A DNA stretch of 64,000 bases from Reyranella sp. (GTDB lineage: Bacteria > Pseudomonadota > Alphaproteobacteria > Reyranellales > Reyranellaceae), in NCBI GenBank assembly GCA_022844015.1, contig JALHMO010000001.1, positions 1 to 64,000 of the forward strand, read 5' to 3'. This document shows, piece after piece, positions 1 to 64,000 of the stretch. Every line of letters starts with the position of its first letter. Position 1 is the first letter of the stretch. The notes beneath the pieces were generated by a model. That model searched no databases and was not told the DNA's origin. It worked only from the letters and a program-made list of their open reading frames with translations. The position numbers and the translations under genes are program-made.

Positions 1-2
1 GC

Positions 3-458
3 ATCAACGTGCACGGGCTGAACACGGCGGCGACCCTGTGGTGCTCGGCCATGGTCGGCACCCTGATCGGCGCCGGCCTGTACGGCACGGGCGTGGTCGC
101 AGCGTCCTTCGTCGTCGGCACCAACCTCTGCCTGCGGCCGCTGGTCCGCCTGCTCAACGCGCGCACGCTGACGGGCGGCGATGCCGAGACACACTACAGC
201 GTGGAGATCACCTGCAAGGGCGCCGATGAGGCGCACATGCGCTCGCTGCTGCTGCATGCCCTCTCGCAGTCCGGGCTCGGCCTGCGCCGCCTGGACAGCG
301 AGGACATCCCCGACACCTCCAAGGTAACGGTGACCGCGCAAGCCGTCGCCGCCAGGCGCAACGACCAGGCATTGGAGCAGATTGTCGGCCGGCTGAGCCT
401 CGAGCCCAACGTCTCCGGCGCGACGTGGCAGATCGACCGCTCCATACCGGAGGCCTAG
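3..458 (+). CDS. MgtC/SapB family membrane protein, C-terminal part (5' end outside window)
   Basis: The reading frame is open from the window edge; the GTG at position 9 is internal, because in-frame codons (Ile, Asn) precede it. The first residues (HGLNTAATLWCSAMVG followed by a Gly-rich hydrophobic stretch) resemble the last membrane segments of the MgtC/SapB family. The remaining roughly 100 residues form a soluble, ACT-like tail, as in longer MgtC homologues. MgtC proteins are inner-membrane proteins linked to Mg2+ limitation and to inhibition of the F1Fo ATPase; that role is family knowledge, not seen here. The frame stops at TAG 456-458. The N-terminal transmembrane half is missing, so the assignment rests on a short region. 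Confidence 0.72.
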   Translation: MNVHGLNTAATLWCSAMVGTLIGAGLYGTGVVAASFVVGTNLCLRPLVRLLNARTLTGGDAETHYSVEITCKGADEAHMRSLLLHALSQSGLGLRRLDSEDIPDTSKVTVTAQAVAARRNDQALEQIVGRLSLEPNVSGATWQIDRSIPEA

Positions 459-799
459 GGCAGGGTCCACCCTGGCGCTCACATCGGATGACGACGATCC
501 GGCAATCCCGATTGCACGGGGACTGGCCGCAAGGGAGAGCCAACGCGGCGGCTCGGCGTTTCACCTCGCTGCTCGCTACGGCAAGACGTTACGCGACGTA
601 CGAGCACTGCCGGCGAAGAAGAGGCGACGTATCATTTCGCCGACGGTGCAACTGATTGCACGGAGATTGGCGGCAGACGCGAGCCTGCATGGCAGGCCGG
701 CATTTCGCGTCACCGTTCGCTGCGGTAGGAGAGGCGTAGGGTGTGCCCGTGCCACTGAAGGAGAGACGCCGTGACCATCCTACTGACGGAACCGAGGCG

Positions 800-906
800 G
801 CAGACGCAAGCGTGCGTCAGGGGTTGCCTTCTTGCGTCGGCGACAAGTCCCTGATTTTCCAAGATTCCCTGACGCAACGGACGCAACGGACGCAACGGAC
901 GCAAGA
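800..906. repeat. Cluster of GACGCAA heptamers in both orientations with a 9-bp tandem array
   Basis: Positions 871-906 are four tandem 9-bp units of gacgcaacg, the last one diverged. Upstream, the same heptamer GACGCAA occurs at 804-810 and its reverse complement TTGCGTC lies around 834-840, so the region can fold back on itself. The array ends 8 bases before the acetyltransferase start at 914. The rest of 459-799 shows no gene I can support; the frames there look like shadows. This resembles a dispersed intergenic repeat with a variable tandem segment, and no function is evident. Confidence 0.6.
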
Positions 907-913
907 ATCACCC

Positions 914-1405
914 ATGGATCCTCAGATGCCAGTCACCAGCGACGGGGAGCCCGTCGAAGGCCTGCGCCGCGCCGTCTCAGGCGATGCCTCGGCGATCCGC
1001 GCGCTGACCCGGCTCGCCTATGCCAAGTGGGTGCCGGTCGCCGGCCGCGAGCCGTTGCCAATGCGCGCCGACTACGAGGCGGCGGTGCGCAATCACCGCA
1101 TCGACCTTCTCTACAAGGAGGGCGAGCTGGCGGCGTTGATCGAGACCGTGGCCGGGACCGATCACCTCCTGATCGAGAACGTCGCCGTGTCGCCCGCTTT
1201 CCAGGGCCAGGGGCTCGGCCGCGTGCTGATGGCTCACGCCGAGCGGCTGGCGGTCGCGTCGGGCTTCCCCGAGCTGCGGCTCTACACCAACAAGCTTTTC
1301 GCGGCGAACGTCACGCTCTACCAGCGACTCGGCTACCGGATCGACCGCGAGGAGGCGCTCAATGGTGGCACTGCCGTCCACATGAGCAAGGCGCTATCCT
1401 CGTGA
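914..1405 (+). CDS. GNAT family N-acetyltransferase
   Basis: A 163-residue protein with a complete GNAT fold. The acetyl-CoA pyrophosphate-binding loop is visible as VSPAFQGQGLGRVLM (the Q/R-x-x-G-x-G type), and the late motif LYxRLGYR that typifies the C-terminal strand-helix is present as LYQRLGYRI. Substrate cannot be told from sequence. The frame is open upstream to 743, but that part translates the GACGCAA tandem array into a Thr-Gln-Arg repeat. I therefore start at ATG 914 (MDPQMPV), which gives the usual GNAT length. No strong Shine-Dalgarno sequence is visible. It appears to be a single-gene unit. Confidence 0.85.
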   Translation: MDPQMPVTSDGEPVEGLRRAVSGDASAIRALTRLAYAKWVPVAGREPLPMRADYEAAVRNHRIDLLYKEGELAALIETVAGTDHLLIENVAVSPAFQGQGLGRVLMAHAERLAVASGFPELRLYTNKLFAANVTLYQRLGYRIDREEALNGGTAVHMSKALSS

Positions 1406-1629
1406 CGCGTGCCCGCGCCTCGGGGATCATTGCCGGGAGCGCCACGCCGGCACGATCTCGATCACCTTGACGCCGCAATCTCCGGGCACATCGCGGCAAC
1501 TGCCGGGTGGGGCCATGATGCTCGCCTGGTCGAGCTCCAGAGGCCCGCAAGGACCAATTCGCGCGCATTGATGTTTTCCCGTCGAACCCTTACACCGCCC
1601 CCTTCTTCTGTGGGGCGTTCCTAAGGTCC

Positions 1630-2802
1630 ATGGCCGGCGTCGGTCGAAATCTCTGGCTCGCGGCCGCGATGGCCGGCGTGCTCGTGGCGGCGGCCCTGCT
1701 GCTGCCGTCCGCGTTGTGGACCTGCCTCGTGGCGGCTCTGCTCGGGCTGACCGGCGTCGTGCTGTTCCGCGGAAACCGCTGGCGCAGCGGCGCCCTGCTG
1801 GTCGGGGCGGTGGCCCTGGGCCTTGCCATGCTCGACGGCTTCGCCGGGCTGCTGACGCCGGCGCCGATGGGCCAGGGGCTGGTGCGGACGACCGATCCGC
1901 GCTGGTGGCCTCCGCCCGATCCGATCATGGGGTTCCGGCCGCTGCCCAACTCGAAGGCGATCGCGACGGCAACCTGGAACGGACAATTGATCTACCAGCG
2001 CACCTACCATTTCGACGCGGAGGCGGCGCGGGTGACGCCGGCGGCGCCGGCCGATGCCGACACCTACCTGTTCCTGGGCGACTCCTTCACCTTCGGCCAG
2101 GGTCTGGTGGACGACGAGGCGCTGGCGGCGCAGTTCGCCAAGGCCAGCAGCTACAAGGTGCGTGGGGTCAATCTCGGCGTGCCGGGCTACGGCCCCAACC
2201 ACCTGCTTCGCCTGTTCGACAGCGGCCTGCTCGACCGCTACGCCAAGAGTTCCGTCAAGGCGGTGGTGACCTGGATCATCCCGGCCCAGCTCGCCCGTGT
2301 CACCGGCGACGGCTCGTGGCTCGGCTCCTCGCCGCGCTACGTGCTGGAAAACGGCGTGCCGCGCCACACCGGCTCGTTCACCGAGCATCGCCTGCTCAAC
2401 CCGATTGCCGGGGCGCGGCACCTGCTGGGAGAGCAGTTCGCCTTCGTCGACGCGATCGGCCGCAAGCAGCGCCAGGACGAGCAGATGGAGTTGTTCGTGG
2501 CGATCATGGCCCGCCTGCAGCACTATGCGCGCGAGAAGTTCAACGCGCCGCTGATCGTGGTCTATTCCTGGCCGGACGAGCACGCCAACGCCGGCTCGTG
2601 GGCCGGCTCGGGGATGAGCCAACCCGAGCTGGTCTCGGTGCTGAGCCGGCTGCGCCGCCACGGCATGCCGCTGCTCGCCGTCGACCGCCTGACCTGGATG
2701 TACGACGTGTCGAAGCTCCTCATTCCGCACGACGGTCATCCCAACGCCTTCAGCAACGAGCTGATCGCCGGCGAGCTGAAGAAGCGGCTGATCGGGGGGT
2801 GA
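1630..2802 (+). CDS. Membrane-anchored SGNH/GDSL-type hydrolase
   Basis: The protein has 390 residues. Residues about 8-75 form hydrophobic segments (two or three membrane spans). The remainder is an SGNH hydrolase-like domain with the block I motif GDSFTFGQG (candidate nucleophile Ser152), a conserved GVPGYGPN turn (block II-like), and a terminal block V with Asp368 and His370 in HDGHPN. Family members with this layout often act on esters or acyl/acetyl groups of envelope polysaccharides in the periplasm, but the substrate is not inferable here. AAGG lies 3 bases before ATG 1630. The gene stands alone and is followed at once by palindromic repeat C. Confidence is high for the fold and low for the role. 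Confidence 0.75.
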   Translation: MAGVGRNLWLAAAMAGVLVAAALLLPSALWTCLVAALLGLTGVVLFRGNRWRSGALLVGAVALGLAMLDGFAGLLTPAPMGQGLVRTTDPRWWPPPDPIMGFRPLPNSKAIATATWNGQLIYQRTYHFDAEAARVTPAAPADADTYLFLGDSFTFGQGLVDDEALAAQFAKASSYKVRGVNLGVPGYGPNHLLRLFDSGLLDRYAKSSVKAVVTWIIPAQLARVTGDGSWLGSSPRYVLENGVPRHTGSFTEHRLLNPIAGARHLLGEQFAFVDAIGRKQRQDEQMELFVAIMARLQHYAREKFNAPLIVVYSWPDEHANAGSWAGSGMSQPELVSVLSRLRRHGMPLLAVDRLTWMYDVSKLLIPHDGHPNAFSNELIAGELKKRLIGG

Positions 2803-2806
2803 TGCC

Positions 2807-2880
2807 GGGAGCGCGCCACTCCGATGGCGCTCATTGATGCGTGACCGGCAATGAGAGCGCCATCGGAGTGGCGCGCTCCC
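2807..2880. repeat. Palindromic repeat family C, copy 1
   Basis: Arm 2807-2835 (gggagcgcgccactccgatg...) is complementary to 2850-2880 apart from a 2-base bulge, around a 14-base loop. It starts 5 bases after the SGNH hydrolase stop codon. Related sequences occur at 4882-4909, 23517-23620 and 32113-32143, each also just downstream of a gene. A transcript of either strand would form a very stable hairpin. There is no T-tract, so it is not a classical intrinsic terminator. A REP-like role in mRNA 3' protection is possible but unproven. Confidence 0.85.
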
Positions 2881-2995
2881 AGCGATGAGTCCCTCTCGGC
2901 AGCCTTGCGCGGCGGCGGCAATCCCGGCAGCTTGAGCGCAACGAGTCCCGCGAAAAGCGGGCAGGGGTCGAGAGGGTTTGGGAGGGATCGAGCGG

Positions 2996-4846
2996 GTGAG
3001 TCACGTCGCCCCCATGCGCGTGCTGAATCGGCCCAGGCCGGCGGTGTCGGTCGAACGGCGGGAGGATGGCACGCTCGTGCTGACCTCCGGGCGCGACCTG
3101 CCGGCCGACCTGCCGCTGGTCATCGACCTGCTGCAACGCGCCGCCCTGCGCCGGCCCGACGTCACCTTCCTCGCCGAGCGGCGCGGGCCCGACCGGGCGT
3201 GGCAGCGGCTGACCTATGCCGAGGCGTGGGCGAGGAGCGGCGCCGTCGCATCGTGGCTGATCGCCCAGGGGTTCGGGCCGGGCAGCGCGCCGATCGCCAT
3301 CCTGTCGGACAACAGCCTGGAGAACGCCTTGCTGGTGCTGGGCGCCCAGCGTGCCGGCGCGGTGGTGGCGCCGCTGTCGCCCAACCTGTCGCGCTCGGCC
3401 GACCCGGCGCGGCTCGAGCAGGCGCTGGCGCTGGTCGAGCCGGCGCTGGTGTTCGCGCAGGAGTCCAGGGCCTATGGCGCCGCCCTGGCGCGGGTGGCGG
3501 CGCGCGGCGCGCGCGTGGTCACGGTCGACGGCCGCTATGATGACGGACGGGGGCTCGCCTTCGCCGCTCTCGCCTCTGCCTCGATCGACGCCGCGGTGGG
3601 CGAGCGGCGCCTGCATCTGGGACCCGGAACGCCGGCCAAGATACTGTTCACGTCGGGATCGAGTGGCCAGCCCAAGGGCGTGCTCAACACCCACGGCAAC
3701 CTCGCTGCGGCTGCCGAGATGAACCGCGCGCTGGGCGAGCCGCTCGACGAGAGCCGCGTCGGCGTCACGCTCGACTGGTTGCCATGGCACCACACCTGGG
3801 GCGGCAACTCGAACTTCAACGGCGTCATCCGTTCGGCGGGCTCACTCTATATAGATGGCGGCCGGCCGGTGCCGGGCCGCTTCGACGAGACGCTGGAGAA
3901 TTTGCGCGAGCTGTCGCCGTCGAGCTTCGCCACCGTGCCGGCCGCCTATCCCCTGCTGCTCGAGGCGCTCGAGCGCGATTCCGACCTGCGCCAGAGATTC
4001 TTCAGGAACCTGCGCGGGCTGGGCTACGGCGGAGCGCTGCTGCCGCAGGAGAGCTTCGACCGGCTGCAGGCGCTGGCGGTCGGCCAGCTCGGCGAGCGCC
4101 TGCCGTTCGGCTGCGGCTGGGGCATGACCGAGACCACCTCGGTCGGCCTGATGGTGTACTGGAACGTCGACCGCTCCGGCCTGCTCGGCCTGCCGCCGCC
4201 CGGCGCCGCGGCCAAGCTGGTGCCGGCGCGAGACGGTGGCGAGGGGCGCTACAAGCTGCGCGTGAAGGGCCCGCACGTCATGGCGGGATACTGGCGCGAT
4301 GCCGAGGCGACGCGCCTGGCGTTCGACGACGAAGGCTTCTTCCGCACCGGCGATGCGGCGCGATGGGTCGATGCCGACAATCCGGTCGCCGGCATCGCCT
4401 TTGCCGGCCGCCTGTCGGAGGAGTTCAAGCTCGCGTCGGGCACCTGGGTACGCGCCTCGACCCTGCGTACGCAGCTGATCGATGCGCTGAGGCCCTACGT
4501 GCGCGACCTCGTGATCGCCGCCCCCGACCGGCCGTTTCTCGGCGCCCTGGTGTGGGTCGATGCGACGGCTTGCGAGGAGGCGGGCGGCCCTGCGGTTTGG
4601 CGGCCGGCGCTGCAGCGCCTGCTCGCCGCCTTCAACCGCCGGCCGGAGGGGCAGGGCGGCGGCTCCAGTGTCCAGGTGCAGCGCCTGCTGGTGCTCGACG
4701 AGTCGCCCTCGGCCGAGGCCGGCGAGGTCACCGACAAGCGCTCGCTGAACGGCCGCCGCGTGCTCGAGCGCCGCGCCGCCGACGCGGCGCGTCTCTACGA
4801 CGAGCCGGCCGACCCGGCAGTCATCGTGAGCGGAGGAGGCGCCTGA
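2996..4846 (+). CDS. fcs: Feruloyl-CoA synthase (AMP-forming acyl-CoA synthetase)
   Basis: A 616-residue ANL-superfamily adenylate-forming enzyme. The AMP-binding P-loop is FTSGSSGQPKGVLNTHG. Features shared with feruloyl-CoA synthases rather than general acyl-CoA ligases include LDWLPWHHTWGGNSNFN, the YIDGGRPVPGRF segment, the GWGMTETT core motif and the late EEFKLASGTWV block. Such enzymes ligate CoA to ferulate or other hydroxycinnamates, the first step of side-chain cleavage to aromatic aldehydes. I start at GTG 2996 because GGAGGG (2981-2986) is well placed. TTG 2978 and ATG 3014 are alternatives. No enoyl-CoA hydratase or vanillin dehydrogenase gene is adjacent, so the exact substrate is uncertain. 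Confidence 0.75.
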   Translation: MSHVAPMRVLNRPRPAVSVERREDGTLVLTSGRDLPADLPLVIDLLQRAALRRPDVTFLAERRGPDRAWQRLTYAEAWARSGAVASWLIAQGFGPGSAPIAILSDNSLENALLVLGAQRAGAVVAPLSPNLSRSADPARLEQALALVEPALVFAQESRAYGAALARVAARGARVVTVDGRYDDGRGLAFAALASASIDAAVGERRLHLGPGTPAKILFTSGSSGQPKGVLNTHGNLAAAAEMNRALGEPLDESRVGVTLDWLPWHHTWGGNSNFNGVIRSAGSLYIDGGRPVPGRFDETLENLRELSPSSFATVPAAYPLLLEALERDSDLRQRFFRNLRGLGYGGALLPQESFDRLQALAVGQLGERLPFGCGWGMTETTSVGLMVYWNVDRSGLLGLPPPGAAAKLVPARDGGEGRYKLRVKGPHVMAGYWRDAEATRLAFDDEGFFRTGDAARWVDADNPVAGIAFAGRLSEEFKLASGTWVRASTLRTQLIDALRPYVRDLVIAAPDRPFLGALVWVDATACEEAGGPAVWRPALQRLLAAFNRRPEGQGGGSSVQVQRLLVLDESPSAEAGEVTDKRSLNGRRVLERRAADAARLYDEPADPAVIVSGGGA

Positions 4847-4881
4847 TGCCGATCATGTGTCGACTCTTCCGGACCGCCCGC

Positions 4882-4909
4882 TGGGGGCGCGCCACTCCAG
4901 TGGCGCCTC
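4882..4909. repeat. Palindromic repeat family C, short copy 2
   Basis: This is a single arm of family C, itself a small palindrome (gcgccact-cc-agtggcgc). It lies 35 bases after the feruloyl-CoA synthase stop codon, in the 179-base gap before the GST gene. No other feature is visible in that gap. Confidence 0.65.
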
Positions 4910-5025
4910 AGGTCGGTCGACCCGCCGCTGCGCACGATGGCCGACGGCCGCGCCGTGGCGTGTCACCTGCATGATTGAGGCCGGCGCGTTGACAATGTCG
5001 CACCCGATGGCGACGGTGCCGGCCC

Positions 5026-5952
5026 ATGACGGACATCATACTCCACCACTATGCCGTGTCGCCGTTCGCCGAGAAGGCGCGCATCGCCCTCGGGCTCAAG
5101 CGCGCGGCGTGGCAATCGGTCGACATCCCCAGCATCATGCCCAAGCCCGACCTGATGCCGTTGACCGGCGGCTACCGCAAGACGCCGGTGATGCAGATCG
5201 GCGCCGACATCTATTGCGACACCCAGCTGATCCTGATGGAGCTCGAGCGACGGCTGCCGACGCCAAGCTTCCTGCCCAAGGGGCGCGCGGGCGAGGCGCG
5301 GGCGCTGGCGCTGTGGATCGACCGCTCGATCTTCGGCCCGGCGGTCGGCGTGGTGATGAGCCAGGTGCCGGTCGACGAGCGCTTCGGCCCGGCTTTCAAG
5401 AAGGACCGTAGCGAGTTCTCCGGCCGCACCTTCGATCCCGAGCGGCTGCGCGCGGCACTGCCCATCGTGCGCGATCAGACCTATGCGCTGATGTCGCTCG
5501 CCGAGACCATGCTCTCCGACGGCCGCCCGTTCCTGCTCGGCGACACGCCCTCGCTCGCCGACTGTGCGCTCTACAATCCCGTATGGTTCATCCAGCAGCA
5601 GCTCGGCCCGACGGCGAGCCCGCTCGACCGCCTGCCGCGCATCGTCGCCTGGGCGGCGCGCATGACGGAAGCGGGCACGGGCGGCACGCGCCGTGAGCTT
5701 GCGGCCTCGGACGCGCTCGCCATCGCCAAGGCGGCCAAGCCTGAACCGACCAGCGTCGCCGCCGACGATCCGAGCGGGCTCGAGGCCGGCCAGACCCTGA
5801 GCGTGACGCCCGACGACACCGGCCGGGTGCCGGTGACCGGCACCCTGGTCGGTCTGACGGCGGACCGCATCTCGCTCGCCCGCCACGACGAGCGCGTGGG
5901 CGACGTCGTCGTCCACTTCCCGCGCGCCGGCTTCTTCGCGACGGCGAGCTAG
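5026..5952 (+). CDS. Glutathione S-transferase family protein
   Basis: The protein has 308 residues. Residues 1-80 form the thioredoxin-like GST N-domain (ILHHYAVSPFAEKARIALG, then GGYRKTPVMQIG with the cis-Pro, and the glutathione-contact stretch YCDTQLILMELE). Residues about 90-225 are the all-helical C-domain, with the N-capping segment FLLGDTPSLADCALY. A further roughly 80-residue beta-rich tail (from about 230) is not part of the standard GST length of 200-230. Its role is unknown. The protein is cytosolic, with no signal peptide. Its TAG stop (5950-5952) shares the bases CTAG with the stop of the convergent cyclase gene. Confidence 0.85.
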   Translation: MTDIILHHYAVSPFAEKARIALGLKRAAWQSVDIPSIMPKPDLMPLTGGYRKTPVMQIGADIYCDTQLILMELERRLPTPSFLPKGRAGEARALALWIDRSIFGPAVGVVMSQVPVDERFGPAFKKDRSEFSGRTFDPERLRAALPIVRDQTYALMSLAETMLSDGRPFLLGDTPSLADCALYNPVWFIQQQLGPTASPLDRLPRIVAWAARMTEAGTGGTRRELAASDALAIAKAAKPEPTSVAADDPSGLEAGQTLSVTPDDTGRVPVTGTLVGLTADRISLARHDERVGDVVVHFPRAGFFATAS

Positions 5953-7133
5953 GCGCCGTCTCCTCTCATCTCAGGGCCCCAGTCGAGGCGCGGGACGCCA
6001 CCATCGGCCGCGTCGCCCCGCGGGACAGCGAGGCGGCGGACCCGCTCGAGCAGCAGCTTGGCGACCGGATCGTCGGGCGCCAGCGCGAGCGCTGCCTCGA
6101 ACCAGGTTGCCGCGGCGGCGAGATCGAGCGCCTCGTAGGCCTGCAGGCCGCGCTCGAACTCGGGCAGGCTTCTCAGCTTGGCATCGCGTCCCGCGGACGT
6201 GTCCGCATCGAGCACCTCGTACAGGACAACGGGCTGCGTCTTGCCCTGCACGAGCACGCGGTCCATCCGGCGCAGTGCCACCTTCGTCTCGGCAACCAGC
6301 GCGTCGCGGGTGTCCTCGGTGACGATCAGCGGCAGGCCGTAGCTCTTGGTCAGGCTTTCCACGCGGGAGGCGAGGTTGACCGCGTCGGAGATGACGGTCG
6401 TGTCCATCCGCTGGCGCGCGCCGACCGTGCCCAGCATGAGCCGGCCGGTATGGATGCCGATGCCGATCTGGATCGACGGCTCGCCCTGGCGCGCGCGCTC
6501 GATATTCAGCGCCTCCAGGCGCCCGAACATCTCGAGCGCCGCCTGGATTGCGTCGTCCGGCCTCTCGGGGAACAGCGCCATGACCGCATCGCCGACATAC
6601 TTGTCGATCACGCCCCGATGCCGGGTGATTGCCGGCTCCATGGCGGAGAGATAGCGATTGACGAAGCGGAACGTCTCGTCCGGCGTCATCCTCTCGGCGA
6701 GCCGGGTGAAGCCGCGGATGTCGGCGAACAGGACGGTCATCACCCGCTCGACCTGGTCGCCGAGCACGACGTCGATGATGCGTTCCTTGCCGAGCTGCTC
6801 GAGAAACTGGCGCGGCACGAAGCGGCCGTAGCTGTCGGCGATCTTCGCTAGGTCGAGATGGACCTTGACGCGCGCCAGCAGCTCGTCGCTGGCGAACGGT
6901 TTCGTCAGGTAGTCGTTGGCGCCGGCGCCGAAGCCGCTCACCAGGTCGGAGATGCGGTTCTTGGCCGTCAGCAGGATAACCGGCAGGTCGGCCGGCGAAT
7001 GCGACTTGCGGATGTGCGCGCAGACGTCGAGGCCCGACATCCGGGGCATCATCACGTCGAGCAGCACGAGATCGCAGGGCTTGCCGGAGGCAAGGTGGGC
7101 GAGCGCCTCCGGGCCGTCCGTAGCCGTCGTCAC
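5949..7133 (-). CDS. Receiver remainder plus class III adenylate cyclase plus TPR-like tail (3' half of a frameshifted gene)
   Basis: This 394-residue frame begins in the middle of a response-regulator receiver domain (phospho-acceptor Asp26 in [14 protein letters not shown] lysine near 77). It continues into a class III nucleotide cyclase catalytic domain: metal-binding Asp137 in FADIRGF, then [12 protein letters not shown] with Lys177 and Asp181, then a DAVNLASR motif. The Lys/Asp pattern fits ATP rather than GTP. The last 70 residues look like one or two TPR helices. The domain lacks its own receiver start: the first beta strand is encoded in the neighbouring frame at 7138-8418. Starting at GTG 7133 would yield a crippled receiver, so the intact protein probably needs the frame to be rejoined. 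Confidence 0.8.
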
Positions 7134-7137
7134 CTCC

Positions 7138-8418
7138 GTAATGCGCCAGCGACAGGAAGTTCGTCAGGGTCTGCACGTTCACCGGCTCGTCGTCGACGAC
7201 GAGGATGTGGCCGCCGTCGCCGGCGGCCGATGCGGTCGGCGCAGGCGCGCCGGCCAGCTGCAGGTCGGCCAGCACCCGGCTTACTGTCGCGTCGCCCGGC
7301 TCGGGTGCGGTCAGCATGGCGCGCGAGGCGGCGCTGAGCGGCAGGCGAAAGGTGAAGCGCGAGCCGTGGCCGAGCTCCGACTCGAGGTCGATCGTGCCGC
7401 CGTGCAACTCGACCAGCTGGCGGGTGATGGCGAGGCCGAGGCCGGTGCCGCCGTGCTCGCGAATGGTCGAGCCGTCGCCTTGCGAGAAGGAATCGAAGAT
7501 GCTGCCGAAGCGCTCGCGCGCGATGCCTGGCCCGGTGTCGGCGACCGTGACCTCGAGCCAGCGCTCCCGTGATCGGGCCGAGACCTCGACGGCACCGGCC
7601 GGCGTGAACTTGATGGCGTTGCCCACCAGATTGAACAGGATCTGCTGCACCCGATCCTCGTCGGCGTCGACCAGGGCGACCTGCGGGTCGATACGATTGA
7701 ACAGATGCAGCTGGCGCCGGCCGACCAGCGTGCGGGACACGGTCAGGACGAGCTCGGCGAGGGCGTGCAGGTCGGTCGGGAGGCGGCGCAGCTCGATGCG
7801 GTCGTGGCGAAGCTTGGAGAAATCCAGCAGGTCATTGACCAGATTGCCGAGCCGGCGGCCGCTGGCCACGATCATCGCGAGGTTGCTGCGCTGCACCTCG
7901 CTCAGGGTACCGGTCGCGCCGTCCATCATCGACTGGCCGATTCCGATGATGCCGTTCAGCGGCGTGCGCAGCTCGTGCGAAGTGTTGGCGAGGAACTCGT
8001 CCTTCAGGGCATTGGCCCGCAGCATCGCCTGCTCGGCCTGCTTGCGCACGGTGACGTCGCGGATGATGCCGGTGAAGAGCCGCCGACCCCCGGCCCCGAC
8101 CTCGCTGAGGGCGAGCTCGATGGGAAACAGGCTGCCGTCGGCCCGCATCGCCTCGAGCTCGCGCCCGATGCCGATGACGCGGGCCTCGCCGGTGGCGAGG
8201 TAGCGGGCGAGGTACTGGTCATGGAGCTCGCGATGCGGCGAGGGCATCAGCATGGAAACGTTGCGACCGACCAGGTCGGCCGGTCGATAGCCGAACAGGC
8301 GCTCGACGGCCTGGTTCGCGCTCTCGACGATGCCGCGCTCGTCGATCGTGATGATCGCGTCGACCGCGGTATCGAGGATCGCCTGGAGGCGGGAATTGGC
8401 GTTCTTTGGATCCTGCAC
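7138..8418 (-). CDS. PAS-histidine kinase with start of a receiver domain (5' half of a frameshifted gene)
   Basis: This frame encodes about 427 residues: PAS domain (10-125), HisKA with phospho-acceptor His148 in [12 protein letters not shown], and HATPase_c with N-box Asn267, G1 DTGPGIA (295-301) and G2 GGTGLGLA (323-330). Then comes the first strand of a receiver (HILVVDDEP, 404-412). After LSLAHY (codon TAC 7140-7138) the frame meets GGAGGTGACG where GAGGTGACG would continue the receiver. One extra G at 7136/7137 shifts the rest into the frame of the cyclase ORF. Continuing in the original frame gives Arg-rich nonsense to 5971. There are no transmembrane segments, so it is a cytosolic sensor. 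This is either a true mutation, a sequencing error or, less likely, programmed frameshifting. Confidence 0.82.
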
Positions 8419-8466
8419 GGTGGACTCTCCGCCGATGTCGGGACCAGGCCCGGGGCCGTCTCTTGC

Positions 8467-10122
8467 CTACGCGGCGGTTCGCAGCCGGCAGAAGCAGGAG
8501 GCCTCGATCGGCACGTCGGCCCACGCCGTGGCAATGGCGAGACGCTGGCCGATGATCTGTGCCTCCGCATGCCTGCCGAGCCGCACCAGGCATTCGTGCA
8601 GGCCATGCAGGCTCCAGACGTTCTCGGGATGCTGGCAGGCGCGGGGCAGGGTGCCGCCCAGCCCGAGGTCGGCACGGTAGATCTCCTCGGCGCGCTCGAC
8701 ATGGCCCTGCTCGAGCAGCAGCGCGCCCAGCGCATGGCGCGTCGGCTGCATCCAGCCCCACGGCTCGTCGTAGGGCAGGGTGTCGTCGAGCTCGACCGAC
8801 CTCGCGAGATGGGCGAACGCCTGGTCGAACTGGCCTTTGCGGTAGGCGATCTCGCCCCGGAGCATCTCGGCCGCGATCGCCAGGATGTCGCGGCAGGTGT
8901 TGTTGAACAGGTAGCGCGACGGCGGCACGCGGGCATAGGCGGCATCGAAGGCGCGCGCCTCGTGCTCGGCCGCCGCCACGTCGCCGCTCGCCGCGTGGGC
9001 GACGGCGCGGGCGTAGTGGGTCATCGCGGTGGTGACCGAGTAGAGGTCGCGGTCGCTCGGCAGCGGCAGGGCGATGATGTCGGCCCAGCGGCCGAAACGA
9101 ATCAGCACGTGCAGCTTCATCGGCACGAAGCCCTCGAGCCAGTCGGCCATCGGTGGCGACTCGATGCGCAGCAGGTCCTCGGGCAGGCTGGCGATCAGGT
9201 CGTCGGCCGCCTCGAGCGCCGGCTGCAGCTGGCCGAGGAACATCGCACCGTAGATCCGGAAGTGGAAATCGTGGCAGCGATAGAGGGTGTAGAAATTGTC
9301 GCCGCCGGCGCGCGCGGCGTACTTGCGATCGGCGACGATGGCGCGGCCGTTGCCGTCGATCACGCTCTTGTACAGCCCGCACAGGACGTCGATGTGCGTC
9401 GCCATGTGCACCAGGTGGCCGGCGTCGGGGACGAGGCCGCGCAAGGCGTCGGCGGCGCGCAGCGCGTTCTGCGGCTCGGGCGACATCTCCATCAGGTGGA
9501 CGTAGAGGTGCAGCAGGCCGGGATGCGCCATGCCGCCCGGCTGCGCGATCGCCCGCTCGAGCACCGCCTTGGCCTCGAGCGTATCGGCGCCCTCGGCCGG
9601 CCGGCCCGTCCTGATGTCCCACAGCTGCCAGGGCGTGCGGTTCATCAGCGCCTCGGCGAACAGCGTCGCCACGTCGGGATCGTCGCGATGGGCGCGATAG
9701 ACCTCGCGCATCAGCCCGGCGTAGCGGTCGTTCCAGTCTGCGCTGACGGCGGCGGGGTCGTCGGAGGCGTAGCGCTCCGCCAGCGGCGCGATCAGAGTTC
9801 GCTCGACCGGGCTCGCCGTGCCCGCGAGCGCCAGCGCCTGGCGCGTCGCCGCGCGGGCGCGCTGCAGCGACTGCTCGAGATCGACCGGATCGAACGCCTT
9901 CCACTGTTTGTTGTAGTTGGGGCCCGCGGCGTAGGCGATGCCCCAGTGGGCCATCGCGCAGGACGGGTCGGCTTCGGCCGCCCGGGCGAAGCAGCGCACC
10001 GCCTCCTCGTGGTTGAAGCCGTAGCACCAGACCAGCCCGCGATCGAACCACGCCTGGGCCTCCGCCGAGCGGGTCGTGACGGGCCGGCCGTAGCCGCCGA
10101 GGTCGTAGTCGTAGTCGGCCAT
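8467..10122 (-). CDS. Large tetratricopeptide-repeat protein, TTC38-like
   Basis: The protein has 551 residues. It carries many helical-hairpin repeats of TPR character (for example WFDRGLVWCYGFNHEEAVRCFARA and similar segments throughout) without a catalytic domain. The overall pattern is that of the TTC38-like family of long alpha-solenoid proteins, whose biochemical role is unknown. I place the start at ATG 10122 (MADYDYDLGG): AGGGAGA lies at a good distance upstream, whereas the 11 extra residues from 10155 are Arg-rich and unlikely. It is transcribed in the same direction as the kinase/cyclase gene, 48 bases upstream of it, so the two may be co-transcribed. There is no signal peptide or membrane span. 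Confidence 0.75.
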   Translation of the reverse strand: MADYDYDLGGYGRPVTTRSAEAQAWFDRGLVWCYGFNHEEAVRCFARAAEADPSCAMAHWGIAYAAGPNYNKQWKAFDPVDLEQSLQRARAATRQALALAGTASPVERTLIAPLAERYASDDPAAVSADWNDRYAGLMREVYRAHRDDPDVATLFAEALMNRTPWQLWDIRTGRPAEGADTLEAKAVLERAIAQPGGMAHPGLLHLYVHLMEMSPEPQNALRAADALRGLVPDAGHLVHMATHIDVLCGLYKSVIDGNGRAIVADRKYAARAGGDNFYTLYRCHDFHFRIYGAMFLGQLQPALEAADDLIASLPEDLLRIESPPMADWLEGFVPMKLHVLIRFGRWADIIALPLPSDRDLYSVTTAMTHYARAVAHAASGDVAAAEHEARAFDAAYARVPPSRYLFNNTCRDILAIAAEMLRGEIAYRKGQFDQAFAHLARSVELDDTLPYDEPWGWMQPTRHALGALLLEQGHVERAEEIYRADLGLGGTLPRACQHPENVWSLHGLHECLVRLGRHAEAQIIGQRLAIATAWADVPIEASCFCRLRTAA

Positions 10123-10262
10123 TGGAAAATTCTCCCTGCGGGCCCGGTGGACCAACCAGGACGGACGGTATCGTCGGCGATCAACTCAGTAAACGACGCG
10201 ACGGCCTTCACCGCGCGGCAAGCTCCCGTGTGCCTGCAGAATACAACCTTAAGACGATTTAC

Positions 10263-10283
10263 TTATGAAAAGGACGTTCATAA
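10263..10283. promoter_or_regulatory. Perfect inverted repeat TTATGAA-N7-TTCATAA in the divergent TPR/comM intergenic region
   Basis: Arms 10263-10269 and 10277-10283 are perfect reverse complements separated by 7 bases. They lie in the only AT-rich part (about 10245-10290) of the 189-base gap between the divergent TPR gene and comM. The size and position suit a dimeric regulator's operator or a promoter-proximal hairpin. No regulator is encoded next to it. It is a candidate only. Confidence 0.35.
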
Positions 10284-10311
10284 ATTGTTCTCCCATTCGC
10301 CGGAGAACGCC

Positions 10312-11961
10312 ATGCAGGCCAGGGTCAGGACCGTCTCGTTCCAGGGCATAGACGTCCTGCCGATCGACGTCCAGGTGCTGGTGGCACCGGGCAACGTCGG
10401 CTTCGCGCTGGTCGGCCTCGCCGACAAGGCGGTCGGCGAAAGCCGGGAGCGGGTGCGGGCGGCGTTCCGCGCGCTCGGGCTGGCGCTGCCGCCGCAGCGC
10501 ATCACCGTCAACCTCTCGCCCGCCGATCTCGCCAAGGAAGGCAGCCACTACGACCTGCCGATCGCCGTCGGCCTGCTCGCCGCGCTGGGCGTGATCGCGC
10601 GCGAGAGCATCGAGAATTACGTCGTGCTGGGCGAGCTAGCTCTCGACGGCTCGCTGATGCGCGTGCCCGGTGTCCTGCCCGCGGCGATCGCCGCCCGGGC
10701 GGCGGGGCGCGGCGTGATCTGCCCGGCGGTTTGCGGGGGCGAGGCCGCTTGGGGCGGCTTCGAGACCGCGAACGAGGCCGGCGCCGCCCCCCACGGCGCC
10801 GGTCTCGAGCCGCCGCGGATCGTCGCCGCGCCGTCGCTGCTCGCTCTGATCAACCATCTGCGCGGCAAGCAGGCCCTGCCGCCGCCGCAGGCGCTTATGG
10901 AGGAGGATCGCGCGCACTATCCCGACCTCGCCGAGATCAAGGGCCAGGAGACGGCCAAGCGTGTGCTCGAAGTCGCGGCCGCTGGCGGCCATAACCTGCT
11001 GATGATCGGCCCGCCCGGCTCGGGCAAGTCGATGCTGGCCGCGCGCCTGCCCGGCATCCTGCCGCCGCTCGAGCCGGAGGAGGCGCTCGAAGCCTCGATG
11101 GTGCGCTCGCTGGCCGGCGATCTCGGCGAGGGCCGGCTGAGCCGCCGTCGCACCTTCCGCGATCCGCACCATTCGGCGACCCTGCAGGCCCTGGTCGGCG
11201 GCGGGCTGCGGCCCAAGCCCGGCGAGGTATCGCTGGCCCACCACGGCGTGCTCTTTCTCGACGAGCTGCCTGAGTTCAACCGCGGCGCCCTGGAAGCGCT
11301 GCGCCAGCCGATCGAGACCGGCCGGGTGACGGTCGCGCGCGCAAACGCCCACGTCACCTATCCCGCGCGTTTCCAGCTGATCGCCGCGATGAACCCGTGC
11401 CGTTGCGGCCATCTCATGGAAGCGTCACGCGCCTGCGGCCGTGCCCCGCGCTGCGGCCTCGACTACCAAGGCAAGCTTTCCGGCCCGCTGCTCGACCGCA
11501 TCGACCTCACCGTCGACGTGCCGCCGGTCAGCGCGTCCGATCTCGCCCTGCCGCCGCCCGGCGAATCCTCGGCCGAGGTTGCCCGGCGTGTCGCCGCTGC
11601 CCGCACCGTGCAGCGCGATCGACTCGCCGCGCTCGACCGCAAGGGCAAGCTCGTCACGGTCGAGCCCGATCAGACTGCCGGGCTGCTGTCGGAGCGGGCG
11701 CGCCACTGGTCCAAGCCGCGCTGCAACGGCGACACCGACGGCGCACTGCTGGCAGCCATCGCCGAGCCCGACGCCGACGGCCGTGCCCTGCTGGCCCGCG
11801 CCGCCGACCGCCTCGGCCTGTCGGCCCGCGCCTGGCACCGCACGCTCCGGGTCGCCCGCACCCTGGCCGATCTCGACGGCTCCGACGCGGTGCGCCGCCT
11901 GCACATCGCCGAGGCGCTCAGCTACCGGCGCAGCGAGCCGCGCCAGGCGGTGGCGGCGTAA
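10312..11961 (+). CDS. comM: YifB/ComM family magnesium-chelatase-like AAA+ ATPase
   Basis: A 549-residue protein with the ComM/YifB architecture. The N-terminal Lon-like/S5-fold domain (RVRTVSFQGIDVLPIDVQV; ITVNLSPADLAKEG) is followed by an Mg-chelatase AAA+ module with Walker A GPPGSGKS (near residue 234) and Walker B LFLDELPEF. A zinc-binding stretch NPCRCGH...CGRAPRC and a C-terminal Mg-chelatase domain complete it. In naturally competent bacteria ComM is a hexameric helicase that promotes branch migration of incoming single-stranded DNA. In non-competent alphaproteobacteria the role is less clear. The start ATG 10312 has CGGAGA upstream and matches the family N-terminus; the frame is open much further upstream but only as antisense shadow. 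It is slightly longer than the usual 500-510 residues. Confidence 0.9.
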   Translation: MQARVRTVSFQGIDVLPIDVQVLVAPGNVGFALVGLADKAVGESRERVRAAFRALGLALPPQRITVNLSPADLAKEGSHYDLPIAVGLLAALGVIARESIENYVVLGELALDGSLMRVPGVLPAAIAARAAGRGVICPAVCGGEAAWGGFETANEAGAAPHGAGLEPPRIVAAPSLLALINHLRGKQALPPPQALMEEDRAHYPDLAEIKGQETAKRVLEVAAAGGHNLLMIGPPGSGKSMLAARLPGILPPLEPEEALEASMVRSLAGDLGEGRLSRRRTFRDPHHSATLQALVGGGLRPKPGEVSLAHHGVLFLDELPEFNRGALEALRQPIETGRVTVARANAHVTYPARFQLIAAMNPCRCGHLMEASRACGRAPRCGLDYQGKLSGPLLDRIDLTVDVPPVSASDLALPPPGESSAEVARRVAAARTVQRDRLAALDRKGKLVTVEPDQTAGLLSERARHWSKPRCNGDTDGALLAAIAEPDADGRALLARAADRLGLSARAWHRTLRVARTLADLDGSDAVRRLHIAEALSYRRSEPRQAVAA

Positions 11962-11995
11962 GCAAATTGGTCCTAGACTTCAGGGAGCACCCTCG

Positions 11996-12454
11996 ATGTC
12001 GACGATGACCTTCGACAAGCTCGCTTACGTGGACCGACTCCGGGCGGCAGGCTTCGACGAGCCTCAAGCCCGCGCGATGGCCGATGGCCTCGACCAGGCG
12101 CTGCGCGAGGAAGTGGCGACCAAGAGCGACATCGCTGCACTTCGGGTCGAGTTCAAAAGTGAGCTGGGCACGCTCAGAGGTGAGTTGGGCACGGTGAAAG
12201 GCGAACTGGGCACGCTGAGAGGCGAGCTGGGCGCGCTCAAGAACGAGTTCAGGAGCGAGATGGGTGCTCTCAAGAGCGAGCTCAGAGTCGAGATGGGCGC
12301 TCTCAAGAGCGAGCTCAGAGGCGAGATGGGCGCTCTCAAGGGTGAGCTGCTGGCCGCGATGAAGGCCGACAAGGTCGACCTGTTGAAATGGGTCGTCATG
12401 CTGATCGTCGGCCAGACCGCCATCTTCACGGCCTTGAAGCTGCTGGGCCGCTAG
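11996..12454 (+). CDS. Coiled-coil protein with C-terminal membrane anchor (DUF1640/CCDC90-like)
   Basis: The protein has 152 residues. The start ATG 11996 has AGGGAG 9 bases upstream. The N-terminus (DKLAYVDRLRAAGFDEPQARAMADGLDQAL) matches the common opening of DUF1640-type proteins. Residues 60-125 are a long coiled coil built of near-identical heptads (E-L-G-x-L-x-x), and the DNA underneath is itself repetitive. The last 20 residues, WVVMLIVGQTAIFTALKLLG, form one transmembrane helix. Homologues are small membrane-anchored coiled coils, related in pattern to the mitochondrial MCUR1/CCDC90 family; their bacterial function is not established. It follows comM by 34 bases on the same strand, so the two may share a transcript. 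Confidence 0.75.
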   Translation: MSTMTFDKLAYVDRLRAAGFDEPQARAMADGLDQALREEVATKSDIAALRVEFKSELGTLRGELGTVKGELGTLRGELGALKNEFRSEMGALKSELRVEMGALKSELRGEMGALKGELLAAMKADKVDLLKWVVMLIVGQTAIFTALKLLGR

Positions 12455-12573
12455 GGTCGGCGCAGCGGCTCCTGTCCGTATCGACAGCCGCGGGTTGGCG
12501 GGCCGATCCAGCTCCGCAGGCCGCCCTTGGCGCGCTGGGCGGCGAGCCTGGAGAGCACCAGGAGCCTTGGTAG

Positions 12574-13446
12574 TCAGACGGTATCGTAGACGTTCCGCCA
12601 GCGCTCGATCGCGCCAATGTGGCCGTCCACCGTGGAGAGATTGGCGCCCATTGTCGAAACCGAGATGTGACTTCCCCCGGAGTCCCGCCAGGCTGCGATG
12701 TCGCCGGGCCATCGGTTGTCGCCGCGGCCGTACTGCTGGATCGATTCGAAGCCGAACGCATCGGCATCCCTGCCGAGTTCCCGCAGCCTCGCCTCGATCC
12801 TCGCCTTGATCTCGACCGCCTCGGTTTGATTGCGGCCGGAAAACAGGAAACCGTCGCCGATCCTGGCCGCCCGCTCGAATGCGGCTTCACTGGAGCCGCC
12901 CAGCCAGATCGGGATCTGCCGCTTTGGTCGCGGCAGGATCCCGGCTCTGTCGATCCGATGGTCGCTGTCCGCGTGGTCGACCACGGGCTGCTCCCACAGC
13001 TTGCGGATCAAGGCGATCTGCTGCTCCTGCCGCTTGCCGCGCCGGCGAAAGTGTCCGGACATCTCGAGACCGTCGTACTCCACCCAGTTCCAGCCGATGC
13101 CGACACCGAGGCGAAGCCGGCCATCGGAGAACAGGTCGACATCCGCAGCCTGCTTGGCGAACAGCGCGGTCTGGCGCTGCGGCAGGATGATCACGCCGGT
13201 AACCAGTTCGAGGCGCTGGGTCACCCCTGCGAGGTAGGCATAGGTGACCAGCGGCTCGTGGAAAGGATCGGTCTCTCTGTACGGCCCGGTCAGCTTCGGC
13301 TCCCTGCCGCTATGAACGGCGCCGAGGACATGGTCGTAGATGACGATATGGTCGTAGCCTAGGCCTTCTGCAGCCTGGGCAAACGCCTTGACGGCTCCAG
13401 GATCGCCGCCGAGCTCGATCTGCGGATAGATCACGCCAGCTTTCAT
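12574..13446 (-). CDS. LLM class flavin-dependent (F420/FMN-type) oxidoreductase
   Basis: A 290-residue TIM-barrel protein of the luciferase-like monooxygenase superfamily. It opens with MKAGVIYPQIELGGDPGAV and AEGLGYDHIVIYDHVLG. LELVTGVIILPQRQTALFAKQAADVD and RLRLGVGIGWNWVEYDGL follow as the flavin-site segments, then PIWLGGSSEAAFERAARIGDG. This subgroup (Rv2161c-like) is often annotated as F420-dependent, but the cofactor cannot be decided here. The start ATG 13446 is supported by GAGGAAG upstream. It is divergent from the membrane patatin gene, with a 278-base gap in which nothing else is evident. The substrate is unknown. Confidence 0.85.
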   Translation of the reverse strand: MKAGVIYPQIELGGDPGAVKAFAQAAEGLGYDHIVIYDHVLGAVHSGREPKLTGPYRETDPFHEPLVTYAYLAGVTQRLELVTGVIILPQRQTALFAKQAADVDLFSDGRLRLGVGIGWNWVEYDGLEMSGHFRRRGKRQEQQIALIRKLWEQPVVDHADSDHRIDRAGILPRPKRQIPIWLGGSSEAAFERAARIGDGFLFSGRNQTEAVEIKARIEARLRELGRDADAFGFESIQQYGRGDNRWPGDIAAWRDSGGSHISVSTMGANLSTVDGHIGAIERWRNVYDTV

Positions 13447-13724
13447 CGTACGCTTCCTCTTCGAGGGGCATGAGGTCGTGTTCCGGATCCAGGCCCGCCA
13501 CGCCGCGCCACGCGACGGCAGGGGCCGACTCGCGGCTCGCGCCATACGGGCAGCCCGGCCGACCATGCTCGCGGCGTTTGTCGTCCATCTGGATTTCCGA
13601 TTATTGTGGGGGCCTGTCAAGGCGACCACAGATCGAGCGCGTATCGGGTCGTGTGAAGGGTTCTGCTCGCGGATCCTTCGAGGGAACGACGTCCCGGCGA
13701 CCCGTCTCGCTGTCGGGGGCATCC

Positions 13725-16211
13725 ATGGACAAGCCATCCTGGTTTCTGATCAAGGCACGGCAGGCATGGTGGGCGGTTACCGATATCCTGATCCTCGTCT
13801 GGTTCTGCCGCGCACCCGTCGCCGCGATCGCGGCCGGAGGGCTCCTGATCGCCCTCACGGATCAGGCGCGCGACATCGTCATCGCGACGACATCGCACAA
13901 GGAAGCGGGGTGGCCCATCCCGCTCTTCGTGACGCTTTGGGCGATCATGGGCTGGTACTGGGCCCGGACTACCCTCGAGTTTGCGCGCGGCGCCTCTCTC
14001 GAGCGCCGCCCGCCCAAGGACGGCAGGGTCTTCCTGGGACGGTGGGCATGGCGCTGGCGGCGGTTCGTTCGCGACCACCTGCCGCGCGCCATCGGTGCCC
14101 TGGCGTTCTGCTCCGTCGCTGCCGCCTTCTGGCGCGCGCACAATGTCTACGCGCTCTATGGCGACGACGAGACGGCGCGCCGCTACCTGGTACCGGCTAT
14201 TTCCTACGCCGTGCTGGCCGTTGTCTTCTATGGAATTGTCTGGTGGCGCAAGGAGATCGCGCTATTCCTCCTCAGAGGGACCGGACTGCGGCGCCTCGCC
14301 CCGGTTCTTGTCCCGCATCGCCGACCGCTCCGATCCTTCTGGGAGATCGATCGGTTTGCGCGATGGGTGCTGATCGTTTCCGTCGCGGCATCTCCCGTGT
14401 TCTTCTTCCTGTTCGCGGTCTGGCCGGTCGGCACGGCGACACGGATCGGCAGCGCCGTCTCGGTGGTTCTTCTCGGGCTCTCCCTGGCCGTCGCCCTGCC
14501 CAGCCTGCTGGTGATCATCGCCATGCGCACCCGCCTGCCGGTGCTCGGGGTGGCGCTTCTCGCCTTTTTCGTCATGCCTTGGCTGGCTGGCGATCATCAC
14601 GATTCCCGGAGCTGTCGTACGGCGGCGACTCCTGCGTGCGTCGCCGGCGACTACATCGAGCGCAGGTTCCTGAAGGAGGTCTTCCTCGACTGGCACCAAA
14701 GGAACCTTGCCTTGTCGGTGCCGCTCGAAGGTCGCGACGGCGAGGCGGTCCATGCACCTCCCCTGATCGTAGTCGCGACCGCCGGTGGCGCGAGCCGCGC
14801 CGCCTACTTCACCGCCCAGGTTCTCGGTGAGATCGCCAAGCGGGAAGAGGATTTCTCCGACCGGTTGTTCCTGGTCAGCGGCGTATCGGGAGGATCGCTC
14901 GGCGCGGCCGTCTTCCTGTCGCTGGTGGAGGCGGACCGGCGGGCGACCGGCGGCAAGGGATCGCCGCGACTTGCGACGGCACCGGGGGACGGCGAGAGGT
15001 TCATCGACAACGATTTCCTGGCGCCCGCATTCGGCGTCGGGTTCTATGTCGACGCTCCGTTCAGCCCGTTCACCTTCGTGCGCAAGCTGTGGGCGCCGAT
15101 CGACCGCGCGGCGGCGCTTGAGATGGCCTGGGAAGCGGCCTGGCTCGACAGCGGGATTGCCCAACCCGGGCCGAGGTTCTCGTGGTCGGACGGCCTGGTC
15201 AGGACCTTCGCCAAGGATTCGGACAGGCCCTGGCCCATCCTCGCCCTGAACGGCACCTCGGTGGAGAAGGGCAAGCGGATCATCGCTTCCAATGTCCTGT
15301 TCACGCTGGCGAAGGACGAGAACGGCGTCCGTCGCCTGTCGGGCTTCGGCGACATCTCGGGCGGCATCAATCGATACGATGCCCTGGAGATCCTGCAATC
15401 GGACATACCCATCAGCACGGCGGTGACGATGAGCGCGCGGTTCCCGATCGTCTCGCCTTCCGGTGGCCTGAGAAATGCCAGAGGCGAGCTGGTCACGCGC
15501 GTGGTCGATGGCGGGCTGTTCGAGAATTTCGGCGCGGTGCTGGCCGACGAGGTGCTGCGCTACCTGGTCGAGCGGATCGACGAGGCGCGGGACAGCGAAA
15601 GGCTGGTGACGCCGATCGCGATCCTCATCAGCAGCGATCCCTCCCTCGATCGCATTCACCTGCGCTCCGGCCCCGGCGCGGCGGTTGCCAATCCCGATTG
15701 CCTGCCGGCCAGCGAGCTTCCCGTCGAGCATCCCGGCAATGGCTGGCCTGAATGCCCGGCTGCGGCGGCCGACCATGCGACGCTGTTGGCCGATCCCCTG
15801 CTTGCCCTCTACGACGGGCGTGTGGCGCGTGGCGAGCTCGCGGCGACGGCCTTGCGCGATCGAATTGTGGAAACGCGGATCACCGTGCGCGAGCGGCTCG
15901 ATCGGGAGGTGCAGAGCAGCGACGCGGTGTCGGCCAGGCTCGGTTACGACAGGAACGTCGACTTCTTCCATTTCCGGCAGTGTCGCGTCGAGGGCGTCAA
16001 GGGCCCGACCATGAGCTGGCACGATTCGCCGACGGCCTGGAAGGCGATGCGCGCGATGCTGGGGCTCGATGGCACCACCGATCCGTGCGGCAATCGCGCC
16101 GAGTTCTTCCGTCTCTGCGAGCGGATCGAGCGGCTGAGCGGCAAGAGCCGGACGGAGCCGCTCGCGACCCAGGCCTGCGCCGACAAGGGATGGCCCACGC
16201 CGGTGAAGTGA
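13725..16211 (+). CDS. Patatin-like phospholipase with N-terminal multi-span membrane domain
   Basis: The protein has 828 residues. Residues 1-300 contain about seven hydrophobic spans with short Arg-rich loops. The catalytic region follows: a glycine-rich ATAGGASRAAYF stretch (oxyanion-hole type), the nucleophile elbow GVSGGS near residue 387, and the second dyad residue in VDGGLFEN near 594. Patatins are Ser/Asp acyl hydrolases acting on phospholipid or other lipid esters. The polytopic anchor would place the enzyme at the membrane. Two Cys-rich segments near 320-335 and in the last 120 residues hint at an extracytoplasmic portion. I start at ATG 13725 (MDKPSWFLIKARQ), because the upstream open frame is Arg/Ser-rich and atypical. 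No neighbouring genes are clearly linked. Confidence 0.8.
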   Translation: MDKPSWFLIKARQAWWAVTDILILVWFCRAPVAAIAAGGLLIALTDQARDIVIATTSHKEAGWPIPLFVTLWAIMGWYWARTTLEFARGASLERRPPKDGRVFLGRWAWRWRRFVRDHLPRAIGALAFCSVAAAFWRAHNVYALYGDDETARRYLVPAISYAVLAVVFYGIVWWRKEIALFLLRGTGLRRLAPVLVPHRRPLRSFWEIDRFARWVLIVSVAASPVFFFLFAVWPVGTATRIGSAVSVVLLGLSLAVALPSLLVIIAMRTRLPVLGVALLAFFVMPWLAGDHHDSRSCRTAATPACVAGDYIERRFLKEVFLDWHQRNLALSVPLEGRDGEAVHAPPLIVVATAGGASRAAYFTAQVLGEIAKREEDFSDRLFLVSGVSGGSLGAAVFLSLVEADRRATGGKGSPRLATAPGDGERFIDNDFLAPAFGVGFYVDAPFSPFTFVRKLWAPIDRAAALEMAWEAAWLDSGIAQPGPRFSWSDGLVRTFAKDSDRPWPILALNGTSVEKGKRIIASNVLFTLAKDENGVRRLSGFGDISGGINRYDALEILQSDIPISTAVTMSARFPIVSPSGGLRNARGELVTRVVDGGLFENFGAVLADEVLRYLVERIDEARDSERLVTPIAILISSDPSLDRIHLRSGPGAAVANPDCLPASELPVEHPGNGWPECPAAAADHATLLADPLLALYDGRVARGELAATALRDRIVETRITVRERLDREVQSSDAVSARLGYDRNVDFFHFRQCRVEGVKGPTMSWHDSPTAWKAMRAMLGLDGTTDPCGNRAEFFRLCERIERLSGKSRTEPLATQACADKGWPTPVK

Positions 16212-16392
16212 CGCGCCGAGCTGCGCCTCGGCCGCCTTGTCTCCTCGATCGCAAAGGCAAGGGGACCGTCAGGTGGCGGGACGGCAGCAGGAACGTGCTC
16301 GTTGCGGCGCACCGGCGCCGCAGCCGCCATCGCTCCGTCATGCTGGCCGCAGCAGACTCGGGATTCGATCGCCCTGGCGGCGGTCAGCGTCC

Positions 16393-16779
16393 CTACTTCC
16401 GATCGGCGCCCAGTGGCGGCCCACCCTCGAGATAGCGCGTCGCCATGTGCGCTCCCTGCCTGGGCAGGAAGGCGATGAACCGCGCCCCTCCGGGGCTCAC
16501 CACCGTGAAGGCATGCGGCGTGCGCGCCGGAACCGAGATCGTCTGATCCTTGCCGACCAGGAGCCGTTCGTCGCCGATGCGCACGTCGAGCGTGCCCTCG
16601 ATGACGACGATCACCTCGTCGACCTCCTCGTGGAAATGCAGCGGGGCTCCGGCACCCTGCTCCAGGACGGCCATGCTGGAGCTGACCGAGACGCCCTGCG
16701 CCTCGCCGGCCAGAATGTAGTTGCGATAGCCTGGACGCCAGGGAATTTCCCGCGCCTCGTCGTTCTTCACTACCGGCAT
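16393..16779 (-). CDS. Cupin-domain protein
   Basis: A 128-residue single-domain cupin. Motif 1 is PLHFHEEVDEVIVVIEG, with metal-ligand candidates His48, His50 and Glu54. Motif 2 is PARTPHAFTVVSPGGARF, with the distal His. Small cupins of this type bind a divalent metal and act as dioxygenases, isomerases or small-molecule binders; nothing in the context narrows the role. The start ATG 16779 gives the usual compact length. The 181-base gap on its 3' side shows no feature. Confidence 0.82.
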   Translation of the reverse strand: MPVVKNDEAREIPWRPGYRNYILAGEAQGVSVSSSMAVLEQGAGAPLHFHEEVDEVIVVIEGTLDVRIGDERLLVGKDQTISVPARTPHAFTVVSPGGARFIAFLPRQGAHMATRYLEGGPPLGADRK

Positions 16780-17119
16780 GTCGATCTCCCAGGGCTGGTC
16801 GGGCGCGCCAACCTTCCCACCTGACGCCGACCGGCGCCAGCGTCACGCTCGCCCGCTGGCGCCATCGTCTCCGGCGGCATCCCGCACGATGACCGCCGGG
16901 CTCGGTTCGCAAATAACCTCCGGTCATGCCCGAGAGGTCCCATCCCGGGCGAATTTGCGTGCCGGGCGATGCCGTGGACATCGATCCAAGCCACCCTGGC
17001 GCCGGCCGCGCGTTTGGCACGGCGGCGCCCTTATCCGCAACATCCACAGGCGGGTCACATGGGAGTCACGGTCTTCCCGAACTAAGAACGTCATCTCGCC
17101 GTCGATTCAGCAGGATCAC
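16780..17119. other. Intergenic region without a recognised gene
   Basis: These 340 bases lie between the divergent cupin and YqhA-like genes. Open frames run through them but carry no recognisable family signature and look like shadows. The segment just before 17120 contains AGGA, suitable for the YqhA-like start. Promoters for both flanking genes probably lie here, but I cannot point to convincing -35/-10 boxes. Confidence 0.4.
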
Positions 17120-17692
17120 ATGACCAGTCCGGGACACAGCCACGATCGCGACCCGCGCGGGCTCAAGCCCATTCCGCGGCTCATCTTCGCCTCCCGCTGG
17201 CTGCAGCTGCCGCTCTATCTCGGGCTGATCGTGGCGCAGGTCGTCTATGTCTACCTGTTCCTCAAGGAGCTGCTGCATCTGGTGTTGCACACCGCGACGG
17301 TCACCGAGCTGCAGGCCATGCTGATCGTGCTGGGGCTGATCGACGTGGTAATGATCTCCAATCTGCTGATCATGGTGATCGTCGGCGGCTACGAGACCTT
17401 CGTGTCGCGCATGGAGCTCAACCGTCATCCCGACCAGCCCGAGTGGCTGAGCCACGTCAATGCCAGCGTGCTCAAGATCAAGCTGGCGATGGCGATCATC
17501 GGCATTTCCTCGATCCACCTGCTGCGCACCTTCATCGAAGCCGGCAGCCTCGGTACGGAGAAATCGACCTACACCGAGGCCGGCATCATGTGGCAGGCGA
17601 TCATCCATGCCCTGTTCATCCTGTCGGCCATCGGCATCGCCCTGGTCGATCGGATGAGCCAGCCATCGATACCGAGGGCCGCCGAGCACTGA
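17120..17692 (+). CDS. YqhA/UPF0114 family inner-membrane protein
   Basis: A 190-residue protein with about four membrane spans, centred near residues 25-50, 62-85, 115-133 and 155-175. It matches the UPF0114/YqhA (TIGR00645) family pattern, for example FASRWLQLPLYLGLIVAQ, LIDVVMISNLLIMVIVGGYETFVSR and LKIKLAMAIIGISSIHLL. The biochemical function of this family is unknown. The start at ATG 17120 (MTSPGHSHDRDP) has AGGA 6 bases upstream and gives the normal length. It is convergent with ribH, 204 bases away. Confidence 0.88.
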   Translation: MTSPGHSHDRDPRGLKPIPRLIFASRWLQLPLYLGLIVAQVVYVYLFLKELLHLVLHTATVTELQAMLIVLGLIDVVMISNLLIMVIVGGYETFVSRMELNRHPDQPEWLSHVNASVLKIKLAMAIIGISSIHLLRTFIEAGSLGTEKSTYTEAGIMWQAIIHALFILSAIGIALVDRMSQPSIPRAAEH

Positions 17693-17850
17693 AATCCGTC
17701 GGGACGTCGGCGAAATGGTGGTTCCTGCGGGGGCACTTGGCCCCGACAAGGCCGTTCTCCGTCCGCGATCCGGATGCGACTCCCGCCTCGCTCCAGTCAG
17801 GCGGCCGGGAACGGGGTGTCATAACCCCCGGGCCCTGTATCAGTCGCCGA

Positions 17851-17888
17851 TCCCTGCCGTCGAACCGCGAACGGTTGGACGGCAGGGA
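17851..17888 (-). terminator. Long perfect hairpin just downstream of ribH
   Basis: The sequence tccctgccgtc at 17851-17861 pairs with gacggcaggga at 17878-17888, and the interior (aaccg-cgaa-cggtt) pairs further. This forms a nearly uninterrupted stem that begins 8 bases after the ribH stop codon. There is no T-run on the ribH strand, so it is a weak intrinsic terminator at best. 3'-end stabilisation is equally likely. Confidence 0.5.
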
Positions 17889-17896
17889 ACGTTGGC

Positions 17897-18415
17897 TTAC
17901 GCTGCTCTGGCCAAACCGCGGATGGTGTCCACGCCACCCGTCGTGCTGACGCAGGCGGCGGCGGCCTCGGTGCCCTTCACGCGGAAGTGCTCATGGAAGA
18001 ACTTCCGATGCTCCTCGTGCTCGTGGAAGTCGCGCGGCGTCAGCACGGCGGAGATGATCGGCACCTCCATTTGCAGCTGTACGGTCATCAGGCCATTGAT
18101 GACCGCGTCGGCCACGAATTCGTGCCGGTAGATGCCGCCGTTGACCACGAAGCCGCAGGCCACGATCGCGGCATACCGCCCGGTTCTCGCCAGCAGCTTG
18201 GCGTGCAGGGGCAACTCGAAGGCGCCCGGCACCTCGAACAGGTCGATGCGTTCGGGCTCGACGCCGCGCCGCGCCATCTCGCGCAGAAAGGCTTCGCGGC
18301 CCTGGTCGACAATCTCGCGATGCCAGCACGATTGCACGAAGGCAAACCGCTGCCCGCTCGCGGGGGCTCGAGGGATTCGGGTGTCGTCGCTGATGTCGTT
18401 CGCTTTCTGATTCAT
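17897..18415 (-). CDS. ribH: 6,7-dimethyl-8-ribityllumazine synthase, RibH2-type
   Basis: A 172-residue lumazine synthase. It condenses 5-amino-6-ribitylaminouracil with 3,4-dihydroxy-2-butanone 4-phosphate, the penultimate step of riboflavin synthesis. Visible signatures are the substrate loop FEVPGAFELPLHAKLLA, CGFVVNGGIYRHEFVADAVI and VLTPRDFHEHEEHRKFFHEHF. The last resembles the decameric RibH2 (type II) enzymes of rhizobia and Brucella rather than the icosahedral RibH1 type. I use ATG 18415, which has AGGA 6 bases upstream, over TTG 18430. The gene is alone, with no other rib gene nearby. An FMN riboswitch lies about 100 bases upstream, so expression should fall when FMN is plentiful. 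Confidence 0.93.
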   Translation of the reverse strand: MNQKANDISDDTRIPRAPASGQRFAFVQSCWHREIVDQGREAFLREMARRGVEPERIDLFEVPGAFELPLHAKLLARTGRYAAIVACGFVVNGGIYRHEFVADAVINGLMTVQLQMEVPIISAVLTPRDFHEHEEHRKFFHEHFRVKGTEAAAACVSTTGGVDTIRGLARAA

Positions 18416-18469
18416 GAGATCCTCACACAAGGTTCGAGGCTCGAATCAGGGTGCACGAGCACAGGACCC

Positions 18470-18500
18470 CGATGTCCCCACGACAAGCGTGGCGACATCG
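18470..18500 (-). promoter_or_regulatory. Hairpin between FMN riboswitch and ribH (candidate expression platform)
   Basis: Bases 18470-18482 pair with 18488-18500 (13 bp with one C-C mismatch, 5-base loop), immediately 3' of the aptamer on the ribH strand. A second small palindrome, ttcgag-g-ctcgaa, follows at 18433-18445, close to the ribosome-binding site. Neither hairpin has a T-run. If they form the switch, control is more likely at translation or through Rho than by intrinsic termination. This is an inference from position. Confidence 0.5.
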
Positions 18501-18518
18501 ACGATCGAGCGTCGCGCT

Positions 18519-18658
18519 CTCTTCCATCCGGACTGTTACCGTCGGCCCCGGATTTTCACCGGATCTGCTGACCCCACTCCTTGGCGAGTGGGCGCTCGCG
18601 GGCTGATGCGAAGATCGCAATCACCGCCGGAGGGGACTTCCACCCCGCCCTGAGAACG
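18519..18658 (-). promoter_or_regulatory. FMN riboswitch (RFN element)
   Basis: Read on the minus strand, the region carries the conserved RFN blocks in order: GGGCGGGGTGGAAGTCCCC, CCGGCGGTGAT, AGCCCGCGAGCG, GGTCAGCAGATCCGGTGAAA, CCGGGGCCGACGGTAACAGT and CCGGATGGAAGAGAG. The closing stem forms between the two ends. These blocks define the six-stem FMN aptamer. Its position about 100 bases upstream of ribH on the same strand makes regulation of ribH by FMN the clear expectation. Confidence 0.95.
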
Positions 18659-19019
18659 CCTGCCTCAGGCCAATCCCGAGGCGGGACAACGTTCGATGAA
18701 GGTCATAGTCGTGGCAAGATGTCTGAATCGCATGCAATCGAATCGCGGAAGAAGCTACAACCGTGTGCCGCCTGGCGGGGACAGAAGCGATTGAGCGGGC
18801 TTGCCCGGCAAGGCATGACAGGCCGGCGATCGGGAAGGCGCCTCCCATGCGCAACCTCGACTATGCCTTGTGCCCGGAGCTTGCGCCGCTGGCCGGCGGG
18901 CGGCCGAGTCGGCGCCTCGATCGGACTCCTTGTGACTGCGGCAAGATGTTCGTCTATGCCCGACGCTCGACGTATCGTAGCCTTCACGTGGGGAGTGGCA
19001 CGTTATCTGGAGTATCGGG
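18659..19019. other. Intergenic region between the riboswitch and the DUF4214 gene
   Basis: This is 361 bases with divergent genes on either side. It must contain the promoter of the riboswitch/ribH transcript (minus strand) and that of the DUF4214 gene (plus strand). Open frames here show no family signature. I found no convincing promoter boxes or repeats. Confidence 0.4.
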
Positions 19020-21818
19020 ATGGCAACCCAGACGTGGGTCTCAGGCGTCGTCGGAGACTGGTTTCTTCCCGCCAACTGGACGACCGACACCGTACCCATT
19101 CAGCTCGACACTGCCCTGATCGGCTCCGGAAATCCGATCATCGGTGACGGTTCGGCAATCCTCGGCCAGACGATCGTCCTCGGCGGGTCGACAACGGCCT
19201 CTTCGGTGACCCTGACGGCGATCGGTTCGAGCTTCGGTCCGAGCACCGGGTCACCGTCGGTTGCCACGCGGCTCTTCGTGGCCGGCGGCCATCCTGTAAC
19301 CTCGCCTCTGCGCGCGACGTTCCTGGTCGAGGGCGACACCTCGTTCGAAGGTCAGATCATTGTCCAGGCGCCGGGTGGCAGCCTGACCATCGAGGCGGCA
19401 ACCGATGGCACGAGCCCGGGCAACTTCACGCTCGACAACGCCGACTTCTCCACGACGATCCTGGTGGGCCAGGAAAGCTTTCTGTCCTTCAAGGGGCAGA
19501 CCATCACCAACGACGGCCTGATCCAGATCGATGGCGGCATGGACATCGCTGCCGGTGTGACGGTAGCGGGCTCCGGGCTCATCGTGCTCGAAGCTGGCGG
19601 CCAGCTCTCCGTCGACGGCGCCGTGGGATCGGGTCAGCAGGTGATCTTCGCCGACGGCACCGGCTCGGTGACGCTGGCCGATGTCGCGACCTTCGACGGC
19701 GTGTTCGGGTTCACGAGCGCGGGCGGCAACACGATCGACCTGCAGGGCGTGGTCGCCCAATCGGACGGCTTCCTGACGATACCGACGCCGCCGAACGTTC
19801 TCTACCTGGCCCTCTATTCGGGGCCCAATCAGACCGGCTCGATCGTCGCCACGCTCGCCGTGGAGATGATCGACGAAGAGTCGCTGTTTCCCGAAGCCAA
19901 CACGCTGACCCCCGAAGATTTCACGCTGACCAGCGACGGCAAGGGTGGAACGGTAGTCACCTACACGCCGCAGGCGCCGATCATCCTGGAACAGTCGCTG
20001 CCGGTCGCGGTGGTCGGCAGCCCGGGTCAAACGGTCTCGCTGGCGACGATCCTGATGCAGTCGTTCGGCACGACGACGCCGAACTTCACGAATATCACCC
20101 TGTTGCCAACCGAGGTGGCGCGCAACGCAGAGGGAGACGATGCCTTCTGGGCGACGCCGAACGTGACGTCGCAGTGGAAGGTCAACGGCCAGGTCATAAC
20201 CCAGGACCACACGATCGCCGCGGGCGACACGGTCGAGCTGATCGTGGGCAACCAGATCATCTGGCCGGCGCGGTTCAAGGCCCAGACGACGCCGACCGTC
20301 TCGGCAACCAGCGGCGAATACGTCGTCTACGATGTCTGGTCGGTCGATCCGAGCATCCCTGCCGCGGTCGAGGCCGCAGGCTACACCGGCCTGCCGACGC
20401 CGGACGCCATCGTCGCGTCGGCCAATGCCTTCGCCAGCGTCTACGGCCTCGTCCCCAACACCAATCTTTGCAACTGGATCGCCGACAACGTGGCGGCGGG
20501 AGCCGGCGCCTCGATGCCTCCGGCGAACGCCTTTCTCGACCCGACGGACAATCAGCCGGGCGGCTTCTGGCGCATCGTCTATTCCGGCGCCCAGCCGTCT
20601 CCGGTGGTCGACTGGTCGTCCAAGGTGGCGGCCGGCACGATCGTCCGCATGGGCTGGTTTCATCCCGAGAATCCCCAGTCGAATGCGGTCACCGGGCACA
20701 CCACGACCGTCCTCGGCCCGGGCGCCACCCCGGGCACGATCTCCGTTTACGACAACATCGATTTCGTCGACGACGTCGAGTACATCGGCATTCACGACGC
20801 CAGCTACTGGGTCGCCACCAATCCGGCCGACATCACGATCTACCAGCTCGATCCCGCGCAGCAATACCTGATCCAGGGCACCAGCATCGCCGAGCAGATC
20901 CAGGGCAGCGTGTTCAACGACCTGATCCTGTCCAACGGCGGCGCCGACTCGATCGTCGGCGGGCCGGGCAACAACGAGATCCAGGGCACCATGGCCGAGC
21001 TCGCCGGCATCGCGGTGAGCGACTTCGATGCCGGCGATCTTCTGGACTTCACCGATCTCGCGCTGGCGACGGCATCGGTCCGCTTCGACAATGGCGCGCT
21101 GCAGGTCTTCAGCGACCACGCGGAAGTGGCGTCGATCGCCATGCCGACGCCGCAGCAGGGCAGCTTCTTCTTCGTCGCCTCGGACGGTGACGTCGGCACG
21201 AACATCGGGCTGGTCGACCCGGCGACCCAGATCGAGCGGCTTTATGTCGGTTATCTCGGTCGCGCCGGCGATCCGTCGGGTGCCGGGTTCTGGCAGAACC
21301 AGCTGCTGGCCGGGCCCGATACCCAGGCGACGCTGAAAGCCATCGCGTCGAGCTTCGCCGTGCAACCCGAGACCGGCACGGCCTACCCCTTCCTGGCCGA
21401 TCCGCAACAGGCCACGTCGGCCGAGATCACCGCCTTCATCACGGCGCAGTACCAGGAGCAGTTCGGTCGCGCGCCCGACGCGCCCGGCCTTGCCTATTGG
21501 CAGGGCTACCTGACGGCCAACCTCGCCTCGCCGCAAGCGGTGGGCCTGTTTCCGCTGTTGCTGACCTATGGGGCGATGAACTCCGAAGCGGGTCTCGACC
21601 TGACCACGGTCGCCAACAAGGCGACCGTCGGTGCCTACCTCGTCGCACAGTTCGCCGCGGCCGATATCGATTTCGGCAGCACGCCGTCGCCCGCAAACGC
21701 CTTTGCCCACACGATCCTCGATCAGGTCGACAGCACGCAGGACAGCGTCGCGGCGGCGGAAGCGGCAGTGCTGGCCTTCGTCCATGATCAGGCCGTGCTC
21801 GTCGGCATCCCGCACTGA
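19020..21818 (+). CDS. Large secreted DUF4214 protein with RTX-like segment
   Basis: The protein has 932 residues, is acidic and Gly/Thr/Ser-rich with almost no Lys, Arg or Cys, and lacks a Sec signal. These traits fit a type I secretion substrate. It opens with TWVSGVVGDWFLPANWTTDTVP, a beta-solenoid/autotransporter-like repeat opening. A central region follows (about 440-610), then an RTX-like segment (GTSIAEQIQGSVFNDLILSN, about 622-660). Two DUF4214-type units end it (LYVGYLGRAGDPSGAGFWQN and QYQEQFGRAPDAPGLAYWQG). The central region holds the only Cys (Cys484, NLCNW), with His560 (TGHTTTVLG) and Asp578/Asn579 (VYDN). The start ATG 19020 has GGAG upstream. No secretion genes are nearby. 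The DUF4214 role is unknown, possibly surface binding. Confidence 0.8.
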   Translation: MATQTWVSGVVGDWFLPANWTTDTVPIQLDTALIGSGNPIIGDGSAILGQTIVLGGSTTASSVTLTAIGSSFGPSTGSPSVATRLFVAGGHPVTSPLRATFLVEGDTSFEGQIIVQAPGGSLTIEAATDGTSPGNFTLDNADFSTTILVGQESFLSFKGQTITNDGLIQIDGGMDIAAGVTVAGSGLIVLEAGGQLSVDGAVGSGQQVIFADGTGSVTLADVATFDGVFGFTSAGGNTIDLQGVVAQSDGFLTIPTPPNVLYLALYSGPNQTGSIVATLAVEMIDEESLFPEANTLTPEDFTLTSDGKGGTVVTYTPQAPIILEQSLPVAVVGSPGQTVSLATILMQSFGTTTPNFTNITLLPTEVARNAEGDDAFWATPNVTSQWKVNGQVITQDHTIAAGDTVELIVGNQIIWPARFKAQTTPTVSATSGEYVVYDVWSVDPSIPAAVEAAGYTGLPTPDAIVASANAFASVYGLVPNTNLCNWIADNVAAGAGASMPPANAFLDPTDNQPGGFWRIVYSGAQPSPVVDWSSKVAAGTIVRMGWFHPENPQSNAVTGHTTTVLGPGATPGTISVYDNIDFVDDVEYIGIHDASYWVATNPADITIYQLDPAQQYLIQGTSIAEQIQGSVFNDLILSNGGADSIVGGPGNNEIQGTMAELAGIAVSDFDAGDLLDFTDLALATASVRFDNGALQVFSDHAEVASIAMPTPQQGSFFFVASDGDVGTNIGLVDPATQIERLYVGYLGRAGDPSGAGFWQNQLLAGPDTQATLKAIASSFAVQPETGTAYPFLADPQQATSAEITAFITAQYQEQFGRAPDAPGLAYWQGYLTANLASPQAVGLFPLLLTYGAMNSEAGLDLTTVANKATVGAYLVAQFAAADIDFGSTPSPANAFAHTILDQVDSTQDSVAAAEAAVLAFVHDQAVLVGIPH

Positions 21819-21828
21819 GCACTCGCGC

Positions 21829-21861
21829 GTTCACCTGCCCGGGTTTTCCGGGCAGGTGAAC
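21829..21861. terminator. Perfect 14-bp hairpin between convergent genes
   Basis: Arms 21829-21842 (gttcacctgcccgg) and 21848-21861 are perfectly complementary around the loop gtttt. It lies between the stop codon of the DUF4214 gene (21818) and that of the convergent flavoenzyme (21870), so it can act for both. There are no flanking T-runs, so termination strength is uncertain. Confidence 0.6.
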
Positions 21862-21869
21862 GATCGTCG

Positions 21870-23459
21870 TCACGGATCGATCAGCACGCCCGGGTTCATC
21901 ATGCCCTTGGGATCGAGCTCGCGCTTGGCGCCGCGCAGGGCGCGGGCGAACAGCTCGGGCCGCTGTTTGTCGTAGAACGGCCGGTGAAAGCGGCCGACGG
22001 CGTGATGGTGCGTGGTCGTGCCGCCATGCTCGACCGTCGCCGCCGTGCAGGTCGACAGAACCTCCATGAGCTGCTCGAGCTGGCGGCGCTTGTCGAGGAT
22101 GCCGCTGAAGGTGAAGTAGAGGCACGGGCCATCGGGGTAGACGTGGGTGAAGCGGCAGGTCACCGTGCCGTCGCGCCCGGTCACGCGCCTGATCGTGTCG
22201 CGCGTGATCGCCGTTATCTTCTGGTGGAAGTCGCGGACGCGGTCCCAGGTCATCGAGGTCTCGAAGGTCGAGGACAGGATGCCGCGCGCCACCGCGTGCT
22301 CGCCATAATGCGGCGCGCGGATGAAGCGGTTGCGCCAGGCGCCGGCGGCGCCGGAGCGATGGGCGTTCTCGTCGTCGGCGCCGGCGTCGGCGACGCCGCC
22401 GTGGTCGGCGCAGATCTCCAGAGCCCGCTTCATCCAGGCGTCGAGCGGATGGTCGGCCGATTCGAAGGCCAGCACCAGCACCGCTTCCTCGCTGCTCCAC
22501 GGGATGCCGGGCAGCGCCTCGCGCGCCTCGAGCAGGCGGCAATTGGCGGGATAGAGATTGGCCTGGGTGATGTCGCGCACGGCGTCGGCGCCGGCGAAGA
22601 AATCCTTGAAACGCACCGAGGCGGACGCGCGAAACGTCGGCTTCTTGCGCAGGCGTACCCAGGCTTCGGTGATGATGCCCAGGATGCCTTCGGAGCCGAT
22701 GAACAGACGATCGGGGCTCGGGCCGGCGCCGGAGCCCGGCAGGCGGCGCGTCTCGAGCGTGCCGGCCGGCGTCACCACCCGCGTGCTCTCGACGAAATCG
22801 TCGATATGTGTGTAGAGCGTGGCGTAGTGGCCGCCCGACCGCGTGGCGATCCAGCCGCCCAGGGTCGAGCAGCGATAGGCCTGCATGTAATGGCGCATGG
22901 TGAACGGCGAGTCGCGCAGCTGGTCCTCGATCGCCGGGCCGTAGATGCCGCCCTGGATGCGCGCTGCGTGGCTCACCGGGTCGACCTCGAGCACCTTGTC
23001 CATGTGGCGGGTGGAGATGGTGACGACCTTGTCGGCGGCGGCTGGCGCCTCGATGCCCTTCACCACTGACGAGCCGCCGCCATAGGGTATCGCTGTCGCG
23101 CCGATCGAATCGCACCAGTCGAGCACGCGCACGACGTCCTGCTCGTTGTCCGGGAAGGCGACGGCGTCGGGCGGGTTGGGCACCGAGCGCATGAACATGC
23201 GCGTGGTGTCGAAGCCTGCCTTGCCATAGCTGTGCTCGAGGCGCGTCAGATGGTCGGTGCGCACGATGGGTTGCAGCGCCGGCGGCGGGGCGACGCGCGG
23301 GGCGCGCAGCGTGATCTCCTCGGGCCTGGGCGGCGGCGTCACATCGAAGCCGTCGAGGCCGTAGCGCTGGGCGATCTCGGCCTCCCAAGGCACGATCTCG
23401 TCGGCCGACAGATCCTCGTCGGCATAGCCCCAGGCGTAAAACTTCTTCTGCCGCCGCAT
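21870..23459 (-). CDS. FAD-binding oxidase, alkyldihydroxyacetonephosphate synthase-like
   Basis: A 529-residue protein of the VAO/PCMH flavoprotein fold. The FAD-binding region has PDNEQDVVRVLDWCDSIGATAIPYGGGSS and later RCSTLGGWIATRSGGHYATLYTHIDD, typical of the AGPS branch. The C-terminal half has GTTTHHHAVGRFH, where the His cluster corresponds to the AGPS active-site histidines, and the ending GMMNPGVLI. Eukaryotic AGPS exchanges the acyl chain of acyl-DHAP for an alkyl chain in ether-lipid synthesis; for bacterial homologues the reaction is mostly inferred. The start ATG 23459 follows GGGGAGGAAG. It lies upstream on the strand of nothing clearly related. Confidence 0.82.
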   Translation of the reverse strand: MRRQKKFYAWGYADEDLSADEIVPWEAEIAQRYGLDGFDVTPPPRPEEITLRAPRVAPPPALQPIVRTDHLTRLEHSYGKAGFDTTRMFMRSVPNPPDAVAFPDNEQDVVRVLDWCDSIGATAIPYGGGSSVVKGIEAPAAADKVVTISTRHMDKVLEVDPVSHAARIQGGIYGPAIEDQLRDSPFTMRHYMQAYRCSTLGGWIATRSGGHYATLYTHIDDFVESTRVVTPAGTLETRRLPGSGAGPSPDRLFIGSEGILGIITEAWVRLRKKPTFRASASVRFKDFFAGADAVRDITQANLYPANCRLLEAREALPGIPWSSEEAVLVLAFESADHPLDAWMKRALEICADHGGVADAGADDENAHRSGAAGAWRNRFIRAPHYGEHAVARGILSSTFETSMTWDRVRDFHQKITAITRDTIRRVTGRDGTVTCRFTHVYPDGPCLYFTFSGILDKRRQLEQLMEVLSTCTAATVEHGGTTTHHHAVGRFHRPFYDKQRPELFARALRGAKRELDPKGMMNPGVLIDP

Positions 23460-23476
23460 GCTTCCTCCCCCTCGAG

Positions 23477-23620
23477 TTTTTCCTCCCCAGGTTCGCCGGG
23501 GAGGTGTCATGTCGTTGCTGGGAGCGCGCCACTCCAGTGGCGCTCTTCTCGTTGATCACATGCCCTATGAGCGCCACGTCGGCGGAGATTACTCCGCCTT
23601 AAGTGGCGCGCTCCCAGCGA
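23477..23620. repeat. Half copy of repeat family A joined to family C copy 3
   Basis: Positions 23477-23510 hold one end of family A (the cctccccaggttcgccggggagg hairpin and the following gtgtcatg). At 23517-23620 is a full family C palindrome: gctgggagcgcgccactcc pairs with its complement ending at 23620, and a small inner hairpin (ggcggag-att-actccgcc) lies in the interior. It fills the gap between the AGPS-like start and the TauD-like stop. Two families abutting suggests that one inserted beside or into the other. Confidence 0.8.
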
Positions 23621-23631
23621 AGAGCATGAAT

Positions 23632-24498
23632 TTACGCCGCGAACGCGACCGGCCTCCCGCTGCCCTTGATCTGCGTGCGGTGCATGATGCGCCGCGCGTT
23701 GCCGTCGAACGGGTCGCGACGGTGCATGGTCGAGCGGTTGTCCCACAGCACCAGGTCGCCCAGGCGCCAGACATGCTCGTAGACGAATCGGCGATCGGTG
23801 GCATGGGCCCACAGCGCCTCGAGCACGGCATCCGACTCGGCGCGCGAGTAGCCCTCGACGAAGGAGTTGCGGCGGCGGCCGAGATAGAGCGTGGCCCGGC
23901 CGTTGGCCGGATGCTTCAGGATCGCGGGATGCCACGCGCCGGGGGCGGCCATCGGATCGTCGGTCGGCGTCACGCCTTTGCGCAGGTAGCCGCCGGCGTT
24001 GTAGGTGCCGTCGTGCTTGATGCGGCGCCCCTCGATCCGTGCGCGCAGGTCGGCCGGCAGCGCATCGCACGCCGCCTGCATGCCGCAGAACCAGGTGTTG
24101 CCGCCGCTCGGCGGGATCTCGAGCGAATAGAGCATCGAGGCGTCGGGCGGCCAATCGAGGTAGCTCATGTCGGTGTGCCACACAGCCTCGCCGGCGCCGA
24201 GCGCACCGATCGGATCGCCCTTGTCGTCGAGCACGTTGGAGACGACGTAGATGTCGGGATAGCCCGGCGGGCTGATGCGGCCGCGCTCCTGGTTGGGCGG
24301 CGGGTCGAGCTGGCCAAAGCGCCGGCTGAAGGCCAGCAGGTCGTCGTCGCCGAGTTGTTGGCCGCGCAACACGATCATCGAATGATCCGTCCAGGCGCGC
24401 AGGATCGCCGCGAACTCCGGCTCGCTCAAGCGCCGCAGGTCGACGCCGGAGACTTCCGCCCCGACTGCCGGCGATACCGGGCGCACCGTCACCGTCAT
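23632..24498 (-). CDS. TauD/TfdA family 2-oxoglutarate/Fe(II) dioxygenase
   Basis: A 288-residue protein with the full TauD facial triad: His108 and Asp110 in WHTDMSY and the distal His259 in NRSTMHRRDPF, followed by the 2-oxoglutarate-binding Arg near 270 (ARRIMHRTQI). The family hydroxylates taurine, alkyl sulfates, 2,4-D and many other compounds, so the substrate cannot be named here. The start ATG 24498 has GAGGAAG upstream. The gene may be followed on its strand by repeat C and then the AGPS-like gene, whose orientation is the same. Confidence 0.88.
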   Translation of the reverse strand: MTVTVRPVSPAVGAEVSGVDLRRLSEPEFAAILRAWTDHSMIVLRGQQLGDDDLLAFSRRFGQLDPPPNQERGRISPPGYPDIYVVSNVLDDKGDPIGALGAGEAVWHTDMSYLDWPPDASMLYSLEIPPSGGNTWFCGMQAACDALPADLRARIEGRRIKHDGTYNAGGYLRKGVTPTDDPMAAPGAWHPAILKHPANGRATLYLGRRRNSFVEGYSRAESDAVLEALWAHATDRRFVYEHVWRLGDLVLWDNRSTMHRRDPFDGNARRIMHRTQIKGSGRPVAFAA

Positions 24499-24589
24499 GC
24501 CGCTTCCTCCCCAACCTCGGACTCCTCTTTCCCCTGGGTGGGTTAGAGGAACATGAGCCGTGGGATGATCGACCTGCGGCGGCGCACGA

Positions 24590-25642
24590 TCAAGCGCCCA
24601 GCACGGCGCGGAGCCAGGCGGCAAGCTTGTCGGCGACCGCCGGCGCCAGCGGACCGGTGAAGCCCGGATCGCCGGGCCCGGCGACGGTCTTGAGATTGTG
24701 GCTGACGCCGGCTGCGACCAGCACCTCGCCTCCGGCGCTGCGTGCACCGAGCGCGTCGATCAGCGGCTGGACATCGTCCATCGCGACGACCTGCTGATCG
24801 GCCCCGCCATGCACGAGCAGGCAGCCGAGCGGGCTCGCTGCCAGTGCAGATGCCGGGTCGAACGCCATCGCGCCTTGCAGGAACGGGCCGATATAGGCGG
24901 GGAACAGCGGCTGAAGCTCCGCCGGCAAGCCGGGCGGCGGGCGACCGCTGGTCCGGATCGCGCCGAGGACGCGCTCGACCCCGTCGACGAGGCTCGGCGC
25001 CCCGCGCTGCAGCTGGCGGCGCAGGATCTCGCCGTAGGGACGGCCCGGCGTCGCCGCGAGCACGATGCCGTGCGGCTTGCTCTCGCCGATCGTCGGTGCG
25101 GCCGCCAGGACCAGCAGGCCGCCCTCGCTGTGACCCAGCAATCCAGTGGCGTAACGCTTGATCTCGTCGTGCCTCAAGAGCTCGGCGTGGGCGGCGCGCA
25201 CATCGCCCACGAACCTGTCCCAGGCGCTGAACCTCTCCTGCTCGGCCAGCGCCGCCGGCATGGGCGTGGAGGCGCCAATGCCGCGCTTGTCGTAGCGCAG
25301 CGTACCAATGCCGGCCTCGGCCAGCCGCTCGGCGATCAGGCGCAGCGTGTCGAGGCGGGCCGGCACCAGCGGGTTGTTGCCGTTGCGGTCGGTCGGGCCG
25401 CTGCCGGCCACCAGCACGAGCCCCGGGACGCGCTGCAGCTCGCTCCACGCCGGCAGCAGGAGCGTGCCGGCGAGCCTCGTGCCGTCATCGGAGGCGAAGC
25501 GAACCGCGCGCTGCTGGGTGCCCCGGGCGTAGTAGCCCTTCCACGGGCTTTGCGCCTCGGCCGCCGCCGGCACCGCCAAGCCGGCGGCGAGCAGGGTGCG
25601 CCGGCCGATCATCGGCGATCGTCTCATTGCCGATCGCCTCAT
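24590..25642 (-). CDS. Exported alpha/beta hydrolase
   Basis: The protein has 350 residues. An N-terminal signal (MIGRRTLLAAGLAVPAAAEAQ, with RR before the hydrophobic run, so possibly Tat) precedes an alpha/beta hydrolase. It has VLVAGSGPTDRNGNNP (oxyanion region), LRYDKRGIGAST, the nucleophile elbow GHSEGG, LLVHGGADQQV and a final VSHNLK histidine. It resembles the BAAT/dienelactone-type hydrolases annotated as S9-like esterases. ATG 25642 overlaps the HIT stop in an ATGA junction, which suggests translational coupling. ATG 25627 or 25612 would give a more usual signal-peptide start. The substrate is unknown. Confidence 0.8.
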   Translation of the reverse strand: MRRSAMRRSPMIGRRTLLAAGLAVPAAAEAQSPWKGYYARGTQQRAVRFASDDGTRLAGTLLLPAWSELQRVPGLVLVAGSGPTDRNGNNPLVPARLDTLRLIAERLAEAGIGTLRYDKRGIGASTPMPAALAEQERFSAWDRFVGDVRAAHAELLRHDEIKRYATGLLGHSEGGLLVLAAAPTIGESKPHGIVLAATPGRPYGEILRRQLQRGAPSLVDGVERVLGAIRTSGRPPPGLPAELQPLFPAYIGPFLQGAMAFDPASALAASPLGCLLVHGGADQQVVAMDDVQPLIDALGARSAGGEVLVAAGVSHNLKTVAGPGDPGFTGPLAPAVADKLAAWLRAVLGA

Positions 25643-26040
25643 TGCCGATCGGAAGCGCGCGGCATGTTGCCCATGCGATGGCTCATCTGCCGGCCGCCGA
25701 AGATATGGACGTGGAAATGGAAGACGAGCTGCCCGCCGTTCGGTCCATGGTTGGCGACGATGCGATAGCCTTCCTGCTCGAGGCCGAGATCGTGCGCGAT
25801 CCTGGCGACCGCCCGCCAGAAGCCGACGACCAGGTCGGCCGGCGCGGTGGCGCAGAAATCGGCCTGGGAGACGTACTCGCCCTTGGGAATCGCCAGCACG
25901 TGAACCGGCGCCAGCGGGTTGATGTCGTGGAAGGCCAGCGCGAAGTCGTCCTCGTAGACCTTCCGGCAGGGCAACTCACCACGCAGGATGCGCGCGAAGA
26001 TGTTGTTGCGATCGTATGCGGGCATGACGGGGGCAGGCAT
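25639..26040 (-). CDS. HIT family nucleotide-binding protein
   Basis: A 133-residue histidine-triad protein. The catalytic motif H-x-H-x-H is present in VFHFHVHIFGG, and the N-terminal half shows the usual NNIFARILRGELPCRKVYEDDFALAFHDINP. HIT hydrolases of the HINT branch cleave nucleoside phosphoramidates and similar AMP conjugates. ATG 26040 has GGAG 7 bases upstream. It follows hisE by 147 bases on the same strand, an arrangement common in alphaproteobacteria, and is coupled to the alpha/beta hydrolase downstream. Confidence 0.92.
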   Translation of the reverse strand: MPAPVMPAYDRNNIFARILRGELPCRKVYEDDFALAFHDINPLAPVHVLAIPKGEYVSQADFCATAPADLVVGFWRAVARIAHDLGLEQEGYRIVANHGPNGGQLVFHFHVHIFGGRQMSHRMGNMPRASDRQ

Positions 26041-26187
26041 GGCAGTCTCCAGCTCGGGCTGGGCAAGTTCCCGCAGCCTGCAAAGCCGTGCAATGCGGCT
26101 TTATCTCGACCGGGTACGGATATTTTACCGTATGCGGGAATCCCCCGCGGCATCGCCCGAGGAACGGCCCTTTGATCGAAAGCGGCC

Positions 26188-26565
26188 CTAGTTCGCGCGG
26201 CTGGCCTTCTCGGCGATGCCGGAGAGTCCCTCGCGCCGCGCCAGCTCGTCCCACACGGCGGCCGGCTTGACGCCTGTGGCCGCCCACAGGGTGAGCAGAT
26301 GGTAGAGCACGTCGGCGCTCTCGCCGACCAGCTTGACCTTGTCGCCGCGCACGCCCTCGATCAGCGCCTCGACGGCTTCCTCGCCGAGCTTCTTGGCGAT
26401 CTGCTGGCGGCCGCGGCTGAACAGGCGCGCGGTGTAGGACGTGTCGGGATCGGCGCCTTTGCGACTGTCGATCACCAGGTACAGGCGATCGAGCACGTGC
26501 ATATCGACAGCAACGCTGCTGGACGACTTCGACGCCTTTTTCTTGGCTTTCTTCTTTTTCGCCAT
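26188..26565 (-). CDS. hisE: Phosphoribosyl-ATP pyrophosphohydrolase HisE
   Basis: A 125-residue protein carrying the MazG-like all-helical HisE fold: [25 protein letters not shown], then [14 protein letters not shown] with the Glu metal ligands, and [20 protein letters not shown]. It hydrolyses phosphoribosyl-ATP to phosphoribosyl-AMP, the second step of histidine synthesis. The unusual part is the N-terminus [17 protein letters not shown], a Lys/Ser tail not needed for the fold. ATG 26565 is chosen over TTG 26589. It follows hisF by 48 bases on the same strand. Confidence 0.93.
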
Positions 26566-26613
26566 GGAGGGGTCTCTCGGCACCTCCAACAGGGAGGCAA
26601 TATCCCTTTTACT

Positions 26614-27393
26614 TCAATTCCTCGCACCGTGCGAGATTTGTCGGATCGGAACGCCGGCGCGCGCCAGTCGTTCCTTCGCCTCGGCGATCGTGAACTCGCC
26701 GAAATGGAAGATCGAGGCGGCGAGAACTGCCGAGGCGCCGCCTTGGAGCACGCCGTCGACCAGATGGTCGAGCGTGCCGACGCCGCCGGAGGCGACCACC
26801 GGCACCGGCACCGCATCGGACACGGCACGCGTCAACGCGAGGTCGAAGCCTTGCCTGGTGCCGTCTCGATCCATCGACGTCAGCAGGATCTCGCCCGCAC
26901 CCGACTCGGTCATGCGCCGCGCCCACGCGACCGCGTCGAGCCCGGTACCCTGGCGGCCGCCATGAGTGAAGACCTCCCATTTGCCTGGGCTGGTCTGGCG
27001 GGCGTCGATCGCCACCACGATGCACTGGTCGCCATATTTCTCCGCCGCTTCGCGCACGAACTCGGGCCGCGTCACGGCGGCCGAGTTGATCGACACCTTG
27101 TCGGCGCCGGCCAGCAGCAGGCGGCGAATGTGCTCGACCTGGCGCACGCCGCCGCCGACGGTCAGCGGCATGAAGCACTGCTCGGCGGTGCGGGCGACGA
27201 CGTCGAAGATGGTGTCGCGATTCTCGTGGCTCGCCGTGATGTCGAGAAAGGTCAGCTCGTCTGCGCCGGCCGCGTCGTACAGCCGTGCCTGCTCGACCGG
27301 GTCGCCGGCATCGCGCAGGTCGACGAACTGGACGCCCTTGACGACACGGCCGTCCTTCACGTCGAGACAGGGAATGATGCGGACCTTGAGCAT
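26614..27393 (-). CDS. hisF: Imidazole glycerol phosphate synthase cyclase subunit HisF
   Basis: A 259-residue (beta/alpha)8 barrel. The catalytic Asp is in [15 protein letters not shown] and the second catalytic Asp in [11 protein letters not shown]. The phosphate-binding loops TVGGGVR and ASGGVG are both present. With HisH it makes imidazole-glycerol phosphate and AICAR from PRFAR. The start ATG 27393 fits family length exactly. It is followed by hisE. hisA lies 1.2 kb upstream, separated by an opposite-strand dioxygenase, so hisF-hisE should have their own promoter in 27394-27595. Confidence 0.97.
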
Positions 27394-27595
27394 GATCGAA
27401 GCGGCGGCAGAGGCGGGGTTCTCGGGGCCGGGACCTTATGCGGCAGCGACCGGCTTGTCGACTTGCGGGGCCAGGGTGGATACTCCTCACTTCATATCTT
27501 CATGTTCCTCTTTCCCGCCCTTATGAGTGGCTTGGCGAAGCCGAACGCGCACATGAGGGCTGGGAGAGGAGCTCGAGGAGATCGGAGACCCCACG

Positions 27596-28552
27596 ATGTC
27601 ATCCACTTCCCGCATCCCCATCATCGACATCGCCGCGCTGCTGGCCGGCACGCCGGCGGACGAGGAGGCGGTGGCGCAGACGATCGGCCGAGCCTGCCGT
27701 GACATCGGCTTCTTTTACGTGACGGGCCACGGCATCCCGGCAGCGCTGCTGGCCGAGGTGTTCCGGCAGTCGGCCGCCTTCTTCGCCGCGCCGCGCCCGA
27801 TTCAGGATCCCGTGCGCTACTCCGGTCCGGCGGGCAATCGCGGCCATATCCCCCTCGGCGCGGAGACGCTGGAGCCCGGCACGCCACCCGACCACAAGGA
27901 GTGCTACAACATCGGCCTCGATCTCGCTGCGGACGATCCCGAGCTGCTGGCGGGCAAGCCCTTCCGTCATCGCAATCCATGGCCCGACCTGCCCGGCTTC
28001 CGCGAGACCATGCTCGACTATTTCGGCCGGGTGCACCGGCTCGGCTGCGACATCCATCGTGCCTTCGCCATCGATCTCGGGCTCGACCGGCTGTTCTTCG
28101 AGGGCAAGCTCGACCGGCCGATGGCGATCCTGCGGCTGCTGCACTATCCAGCGGTCGAGGGCGTGCCGCCGGCGGGCAGGATGGGCGCGGGCGAGCATAC
28201 CGACTACGGCAACCTCACGCTGCTCGCCGTCGACGAGGTGAAGGGTCTCGTGGTGCGCACGCGATCGGGCGAGTGGATCGAGGCACCGCGCGTGCCGGGT
28301 GCGCTGATCTGCAACATCGGCGACTGCCTGATGCGCTGGACCAACGACACCTACGTCTCGACACCGCATCGCGTGACGAGCCCGCACGCGTGCGACCGCT
28401 ACTCGGTGGTGTTCTTCCTCGATCCCAATCCCGATGCCGTCGTGGCCTGCATCCCGAGCTGCGTACGCGACGGCGTGGCGCACTACCCGCCGATCGTCGC
28501 CGCCGACTACCTTCTGTCGCGCCTGGTACCGACTTACGAGAAGGCCGGCTGA
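27596..28552 (+). CDS. Isopenicillin N synthase-like 2OG-Fe(II) dioxygenase
   Basis: A 318-residue protein of the DIOX_N plus 2OG-FeII_Oxy type. The N-domain reads PIIDIAALLAG and CRDIGFFYVTGHGIP. The iron triad is His201, Asp203 (GEHTDYGNLTLL) and His258 (STPHRV), and the co-substrate-binding Arg268-x-Ser (DRYSVVFF) is present. These enzymes oxidise diverse small molecules; homologues in proteobacteria are mostly uncharacterised. It lies on the strand opposite to hisA and hisF and splits them. It is convergent with hisA, only 21 bases away. No biosynthetic cluster surrounds it. Confidence 0.9.
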   Translation: MSSTSRIPIIDIAALLAGTPADEEAVAQTIGRACRDIGFFYVTGHGIPAALLAEVFRQSAAFFAAPRPIQDPVRYSGPAGNRGHIPLGAETLEPGTPPDHKECYNIGLDLAADDPELLAGKPFRHRNPWPDLPGFRETMLDYFGRVHRLGCDIHRAFAIDLGLDRLFFEGKLDRPMAILRLLHYPAVEGVPPAGRMGAGEHTDYGNLTLLAVDEVKGLVVRTRSGEWIEAPRVPGALICNIGDCLMRWTNDTYVSTPHRVTSPHACDRYSVVFFLDPNPDAVVACIPSCVRDGVAHYPPIVAADYLLSRLVPTYEKAG

Positions 28553-28573
28553 GAGCGCGCCCAACGGGTCGGC

Positions 28574-29302
28574 CTACTCTCCCTTCAGGACGCGAATGGC
28601 GTCCGGCACGGTGACCCGGCCGTCGTAGAGCGCGCGGCCGACGATGGCGCCGACGATGCCGTACTCCTCGGCCGGCCGCAGCTCGCGCAGATCGTCGAGC
28701 GAGCTGACGCCGCCCGAGGCGATCACCGGCGTGGTGAGATGCTGGGCGAGCGTGATCGTGGCGTCGACATTGACGCCGCCCATGGCGCCGTCTCGATCGA
28801 TGTCGGTATAGATGATCGCCGCCACGCCGGCGTCCTCGAAGCGCAGCGCCAGGTCGAGCGCGCGCACCGCGCTTTGCCTGGTCCAGCCGTCGACCGCGAC
28901 GATGCCGTCGCGCGCATCGATGCCGACCGCGACCTGGCCCGGCCACTGCCGGCAGGCCGCCTTGACCAGGCCCGGCTCCTTGACCGCGATGGTGCCCAGG
29001 ATGACGCGCTTCACGCCGGCCTCGAGCCATTGCGAGATGCTCTCGATGGTGCGGATGCCGCCGCCCAGCTGGGCCGGCACCTCGACCTGGGCGAGGATGC
29101 TCTCGACGGCCGCGCGATTGACCGGATGACCCTCGACCGCGCCGTTCAGGTCGACCAGGTGCAGCCATTCGCAACCGGCATTGGCGAACGCCTTGGCTTG
29201 GGCGGCCGGGCTGTCGTTGAACACGGTGGCGCGCGCCATGTCGCCGCGGAGCAGGCGCACGCACTTGCCGTCCTTGAGATCGATGGCGGGGAACAGAAGC
29301 AT
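28574..29302 (-). CDS. hisA: ProFAR isomerase HisA
   Basis: A 242-residue (beta/alpha)8 barrel. The catalytic pair sits in FPAIDLKDGKCVRL (Asp8) and IYTDIDRDGAMGG. The phosphate loops are QLGGGIR and ASGGVS. It converts N'-ProFAR to PRFAR, the step before HisHF. I use ATG 29302 (MLLFPAIDL), which sits at the canonical distance. hisH, usually directly upstream in alphaproteobacteria, is not present in this window: a 317-base gap and a divergent M20 gene take its place. Confidence 0.97.
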   Translation of the reverse strand: MLLFPAIDLKDGKCVRLLRGDMARATVFNDSPAAQAKAFANAGCEWLHLVDLNGAVEGHPVNRAAVESILAQVEVPAQLGGGIRTIESISQWLEAGVKRVILGTIAVKEPGLVKAACRQWPGQVAVGIDARDGIVAVDGWTRQSAVRALDLALRFEDAGVAAIIYTDIDRDGAMGGVNVDATITLAQHLTTPVIASGGVSSLDDLRELRPAEEYGIVGAIVGRALYDGRVTVPDAIRVLKGE

Positions 29303-29619
29303 GGCGGCGGGGATGTAGCGCGGGTTCCGGGCGATGTCATCCGGTGCAACAGGGGCGTGGCGCCTTCGACGAGCACTCTCCGATATTCGTCCCGCCGGCC
29401 GCTGTTTGCGACCGTCGCGTCTTGACGCATGCTGTATCGTTGCCCCGGAGAGGCTCGTTGGCGGGCACTGTCGATGAAACCGTCGATCTCGCCGTCGGAG
29501 ATCGGCCCGGCCGCCGGAATCGCCCCTGACGCCATGCCTCGGACCATACGGTCCGGCAGCGTTCGCTCGACGGCCGCTCGCCCGAGCAGCTACTCTCCAG
29601 GGCCATTCCGAGGACCGAC
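29303..29619. other. Divergent intergenic region between hisA and the M20 gene
   Basis: This is 317 bases with no supportable gene. The short frames present have no family resemblance and overlap on both strands. It must hold the promoters for hisA (minus) and the M20/porin pair (plus). I see no operator, repeat or leader-peptide attenuator rich in His codons. Confidence 0.4.
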
Positions 29620-30813
29620 ATGACCCGCTACACGCCCGATCTCTTCGCCGCCGACCAGGCCGACCTGACGGCGATCCGCCGTGACATCCATCGTCATCCC
29701 GAGACCGCGTTCGAGGAGCAGCGCACCTCGCAGATCGTCGCCGAGAAGCTCGCGGCGTGGGGCATCGAGGTGCATCGCGGTCTGGCAAAGACCGGCGTCG
29801 TCGGCACCCTGAAGGGCAGGCGGCCGGGGCAGAAGACGATCGGGCTGCGCGCCGACATGGATGCGCTGCATCTGCAGGAGAAAAACGAGTTCGAGCACGC
29901 CTCGGTGCATGCCAACAAGATGCATGCCTGCGGCCATGACGGGCACACCACCATGCTGCTGGGCGCCGCCAAGCATCTCGCCCGCTCGCCTGACTTCGCC
30001 GGCACGGTGCATTTCATCTTCCAGCCGGCCGAGGAAGGCGAGGGCGGCGCGCGGGTGATGATCGAGGAAGGGCTGTTCGATATCTTCAACTGCGATGCCG
30101 TCTACGGCATGCACAACATGCCGGGCCTGCGCAAAGGCCACTTCGCCATCTGCGCCGGGCCGATGCTGGCGGCGTCCGACAGCTGGCAGGTGACCTTCAA
30201 GGGCACCGGCGGGCACGGCGCCATGCCGCACATGGGCACCGATCCGACGCAGCCCGCGGCGCAGTTCATCCTGGCCGTCCAGGGCATCGTCGGCCGCAAC
30301 GTGCCGCCGACCCAGACCGCCGTGCTGAGCGTCGGCCACATCCACGCCGGCAGCTTCGGCTCGCCCAATGTCATCCCGTCGGAGGTGCTGGTGCGCGGGA
30401 CGGCGCGCAGCTACACGCCCGAGGTGCGCGCCCTGCTCGAGCGCCGCCTCGGCGAGGTCGCCGCCGGCATCGCCCAGGCCTGCGGCTGCGAAGCCGAGTA
30501 CAAGTACTTCAGGCGCTATCCGCCGCTGATCAACTCGGTCGAGCAGACCACCCTCGCCGTCGAGGCGGCGGCGCTGACGGTCGGCCGCGACAGGGTCGAT
30601 CCCAACACGCCGCGCATCACCGGCGCCGAGGATTTCGCCTTCATGCTGGAGAAGAAGCCCGGCGCCTACATCATGATCGGAAACGGCGGCCCCGAGGAGG
30701 GCGGCTGCCACTATGTCCATTCGCCGCTCTATGACTTCAACGACGAGATCCTGACGACCGGCGCGGCCTACTGGGTCAACCTCGTGCAGCTCGAGCTGGG
30801 CGACGCCGCGTAA
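29620..30813 (+). CDS. M20 family amidohydrolase (hippurate hydrolase/N-acyl-amino-acid deacylase type)
   Basis: A 397-residue M20D metallopeptidase-like enzyme. Signatures: RRDIHRHPETAFEE, LRADMDALHL, the metal-binding MHACGHDGHTTMLLGAAKHL, FQPAEEGEGGARVMIEEG with the catalytic Glu pair, MHNMPG, and the dimerisation-domain His in GTGGHGAMPH. The final metal ligand lies in CHYVHSPLYDFNDE. Such enzymes hydrolyse N-acyl amino acids or similar amides in the cytosol. Its TAA stop overlaps the porin ATG by one base (TAATG), so translation of the two is probably coupled. Confidence 0.92.
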   Translation: MTRYTPDLFAADQADLTAIRRDIHRHPETAFEEQRTSQIVAEKLAAWGIEVHRGLAKTGVVGTLKGRRPGQKTIGLRADMDALHLQEKNEFEHASVHANKMHACGHDGHTTMLLGAAKHLARSPDFAGTVHFIFQPAEEGEGGARVMIEEGLFDIFNCDAVYGMHNMPGLRKGHFAICAGPMLAASDSWQVTFKGTGGHGAMPHMGTDPTQPAAQFILAVQGIVGRNVPPTQTAVLSVGHIHAGSFGSPNVIPSEVLVRGTARSYTPEVRALLERRLGEVAAGIAQACGCEAEYKYFRRYPPLINSVEQTTLAVEAAALTVGRDRVDPNTPRITGAEDFAFMLEKKPGAYIMIGNGGPEEGGCHYVHSPLYDFNDEILTTGAAYWVNLVQLELGDAA

Positions 30814-32099
30814 TGCCGGAGAGGTCCGCTCGAGGCGACGCGGATCGACCCGTGCTCCGCGCGGCTGCCTGCGGCCTAATCATGGCTGCGGCGGCGGCTT
30901 GGGCGGAACCGGTCGGGGCGCAGGACGCCGCGTCGCAGAAGCAGAAGCTGGTCGGCAAGGTCCACGAGAAGAATCGCGCTGCCAGGAAGCGGCAGGAATT
31001 CTCGCTCTCCGAGGAATCGACCCTCCTGCACAGGCGCTATGCCAAGGCTCAGAAGGAGATCGAGGACGCGACCGGGATCACCTTCTCCATGGAAGCGTCG
31101 GTCATGAGCCAATGGGGCACGCCGAATGGCGGGTTCGGCGCCGTCCAGACGATGTTCACGCCGGCGGTCGATTGGGCCGCGTTCAGCCTGCCGGGCCTCG
31201 GCGCCGGCTCCTTCCAGTTCCACTTCCTGTCGGTCAACTATCTGTCGAGCACCGATGCCACGGCGCTCGGCAGCGCCATCAACCTCGTCAGCCCGATCAA
31301 CAACCAGCCGACGGCCAACAACCAGTTCGTGCAGCAGACCTACACGCACAGCTTCCCGGGCAATTGGCTGTCTGTTTCGTTGGGGCAGTACCCGTTCTCG
31401 AACTTCGACGGAAATGCCTATGCAAACGACCAGCAGGTAACCTTCATCGGCTACTCGATGACGCAGAACGGCAGCCAGAACTATGCCCAGGCGGGCATCG
31501 GCGCCTATGCGCAGATCAACCCGATCCCGGAGATCACCCTGGCCTTGGGGTTCCAGGATGCCAACGACATCAGCGGCAGCTACATCCAGACGACCACGTT
31601 CGGGCAAGGCCAGTACGCCTGGTTCGGCTACGGCGCGTGGTCGCCGACGATCCCGGGCTGGGGCCAGGGCACCTATTCGCTGCTCTATTACAATCAGCCC
31701 AGCGTGACGATCCAGCCGATCGCCAGCGAAGGCCTGTCGTTCAATCTCGCGCAACCGATCGGCGAGAGGCTGGGCCTGTTCGTGCGTGCCAACACGGCGT
31801 GGCGCTCGAGCTTCGCCATCCAGTCGTCGGTCGCCGCCGGCGGCGTCGTCAACGATCCGCTGCGCCGCAGCGCCGAGGACCAGATCGGCCTCGCCTTCGC
31901 GTGGAATGCGACCAACATGTCGCTCTACGCCGGCACGAACGCACGGCCGAGCGAGATGATGCTGGAAGCCTACTGGTCGTGGTCGATCTACCGGACCCTG
32001 CTGGTCACGCCGGACATCCAGCTCTATCTGCAGCCCGCCCTGGCGCCCTCGTCCGATCTTTCGGCGGTCTTCACACTTCGAGTCACGCAGCTGTTCTAG
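30813..32099 (+). CDS. Outer-membrane carbohydrate-type porin (OprB-like)
   Basis: A 428-residue protein with a signal peptide (hydrophobic run LRAAACGLIMAAAAAWAEPVGAQ, cleavage after AQ). It then has a short charged helical segment (KQKLVGKVHEKNRAARKRQEF) and a series of amphipathic beta strands, ending in the outer-membrane C-terminal signature VTLRVTQLF-like (...VFTLRVTQLF, Phe terminal). The strand pattern fits the OprB/carbohydrate-selective porin family. Coupled to the M20 hydrolase by a TAATG junction, it may bring in that enzyme's substrate; this is inference. Confidence 0.75.
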   Translation: MPERSARGDADRPVLRAAACGLIMAAAAAWAEPVGAQDAASQKQKLVGKVHEKNRAARKRQEFSLSEESTLLHRRYAKAQKEIEDATGITFSMEASVMSQWGTPNGGFGAVQTMFTPAVDWAAFSLPGLGAGSFQFHFLSVNYLSSTDATALGSAINLVSPINNQPTANNQFVQQTYTHSFPGNWLSVSLGQYPFSNFDGNAYANDQQVTFIGYSMTQNGSQNYAQAGIGAYAQINPIPEITLALGFQDANDISGSYIQTTTFGQGQYAWFGYGAWSPTIPGWGQGTYSLLYYNQPSVTIQPIASEGLSFNLAQPIGERLGLFVRANTAWRSSFAIQSSVAAGGVVNDPLRRSAEDQIGLAFAWNATNMSLYAGTNARPSEMMLEAYWSWSIYRTLLVTPDIQLYLQPALAPSSDLSAVFTLRVTQLF

Positions 32100-32112
32100 G
32101 AGAAGCTCGATG

Positions 32113-32143
32113 CGGGGAGCGCGCTACTGGAGTGGCGCGCTCA
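32113..32143. repeat. Palindromic repeat family C, short copy 4
   Basis: The sequence gagcgcgcta-ctggag-tggcgcgctc forms a short imperfect hairpin related to family C. It begins about 14 bases after the porin stop codon, the same position relative to a gene end as the other copies. Confidence 0.6.
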
Positions 32144-32169
32144 TAGACGCTATCGTTGGCCGGTTCAGC

Positions 32170-32345
32170 ACAGTCCTCATCCTGAGGAGGTCGCGTAGCG
32201 ACCGTCTCGAAGGATGGGCAACACGCCAGATCGCTGGAAACCGGCGTCGCGGCACCCAGCTTGTTGCCGACCAAAGGGCGAAGGCTACTTCGCCCGAATC
32301 GAGACGCGGCCCTTGGGGCCGCTCCTCAGGCTGAGGTCTTCAGTA
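32170..32345. repeat. Intergenic repeat family D, copy 1
   Basis: It begins cctcatcctgaggaggtcgc, continues with gtagcgaccgtctcgaaggatgggc, and ends with cgagacgcggcccttggggcc and gctcctcaggctgagg. The two ends are imperfect inverted repeats of each other. The second copy at 61184-61335 is in the opposite orientation. No coding function is evident. Confidence 0.75.
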
Positions 32346-32383
32346 AAGTCAGCGCCATCGGCGTGGCGCCAGCACATGAGGCG

Positions 32384-32761
32384 CTACAGATCAAAGGTCC
32401 AGTCGGTGCCGAGATTGTCGCCGCTCCAGACGTCGTGCAGGGGCGCGAGGACAGGGGAAGCGTGGCCGAGCGCTGCATCGAGCAGGCCGAGCGGCACGTC
32501 GGCGAGCGCCAGCGTATCGGACAGCGTCCCGAGCTCGACCAAGGGGTCCTCCAGAATCGGTAGCGCGACTTCCTGCGGAGGGATCTGGCCGGCAACGTGC
32601 GTCTCGCTCGGCATGCCGAAAACGCGGTCGAGCGGCGCGCCGTAGGCCACCGCGTCGACGCCAGCCTCGGTCCACAGCGATGGGCTCTCCCGGAAGATCG
32701 GCACGTCTCTGCGATCGAACTCGACGAGGTCGCGGCCGACGGGCAGGGGTTCATCCTTCAT
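32384..32761 (-). CDS. Small hypothetical protein
   Basis: A 125-residue open frame starting MKDEPLPVGRDLVEFDR. It is acidic, with a balanced composition and no Arg-rich shadow character, which argues that it is real. I recognise no family, signal peptide or membrane span. There is no good Shine-Dalgarno sequence before ATG 32761. It is followed on the same strand by nothing but repeat D, and preceded by another small hypothetical gene (32803-33054), so the two may form a unit. Confidence 0.5.
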   Translation of the reverse strand: MKDEPLPVGRDLVEFDRRDVPIFRESPSLWTEAGVDAVAYGAPLDRVFGMPSETHVAGQIPPQEVALPILEDPLVELGTLSDTLALADVPLGLLDAALGHASPVLAPLHDVWSGDNLGTDWTFDL

Positions 32762-32802
32762 CTTGAAGACGAACTATAAGCGGTAAAGCCCTGCAAATAA
32801 AG

Positions 32803-33054
32803 CTAGCCGACTCCCGATCGCGGGACGTGGGCATACTGGGCATGGGCCTCGCGGCACTCGGCCTGCAGGCTGCGATAGCGCCGCTCGGCATCCTGGACGC
32901 TTTCCAGCTCGAGCAGAACGTCGAGAGCGGCCCAGGGCGAGCCCGAAGACAGCATGCGCGTGCGCGTGGCCGCGAGATCGAGCCAGGTGCGCCGCGCCCG
33001 CTCGGTCCGGCGGTCGAGATCGGCCAGGTATTTCTGCTCCGGCGTCATCGCCAT
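32803..33054 (-). CDS. Small helical hypothetical protein
   Basis: An 83-residue, charged, probably all-helical protein (MAMTPEQKYLADLDRRTERA... ALDVLLELESVQDAERRYRS). I recognise no family. The frame is open to 33135, but the upstream extension is Pro/Arg-rich, so ATG 33054 or 33048 is preferred. It is divergent from the TPP enzyme gene. It could be a small cytosolic adaptor or simply a conserved orphan. Confidence 0.45.
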   Translation of the reverse strand: MAMTPEQKYLADLDRRTERARRTWLDLAATRTRMLSSGSPWAALDVLLELESVQDAERRYRSLQAECREAHAQYAHVPRSGVG

Positions 33055-33209
33055 GGCGCGAGGGTGGTCCGCCGGCGCGCGGCCCGCAAGAGCCCTGCGC
33101 TCGCCTGGTCGCGGGGCTGCGGGGCGGGCGTGCAAAATCCCGGGTGGCGGCGGGGGTGGGTCTGTGTGTAAAGCTCCGCGTCCTGTTGGCCCGGAATTGG
33201 GGGGAAGCG

Positions 33210-34757
33210 ATGAACGGAGCGGAGAGTCTGGTTCGGACCTTGGTGAAAGGCGGCGTCGAGGTCTGCTTCGCCAATCCGGGAACGTCGGAGATGCATTTCG
33301 TCGGCGCGCTCGATCGTGTCGAGGGCATGCGCTGCGTGCTCGGCCTGTTCGAGGGCGTGTGCAGCGGCGCTGCCGACGGCTACTACCGCATGACCGACAA
33401 GCCGGCCTCGACCCTGTTGCACCTCGGTCCCGGCCTCGCCAACGCGGCGGCCAACCTGCACAATGCCAAGAAGGCGGGCTCCGGAATCGTCAACATCGTG
33501 GGCGAGCACGCGCTCTATCACATCCAGTACGACACGCCGCTCACCGCCGACATCGAGGGCATCGCCCGTCCGTTCTCGCATTGGGTGAAGACCTCGCCGA
33601 CCGCCAAGACGGTGGCGACCGACGGTGCCGCCGCCATCCAGGCGGCGCGTCTCGCGCCGGGCCAGATCGCCACCCTGATCCTGCCGGCCGACACCGCCTG
33701 GACCGAGGCCGACGGCGCTGCCGAGACGCCCGAGACGCCGCAGCCGCAGAAGCCCGCCAACGAGGCGGTGGTCGCTGCGGCCAAGGCCCTGAAGAATGGG
33801 CAGTCGGCCATGCTGTTCATCGGCGGCCGCGCCTTGCGCGCCCGCGGCCTCGAGCTCGCCGGCAAGATCGCGGCCAAGACCGGCTGCAAGGTGCAGGCCG
33901 CCGGCGGCACGGCGCGCATCGAGCGCGGCGCCGGCCGCGTGCCGGTGCTGCGCCTGCACTTCGTGGTGGAGACGGCGCTCGAGATGCTGAAGGGCACGAA
34001 GCACATGGTGCTGTGCGGCGCCAAGGCGCCGGCCGCCTTCTTCGCCTATCCCGGCAAGCCGTCGGTGCTGGTGCCCGAGGGCTGCGAGGTGACGACGCTC
34101 TGCCCGGTCGAGGGCGACCCGCTGGGCGCGCTCGAGGCGCTGGCCGCCGAGCTCGACGCGATGAACGCCAAACCGGCCAACATTGCCGAGGCCAAGCGGC
34201 CGGACCGGCCGACCGGCAAGTTCACCCTCGACGGTCTCGGCGCGGCGCTCGGCGCCACCCTGCCGGAGGGCGCCATCGTGGTCGACGAATCGGTCACCAC
34301 CGGCCGCGGCTTCTTCCCGTACAGCGCCGGTGCGCCGCCGCACGACTGGCTGAACAACATGGGCGGCTCGATCGGCTTCGGCGCACCGGTCGCGGTCGGT
34401 GCCGCGGTCGCCTGCCCCGACCGCAAGGTCATCGCCATGATCGGCGACGGCAGCGCGATGTACACGATCCAGTCGCTGTGGACGATGGCGCGCGAGAACC
34501 TCGACATTTGCGTGATGATCTTCTCCAACCGCTCCTACAAGATCCTCTACAGCCAGCTCGCCGATGTCGGCGCCGCCAATCCCGGGCCGCGCGCCATCGA
34601 CATGCTGACGCTCGATCGGCCGACCCTCGATTTCGGCGGACTGGCCAGGAGCATGGGCGTGCCGGCGGCCAAGGCGACCGACCTCGAGGAGCTCACCAAG
34701 CAGCTCACCTACGCCATGTCGCAGAAGGGCCCGTACCTGATCGACGTGGTGATGTAG
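33210..34757 (+). CDS. Thiamine-pyrophosphate-dependent enzyme, acetolactate synthase large-subunit-like
   Basis: A 515-residue protein with three TPP-enzyme domains. The N-terminal pyrimidine-binding domain has FANPGTSEMHFVGALD and LGLFEGVCSGAADGYYRM with the activating Glu (about residue 47). The middle domain lies at about 190-320, and the C-terminal pyrophosphate-binding domain has MIGDGSAMYTIQSLWT as the Mg-TPP motif. The pattern matches the group usually labelled acetolactate synthase large subunit but closer to benzoylformate-decarboxylase-like decarboxylases. It is shorter than true IlvB, and no small subunit gene is adjacent, so branched-chain synthesis is doubtful. The start ATG 33210 has GGGGAAG directly upstream. 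It is probably co-transcribed with trmB, 22 bases downstream. Confidence 0.85.
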   Translation: MNGAESLVRTLVKGGVEVCFANPGTSEMHFVGALDRVEGMRCVLGLFEGVCSGAADGYYRMTDKPASTLLHLGPGLANAAANLHNAKKAGSGIVNIVGEHALYHIQYDTPLTADIEGIARPFSHWVKTSPTAKTVATDGAAAIQAARLAPGQIATLILPADTAWTEADGAAETPETPQPQKPANEAVVAAAKALKNGQSAMLFIGGRALRARGLELAGKIAAKTGCKVQAAGGTARIERGAGRVPVLRLHFVVETALEMLKGTKHMVLCGAKAPAAFFAYPGKPSVLVPEGCEVTTLCPVEGDPLGALEALAAELDAMNAKPANIAEAKRPDRPTGKFTLDGLGAALGATLPEGAIVVDESVTTGRGFFPYSAGAPPHDWLNNMGGSIGFGAPVAVGAAVACPDRKVIAMIGDGSAMYTIQSLWTMARENLDICVMIFSNRSYKILYSQLADVGAANPGPRAIDMLTLDRPTLDFGGLARSMGVPAAKATDLEELTKQLTYAMSQKGPYLIDVVM

Positions 34758-34779
34758 GGCGGCTCGTCCCGGGACCGTC

Positions 34780-35472
34780 ATGGAAGAGACCCGTCGGCGC
34801 ACGCTGCACGGTCGTCGCCGGGGCAAGAAGCTGCGCGCCGGGCAGCAGTCGCTGCTCGACACGCTGCTGCCCTGCCTCGCGCTGGCCGTGCCACCGTTGC
34901 CGGGCCGAATCGACCTCGCCGCCGCCTTCGGCGGCCAGCTGCCGCCGGACGGCGTGTGGCTGGAGGTGGGCTTCGGCGCCGGCGAGCATCTGGTCTGGCA
35001 GGCAGAGCAGCATCCCGGCGTCGGCCTGATCGGCTGCGAGCCCTATCTGAACGGCGTCGCCAAGTGCCTGGCGCACGTCGAGCGCGCCGGCGTCGCCAAC
35101 ATCCGGCTGTTCACCGACGATGCACGGCTGGTCATGGCCGCCCTTCCCGAGCGCTCGCTTGCCCGCGCCTTCGTGCTGTTTCCCGACCCCTGGCCAAAGT
35201 CCCGCCATCACAAGCGCCGATTCGTGCAGCGCGAGACCTTGAGCCGGCTGGCCGAGCTCATGGTCCCGGATGCCGAGTTGCGTCTCGCTACTGACGATCC
35301 GAGCTACCTGCCCTGGATGATCGAGCACGCGATCCCCCATCGCGCCTTCGAATGGCTGGCCGAGCGGCCGGCCGACTGGCGCCAGCGGCCGGCCGATTGG
35401 CCGGCGACGCGCTACGAGAGGAAGCAGCTCGCCGGGACGCCGACCTTCCTGCGGTTTCGCCGGGTGAGCTGA
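34780..35472 (+). CDS. trmB: tRNA (guanine46-N7)-methyltransferase TrmB
   Basis: A 230-residue SAM-dependent methyltransferase that makes m7G46 in the tRNA variable loop. The SAM motif is LEVGFGAGEHLVWQAEQHP, followed by GCEPYLNGVAKCL, the catalytic segment LFPDPWPKSRHHKRRFVQ and the final ATDDPSYLPWM. All are signatures of TrmB. The start ATG 34780 gives normal length. In many alphaproteobacteria trmB lies directly upstream of rimP; here 4.8 kb separates them. Confidence 0.95.
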   Translation: MEETRRRTLHGRRRGKKLRAGQQSLLDTLLPCLALAVPPLPGRIDLAAAFGGQLPPDGVWLEVGFGAGEHLVWQAEQHPGVGLIGCEPYLNGVAKCLAHVERAGVANIRLFTDDARLVMAALPERSLARAFVLFPDPWPKSRHHKRRFVQRETLSRLAELMVPDAELRLATDDPSYLPWMIEHAIPHRAFEWLAERPADWRQRPADWPATRYERKQLAGTPTFLRFRRVS

Positions 35473-35657
35473 GACCGGCCGGCGGCCCTCGCGGGATTGC
35501 CACCAATTTGGAAGCATTTCGGAAGACGGCCCGACTGTCGGTCTGTACCTTCGCTAGCGGGATGTGTGCCTGCGCCGTGGGGGCGCGTGTCGAACTGGGC
35601 TTGCCATGAAAAGGCTGGTCAGTGCGCGACGGGCATGGTTGGGCTGCAGGGCTGACA

Positions 35658-36140
35658 ATGCAGAAGGCGAATGATCCGGCCATCGTCAGAATTCACCGGG
35701 CGGTCGATCCGCGCTGGCCGGACGGCACGCCCGTGCTGATCGCGCTGCGTCCCATCGACGAGAGCGACAATCAGATCGTTGCCGATCTGTTTCCCGGCAT
35801 GGCCGACGCGCTGGTGCTGCTGCGACGGCGGCGCGACTTGCGGATTGCCGCCACGGACCAGGACAACGCAGACGTGGCTGAGAGCACCAAAGGCTCCCTC
35901 GCTGGCGCCACGGTTGCCCAGATCGCGGCCGAGCGGCGCAACCTGCGGTTCGTCCTGCTCGATGGCGTCGCGCCCAGCCTGGGCGCCTATCTCGATGGCT
36001 CGTACCCCTACGGCAAGCCGCTCTACCTCGTCGTGCCCGCAAGGCCTGGCGCCGAGGCCATGACCATTGCCCGGTTCATCGCCAGCCCTTCTGCCCGGCC
36101 GCACCTCGCGGCGCTCGGGCTCGTCGCCGGTGTGCGATGA
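35658..36140 (+). pseudogene. Substrate-binding (PBP-like) protein, C-terminal part only; probably 5'-truncated
   Basis: The 160 residues from ATG 35658 resemble the C-terminal part of PstS/molybdate-like periplasmic binding proteins: WPDGTPVLIALRPIDESDNQ, AATDQDNADVAESTKG, and the closing YPYGKPLYLVVPAR with MTIARFIASPSARP. The N-terminal lobe and any export signal are absent. A 22-codon frame at 35606 (MKRLVSARRAWLGC...) in another frame could be a relic of the signal peptide. The stop overlaps the kinase start as ATGA, so the fragment remains coupled to the sensor kinase. It is either a decayed gene or a short adapted domain; I favour truncation. Confidence 0.6.
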
Positions 36141-38536
36141 TCGCGACGGGCGCCAGGCTTCGCTCCCTGGTCACGGCGCTCGGCCTGGTCGTGACGCTGG
36201 CGGTCGCCTTCGTCCTTCCAGCCGGATATTTCACGATCGCCTACAGGGAGCTGATCCACGAGCTGTCGTTCTCCGCGGCTCTCAAGGCCAACCGGCTGGC
36301 CAAGTATATCTATACCGAGCGCGAGCACTGGCAATATCAGACCAAGCGTCTCGGCCAGCTCATCGAGGTGCCGGAAGCCGACGAGACCGCGATGCGCCAG
36401 CGCATCTATGATGGCGAGGGCAAGCTCGTCATGGAGACTGGCGCGGCGCCCGCTGCGCCGCTCGCCATCGTCGCCGTGCCGCTGGTCGTCGCCGGGTCGA
36501 CCTTCGGTTCGATCGAGACCGCCGCCAGCCTGCGGCCGCTGATTGTCCAGACCATCCTGGTCGGGCTGCTGGGTGGCATCCTCGGCTTCTCCGCATACTT
36601 CATCATGCGCGTCGTGCCGCTGCGGGCGATCGACCGCATCCTCGCCGATCTCGGCGAGATGCAGGCCCGCTATCGCCGGCTGTTCGACGCCAGCCCCTTC
36701 ATCACCCTCGTCATCGACCGCGAGACCTTGCGTCTGCTCGACGCCAACGAGTCCGCCGTCCGGCAGTACGGCTGGTCGCGCGAGGAGCTTCTGGCCAAGA
36801 CGAGCAACGAGTTCTATCCACCCGAGGACCTGCCGACCATCATCGCCGCCCGCCCGCGTTTCCTGGCCGATCCCAGCCAGCCCGTGCCGCCGCTGCGTCA
36901 TCGCCGGAAGGACGGCACGGTCATCGACGTCGAGCAGACGATCCTGCCGCTCGAGTTCGGCGGCCGGCCAGCCTACCTAGTAATGGCGCGCGACGTCACC
37001 GAGCGCAACCGCGCCATGAAGGAGCTGCGCGAATCGGAGCGCAAGTACGAGGCCCTGATCGAAGCTTTGCCGGTCGGGATTCTCGAGACCACCACCGACT
37101 CGCGCATCGTCATGGCCAACAGCGCGTGGCGCCGCATGTTCGGCTTTGCCGACGGAGAGGCTCTCGGCAAGGTCGACGTGCATGCCCTCTATGCCGATCC
37201 GACCGAGCGCACGGCAGTGCTGAAGGCGATGCAGAGCGACGGCCCACGGCCTGCCATCGAGACGGTATTTCGCCGACGCGACGGCACGCTGTTTCCCGTC
37301 GAGCGTTACCTGCGCAACGTGCACGACGCCGACGGTAAGATGGTCGCCCTGCGCGGCATCGTCATCGACATTACCCAGCGCAAGTCGCTGGAGGCGCAGC
37401 TCCACCAGGCGCAGAAGATGGAGGCGGTCGGCAAGCTGACCGGCGGCATCGCGCACGACTTCAACAACATCATGATGATCATGATGGCCAACGTCGACGC
37501 GCTGGAAGACGACGAGGAGCTCGGCCGATCGGCGCGACGCCGCGTGGCGCAGATCAGCCGGGCGGTCGACAGGGCGGCCGACCTCACGCGCAGCCTGCTG
37601 GCCTTCTCGCGCAAGCTGCCGCTCAACCCGCGGCGCCTCGATCTCAATGCGCTTGTCGTCGACACGGGCAGGCTGTTGCAGCGCACGCTCGGCAACGAGA
37701 TCGAGATCGAGGCGGCCCTGGGGGACGATCTGTGGCCGGTCGAGATCGATCGCGGCCAGTTCGAGAATGCCCTGGTGAACCTGTGCCTCAACTCCCGGGA
37801 TGCCCTGCCGAATGGCGGCCGCGTGCTGATCGAGACCGCCAACGTCGTGCTCGACCAGGAGGCCTGCGGCCGCATCGGCGAGATCTCGCCGGGTGCCTAC
37901 GTGCGCCTCGACGTGATCGACGCCGGAACGGGCATCGCGCCCGATGCGCTCCCCCGGGTGTTCGACCCGTTCTTCACCACCAAGGAAGTCGGCAAGGGAA
38001 CCGGGCTCGGTCTCAGCATGGTTCACGGCTTCATCCTCCAGTCGAAAGGCCACATCGACATCAGGAGCCAGCCGGGGCGCGGCACGACCGTCACCATCTA
38101 CCTGCCGCGCGCCGCCGCCGAGCCCGCTTGCCCGACGGTGGCGTCCATCCTGCCATCCGGCCGGGAGGCGATCCTGGTGGTCGAGGACGAGCCGCGGGTC
38201 CGCGGCGCCGTGGTCGCGCAGCTGCGGAGCCTCGGGTATGCCGTCACTTCCGTCGCCGACGGCGCGGCTGGCCTTGCTGCCTGTCAGGCTGCCCCGCATC
38301 CCTACGATCTGGTGCTCACCGATGTCGTGATGCCCGGGATGAACGGCAAGGCTCTCGCAGACGAGGTCTCCCGGCGCTGGCCGCGGACCGCCATCCTCTT
38401 CATGTCCGGCTACAACCGCGACACCATCGTGCACGACGGCCGCCTCGACGCCGGGGCCAGGCTGATTGCCAAGCCCTTCCGCAAGGCCGATCTGGCGGTC
38501 GCCGTTCGCCATGCCCTCGACGGCGACGGTACCTGA
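36137..38536 (+). CDS. Membrane hybrid sensor histidine kinase (PAS-PAS-HisKA-HATPase-REC)
   Basis: The protein has 799 residues. TM1 (about 10-33) and TM2 (about 134-160) bracket a periplasmic sensor loop of about 100 residues. Then follow PAS 1 (175-290), PAS 2 (300-415), and HisKA with phospho-acceptor His440 in GGIAHDFNNIM. HATPase_c has FFTTKEVGKGTGLGLSMVHG. A C-terminal receiver has its acceptor Asp in DLVLTDVVMPGMNGK and Lys in AKPFRK. The HDFNN-type kinase plus receiver is a common alphaproteobacterial hybrid. The gene is translationally coupled (ATGA) to the binding-protein fragment upstream, which suggests that the periplasmic loop once read out, or still reads out, a bound ligand. 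No output regulator is adjacent. Confidence 0.92.
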   Translation: MIATGARLRSLVTALGLVVTLAVAFVLPAGYFTIAYRELIHELSFSAALKANRLAKYIYTEREHWQYQTKRLGQLIEVPEADETAMRQRIYDGEGKLVMETGAAPAAPLAIVAVPLVVAGSTFGSIETAASLRPLIVQTILVGLLGGILGFSAYFIMRVVPLRAIDRILADLGEMQARYRRLFDASPFITLVIDRETLRLLDANESAVRQYGWSREELLAKTSNEFYPPEDLPTIIAARPRFLADPSQPVPPLRHRRKDGTVIDVEQTILPLEFGGRPAYLVMARDVTERNRAMKELRESERKYEALIEALPVGILETTTDSRIVMANSAWRRMFGFADGEALGKVDVHALYADPTERTAVLKAMQSDGPRPAIETVFRRRDGTLFPVERYLRNVHDADGKMVALRGIVIDITQRKSLEAQLHQAQKMEAVGKLTGGIAHDFNNIMMIMMANVDALEDDEELGRSARRRVAQISRAVDRAADLTRSLLAFSRKLPLNPRRLDLNALVVDTGRLLQRTLGNEIEIEAALGDDLWPVEIDRGQFENALVNLCLNSRDALPNGGRVLIETANVVLDQEACGRIGEISPGAYVRLDVIDAGTGIAPDALPRVFDPFFTTKEVGKGTGLGLSMVHGFILQSKGHIDIRSQPGRGTTVTIYLPRAAAEPACPTVASILPSGREAILVVEDEPRVRGAVVAQLRSLGYAVTSVADGAAGLAACQAAPHPYDLVLTDVVMPGMNGKALADEVSRRWPRTAILFMSGYNRDTIVHDGRLDAGARLIAKPFRKADLAVAVRHALDGDGT

Positions 38537-38563
38537 TCGCCGTCGGTCCGGCGACGCGCCGCC

Positions 38564-38962
38564 CTACGTCTCCTCGATCATCTCGAAGTGCGGGTTGTCG
38601 AGGCCCAGCCTGGCGAACGCGTCCTGCAGGGTCCTGACGATCTCGGGTTCGGCGTTGCCCTGCGCCACCTGAAAAGCCGCAAACATGCGAGCGAGGCCGT
38701 AGGCCTCGGCGCTCGTCGCGACCATGATGCGTCGTTGGCCGCGCTTCATCTGAGGCTGGTGCCCACGGCCGCTCACCTGCTCCGACGTGATGTCGATCCT
38801 GTCGACCCGGGAGAAATCGAGAATGCCCGGCACGACCTCGCCGCGGCGCGCCATGAAGCGAGCGGCAAGGGCATCGCCCTGCGCCAGGCCGGCGAGCGTC
38901 AAGGTGCCCGAGTACTCGGTCAGCATCACCTTGCGTTCCCGATCGAACAGCTGCTTCACCAT
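38564..38962 (-). CDS. Hypothetical protein, STAS-like in pattern
   Basis: A 132-residue soluble protein. A central GEVVPGILDFSRVDRIDITSEQV stretch followed by RRIMVATSAEAYGLARMFAAF recalls SpoIIAA-like/STAS folds, but no diagnostic motif is present. I would not assign a function. GGGAGG lies 8 bases before ATG 38962. It is convergent with the hybrid kinase (28-base gap) and divergent from the patatin gene. Confidence 0.65.
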   Translation of the reverse strand: MVKQLFDRERKVMLTEYSGTLTLAGLAQGDALAARFMARRGEVVPGILDFSRVDRIDITSEQVSGRGHQPQMKRGQRRIMVATSAEAYGLARMFAAFQVAQGNAEPEIVRTLQDAFARLGLDNPHFEMIEET

Positions 38963-39126
38963 GGCCGCCTCCCACTGCGGCGGGCCGACATCCCGGTACG
39001 ACGTGTTTGAAAAATAATCCTACCAAGCCCGTCGAGGACTCACACGCGCCAATCACGGGCGCCGCGCGCCATGCCGCAGCGTGCGGGGCCTTGCCGGGGC
39101 AAGGCCCGGCGCGCTCTGATGGGAAG

Positions 39127-40044
39127 ATGGCACGTTCTCGCATCGGCCTCGCCCTCGGCAGCGGCTCGGCCCGCGGCTGGGCCCATATCGGCGTAATCGA
39201 CGCCCTGACCGAGGCCGGGATCGTCCCCGACGTCATCTGCGGCTCCTCGATGGGCGCCCTGGTCGGAGCGGCCCATGTCGCCGGCCGTCTCGCTTCCCTC
39301 AGGGAATGGGCAGAGGGAGCGACCTGGCGCAAGATCGCCGGACTTGCCGACCTTCGCTTCACCGGCGGCGGCCTCGTCAGCGGTCGGCAGATCGTGGGGT
39401 TCCTGCGCAATCTCGAGATCAGCGCACCGATCGAGAGCTACGCGACGCAGTACGCCGCCGTAGCCACCGAGCTCGCCACGGGCCGCGAGATCTGGCTGCA
39501 GTCGGGCCCGATCCACGAGGCGGTCCGGGCATCGATCGCGCTGCCCGGCATCCTGAGCCCGGTGCTGGCTGGCGACAAATGGCTGCTCGATGGCGGCCTT
39601 TCCAATCCAGTCCCGGTGTCGGTCTGCCGCGCCCTGGGTGCCGATGTCATCATCGCCGTGAACCTGAACGGCGAGCTCCTCGGGCGACGCTTCACCGAGC
39701 CGGAGCCGCCCGAGGTGCCGCGGCCGTCGCTGGTCTCGAGCGAGGCGGTGCGCCGGGTGCTGGGCCAGTTGCCATTGCCCGGCCGGCGCATCGCCACCGA
39801 GAGCGAGCCGGCGTCGCCTGGCACGCCGCCGCCCGGTTATTTCGACGTGCTGGCGAGCGCCATCAACATCATGCAGGACCACATCACCCGCACCCGGCTC
39901 GCCGGCGAGCCGCCCCATGTCATGCTGGTGCCGCGCCTGCGCACCATCGGTCTGATGGAGTTCAACCGGGCCGCCGAGGCGATCGCCGAGGGCCGGGCCT
40001 GCGTCGAGCAGGCGTTGCCGGCGCTCAGGCGGTACGTGCAATGA
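39127..40044 (+). CDS. Patatin-like phospholipase, RssA-type
   Basis: A 305-residue cytosolic patatin. The oxyanion motif is GSGSARG (residues 11-17), the nucleophile Ser41 lies in GSSMG, and the dyad Asp155 in LDGGLSNPVPV. It matches the NTE/RssA-like subgroup found in most proteobacteria. Its lipid substrate is unknown. I start at ATG 39127 (MARSRIGLALG); a TTG at 39007 would add 40 residues not typical of the family. No operon partner is evident; the 3' gap leads into the rimP leader. Confidence 0.88.
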   Translation: MARSRIGLALGSGSARGWAHIGVIDALTEAGIVPDVICGSSMGALVGAAHVAGRLASLREWAEGATWRKIAGLADLRFTGGGLVSGRQIVGFLRNLEISAPIESYATQYAAVATELATGREIWLQSGPIHEAVRASIALPGILSPVLAGDKWLLDGGLSNPVPVSVCRALGADVIIAVNLNGELLGRRFTEPEPPEVPRPSLVSSEAVRRVLGQLPLPGRRIATESEPASPGTPPPGYFDVLASAINIMQDHITRTRLAGEPPHVMLVPRLRTIGLMEFNRAAEAIAEGRACVEQALPALRRYVQ

Positions 40045-40256
40045 GACGAGGCCAAAAGAGTCCCTGCCGTGGCGTCGCTGCAATCAGCATCGGGAGCTCC
40101 GGTCATTGAGGCCGACGGAGTTCCGAACCGGGGTCACCACTACTAATAGAGCCCGCACGAGCCGAACGCGGAATCCGCCGGATTCTCTTGTGATCTGGCC
40201 GGACTGAGCCTATATCCACGCCATCCTCATCGGGTTCGCGGGACGGACCAAAGAAT

Positions 40257-40284
40257 AAAGAGTGGGCCGAAAACCCGCTCTTTT
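40257..40284 (+). promoter_or_regulatory. Hairpin with T-run in the rimP leader
   Basis: Bases 40257-40266 (aaagagtggg) pair with 40274-40283 (one G-T pair) around a 7-base loop and are followed by a short T-run. This looks like an intrinsic-terminator-shaped hairpin placed upstream of the rimP-nusA-infB operon. Premature terminators in rimP leaders are known from enterobacteria. Here the same role (attenuation, perhaps NusA feedback) is an inference from structure and position. The rest of 40045-40256 shows no gene. Confidence 0.6.
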
Positions 40285-40330
40285 CATTTGCAACGGTTCC
40301 GCCGGCCCAAACGTCGAGAAACAGGACCGC

Positions 40331-40840
40331 TTGACCGATTTGCTGCGTCGCATCGAAGACATCGTCGCCCCGACCGTCGCCGGCATGGGCTACGAGCTGG
40401 TGCGCGTTGCCATGAGCCGTGGTGGCGGCACTCTGCAGATCATGGTCGAGCCGGCCGACGGCCGGCCCATGGATGTCGAGGATTGCGCCACTCTGTCGCG
40501 CGCGCTGTCGGCGGTGCTCGATGTCGAGGATCCCATCGCCGGCTCGTACACCCTGGAAGTGAGCTCGCCTGGGATCGACCGGCCGCTTACCCGAGCCAAG
40601 GACTATGTCCGGTGGTCCGGCCACGTGGCCCGGCTCGAGACCGTCGAGCCGATCGAGGGCCGCCGCCGATTCAAGGGGACGCTTCTCGGCCTGGCCGACG
40701 ACCAGGTGAAGCTCAGGCTCGACGATGGCAAGGAGGCCGCCGTGCCGCTCGCCAGCGTCACCAAGGCCAAGCTCGAGCTGACCGACGCCCTGATCGAGGA
40801 GCACCGGCGCGCCCAGGAAGGCGCCGCACAGGCACACTAA
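40331..40840 (+). CDS. rimP: Ribosome maturation factor RimP
   Basis: RimP assists 30S subunit maturation. The N-domain has APTVAGMGYELVRVAMSRGGGTLQIMVE, then DVEDCATLSRALSAVLDVEDPI and YTLEVSSPGIDRPLT, the family hallmark. The SH3-like C-domain is RRRFKGTLLGL...VPLASVTKAKLEL. The frame is open from GTG 40262, but that codon lies in the leader hairpin. TTG 40331, preceded by AGGA, places the N-terminus 12 residues before APTV, as in known RimP proteins. It is the first gene of the operon with nusA, 26 bases ahead. Confidence 0.93.
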   Translation: MTDLLRRIEDIVAPTVAGMGYELVRVAMSRGGGTLQIMVEPADGRPMDVEDCATLSRALSAVLDVEDPIAGSYTLEVSSPGIDRPLTRAKDYVRWSGHVARLETVEPIEGRRRFKGTLLGLADDQVKLRLDDGKEAAVPLASVTKAKLELTDALIEEHRRAQEGAAQAH

Positions 40841-40866
40841 AAGAATCGCAAGAGAGGAAGACTGAC

Positions 40867-42405
40867 ATGGCAACGACCGCCGATATCCCGCGTCTGGAGA
40901 TGCTCCAGGTCGCCGACATGGTGGCTCGCGAGAAGGGCATCGAGCGTGAGGAAGTGCTGGAGGCGATGGAGCAGGCGATCCAGAAATCCGGCCGCGCCAA
41001 GTACGGGCTGGAGCACGACATCCGCGCCGAGATCGATCGCAAGACCGGGGAGATCAAGCTGCTGCGCTACATGCAGGTCGCCGACCCGATCGAGAACGAG
41101 AATACCCAGCTGGCGCTCGCCGAGGCGCAGCGGCGCAATCCCGAAGCCCAGGTCGGCGACTTCCTGACCGATGTGCTGCCGCCGATCGACTTCGGCCGCG
41201 TCGCCGCCCAGACGGCCAAGCAGGTGATCACCCAGCGCATGCGCGAGAGCGAGCGCAAGCGCCAGTACGAGGAGTTCAAGGATCGCGTCGGCGAGATCGT
41301 GTCGGGCGTCGTCAAGCGCGTCGACTACGGCAACGTCACGGTCGACCTGCAGCGCGCCGAGGGCGTGATCCGCCGCGACGAGTCGATCCCGCGCGAATCG
41401 CTGCGCGTCAACGACCGGGTGCGCGCCTACATCTTCGATGTCCGCGAGGAGCAGCGCGGCCCGCAGATCTTCCTGTCGCGCAGCCATCCCCAGTTCATGG
41501 CCAAGCTGTTCACCCAGGAGGTGCCGGAAATCTACGACGGCATCATCGAGATCAAGGCGGTGGCGCGCGACCCGGGCAGCCGCGCCAAGATCGCGGTGCT
41601 CTCCCACGACAGCTCGATCGACCCGATCGGCGCCTGCGTCGGCATGCGCGGCAGCCGCGTCCAGGCGGTGGTGCAGGAGCTGCAGGGCGAGAAGGTCGAC
41701 ATCATCCCGTGGTCGAGCGACACCGCGAACTTCATCGTCAACGCGCTCGCCCCCGCCGAGGTCAGCAAGGTGCTGATGGACGAGGAGAAGAACAAGACCG
41801 AGGTCGTCGTGCCCGACGATCAGCTCAGCCTCGCCATCGGCCGGCGCGGCCAGAACGTCAAGCTCGCGTCGCAGCTCACCGGCTGGGAGATCGACATCAT
41901 GACCGAGGCCGAGGAGAGCGAGCGTCGCCAGAAGGAAACGCGCGAGCGCACCGAGCTGTTCAAGGCGAGCCTCGATGTCGACGACGTCATCGCTCATCTG
42001 CTGGTGGCGGAAGGCTACGGCACCGTCGAGGATGTCGCCGAGTCCGCGGTAGAGGATCTCGCCGGCGTCGAGGGCTTCGACGAGGAGATCGCGACCGAGC
42101 TGCAGCGCCGGGGGCGCGAGTACATCGACCGCCGCGACGCCGAGCTGGCGACGCGCCTGGAGGAGCTCGGCGTCGACGAGGACCTGCGCTCGACCGAGGG
42201 CCTCGACCTGCCGATGCTGGTCGCGCTGGGCGAGAAGGGCGTGAAGACGCGCGACGACCTGGCCGATCTCGCGTCGGACGAGCTGCGCGAGATCGTCGGC
42301 GAAGGCGCGATGGACAACGATACCGCCAACGCCATCATCATGAAGGCGCGCGAGCACTGGTTCGCCGCCGAGGACACCCCGCCCGCCGAAGCGGCCAAGG
42401 CGTAG
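40867..42405 (+). CDS. nusA: Transcription termination/antitermination factor NusA
   Basis: The protein has 512 residues. Domains in order: NusA N-terminal domain (1-130), S1 (about 137-200, GEIVSGVVKRVDYGNVTVDL), KH1 and KH2 (IGACVGMRGSRVQAVVQEL; AIGRRGQNVKLASQL), then two acidic helix-hairpin-helix repeats in the C-terminal 140 residues. NusA binds RNA polymerase and modulates pausing, termination and antitermination. The start ATG 40867 follows GAGGAAG. It is 16 bases upstream of ylxR in the classic operon order. Confidence 0.98.
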   Translation: MATTADIPRLEMLQVADMVAREKGIEREEVLEAMEQAIQKSGRAKYGLEHDIRAEIDRKTGEIKLLRYMQVADPIENENTQLALAEAQRRNPEAQVGDFLTDVLPPIDFGRVAAQTAKQVITQRMRESERKRQYEEFKDRVGEIVSGVVKRVDYGNVTVDLQRAEGVIRRDESIPRESLRVNDRVRAYIFDVREEQRGPQIFLSRSHPQFMAKLFTQEVPEIYDGIIEIKAVARDPGSRAKIAVLSHDSSIDPIGACVGMRGSRVQAVVQELQGEKVDIIPWSSDTANFIVNALAPAEVSKVLMDEEKNKTEVVVPDDQLSLAIGRRGQNVKLASQLTGWEIDIMTEAEESERRQKETRERTELFKASLDVDDVIAHLLVAEGYGTVEDVAESAVEDLAGVEGFDEEIATELQRRGREYIDRRDAELATRLEELGVDEDLRSTEGLDLPMLVALGEKGVKTRDDLADLASDELREIVGEGAMDNDTANAIIMKAREHWFAAEDTPPAEAAKA

Positions 42406-42421
42406 GGAGAGGTCGCCGGTC

Positions 42422-43051
42422 TTGACCAGCAGCATCGCCACCCTGTCGCGAACCGACGCTCCGGCGCCCGCCGTCGGCCCGTTGCGCACCTGCATCGCCA
42501 CCGGCGAGCAGGCCGCGCCGGAGCGGATGATCCGGTTCGTCGTCGGGCCGGACGGCGACGTCGTGCCCGATCTGGCGCGACGGCTGCCCGGTCGCGGCAT
42601 GTGGGTGCAGGCGAGCCGCTCCGCGGTCGAGCGCGCGGTGATGCGCAAGCTCTTCGCCAAGGCGGCGCGCGCCGCGGTGAAGGCCGACGACGACCTGCCG
42701 GAGCGGGTCGAGCGTCTGCTTCTCGAGCGCGCCCTCGCCGACCTCGGCCGGGCACGGCGCGCCGGCCGTGCGGTGGCGGGCTTCGCCAAGGTCGAGCAGA
42801 TGATCGGCCGGGGTCGTGCCGGCCTGCTGGTGGTGGCCAGCGAGGCCGACGGCGATGGCTTGGCCAAGCTCGGCGGCAAAGGCTTGCCGATCGCGCGCTT
42901 GGGAGACGCCGCCGCGCTCGGCCGGCTGTTCGGCCGCGAGCATTCGGTTTACGTGGCGGTCGCCCGCGATGACGCGGGCGGCGCATTCATTGGACGCATC
43001 GAGGCCGGAGCGGCGCGCTGGTGCGGCTATCGACAGAACAGCAGCAGTTGA
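42422..43051 (+). CDS. ylxR: YlxR family RNA-binding protein with L7Ae-like domain
   Basis: A 209-residue protein. The N-terminal DUF448/YlxR domain has [21 protein letters not shown] and [17 protein letters not shown]. The C-terminal half resembles the L7Ae/L30e fold often fused to it in alphaproteobacteria ([28 protein letters not shown]). In Bacillus the single-domain homologue modulates RNase P. The TTG start at 42422 is supported by GGAGAGG upstream. It lies between nusA and infB, and its last codons end 32 bases before the infB ATG. Confidence 0.92.
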
Positions 43052-43083
43052 CGCGCCGGTATGGACCAAGGACAACACCCGAC

Positions 43084-45888
43084 ATGACGGAACAGAACGA
43101 AACGACCAAGCCGAACAAGCCGCTCAGCCTGTCGACGGCGGCGCGCCCCGGTGCGGCGGCGTCCAAGGGCAGCAGCGACGCCACCCAGGTGCGCCAGAAA
43201 TTCTCGCACGGGCGCACGCGGGTGGTGGCGGTCGAGGTCAAGAAGGCGGTCAAGCGCCCGCCCGGCAGTGTGGCGCCCGCACCGGCACCGACACCTGCTC
43301 CCTCACCGGCGCCCGCGCCTGCACCGGCGCCCGCACCGACGACGGCTGCGGCACAGGCAGCTGGACGCCCGCAGAGGATCGGTGGCGGCGCTCCCGCACG
43401 GTCGACCGTGTCCTTGCGTCCCGCCGGCGACCGGTCGGGTCCGGGTGGTCGCGGCATCGTGCTGAAGACGCTCACCGAGGAAGAGAAGGAGGCGCGAACG
43501 CGCGCCCTGGTCGATGCCAACCGCGACGCCGAGCTGGCGCGCCAGCGTGCCGCCCAGGAAGCCGCCCGTCGCGCCGTCGAGGAGGAAGCACGCCGCAAGG
43601 CCGAGGATGAGCACAAGAAGCGCCTCGCCGAGGAGGAGGCGCGCAAGAGGGCCGAGGAGGAAGTCAAGCGCAAGGCCGACGCCCTGGTCCAGAAGCGTCT
43701 CGACCAGGCTGCCACCGCGCCGCCTCAGGCCCCGGTCGCGCCTCAGGTGCCGGGCCAACCCCCGGTCGCCCGCCAGGGGCAGCCCGGTGAAAGACCTGTT
43801 GCGCCGACGCAGGCCGCTCCGCCCGCGGGACCTGGACAACAGCCGATCCGACGTCCGGGCGGCCCGGGTCCCTCTCAGGCGCAGCCTGCCGGTGGGGCCT
43901 TGCGCCGTCCGCCGATGCGCCCTGCGTCGCCGGTCGTCAACAAGCGCCTGCCGCAGGCACCGGGCGCGCGCCGCGAGGCGCCCAAGCGCCGCTCCGACAA
44001 GGTCGATGTCGGTCGCGCGGTCGCGGGCGAGAACGATTTCCGCAGCCGGTCGGCGGCGCAGATACGCCGTCGCCTGGAGCGCGACCGGCGCCGCGAGCAC
44101 GCCGACGACGTCCAGCAACAGAAGGTCTATCGCGAGGTCACGATCCCCGAGACCATCACGGTCCAGGAACTCGCCTCGCGCATGTCCGAGCGCAGCGCCG
44201 ACGTCGTGAAGACGCTGATGCGAATGGGCGTGATGGCAACCATCAACCAGGCGATCGATCCCGACACTGCCGAGCTGGTGGTGACCGAGATGGGCCACCG
44301 GCCCAAGCGCGTGACCGAAGGCGACGTCGAGACCGGCCTGACCGAGAACGTCGACGCGCCGGAAACCCTGCTGCCGCGGCCGCCGGTCGTCACCATCATG
44401 GGCCATGTCGACCACGGCAAGACCTCGCTGCTCGACGCGCTGCGCGCGACCGACGTGGCGGCGCACGAAGCGGGCGGCATCACCCAGCACATCGGCGCCT
44501 ACCAGGTCACGCTACCGTCGGGCCAGAGGATCACCTTCCTCGACACGCCGGGCCACGAGGCCTTCACCGCCATGCGCGCGCGCGGCGCCAAGGTGACCGA
44601 CATCGTCGTGCTGGTGGTCGCTGCCGACGACGGCGTCATGCCGCAGACCAAGGAGGCGATCGCCCATGCCAAGGCGGCGGGCGTGCCGATGATCATCGCC
44701 ATCAACAAGATGGACAAGGCCGGTGCCGATCCGAACCGGGTTCGCACCGAGCTGCTGCAGGACGAGATCCAGGTCGAGCAGCTGGGCGGCGAGGTCCAGT
44801 CGATCGAGGTGTCGGCGACCAAGAAGACCAACCTCGACAAGCTCGAGGAGGCGATCCTGCTGCAGGCCGAGCTGCTCGACCTCAAGGCCAACCCGGACCG
44901 CCTGGCCGATGGCGTCGTGGTCGAGGCTCAGCTCGATCCCGGCCGCGGCTCGGTCGCCACCGTGCTGGTCCAGCGCGGGACCCTGAAGGTCGGCGACGTG
45001 CTCGTGGCTGGCGCCGTGTGGGGCCGCGTGCGGCGGCTGATCGACGATCGCGGCGATGCCGTGCAGACCGCCGGTCCGGCCGTTCCTGTTGAGATTCTCG
45101 GCCTCGACGGCACGCCGCATGCGGGCGACGAGTTCCATGTCGTCGAGAGCGAGGCGCGCGCCCGCGAGATCGCCGACTTCCGCTCGCGCCGCGACCGGCA
45201 GGCCCAGCTCGCCCGTGCCGCCGGCGGACGCGGCACGCTCGAGGAGATGATCAAGGGCATCCGCGAGGGCACGGCCAAGGAGCTGCCGGTCCTGATCAAG
45301 GCCGACGTGCAGGGCTCGGCCGAGGCGCTGGCCGGTGCGCTGCAGCGGCTGTCGACCGAGAAGGTGGCGACCCGCGTCGTCTACAGCGGCGTCGGCGGCA
45401 TCAGCGAGGCCGATCTGACGCTCGCCAAGGCGTCGGGCGCGCTGATCATCGGCTTCAACGTGCGCGCCAACCCGCAGGCGCGCGAGATCGCCAAGCGCGA
45501 CAAGGTCGACATCCGCTACTACAGCATCATCTACAAGGTCACCGAGGACATCCAGGCACTGATGGTCGGCCTGCTCGACCCGACCTACAAGGAGACCTTC
45601 CTCGGCAACGCCCAGATCCGCGAGGTCTTCCGCATCACCAAGGTCGGCAACGTCGCCGGCTGCATGATCACCGAAGGCCAGGTCAAGCGCGGCGCCAAGG
45701 TCCGCCTGCTGCGCGACAACGTGGTGATCCACGAAGGCACGCTGAAAACCCTGCGTCGCTTCAAGGAAGAGGTCCGCGAGGTCCAGCACGGCTTCGAGTG
45801 CGGCATGGCGTTCGAGAACTACGACGACATCAAGGTCGGCGACGTGATCGAATGCTTCGAGGTCGAGGAAGTCCGCCCGACCTTGTAG
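43084..45888 (+). CDS. infB: Translation initiation factor IF-2
   Basis: The protein has 934 residues. The N-terminal 350 residues are low complexity: a Pro/Ala repeat (near 65-95), a charged helix rich in E-A-R-K (about 140-220) and a Pro/Gly/Gln segment. An IF2_N domain follows ([19 protein letters not shown]). The GTPase domain has [18 protein letters not shown] and NKMDKAG, followed by domains II-IV ending EVEEVRPTL. It recruits fMet-tRNA to the 30S subunit. ATG 43084 ([10 protein letters not shown]) has AAGGA upstream. rbfA follows, but a large palindromic repeat separates the two. Confidence 0.98.
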
Positions 45889-45896
45889 TCCGATTA

Positions 45897-46034
45897 TCCT
45901 CCCCAGCTTCGCTGGGGAGGTGTCCGCGTCTTCGCGGACGGAGGGGTCATGAGCATCGGCACTGTTGCTCATGACCCCTCCGTCGCCGCGAGACGGCGAC
46001 ACCTCCCCTTCGCGGCTTCCGCGAAGGGGAGGAG
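45897..46034. repeat. Composite palindromic repeat family A, copy 1 (inside infB-rbfA)
   Basis: A symmetric 138-base element made of five hairpins: cctccccagc-ttc-gctggggagg, then tgtccgcg/cgcggacg. A central arm pair follows (gaggggtcatgagc with gctcatgacccctc around 12 bases), then cgtcgccg/cggcgac, then cctccccttcgcgg/ccgcgaaggggagg. The outer halves are mirror-related in layout but not identical in sequence. It lies in the 162-base infB-rbfA spacer, ending 16 bases before the rbfA start, so it is part of the operon mRNA. Confidence 0.9.
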
Positions 46035-46050
46035 ATTGAAGGAGACCTCC

Positions 46051-46512
46051 ATGTCCCGGCGTCGCCATTCCGAGCGTGCCAATCCCGAGCGTGAGAAGGG
46101 TGGCCACAGCCAGCGCCAGTTGCGCGTCGGCGAGGAGCTGCGCCATCTGCTGGCCGAGCTGCTGGAGCGCGGCGAGATGCGCGATCCCGACCTGCGCGGT
46201 GCGTCGATCACGGTGACGGCGGTCGATGTCAGCCCCGACCTGCGCAACGCCACCGCCTTCGTGATGCCGCTGGGCGGCCAGCACGGAGATCGGCTGCTCG
46301 CCGCCATGCGCCGCGCCGCGCCGTGGTTCCGAGCCCGCGTAGGCGAGCGCGCCGGCCTGCGCCACGCTCCCGAGATCCGCTTCGAGATCGACCGCACCTT
46401 CGACGAGGCCGACCGAATCGGCGCCCTGCTGCGGCGGCCCGACGTGGCGCGCGACGTCGAGGAATCCGATCGCGACACCAAAGCTGCCGATCGCGACACC
46501 AAGGATGTCTGA
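46051..46512 (+). CDS. rbfA: Ribosome-binding factor A
   Basis: A 153-residue single KH-type protein needed for late 30S/16S maturation. The family segments are QRQLRVGEELRHLLAELLERGEM, ITVTAVDVSPDLRNATAFVMPL and APEIRFEIDRTFDEADRI. The last 15 residues are a tandem repeat (SDRDTKAADRDTK) from a 21-base DNA duplication, unlike the family tail. ATG 46051 follows AAGGAGA. It is the last gene of the rimP-rbfA part. truB does not follow directly because an opposite-strand gene intervenes. Confidence 0.95.
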   Translation: MSRRRHSERANPEREKGGHSQRQLRVGEELRHLLAELLERGEMRDPDLRGASITVTAVDVSPDLRNATAFVMPLGGQHGDRLLAAMRRAAPWFRARVGERAGLRHAPEIRFEIDRTFDEADRIGALLRRPDVARDVEESDRDTKAADRDTKDV

Positions 46513-46520
46513 CCACAGCC

Positions 46521-48779
46521 TCAACGATTGAGATAGTACTCGTCGCGCGGAAAGAAATCGGTGTTTGGCGAGGCAGCTGGCACGGTCTTGCCGTCGTTCA
46601 GCGGCTCGACCTGCTTCTCGTCGAACCACTTTGTCAGCTCGGCACGGTCGATGCGCGCGGCGGTGAGATGGAGGGCGATCTCGGGGCGCGCCAGCAGCTC
46701 GAGGATGCGCTGTCGGTCGTAGGGGATCGGCTGGTCGCTGCCGAGCAGCGCCGGATGGACCATGGTGACGTAGGGGAACACCGAGCGGAAGGTCTCGACC
46801 GTTCGCTCGGTCGGCGCCCACTGCACGTAGAGACCGCCGGGCGCCAGCTTGGCGCGCACCTGGCGGAAGAATTCCTGCGAGTTCAGCAGGCCGGACAACG
46901 CCGTCTTGGGCAGGATGGCATCGGCCTCGATGACGTCGTACTGCGCGTCGTCGAGCGCCAGCGCGTGCCGGCCGTCGGCGACCACGATCTCGAACTTGGC
47001 GCTCGTGAGCAGGCCGTCGACGCCGGAGCGGCCGCCGGCGTCGAGATAGCGGCGCAGCGTGTCGATCACCGGCGCCACGATCTCGATGACGCGCACCCGG
47101 TCGGTCTGCGGATGCAGCCCGGCCGCGTACGGCGTGCCGCCGGTGCCCGAGCCGATCACCAGCACGCGGCGCGGCTCGGGATGGGCGAGCGGCCCGATGG
47201 CCCCCAGGAAGACGTGCACCGTGTCGAACGGCAGGCGGCTCTGCGAATGGCCCTGGATGTAGAGCCGTCCGCTCTGCTCGTCGGACATCTTGAGCAGGGA
47301 AAGGCCCGTCTTGTCCTCGGCGACGATCGCCTTCTCGACGGTGAGGCCATGCAGCCGTCGCCAGAACGCCTCTCCGCCGGGAAACAGCAGCAGGCCGAGC
47401 ACCAGAACGGCGGTCGGCAGCAACGGCCAACCTGCCCGTCGCGTGGTGGCGAGCTGCATCACGGCGAAGGCAAGGCCGATGGCGACCAGCAGCTTCAGGG
47501 TTCCCGCGGTACCGACCAGGTCGAGCAGCAGCAGCCCCGCCACCAGGCTGCCGGCGCTGTTGCCGACGATGTTGGCGAGCTGGACCAGGCCGACCCTCCG
47601 GCCGAGCTGGGCGAGATCGACCTGCACCGCCTTCTGCACGACGGGGAAGGAGAAGCCCATGATGAACGAGGCCGGCAGCACGACCACCGACACCAGCAGG
47701 ACGATAAGGCCGATGTCGGCGGCATCGCCCCGCACGATGTCGCGGTCGACGAAGGTCGACGGCAGCAGGCCGGCGCCGATCGCCAGGTAGACGAACCAGG
47801 CGCCGGCCAGCGCCAGCGCCGTCGCCAGGCCCTGCATCAGGAAGAAGAAACGTCGCGGATCGGCGATGCGATCGATGTGGCGGGTGCCGACCAGCAACCC
47901 GGCCGCGTCGCCCAGCAGGAAGACGGCGAGGACCAGCGAGAAGCTATAGCCGTTGGACTGCAGCAGGACGCCGATCAGGCGATACCAGACGATCTGCAGG
48001 GCCACGATCAGGAAGCCGCTGATGAAGACCAGCAGCGACCAGCGCCAGACGACACCGCCCTTGGCCTCGTCGGGATCGGCGGCCGTCCTGGCCGCGCCGA
48101 CCGTCGACAGGTCGAGGCCGATCGCCAGCATCAGGCCGCCGACGGCGACCACCAGGTTGAGCGCCGCGCCGACATGGATCGTGTTGTCGAAGCCCAGGCT
48201 GCCGATCAGCAGCCAGCCGCCGCTGAAGGCGCCGACCGCGGCGCCGAGCGTGTTGAGCCCGTACAGCCAGCCGATCAGGCGGGCCGAGCCGTCGATGCGG
48301 GTGACCACCGCCTTCGACAGGAACGGCAGCGAGCAGCCCATCAGAAAGGTCGGCCACAAGAGGCCGGCGAACACGACGGCGAAGATCACAGCCCGCGAGG
48401 AGGCGATCGGCAGCAGCTCGCGATAGACGATGTCGTAGTAGAGCCACGGGCTCAGCACGGCGAACAGGGCAATGCCGACCTCGCACAGCGCGAAGGCGAG
48501 CAGGGCGGCGCGGCGCGACAGCCGGTCGGCCCAGAAGCCCGCGACCAGGCTGCCGATGCCGAGGCCGAGCAGGAAGGCGCCGACGACCAGGGCGGCCGCG
48601 ATCGTGTCGGCGCCGGCGAACAGGCCGAGCAGCCGGTGCCAAGCCGTCTGGTAGATCAGCGCGGCGGCGCCTGACAGGAAGAACAGCCCGAACAGCACCG
48701 ACCGCCGGATGCGATCCGCCTTGCCCCCGTGCTCGAGCGGGCCGGCTTCGCCGCGAGCATCCCCAGTCACCGCCACCAT
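46521..48779 (-). CDS. Fused MFS-like membrane domain and spermidine-synthase-like methyltransferase domain
   Basis: The protein has 752 residues. Residues about 25-460 contain roughly twelve to fourteen membrane spans. The last 280 residues form a Rossmann fold like spermidine synthase (VLVIGSGTGGTPYAAGLHP, VIEIVAPVIDTLRRY, DVIEADAIL). Proteins of this layout are annotated as fused MFS/spermidine synthase. The aminopropyl-transfer active-site Asp pair is not clearly visible, so polyamine synthesis should not be assumed. I chose ATG 48779 (MVAVTGDARGE) over an earlier frame start that lies in repeat family B. It is convergent with rbfA (8-base gap) and divergent from truB. Confidence 0.85.
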   Translation of the reverse strand: MVAVTGDARGEAGPLEHGGKADRIRRSVLFGLFFLSGAAALIYQTAWHRLLGLFAGADTIAAALVVGAFLLGLGIGSLVAGFWADRLSRRAALLAFALCEVGIALFAVLSPWLYYDIVYRELLPIASSRAVIFAVVFAGLLWPTFLMGCSLPFLSKAVVTRIDGSARLIGWLYGLNTLGAAVGAFSGGWLLIGSLGFDNTIHVGAALNLVVAVGGLMLAIGLDLSTVGAARTAADPDEAKGGVVWRWSLLVFISGFLIVALQIVWYRLIGVLLQSNGYSFSLVLAVFLLGDAAGLLVGTRHIDRIADPRRFFFLMQGLATALALAGAWFVYLAIGAGLLPSTFVDRDIVRGDAADIGLIVLLVSVVVLPASFIMGFSFPVVQKAVQVDLAQLGRRVGLVQLANIVGNSAGSLVAGLLLLDLVGTAGTLKLLVAIGLAFAVMQLATTRRAGWPLLPTAVLVLGLLLFPGGEAFWRRLHGLTVEKAIVAEDKTGLSLLKMSDEQSGRLYIQGHSQSRLPFDTVHVFLGAIGPLAHPEPRRVLVIGSGTGGTPYAAGLHPQTDRVRVIEIVAPVIDTLRRYLDAGGRSGVDGLLTSAKFEIVVADGRHALALDDAQYDVIEADAILPKTALSGLLNSQEFFRQVRAKLAPGGLYVQWAPTERTVETFRSVFPYVTMVHPALLGSDQPIPYDRQRILELLARPEIALHLTAARIDRAELTKWFDEKQVEPLNDGKTVPAASPNTDFFPRDEYYLNR

Positions 48780-48908
48780 GAGCGCACCGTCGCACACCGT
48801 CTGTACGGCGTCATCTTCGTTGGGGCGCGAATGGGCACGTCGCGTGTTCTCTTCTCCGGCGCAATTGCTAAGGAGTGGACCCAGCTTTTGTGTCCCTCCC
48901 GGATGCGC

Positions 48909-49080
48909 AGGGCACTCGCACATGGCAAAAATCCGTCATCCCGACCGGAGCCGAGCGCAGCGAGGCGTAGTGGAGGGACCTCTCTTGTGGCGGCATCAGC
49001 AGGAAAGGTCCCTCGACTGCGCCGCCCTTCGGGTGGCTCCGCTCGGGATGACGGAATTTTTTGTCCATAGGCAAATCCCC
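48909..49080. repeat. Intergenic repeat family B, copy 1 (upstream of truB)
   Basis: It opens with ggcactcgcacatggcaaaa and tccgtcatcccgaccggagcc, passes agtggagggacctctctt...gaaaggtccctcgactg as an inner pair, and closes with ggctccgctcgggatgacgg and ttttttgtccataggc. The ends are imperfect inverted repeats of about 40 bases. It fills most of the 347-base truB upstream gap. The copy at 52814-53010 is related throughout. Frames across this element give repeat-derived pseudo-proteins and are not genes. Confidence 0.85.
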
Positions 49081-49126
49081 TCCCTCGATTACGGGGGGAG
49101 GGATTGAAGATGTATGCGAGGTCGCA

Positions 49127-50032
49127 GTGGCGCGCAGGACGAAGGGCGAGAAGATCGATGGCTGGGTGATCCTCGACAAGCCGGTCGGGCTGGGATCGAC
49201 CCCGGCGGTTGGCAAGGTGCGGCGCCTGTTCGGGGCCCAGAAGGCCGGCCACGGCGGGACGCTCGATCCGCTGGCGAGCGGCGTGCTGCCGATCGCGCTC
49301 GGCGAGGCGACCAAGACGGTGCCCTTCGTCATGGATGGCCGCAAGGAGTACCGCTTCACCCTGCGCTTCGGCGAGGCGCGCTCGACCGAGGATGCCGAAG
49401 GTGAGGTCACCGCAACGAGCGAGGTCCGTCCGACCGACGACGCGATCCGCGCGGCATTGCCAGCCTTCGTGGGCGACATCGAGCAGGTTCCGCCCGCCTT
49501 CTCGGCCCTCAAGGTGGCAGGCCAGCGTGCCTACGACCTCGCCCGCCGGGGCGAGGCGGTCGACCTGGCGGCGCGCCGCGTGCGCATCGACCGGCTGGAA
49601 CTGTTGGCCCGCCTGGACCCGGATCACGCAGATTTCGTGGTCGGCTGCGGCAAGGGCACCTATATCCGGTCGCTCGGCCGCGATCTCGCGCGGGCCCTGG
49701 GCACCGTGGGCCACCTCTCCGCCCTGCGTCGGACGGCCGCCGGGCCGTTCCGGGAAGAGGCGGCCATTTCGCTTTCCAAACTGGAGGCCCTCGGGCATAT
49801 TCCCGCGCTTCTCGGGGCCCTGGCTCCCGTCGCGACCGCGCTGGACGACATCCCGGCGCTGGCCCTGACGGACGCCCAAGCCGATCGGTTGCGCCACGGC
49901 CAACCTGTCTTCTTGACCCGGGACGCACCGCCCTCCGGCACGCTGCTTCGCGCCGAGACGGGCAGCAGGCTGGTGGCGCTGGTCGAGAGCGACGGCGCCT
50001 CCCTCAAGCCGGTGCGGGTTTTCAACCTTTAA
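49127..50032 (+). CDS. truB: tRNA pseudouridine(55) synthase TruB
   Basis: A 301-residue pseudouridine synthase that converts U55 in the T-loop. The catalytic Asp lies in [24 protein letters not shown], preceded by [29 protein letters not shown] and [18 protein letters not shown] are further family motifs. The start is taken as GTG 49127 with GAGG upstream; the frame is open to 49061, but those codons lie at the end of repeat B. rpsO follows after 17 bases, in the usual order truB-rpsO-pnp. Confidence 0.95.
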
Positions 50033-50049
50033 GTCCATGGAGAGTCCCG

Positions 50050-50319
50050 ATGTCGATCACAGCCGTCCGCAAGGCGGAGCTGATCAAGTCCTATGCCCAG
50101 GCCGAGGGTGACACCGGTTCGCCGGAGGTCCAGGTCGCGATCCTGAGCGAACGGATTTCCAACCTCACCGAGCACTTCAAGGGCCACGCGAAGGACCACC
50201 ACTCGCGTCGCGGCCTGCTCAAGCTGGTTGGCCAGCGCCGGCGCCTGCTGGACTATCTCAAGGCCAAGGACAACAAGCGCTACGATTCGTTGATCGAGCG
50301 TCTGGGTCTGCGGCGTTGA
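50050..50319 (+). CDS. rpsO: 30S ribosomal protein S15
   Basis: An 89-residue S15 with canonical length and motifs: [35 protein letters not shown] and [16 protein letters not shown]. It binds the central domain of 16S rRNA early in assembly. It is followed at once by a strong intrinsic terminator, then pnp. S15 autoregulation through its mRNA leader is known in other bacteria; no clear pseudoknot was identified in this short leader. Confidence 0.98.
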
Positions 50320-50323
50320 TTCA

Positions 50324-50362
50324 GGGCCCCGCCTCCCTCGACGCGAGGGAGCGGGGCCTTTT
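50324..50362 (+). terminator. Rho-independent terminator after rpsO
   Basis: The stem ggccccgc...ctccctcg pairs with cgagggag..cggggcc (about 14 bp with one bulge, 3-4-base loop) and is followed by TTTT. It starts 5 bases after the rpsO stop codon. It should limit read-through into pnp, while allowing RNase III-type processing if pnp is co-transcribed. Confidence 0.85.
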
Positions 50363-50527
50363 CGCGTCGCCTCGCCGGTCCCCGTCGCGTTCGGCCGGCA
50401 GGGGCGACTTCGCAGAAACCGGGAGGGCAGGGGCGAGAGCAAAGGCCCGGCCCGGTCCTGCTGGCGCAAGGGCGCCAGTGGGCGGCGGCCGCCATACGGG
50501 GGCGGATCGCCGTGCAGGAAAGGAAAG

Positions 50528-52690
<2,163 letters not shown>

Positions 52691-52707
52691 CGCATCCAAC
52701 GGCAACG

Positions 52708-52736
52708 AAAACGGCGGCCTTCGGGCCGCCGTTTTT
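52708..52736 (+). terminator. Rho-independent terminator after pnp
   Basis: The stem acggcggcc pairs with ggccgccgt around a TTCG tetraloop, preceded by A-rich and followed by T-rich bases (TTTTT). This is a textbook intrinsic terminator 18 bases after the pnp stop. The A-tract also allows function in the opposite direction. Confidence 0.95.
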
Positions 52737-52813
52737 GTTCGCATGGCCGTGAAGGATGTCGCGCAAGAGCTGGTTCTCGCCGTCGGGCCTGTCCGCCGAC
52801 CGGAGGAGGCCGC

Positions 52814-53010
52814 TGGGCATTCGCATATGGACAAAAAATCCATCATCCCGACCGGAGCCGCGCGTAGCGCGGTGTAGTGGAGGGACCTCTCTTCTTGCAG
52901 CATCAACAAGAAAGGTCCCTCGACTACGCCACCAATGGCGCTGCAAGCAGCGCCTGATCGGGAGGCTCCGCTCGGGATGACGGAGTTTTTTGCCATATGC
53001 GAATGCCCTG
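52814..53010. repeat. Intergenic repeat family B, copy 2
   Basis: The outer ends gggcattcgcatatgg and its complement ccatatgcgaatgccc, with A6/T6 tracts next to them, form long almost perfect inverted repeats. Inside lie the same catcatcccgaccggagcc / ggctccgctcgggatga arms and gagggacctctctt/gaaaggtccctc pair as in copy 1. This copy also carries the extra module caatggcgctgcaagcagcg near 52933-52960. It lies between pnp and the convergent sigma factor gene. Confidence 0.88.
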
Positions 53011-53110
53011 GGGGAGGCCGGACGCTTTCACGGAGAGATCGGCGACCCGCCCGCTTTGCTGACCGGGAGACAGGGCGCGACGCCGGCCGGGACGGGCGGA
53101 AGCGCGTTGC

Positions 53111-54358
53111 TCATGACGCTTTCCCTTCGAGCCGGTCGAGGTGCTGGCGGATGTGGGCCGCCTCGGCCGGGCTGTTGGCGAGCGCGATCGCGCGATCGAA
53201 GGAGACGCAGGCTTCCGCGCGGCGCCCGAGCCGGTCGAGCAGCGCGCCGCGCACGCCGTGGAAATAGAAGTAGCTGGAGAGCTTGCTCTCCAACGGCTCG
53301 ACGAGGGCGAGCGCCGCTGCCGGTCCGCGGACCTTGCTCACCGCCACGGCGCGATTGAGCGTCACGACGGGCGACGGCTGCAGGCGCTCGAGGTTGGCGT
53401 AGAGCAGGTCGATTTCCGCCCAGTCGGTGTCCCCGGCACGCGCGGCCCGGGCATGCAGGGCGGCGATGGCCGCCTGGATCTGATAGGGGCCGGGCCGGCG
53501 ATGGCGCATCGCCTTGTCGATCAGCGCCAGGCCCTCGGTGATCTGCGCGCGGTTCCAGCGGCCGCGATCCTGATCCTCCAGCAGCACGATCGTGCCGTCC
53601 GCATCGAGGCGCGCGGCGCTGCGCGCCTGCTGCAGCAGCATCAGCGCCAGCAGCCCCATCACTTCCGGCTCGGCCGGGAAGGTTCGCAACAGCAGGCGCG
53701 CCAGCCGGATCGCTTCCTCGGCGAGCTTCCGCCGCTGATCCGCGTCCTCGCGCCGCGAGGAATAGCCTTCGTTGAACAGCAGGTAGATCATCGCCGACAC
53801 GACATCCAGGCGCTCGGCGCGCTCGGGCGCGCCCGGCGTCTCGAACGGCACGTCGGCCTTGGCGATCCGAGCCTTGGCGCGGGTGATGCGCTGCTCCATC
53901 GCCGCCTCGCCGACCAGGAACGCGCGGGCGATCTGCGCCACCGAGAGGCCGCAGACGATGCGCAGCGCCAGCGCGACCTGCTGGGTCGCCGGCAGCTCGG
54001 GATGGCAGCAGATGAAGAGCAGCCGCAGCATGTCGTCGCGGTAGTGGCTGCTGTCGAGCCGCTCGGCCATGGCGCGCTCGGCATCGTCGAGATCGGACAG
54101 CTCGGCTTCGTCGGGCAGCGGCACCTGGCGGGTGCGACGGCGGACATCGTCCAACGCCGCGTTGCGACCGACGAAGATCAGCCAAGCCGCCGGATCGCGC
54201 GGCGGGCCGTTCCGAGGCCATGTCCGGAGAGCGCGCAGGCAGGCTTCCTGAAAGGCTTCCTCGGCCAGATCGAGATCGCGGAAGTAGCGCAGCAGTGCCG
54301 CCACCGCCTGCGGCCGGGCGGCGCCGAGCACCCCGTCGATCCAGCCGATGTCGGTCAT
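53111..54358 (-). CDS. ECF-type RNA polymerase sigma factor with long C-terminal extension (ECF42-like)
   Basis: A 415-residue protein. Residues 1-175 hold sigma-70 region 2 (RDLDLAEEAFQEACLRALRTWP, DPAAWLIFVGRNAALDDVRRRTR) and region 4 (LPATQQVALALRIVCGLSVAQIARAFLVGEAAMEQRITRAKARI). The remaining 240 residues are TPR-like helices (DUF6596 type, with AMIYLLFNEGYSSR). This layout and coupling to an upstream YciI/DGPF protein define the ECF42 group. There is no anti-sigma gene; control is thought to involve the tail. ATG 54358 overlaps the YciI stop (ATGA). Confidence 0.9.
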   Translation of the reverse strand: MTDIGWIDGVLGAARPQAVAALLRYFRDLDLAEEAFQEACLRALRTWPRNGPPRDPAAWLIFVGRNAALDDVRRRTRQVPLPDEAELSDLDDAERAMAERLDSSHYRDDMLRLLFICCHPELPATQQVALALRIVCGLSVAQIARAFLVGEAAMEQRITRAKARIAKADVPFETPGAPERAERLDVVSAMIYLLFNEGYSSRREDADQRRKLAEEAIRLARLLLRTFPAEPEVMGLLALMLLQQARSAARLDADGTIVLLEDQDRGRWNRAQITEGLALIDKAMRHRRPGPYQIQAAIAALHARAARAGDTDWAEIDLLYANLERLQPSPVVTLNRAVAVSKVRGPAAALALVEPLESKLSSYFYFHGVRGALLDRLGRRAEACVSFDRAIALANSPAEAAHIRQHLDRLEGKAS

Positions 54359-54744
54359 GCCGCCGGCTTCTGCCGCTGGCCGACCGTGTGCGCGTACAGC
54401 TCGGCCACCGGGCGGATCTCGTAGCTGCCGGTGTCGGGATTGGCCCCGGCGAGTTCCCTGGCGGTCTCGAGCGCGACGTCGAGCGAGCTGCAGTCGACGA
54501 TGTAGAAGCCGAGAAGCTGCTCCTTGGTCTCGGCGAACGGCCCATCGATCACCAGGTTCTCCCGCCCCTTGCGCAGGGTCGTGGCGGCCGTGGTCGGCAG
54601 CAGGCGGGCGACCGGTCCCAGCCTGCCCTGACGGGCGAGCTTGTCGTGCACGACGTGCAGGCGGGCCATGGTCTCGTCGTGATACTCCTTGGACCATGAG
54701 CCGACGGCATCCTCCGAATTGTAGCAAAGGATCGCGTAAAGCAT
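54355..54744 (-). CDS. YciI/DGPF-domain protein, partner of the sigma factor
   Basis: A 129-residue protein with the DGPF signature DGPFAETKEQLLGFYIVDC. The N-terminus MLYAILCYNSEDAV and the segment HDKLARQGRLGPVARLLP are typical of the YCII-related (dimeric alpha-beta barrel) family encoded beside ECF42 sigma factors. Its biochemical role is unknown; a signalling or detoxifying function has been proposed. Upstream of ATG 54744 lies AGGAGCG-like sequence. It forms a two-gene operon with the sigma gene through an ATGA overlap. Confidence 0.9.
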   Translation of the reverse strand: MLYAILCYNSEDAVGSWSKEYHDETMARLHVVHDKLARQGRLGPVARLLPTTAATTLRKGRENLVIDGPFAETKEQLLGFYIVDCSSLDVALETARELAGANPDTGSYEIRPVAELYAHTVGQRQKPAA

Positions 54745-54822
54745 CGACGAACGCTCCTCGATTTGACCTCAGGACGAAGGGACGGGCGGCATTCCGACAG
54801 GGGGCCGGAGTTATCTTCATTC

Positions 54823-55001
54823 TCCTCCCCAACGCTTGCGTTGGGGAGGTGCCCCCGTAGGGGGCGGAGGAGTCATGAGCAACAGGCATCCCAGTCAATT
54901 CGCAATCATGGCTCATGAATCACGAGCCGGCGTTCGCCGTGTGGCCTTCGACCCCTCCGTCCGCGCACGCGCGGACACCTCCCCAGCTTCGCTGGGGAGG
55001 A
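54823..55001. repeat. Composite palindromic repeat family A, copy 2
   Basis: It opens with tcctccccaacgcttgcgttggggagg and gcccccgtagggggc, then ggaggagtcatgagc. The centre is expanded to about 75 bases instead of 12. It closes with gacccctccgtccgcg/cgcggac and acctccccagcttcgctggggagg. It lies between the YciI start and the metallophosphatase stop. The hairpin sequences differ from copy 1 while stems are preserved. Confidence 0.82.
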
Positions 55002-55010
55002 GGACGAGAT

Positions 55011-55877
55011 CTACTCCCCCTCCGACGATATCGGCGTCGCGAAGGGCGTCCCGGCCTCGAGGATGCGGTAGCGGCCATCCTGGATCTCGGCGCCTGTGAC
55101 GATGCCGGTGCGGGCGCTGCCGCCGTCGAGGCCCAGGCGGTCGCCCTCGAACAGGTGCGGGTCGGCCATGCCGCTGATCGCGCGGTGCTTGTCGGGCGGC
55201 GTGTGGCCATGCACCACCAGGGTGCCGCCGAAGCCGCCCTTCCAGTCGAGGAAGCCGTGGTTGATCCAGGCCCAGCGCGCCTCGGTGAAGATCGTCCACG
55301 GTCGGGTCAGGAACTCGTCCGGGTCGGCATGGGGATCGAGCCCGCCATGGACGAACAGCGTGTTGCCGAGCCTGACGTGCGAGCGCATGGCATAGAGCCG
55401 GTGAACCACCGCGTCGCCCAGGGCTTCCGACAGCAGCGCAAGGCTGGCCGGCGCCTGCGGCTTGCCGATCCGCGAGCGCATCTGGTCGAGCAGGGCGTGG
55501 CCGCCCATGCGCTTGCTGAGCCACATCGCGTTGGCCTTGTCGGCGTGCGGACCGCCGATCGCGGCCAGCATCATCATGATCTCGTGGTTGCCCATCACGC
55601 GATCGATATGGTCGACGCCGCGCGTCTCGGCGCTCTCGGCCCATTGCTCCAGCACGCCGATGCTGTCAGGCCCGCGATTGATCATGTCGCCGAGATAGAT
55701 CAGACGCCGCTTGCCCGCCGCTTCGCCGGCGAGACGGGCAATGCAGTCGAGCAGGGCACGGCATTCCTGGGCACAGCCGTGCACGTCGCCGATGGCGAAC
55801 ACGGTCTCGCCCTTCAGGTCGAACGGCGCCGGCTTCCAGCTGGAAATCGCGACGGGGACGGCAAGTGGCATGTCCAT
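55011..55877 (-). CDS. Metallophosphoesterase, serine/threonine-phosphatase or ApaH-like
   Basis: A 288-residue calcineurin-like phosphoesterase. Motifs in order: AIGDVHGCAQEC, LIYLGDMINRGPDS, VMGNHEIMMML, LFVHGGLDPHAD and VVHGHTPPDKH. These are the five metal-binding blocks of the PPP family. Substrates could be phosphoproteins or dinucleoside polyphosphates. It is cytosolic. It starts at ATG 55877 and ends 10 bases past the edge of repeat A copy 2. No operon partner is evident. Confidence 0.9.
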   Translation of the reverse strand: MDMPLAVPVAISSWKPAPFDLKGETVFAIGDVHGCAQECRALLDCIARLAGEAAGKRRLIYLGDMINRGPDSIGVLEQWAESAETRGVDHIDRVMGNHEIMMMLAAIGGPHADKANAMWLSKRMGGHALLDQMRSRIGKPQAPASLALLSEALGDAVVHRLYAMRSHVRLGNTLFVHGGLDPHADPDEFLTRPWTIFTEARWAWINHGFLDWKGGFGGTLVVHGHTPPDKHRAISGMADPHLFEGDRLGLDGGSARTGIVTGAEIQDGRYRILEAGTPFATPISSEGE

Positions 55878-55972
55878 GACGGGAGCCTAGACCATGACGC
55901 TCCAACCCGCGAGCGCGCTGCAGGTTGCGGGCAGAGAGCGTCGATCAATCATCCTTCTCCCGTGCTTGCCTT

Positions 55973-56232
55973 CCCCTCCCCAACGCTTGCGTTGGGGAGG
56001 GGCCCCCGCAGGAGGCGGAGGGGTCGTGAACGACACGCGTGCAGATGAAGATGCGTCATGTCGTGCTCATGCTGACAATCCGCGACGACTGTCCGACGTG
56101 ACTCACGACGTCCGCAATCTGCGGAATGACATTGGCTGGACGCCTCGGCTGGGGCTCTCGACCCCTCCGCCCAATGGCGCTGTAAACAGCGCCTAACCGG
56201 GGGCACCTCCCCGCGCTTCGCGCAGGGAGGGG
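55973..56232. repeat. Composite palindromic repeat family A, copy 3, expanded
   Basis: It opens with cctccccaacgcttgcgttggggagg and gcccccgcaggaggcggaggggtcgtgaacg. The centre is about 130 bases long (with its own tcacgacgtccgca-type pairings). It then has cgacccctccgcc, the shared module caatggcgctgtaaacagcg (about 56172-56191), and a final gcacctcccc and cgcgcttcgcg/ggggagg hairpin. It fills most of the 450 bases between the metallophosphatase and the PHB depolymerase; no gene is evident there. Confidence 0.75.
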
Positions 56233-56325
56233 AAGAGATGCGAGGGTGGGCCTCCCGCCGGTCGACGGGCCGGCCTCGACCCGGCGCGCTTCGCGCAGGG
56301 AGGGAAGAGATGCGAGGGCGAGCCC
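56213..56325. repeat. Direct duplication of about 40 bases just downstream of phaZ
   Basis: The segment gcgcttcgcgcaggga...gatgcgaggg occurs at 56213-56253 and again at 56286-56325, separated by about 32 bases. The first copy is the end hairpin of repeat A copy 3. The second abuts the PHB depolymerase stop codon (56328). This looks like a local slippage or recombination duplication. Confidence 0.75.
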
Positions 56326-56327
56326 CG

Positions 56328-57548
56328 TCACCGCCCGTCGTTGTCGCGGATGAAATTGCGCACGCGCGGCATGATCTGCTCGCGCCATTTGCGGCCGTTG
56401 AAGATGCCGTAATGGCCGACCCGCGGCTGTTCCCAGTGGACGTGGCGCGCGCCCGGGATGTTGGGCGTGAGGGCGTGCGCGGCCTTGGTCTGGCCGACGC
56501 CCGAGATGTCGTCGAGCTCGCCCTCGACCGTCATCAAGGCGGTCTCGATGTGTGACGGATCGATCTTGCGGCCGCGGCTCACCCAGACGCCGCGCGGCAG
56601 GTAATGCTCCTTGAACACCACCTCGATGGTCTGCAGGTAGAACTCGGCGGTCAGGTCCATGACCGCGAGATACTCGTCGTAGAAGGTGCGGTGGCCGTCG
56701 GCCGAATCGTCGTCGCCTTTGATCAGGTGCTCGAACTGGCGCATGTGGGCGTTCACATGCCGGTCGAGATTCATGCTGATGAAGGAGGTGAGCTGCAGGA
56801 AGCCCGGGTAGACGCGGCGCATGGCGCCCGGGTAATGGAAGGGCACCGTCGAGATCACGTTCTGGCGGAACCACATCATCGAGTTGCGCATCGCCAGGTC
56901 GTTGGGAACGGTCGGGCTCTGGCGCGTGTCGATCGGCCCGCCCATCAGGGTGATCGACCTCGGCTGCCGCGGATCGTGCGCCTCGGCCATCAGCGAGGCA
57001 GCACCCATCACCGGCACCGAGGGTTGGCAGACGGCGATCACATGCACGTCGGGCCCGAGATAGCGGCAGAACTCGATGACGTAGTCGATATAGTCGTCGA
57101 GGCTGAAATTGCCGTCGGCGAGTGGCACCTCGCGCGCGTCCATCCAGTCGGTGATGTGCACGTCGTGGTCGGGCAGCAGCGCCTCCACCGTGCCCCGGAG
57201 CAGGGTGGCGAAGTGCCCGCTCATCGGCGCCACCACCAGCACCTTGGGATCGCGGCGCGTCGTGTCGCGGCGGAAGCGCAGGAGCTGGCAGAACGGCTTG
57301 CGGACCAGGATCTCCTCGTTGACCGCCACCGTCTCGTTGTCGACCCGGGTCGTCCGCAGCCCGAAGGCGGGCTTGCCGTAGTTCTGGGTGAGGCGCGCGA
57401 CGATCTCCGCACTGGCCGCAACCGACTTGCCGAACCAGGTGTCGGTCAGCGGGTTGTAGGGGTGCGAGTAGACCTGCTCCAGGGCGTTCGCCCACAGCCG
57501 CACGGGCCCGGCGAGCTGGCGATGGAGTTCATAGGCTGCGTAAAGCAT
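56328..57548 (-). CDS. phaZ: Intracellular polyhydroxyalkanoate (PHB) depolymerase
   Basis: A 406-residue alpha/beta hydrolase of the PhaZ intracellular family. MLYAAYELHRQLAGPVRLWA and the C-terminal HYGIFNGRKWREQIMPRVRNFI are the family ends. The nucleophile is a cysteine in the lipase-box-like VCQPSVPV, as in PhaZ1 of Cupriavidus. It mobilises stored PHB granules in the cytosol. The start ATG 57548 and length agree with the family. It lies upstream of repeats with no partner genes. The 88 bases before it are AT-rich for this genome and probably carry the promoter. Confidence 0.96.
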   Translation of the reverse strand: MLYAAYELHRQLAGPVRLWANALEQVYSHPYNPLTDTWFGKSVAASAEIVARLTQNYGKPAFGLRTTRVDNETVAVNEEILVRKPFCQLLRFRRDTTRRDPKVLVVAPMSGHFATLLRGTVEALLPDHDVHITDWMDAREVPLADGNFSLDDYIDYVIEFCRYLGPDVHVIAVCQPSVPVMGAASLMAEAHDPRQPRSITLMGGPIDTRQSPTVPNDLAMRNSMMWFRQNVISTVPFHYPGAMRRVYPGFLQLTSFISMNLDRHVNAHMRQFEHLIKGDDDSADGHRTFYDEYLAVMDLTAEFYLQTIEVVFKEHYLPRGVWVSRGRKIDPSHIETALMTVEGELDDISGVGQTKAAHALTPNIPGARHVHWEQPRVGHYGIFNGRKWREQIMPRVRNFIRDNDGR

Positions 57549-57636
57549 GGGGCGCGGATTGTACGCACCTGCGAAGGCTTGTCACTTCAATAGTGCAGTG
57601 CAAAAACCTCGCGGATTCAGGGATTTAGCCGGCTTC

Positions 57637-58218
57637 CTACAGCAGGCGCCTCACCGCCGCCGCAATCGCCTCCGGCTTGGCCTCGTGGGTGAAATGGCCG
57701 GCGAAGCGGCCGTTGCGATCGAGCAGGTAGACGATCGAGGAATGGTCCATCAGGTAGGGGCCGCCGTCCTTGCCGGGCACTTTCTGGAAATAGACGCGAT
57801 AGGCACGGGCGACGTCGGCGATCTGCTGCGGCGTGCCGGTCAGGCCGATGAAGGTCGGGCCGAAATTCTCGACGTAGCCCTTCAGCAGCTTCGTCGTGTC
57901 GCGCTCGGGATCGATCGTGATGAACACGAGGTTCACCTTCCTTGCGGCATCGGGGCCGAGCGCGTCGATGGCGTTGGCCATCTGCAGCAGCGCGGTCGGG
58001 CAGACGTCGGGACAGAACGTGAAGCCGAAATAGATGAGGGTCGGCTTGCCCGTGAGGCTGTCGCTGGTGACGGTGGCGCCGTTCTGGTCGGTGAGCGCGA
58101 ACGGGCCGCCGATCGCCGGCCTGCCGTCGCCGCGGAAGGCGTCCCAGGCGATCCAGCCGACAACGGCAACCAGCACGGCGATCCAGACGCCGAGCAGCGC
58201 CTTCATGATGCGAGACAT
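57637..58218 (-). CDS. SCO1/SenC family copper chaperone
   Basis: A 193-residue protein anchored by one N-terminal membrane helix (MKALLGVWIAVLVAVVGWIAWDAF), with a thioredoxin-like domain facing the periplasm. The Cu-binding motif CPDVCP is in FGFTFCPDVCPTAL and the conserved His is in MDHSSIVYLLD. SCO proteins deliver copper to the CuA site of cytochrome oxidase. ATG 58218 or 58206 are both plausible; the upstream extension to 58284 would overlap the divergent gene's start. No cytochrome oxidase gene is in the window. Confidence 0.93.
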   Translation of the reverse strand: MSRIMKALLGVWIAVLVAVVGWIAWDAFRGDGRPAIGGPFALTDQNGATVTSDSLTGKPTLIYFGFTFCPDVCPTALLQMANAIDALGPDAARKVNLVFITIDPERDTTKLLKGYVENFGPTFIGLTGTPQQIADVARAYRVYFQKVPGKDGGPYLMDHSSIVYLLDRNGRFAGHFTHEAKPEAIAAAVRRLL

Positions 58219-58282
58219 GGGCCGAAGATGGGCCGGCCATTGCGTCTCGACAAGCCGGACCGCGCGTCGCACAACGGCAGCC

Positions 58283-58828
58283 ATGAGCGCCGACCTGATC
58301 CTGCTCGCCCGAGCCGCCGACTACGCCGCCCGCCAGCACGTTTCCCAGCGACGCAAGGGCGAACGGTCGGAACCCTACGTCAACCACCTGACCGAGGTGA
58401 CCGATCTCCTGGCCTCGGCCACCGGCGGCCGCGACGCCGTGCTGCTGGCAGCCGGCATGCTGCACGACACGCTCGAGGACACCGACGCCACCTACGAGGA
58501 CCTCGAGCAGCGCTTTGGCCCGGAGGTGGCGGCGCTGGTCGCCGAGGTGACCGACGACAAGTCGCTGCCCAAGGAAGAGCGCAAGCGCCTGCAGATCGCC
58601 AAGACGGGGGCGAAATCGGTGCGCGCCAGGCTGCTCAAGCTCGCCGACAAGACCTCGAACCTGCGTGCCCTCGTCTCCACGCCGCCTGCGGGATGGACAG
58701 AGGCGCGGCTCGCCGACTATGTCGTGTGGGCGGCGGAGGTCGTGAAATCCTGCCGCGGGCTCAACCCGACGCTCGAGGAGGCGTTCGACGCGGCCCACGC
58801 CGAGGCCGCACGGCGCTACGGCCGGTAG
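58283..58828 (+). CDS. HD-domain hydrolase, MESH1 (HDDC3)-type
   Basis: A 181-residue small HD protein. The motifs VNHLTEVTDLL (first His), GMLHDTLEDT (HD plus ED), EVTDDKSLPKEERKRLQI and LLKLADKTSNLRAL match closely the metazoan MESH1/HDDC3 family and single-domain small alarmone hydrolases. MESH1 hydrolyses ppGpp and also NADPH. That substrate is family knowledge; the bacterial member could differ. There is no synthetase, TGS or ACT domain, so it is not a Rel/SpoT protein. It is divergent from the SCO gene with 64 bases between starts, and followed 25 bases later by the flavin-reductase-like gene. Confidence 0.9.
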   Translation: MSADLILLARAADYAARQHVSQRRKGERSEPYVNHLTEVTDLLASATGGRDAVLLAAGMLHDTLEDTDATYEDLEQRFGPEVAALVAEVTDDKSLPKEERKRLQIAKTGAKSVRARLLKLADKTSNLRALVSTPPAGWTEARLADYVVWAAEVVKSCRGLNPTLEEAFDAAHAEAARRYGR

Positions 58829-58853
58829 AGCCCGCGCCGGGAGGGAGACAGCC

Positions 58854-59489
58854 ATGTTCTACGATGCCGCCAAACGCGATCACGGCCTGCCGCAGGATCC
58901 GCTGAAGTCGCTGATCGTGCCTCGGCCGATCGGCTGGATATCGACGGTCGACCGGCAGGGCCGGGTCAACCTCGCGCCCTACAGCTTCTACAACGCCGTG
59001 GGCGAGTTCCCGCCGATGGTCTACTTCGCCATCACCGGCACCTACGGCAACTCGCCGACCAAGCACAGCCGCATGAATGCCGAGCAGACCGGCGAGTTCG
59101 TGGTCAACATGGTGAGCGAGACGCTTAAGGAGCAGATGAACGTCACCACCGCGATGGTGGAGTTCGGCGTCGACGAGCTGAAGCTGGCCGGCCTGACGCC
59201 CGAGCCCAGCCGGCTGGTCAAGCCGCCGCGGGTCAGGGAATCGCCGGTGGCGCTGGAGTGCAAGTACTGGCGCACGATCGAGCTGCCGGTCGAGAAGGGC
59301 CACGAGGACAAGCGAGGATCGGTCGTGTTCGGCCAGGTGGTCGGCGTGCACATCGACGACGCCATCGTGAAGGACGGCCGCATCGACACGCTGGCCTTCA
59401 AGCCGGTCGCCCGCCTCGGCTACAGCGAGTACACGACGACCGAGAACGTCTGGCGCATGCGCCGCCCCGACGATCCGAAGTATCAGTGA
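58854..59489 (+). CDS. Flavin reductase-like, FMN-binding split-barrel protein
   Basis: A 211-residue protein with the opening KSLIVPRPIGWISTVDRQGRVNLAPYSFYNAV, which is the classic FMN-binding segment of the flavin reductase-like/DIM6 family. The later segments EFVVNMVSETLKEQMNVT and LECKYWRTIELP complete the barrel. Such proteins reduce FMN or act as accessory flavoproteins; the exact partner is unknown. GGGAGG precedes ATG 58854. It may be co-transcribed with the MESH1-type gene. Repeat A copy 4 begins 7 bases after its stop. Confidence 0.92.
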   Translation: MFYDAAKRDHGLPQDPLKSLIVPRPIGWISTVDRQGRVNLAPYSFYNAVGEFPPMVYFAITGTYGNSPTKHSRMNAEQTGEFVVNMVSETLKEQMNVTTAMVEFGVDELKLAGLTPEPSRLVKPPRVRESPVALECKYWRTIELPVEKGHEDKRGSVVFGQVVGVHIDDAIVKDGRIDTLAFKPVARLGYSEYTTTENVWRMRRPDDPKYQ

Positions 59490-59496
59490 TCATTTT

Positions 59497-59632
59497 TCCT
59501 CCCCAACGAAGTTGGGGAGGTGTCGGCGTCTTCGCCGACGGAGGGGTCAGAAGCCCCAGTCCCGCTGCTCATGACCCCTCCGTCCGCGATTACGCGGACA
59601 CCTCCCCAGCAACGCTGGGGAGGGTCATGAGC
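59497..59632. repeat. Composite palindromic repeat family A, copy 4
   Basis: Compact copy: tcctccccaac-gaa-gttggggagg, tgtcggcg/cgccgacg, gaggggtca with a short centre and gctcatgacccctc, then cgtccgcg/cgcgga and cctccccagc-aac-gctggggagg. It ends with another gtcatgagc. It lies between the convergent flavin-reductase and amidase genes, and the amidase stop codon (59625-59627) lies in that final gtcatgagc. Confidence 0.88.
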
Positions 59633-60968
59633 CCGCCACCACCGGCGCCGCGCTCCGCGCCATCGCCAGGATGCGCTGGTCGGTCATCGGCTCGCCCATC
59701 AGCGTGAAGCCCACGGGCAGCTCGCCCGGGGCGTGGCAGGGCAGGCTGATGGCGCAGCGGTCGAGGAAGTTGCCGACCGTGGTGTTGCGCAGCAGCAGCA
59801 TGTTCTTCCTGGTGAAGCCGTCCGGTGTCGCGACCTCGTCGAGGGTCGGCGCGACGATGGCGCAGGTCGGCATCGCGACGGCGTCGTAGTTGATGGTGAT
59901 CGCCGAGACGCGGCGCTGCAGGTCGGTGCGCTTGGCCAGCAGCTCGATGTAGTCGGCGGCCGACATCTCCAAGCCACGGCGGATGCGCGGTGCCACCAGC
60001 GGGTCGTAGACGTTGCCGCGGCGGGTGATCAGCTCGCGATGCCAGGCATAGGCTTCGGCCGCGGCGAACCCGCCCTTGGCGTTGATCGCCGGCAGCTCGT
60101 CGAGCTGCGGCAGGTCGATGTGCTCGACGCGCACGCCCTTGGCGGCGAGCGCCTGCAGGCCGCGCTCGAAAGCGCGGGCGACGACGGAGTCGAGCTCGTC
60201 CATCACGAAATGGCGCGGCACGGCGAGCCGCAGGCCGGCGAGCGGCATCGTCTCGGGCACGGCGATCGGCTCTCCCGCGAACACGGCGTCGACGATGGCG
60301 CAGCACTCGACCGAGTTGGCGAGCGGGCCGATCGAATCGAGCGAGGTCGAGAGCGGCACCACGCCGTCGATCGGCACGCGGCGCGCCGTCGGCTTGAAGC
60401 CGACGATGCCGCACACCGCGGCGGGGATGCGCACCGAGCCGCCGGTGTCGGTGCCGAGCGCGGCCACGGCCATGCGATCGCCGACCGACACCGCGGCACC
60501 CGACGACGAGCCGCCGGGCACGCGCGTGCGATCGGCCGGGTTGCCGGGCGTGCCGTAATGCGGGTTGTAGCCGACGCCCGAGAAGGCGAACTCGCTCATG
60601 TTGGTGCTGCCGACGATCACGGCGCCGGCGGCGCGCAGGCGGGCCACGACAGGAGCGTCCGCGGTAGCGGGCGGCGCGTCGTCGAGGGCCCTGGAACCCG
60701 CGAGCGTGGTCTCGCCGGCGACGTCGCAGAGGTTCTTGATCGAGACCGGGAGGCCGGCGAGCGGCGTGGGCACGAGGCCCGCCTTGCGCAGCGCGTCGCT
60801 GGCATCGGCCGCAGCAAGCGCCTGCTGGCGCCACACCTTGACGAAGGCGCGCTTGCCTTCGCCCGCCGGGTCCTCGATGCGCGCCAGCGCCTCCTCGGTG
60901 AGCGCGCGGGACGTGGTTCGACCCGCAGCGAGATCGGTGGCGAGGGACTGGATGGTAGGATTGGGCAT
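59625..60968 (-). CDS. Amidase (amidase-signature family)
   Basis: A 447-residue amidase-signature enzyme. The Ser-cisSer-Lys triad is in place: Lys in LPVSIKNLCD, the cis-Ser in PGGSSSGAAVSVG and the nucleophile Ser in GTDTGGSVRIPAA. It resembles the GatA-like and bacterial small-amide amidases; there is no GatB/GatC nearby, so it is probably a catabolic or detoxifying amidase. It starts at ATG 60968. The last residues and the stop codon come from the GGTCATGAGC motif of repeat A copy 4, so the C-terminus may have been trimmed or replaced. Confidence 0.9.
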   Translation of the reverse strand: MPNPTIQSLATDLAAGRTTSRALTEEALARIEDPAGEGKRAFVKVWRQQALAAADASDALRKAGLVPTPLAGLPVSIKNLCDVAGETTLAGSRALDDAPPATADAPVVARLRAAGAVIVGSTNMSEFAFSGVGYNPHYGTPGNPADRTRVPGGSSSGAAVSVGDRMAVAALGTDTGGSVRIPAAVCGIVGFKPTARRVPIDGVVPLSTSLDSIGPLANSVECCAIVDAVFAGEPIAVPETMPLAGLRLAVPRHFVMDELDSVVARAFERGLQALAAKGVRVEHIDLPQLDELPAINAKGGFAAAEAYAWHRELITRRGNVYDPLVAPRIRRGLEMSAADYIELLAKRTDLQRRVSAITINYDAVAMPTCAIVAPTLDEVATPDGFTRKNMLLLRNTTVGNFLDRCAISLPCHAPGELPVGFTLMGEPMTDQRILAMARSAAPVVAGS

Positions 60969-60994
60969 GGGACTCCTTGCTCTCTGAATTCATG

Positions 60995-61164
60995 CTCCTC
61001 CCCAGCTTCGCCGGGGAGGTGTCCGCGCCCGCCCTGAGCGAAGCTGAAGGGTCAAAAGGCTTTTGACCGCTCCGCGGTCAGAATGCCGACGCGGACGAAG
61101 GGGTCATGTGCAACGAGACTGGGGCTCATGACCCCTCCGCTCCGTATGACGGGGCACCTCCCCA
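60995..61164. repeat. Composite palindromic repeat family A, copy 5, with insertion
   Basis: It opens with cctccccagcttcgccggggagg, then gtccgcg. The hairpin loop that is 4 bases in copy 1 is replaced here by about 60 bases (roughly 61028-61088, containing aaaaggctttt and gaccgctccgcggtc). The partner arm cgcggac follows. Then come gaaggggtcatg, a short centre, gctcatgacccctccg and ggcacctcccc. It shows that these elements can receive insertions in their loops. Confidence 0.8.
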
Positions 61165-61183
61165 TAGGCGTCAAACCAAGAAG

Positions 61184-61335
61184 AATCCTCACCCTGAGGA
61201 GCGGCCCGCAGGGCCGCGTCTCGAAGGGTTGGCAAGGGAGGGAGCGCTGCGACACCGCTTTTTCAACGATCTGCTGTGTGGCCCATCCTTCGAGACGGCC
61301 GCTGCGCGGCTTCCTCAGGATGAGGATTCTTCTTC
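61184..61335. repeat. Intergenic repeat family D, copy 2
   Basis: It opens with gaatcctcaccctgaggagc, then ggcccgcagggccgcgtctcgaagg. It closes with ccttcgagacggccgctgcg, cggcttcctcaggatgaggattc. The ends are long imperfect inverted repeats. The sequence is in reverse orientation relative to the copy at 32170-32345. Confidence 0.82.
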
Positions 61336-61354
61336 GTCTAACGCCTTGGGGGCG

Positions 61355-61394
61355 CCTCCCCCTGTGGCGCTGTTTACAGCGCCACAGGGGGAGG
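61355..61394. terminator. Perfect 18-bp hairpin just 3' of acsA
   Basis: Arms 61355-61372 (cctccccctgtggcgctg) and 61377-61394 are perfectly complementary around the loop ttta. It lies 10 bases after the acsA stop codon on the minus strand. The inner part (tggcgctg...cagcgcca) is the same module nested in repeats A copy 3 and B copy 2. There is no T-run, so terminator versus stabiliser is undecided. Confidence 0.65.
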
Positions 61395-61404
61395 AGAAGG
61401 CGGC

Positions 61405-63342
<1,938 letters not shown>

Positions 63343-63457
63343 GGCATTCCTCCGGTGGGCCTTTTTCCTGCGGATTTCCAGCGTTCTAGCCCGTGCCCGC
63401 CGGCCTCGGCAATTCGACTTTGGACAGGCCTTCTCCGCCGCACCTCCATCCTCCTAT

Positions 63458-63488
63458 GAACATCGGGGCGGGTACCGCCCCGATGTTC
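63458..63488. repeat. Perfect 14-bp hairpin upstream of acsA
   Basis: Arms 63458-63471 (gaacatcggggcgg) and 63475-63488 are perfectly complementary around a 3-base loop. It lies 116 bases before the acsA start, between it and repeat A copy 6. It could be a terminator for the nitroreductase transcript or another repeat fragment; no T-run is present. Confidence 0.55.
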
Positions 63489-63520
63489 CCAGCATCGTGG
63501 TGCGCGCCGGCGTGCTGGGC

Positions 63521-63658
63521 GTCTCCCCAGCTCCGCTGGGGAGGTGTCCGCGAAGCGGACGGAGGGGTCATGAGTCATGGGAGAGGGTTGAGCCTGAGGC
63601 TCATGACCCCTCCGTCGCGTATGACGCGACACCTCCCCAAGCGAAGCTTGGGGAGGAG
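63521..63658. repeat. Composite palindromic repeat family A, copy 6
   Basis: It opens with gtctccccagctccgctggggagg, then tgtccgcg-aag-cggacgg and gaggggtcatgagtcatgg. A short centre is followed by ggctcatgacccctccg, then tcgcgt/acgcga and cctccccaagc-gaa-gcttggggagg. It is nearly the same length as copy 1. It fills the gap between the nitroreductase stop and the hairpin at 63458. Confidence 0.88.
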
Positions 63659-63665
63659 AAGAGGC

Positions 63666-64000
63666 TCACTCCTCGAACCATGTCGTGAAATCCTCGATCG
63701 GGGCGCGCTCGGTGATCAGGTTGTTTGGCACCGCGTCGGGGTCGGCGTAGCCCAGCGCCAGGCCGCAGATCACGATCTGGTCGTCGGGGATGGCGAGCTC
63801 GCGTCGCACCACGTGCTGGTAGCGGCTGAAGGCGGCCTGCGGGCAGGTGTGCAGGCCCTTCTCGCGGGCGAGCAGCATGAGCTGGTCGAGGAAGATGCCG
63901 CAGTCGATCCATTGGCCGCCGCCCATGCGGCGCTCGACGCACAGGATCATGCCGACGGGAGCGTCGAAGAACAGGAAGTTGCGGCGGAACTGCTTCAGCA
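63666..64000 (-). CDS. Nitroreductase family protein, C-terminal part (5' end outside window)
   Basis: The frame is open to the right window edge (…FRRNFLFFDAPVGMILCVERR…), so ATG 63950 is internal. The visible roughly 110 residues (GGGQWIDCGIFLDQLMLLAREKGLHTCPQAAFSRY, IPDDQIVICGLALGYADP, and the ending DFTTWFEE) match the C-terminal half of FMN-dependent nitroreductases, which form dimers with FMN at the interface. The substrate is unknown. The N-terminal FMN-binding half lies beyond the window. Confidence 0.85.
   Translation of the reverse strand, partial: LKQFRRNFLFFDAPVGMILCVERRMGGGQWIDCGIFLDQLMLLAREKGLHTCPQAAFSRYQHVVRRELAIPDDQIVICGLALGYADPDAVPNNLITERAPIEDFTTWFEE

Follow-up and report, generated by a model that had tools for sequence, protein, structure and literature searches.

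In the window (the whole stretch of 64,000 nt of Reyranella DNA analysed here), a PstS-like binding-protein (SBP) gene that overlaps the start of a hybrid sensor kinase gene is truncated relative to its relatives (Table 1). We favour, with a probability of roughly 60%, a history in which a two-gene unit of SBP and sensor lost the front of its SBP through a recent deletion in the window lineage. A truncated remnant gene is ordinary by itself, and its genomic context is more useful: the SBP-sensor pair is recurrent, its sensor domain is without a name, and it is found with both kinase and c-di-GMP outputs. Intact, partial and absent SBPs form a natural series, which makes it testable which sensor residues serve in hearing the binding protein and what becomes of a receptor after the binding protein has been lost.

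Table 1. Coordinates of the features at the SBP-kinase locus of the window
Feature	Position	Strand	Basis or remark
trmB-like tRNA methyltransferase gene	34780..35472	+	PF02390, E 4.3e-40; 5' neighbour of the binding gene
Leader, resembles DNA 5' of the intact binding genes in L004, L006 and L007	35478..35533 (core 35503-35522)	+	Local alignments
Stretch where the missing ~118 codons are expected; contains the MKRLVSARRAWLG peptide (35606-35674)	35534..35675	+	
Truncated PstS-like SBP gene, 160 aa	35658..36140	+	Alternative start GTG 35622
ATGA stop-start overlap of SBP fragment and kinase	36137..36140	+	
Hybrid sensor kinase, 799 aa	36137..38536	+	Pfam
Sensor module, kinase residues 1-185, common to sensors with other outputs	36137..36691	+	
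Codons of the W-Q-Y motif, kinase residues 65-67	36329..36337	+	

Truncation of the binding-protein gene

A preliminary description of this locus held that the gene keeps only the C-terminal lobe of a PstS-like protein, that it has no export signal, and that it overlaps the kinase as ATGA; all three statements are borne out. The fragment aligns solely to the C-terminal part of the family (residues ~119-272 of ~272; residues 120-272 of the intact copy L004), and this part, mapped on a model of the intact protein, comprises lobe 2, the crossing strand and the C-terminal helices. Its similarity to the copies in five congeneric genomes (E 3.5e-61 to 6.8e-52) does not arise by chance. The model of the intact SBP of L004 (pLDDT 86.6) has a two-lobed PstS fold (E 3.2e-16 and TM 0.76 against 4gd5), by which the protein is predicted to be PstS-like, with phosphate or another oxyanion as its putative ligand. 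PF12849 is matched at E <= 0.01 by 15 of 15 intact relatives, and the window fragment, at 12.8 bits against a cut-off of 27, is below membership and represents a remnant of this family, not a member in its own right. The best 12-residue hydropathy within its first 40 residues is 0.86 from the ATG at 35658 and 0.18 from the GTG at 35622, compared with 1.72-3.00 in 16 of 16 intact homologues, where we interpret it as an export signal, judged by hydropathy alone and not by a signal-peptide predictor.

Six of 65 same-genus genomes carry the binding gene, namely that of the window and five with full-length copies of 271-272 aa with signal peptides (taken to be L004-L008; the duplicates L002 and L020-L023 were left out of the counts), and each intact copy lies directly 5' of the same kinase. 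When the GTDB species genomes were scanned with the fragment, 16 relatives emerged; 15 of them (L004-L018) have the full length of 271-285 aa and a hydrophobic N-terminus, the sixteenth (L019) being itself degenerate. Thus all five congeneric orthologues beside this kinase are full-length and none is as short as the window gene. They overlap the kinase by GTGA where the window has ATGA, so that a 4-nt overlap exists in 6 of 6 congeneric pairs. Since the congeneric copies are all full-length and overlap in this manner, it follows that the window gene is a truncated form and that the overlap, being ancestral, did not arise with the reduction. Across 31 SBP-sensor pairs the 4-nt overlap occurs in 14, and in the other 17 the nearest start is within 29 nt of the stop. 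It is possible that the fragment acts as a translational lead-in for the kinase, as had been proposed. The kinase of the window starts with ATG (36137), those of the five congeneric pairs with GTG, a difference that may compensate for lost coupling.

A frameshift or sequencing error that masks the N-terminal half can be rejected, as the distance from the trmB stop to codon 119 is 204 nt in the window (about 442 in L007) and the missing ~118 codons would need about 354 nt. The N-terminal half was not found in the contigs of the genome that holds the window (G000, 82.9% complete); a weak match on contig C44 (E 0.0036, residues 164-267) is C-terminal and so not the missing half.

The beginning of the upstream stretch resembles the leader of intact genes. 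For 35478-35533, the alignment scores with L004, L006 and L007 were reached by 4, 5 and 9 of 2000 shuffles and the summed score by 0 of 2000, while matches to longer targets from the same three loci were non-significant (21, 92 and 71 of 200 shuffles). The remainder, 35534-35675, was found only in the window among the 65 genomes of the genus, except for a 24-bp match of 35659-35682 to contig C36 of G013 (E 0.0015 per genome, 65 searched), which we take as chance. Between 35473-35676 and the orthologous N-terminal coding sequence there is no clear similarity: DNA comparisons of the upstream stretch were reached by 2 (L005), 21, 71, 92, 154 and 161 of 200 shuffles (the comparison at 154 being a control with the gap from G013, not an N-terminal half), and a profile of all 16 intact rows remained at chance level (532-537 of 1000 shuffles).

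Two marginal matches in this stretch carry no weight in our conclusions. One is the DNA match to L005, one among six comparisons; the other was obtained with a profile of the five congeneric copies, of which positions 71-95 match 35580-35657 in the frame of the fragment (45-51 of 1000 shuffles; 24 of 508 control stretches), interrupted by a TGA at 35607. In tblastn, 35570-35647 matched residues 29-54 of L007 (E 0.039), with a summed score that was attained by shuffles in 106 of 500 cases and by other window stretches in 109 of 508; we attribute it to chance. The putative signal-peptide relic reported at 35606 (MKRLVSARRAWLG...) could not be upheld either, its hydropathy being 0.19 with the hydrophobic core absent, in a stretch that lacks clear similarity to the N-terminal coding sequence of the orthologues.

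Selection on the fragment and on the kinase

In a two-ratio codon model (152 codons, six sequences), omega for the fragment was 0.089 on the window branch and 0.106 in the background, with no difference between the two (p 0.71). Neutrality on the window branch was rejected (likelihood ratio 33.4, p 7.5e-9), and again on a second topology (likelihood ratio 26.7, p 2.4e-7). The omega profile interval of about 0.03-0.20 (profile drop 1.66 at 0.03 and 1.98 at 0.20) limits a neutral part of the window branch to at most about 10%, assuming simple mixing. Within its span, the fragment retains 24 of 25 residues that are invariant across the 15 intact proteins, as read by eye; the sole loss is F to I at position 249. 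The FastTree branch of the window, 0.40 for the fragment versus 0.26 for the kinase, hints at some acceleration that is absent from the codon model (fragment/kinase values of the congeneric copies: L004, 0.04/0.16; L005, 0.21/0.62; L006, 0.13/0.10; L007, 0.09/0.09).

The preliminary description regarded the module as decayed. This holds for the binding gene in so far as it is truncated, but with purifying selection on what is left of it (omega 0.09) decay of the fragment is doubtful, and it does not evolve like junk. Because selection averaged over the branch is purifying and nearly all invariant residues are kept, any decay must be recent.

An omega equal to that of intact copies implies that the truncation is recent, that the fragment is still constrained, or that the assembly lost ~150-240 nt. 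The last would mean that the organism carries a full gene, of which the draft has dropped this length between trmB and codon 119. Such an error would be compatible with a draft in 240 contigs in which the fragment is under the same purifying selection as intact copies, the sensor domain and its W-Q-Y motif are unrelaxed, and every other congeneric copy is intact; we nevertheless consider it unlikely, as neither flank of the expected gene is clearly similar to 35534-35675, which thus is not a clean skip, the neighbouring genes are intact, and partial as well as complete losses of the SBP are known elsewhere (G151 and G013, see below).

That the short protein is functional, be it as a cytoplasmic one-lobe derivative of the SBP or as a coding lead-in on which translation of the kinase depends, appears somewhat less probable again. 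The rejection of neutrality on both topologies would fit, but a recent deletion accounts for omega equally well, and a role as lead-in alone would leave the amino acids unconstrained. Similarly, the 160 stop-free codons and the kept ATGA, paralleled in G151 by an SBP which keeps its 3' end and an ATGA after an internal deletion, have to be set against the lack of a second short form among the 65 congeneric genomes and against the kinase of G013, which manages without a lead-in gene.

We thus return to the reading of a recent deletion, in which event and consequences may be pictured as follows. In the ancestral unit, a secreted PstS-like SBP would present the periplasmic domain of the kinase with a small ligand, probably an oxyanion, and both proteins would be translated at a fixed ratio through the 4-nt stop-start overlap. 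Along with the signal peptide, the deletion would have taken the front of lobe 1, in all some 118 codons, at a net loss of about 150-240 nt. With the ligand cleft halved and the export signal gone, the remnant should be unable to act in the periplasm and would not present a ligand there; its translation may still bring ribosomes to the kinase start. The kinase would then run without ligand input, or answer another cue via its own PDC-like and PAS domains. If the deletion is recent relative to the length of the branch, this would explain why neither the fragment nor the sensor domain shows relaxation yet.

For segments of the kinase, 18 uncorrected omega tests were made. The periplasmic part of the window sensor was more constrained than the background (0.078 vs 0.200, p 0.036). 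In G013, where the SBP is absent, omega was raised for the periplasmic part (0.325 vs 0.144, p 0.051) and for PAS1 (0.583 vs 0.101, p 0.017), so that a relaxation limited to the sensor domain of G013 is not indicated.

Conservation and loss of the SBP-sensor pair

The predicted architecture of the kinase is TM - periplasmic PDC-like domain - TM - PAS - PAS - HisKA - HATPase - REC. The order trmB-SBP-kinase-rimP is common to L004, L006 and L007, where rimP follows close behind the kinase, and trmB also precedes the lone kinase of G013. In the window, the interval between kinase and rimP (38564-40044) holds a patatin-like gene and, on the minus strand, a 132-aa frame that has no Pfam match; neither was found in L004, L006 and L007 (tblastn, E 1e-4).

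A survey of 385 genomes of the class that started from the sensor found it in 15, with an SBP directly upstream in 13. These SBPs, which belong to genomes of several families, comprise 10 full-length copies, one cut by a contig end (G295) and the two truncated ones of the window and G151; the sensors of G177 and G355 are without an SBP. Matches to the SBP itself occurred in 17 of the 385 genomes, including four without a sensor match (G160, G202, G253 and G275). Two surveys of individual families added three genomes with an SBP (G462, G487 and G491) and two with none within 1.5 kb upstream (G471 and G472). Taken together, an intact SBP adjoins 29 of 36 membrane sensors (one of these SBPs is cut by a contig end), 15 of the 29 pairs having been located via their SBP. 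Judged by motif, the outputs of the 36 sensors are kinase in 26, GGDEF in 9 (8 of them also with EAL) and none in one (L016, where the frame ends early); Pfam confirms them for the window, L004, L009 and L039. A second full-length SBP copy exists in G378, which also has an SBP-sensor pair: it lies on the minus strand of contig C30 (L057, 2600-3490), with no sensor match within 5.5 kb and a frame for a Crp-like regulator downstream.

The binding protein-sensor module that had been suspected from the window is therefore real and conserved, as the pairing persists across genomes, and we infer that the SBP signals to the sensor at these pairs. Adjacency as such is no proof of function: in Pseudomonas, according to PMC11113362, adjoining SBP and kinase genes are not always functionally linked, AgtB/PA0602-AgtS and PA4985-AruS being neighbours that do not interact. 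SBP and kinase could accordingly be neighbours by chance or through co-regulation, with no contact between the proteins, and the truncation would have no meaning for signalling. We consider this highly improbable, given that 13 of 15 sensors in the 385 genomes have an SBP directly upstream, across several families, and that the pairing persists with kinase and with GGDEF-EAL outputs alike.

A W-x-[YF] motif is present in 28 of 29 sensors beside an intact SBP (the exception, L045 in G369, has W-E-I), in both sensors beside a truncated SBP (W-Q-Y in the window, W-H-Y in G151) and in none of the five sensors without one; the sensor of G013 has W-Q-R-P in place of W-Q-Y-Q. The association of motif and SBP has a Fisher p of 2.2e-5, which is an overstatement because the rows are related, the losses amount to 2-4 independent ones (independent pairs number 2 if limited to well-supported branches and 4 over all of them, and a sign test gives p 0.5), the motif was picked after inspection of the alignment, and 15 loci had been found via the SBP. 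The sensors without an SBP are also among the more divergent ones.

Further reduced or lost SBPs occur within and outside the genus. In the congeneric G013 (L033, contig C29, 4678-4704), the kinase follows trmB directly and the SBP is absent; a start at the TTG of L033:4677 would make the gap about 27 nt. A kinase can thus outlive its SBP. In the unrelated genome G151 (L052, contig C252, 3420-3866, minus strand), the SBP is an open frame of 149 residues in which profile positions 5-60 run straight into 201-266; the internal loss, in frame, spans about 140 positions and leaves the signal region and the 3' end, and the frame overlaps the kinase by ATGA. A search for the SBP in G355, the sister of G151 in the sensor tree, found none. 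An MAG of the Acetobacteraceae (L019, 3824-4270) has a degenerate SBP frame covering only profile positions 69-217, with no sensor within ~4 kb downstream. On the sensor tree, absence of the SBP requires four changes, three of them forced, and truncation two. The window appears to be a recent case within a broader loss of partners among sensors of this family.

A broader proposal, which we put forward tentatively and with less than even confidence, is that the pair represents an undescribed alphaproteobacterial cassette. Its PstS-like SBP would dock on the small PDC-like sensor via the W-x-[YF] loop, and SBP and sensor together would drive hybrid kinases, plain kinases or GGDEF-EAL proteins. 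In several lineages, deletion of the SBP would have led to a sensor that loses W-x-[YF] and becomes independent of the SBP; the window and G151 would stand midway, as they still have the motif and, with its ATGA, the 3' end of the SBP gene.

The sensor domain and known binding protein-receptor systems

The sensor module is predicted to hold a small PDC-like domain without a clear Pfam family, as any one family matches at most 2 of 16 members (best E 0.0011). In its model (pLDDT 86), helices at residues 2-60 and 133-184 flank a beta domain, and hydrophobic segments beginning at kinase residues 11 and 135 are the two predicted TM segments around the periplasmic domain. A Foldseek search with the model gave no match at E <= 0.001 (best E 4.1e-3). 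The closest structural neighbours are the extracellular domain of WalK and periplasmic domains of the LapD type (9a5d, Z 10.7; 4u64, Z 10.3, rmsd 4.0 over 117 residues), at 8-9% identity, so that the likeness may be just a common arrangement.

An SBP encoded next to a sensor is a known kind of system; the present one differs by a sensor domain without a clear Pfam family and by outputs that are either kinase or GGDEF-EAL. We found no paper naming this particular pair in a literature search that covered subscription journals poorly, which is weak evidence of absence. The arrangement is reminiscent of AioX-AioS, in which, as described in PMC5908839, a periplasmic arsenite SBP encoded beside a sensor kinase serves sensing and not transport. 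AioX resembles PhnD, according to the same text, whereas the present SBP is PstS-like (PF12849), and AioX is not among the PDB matches of its profile at E <= 0.1.

In TorT-TorS, LuxP-LuxQ and XylFII-LytS, a binding protein acts, once loaded with its ligand, on the periplasmic domain of a kinase, some of these kinases being hybrid (PMC6321045); TorT, LuxP and XylFII belong to other families of binding proteins than the present SBP. The sensor domains differ as well, since that of TorS is all-helical and that of LuxQ a double PDC, as described in PMC8534201, and the present one is predicted to be small and PDC-like. In PstS-CtpL, too, a PstS protein activates a membrane receptor (PMC6321045). 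This receptor differs in being a chemoreceptor whose domain is helical and bimodular, whereas the SBP described here is encoded together with its own sensor.
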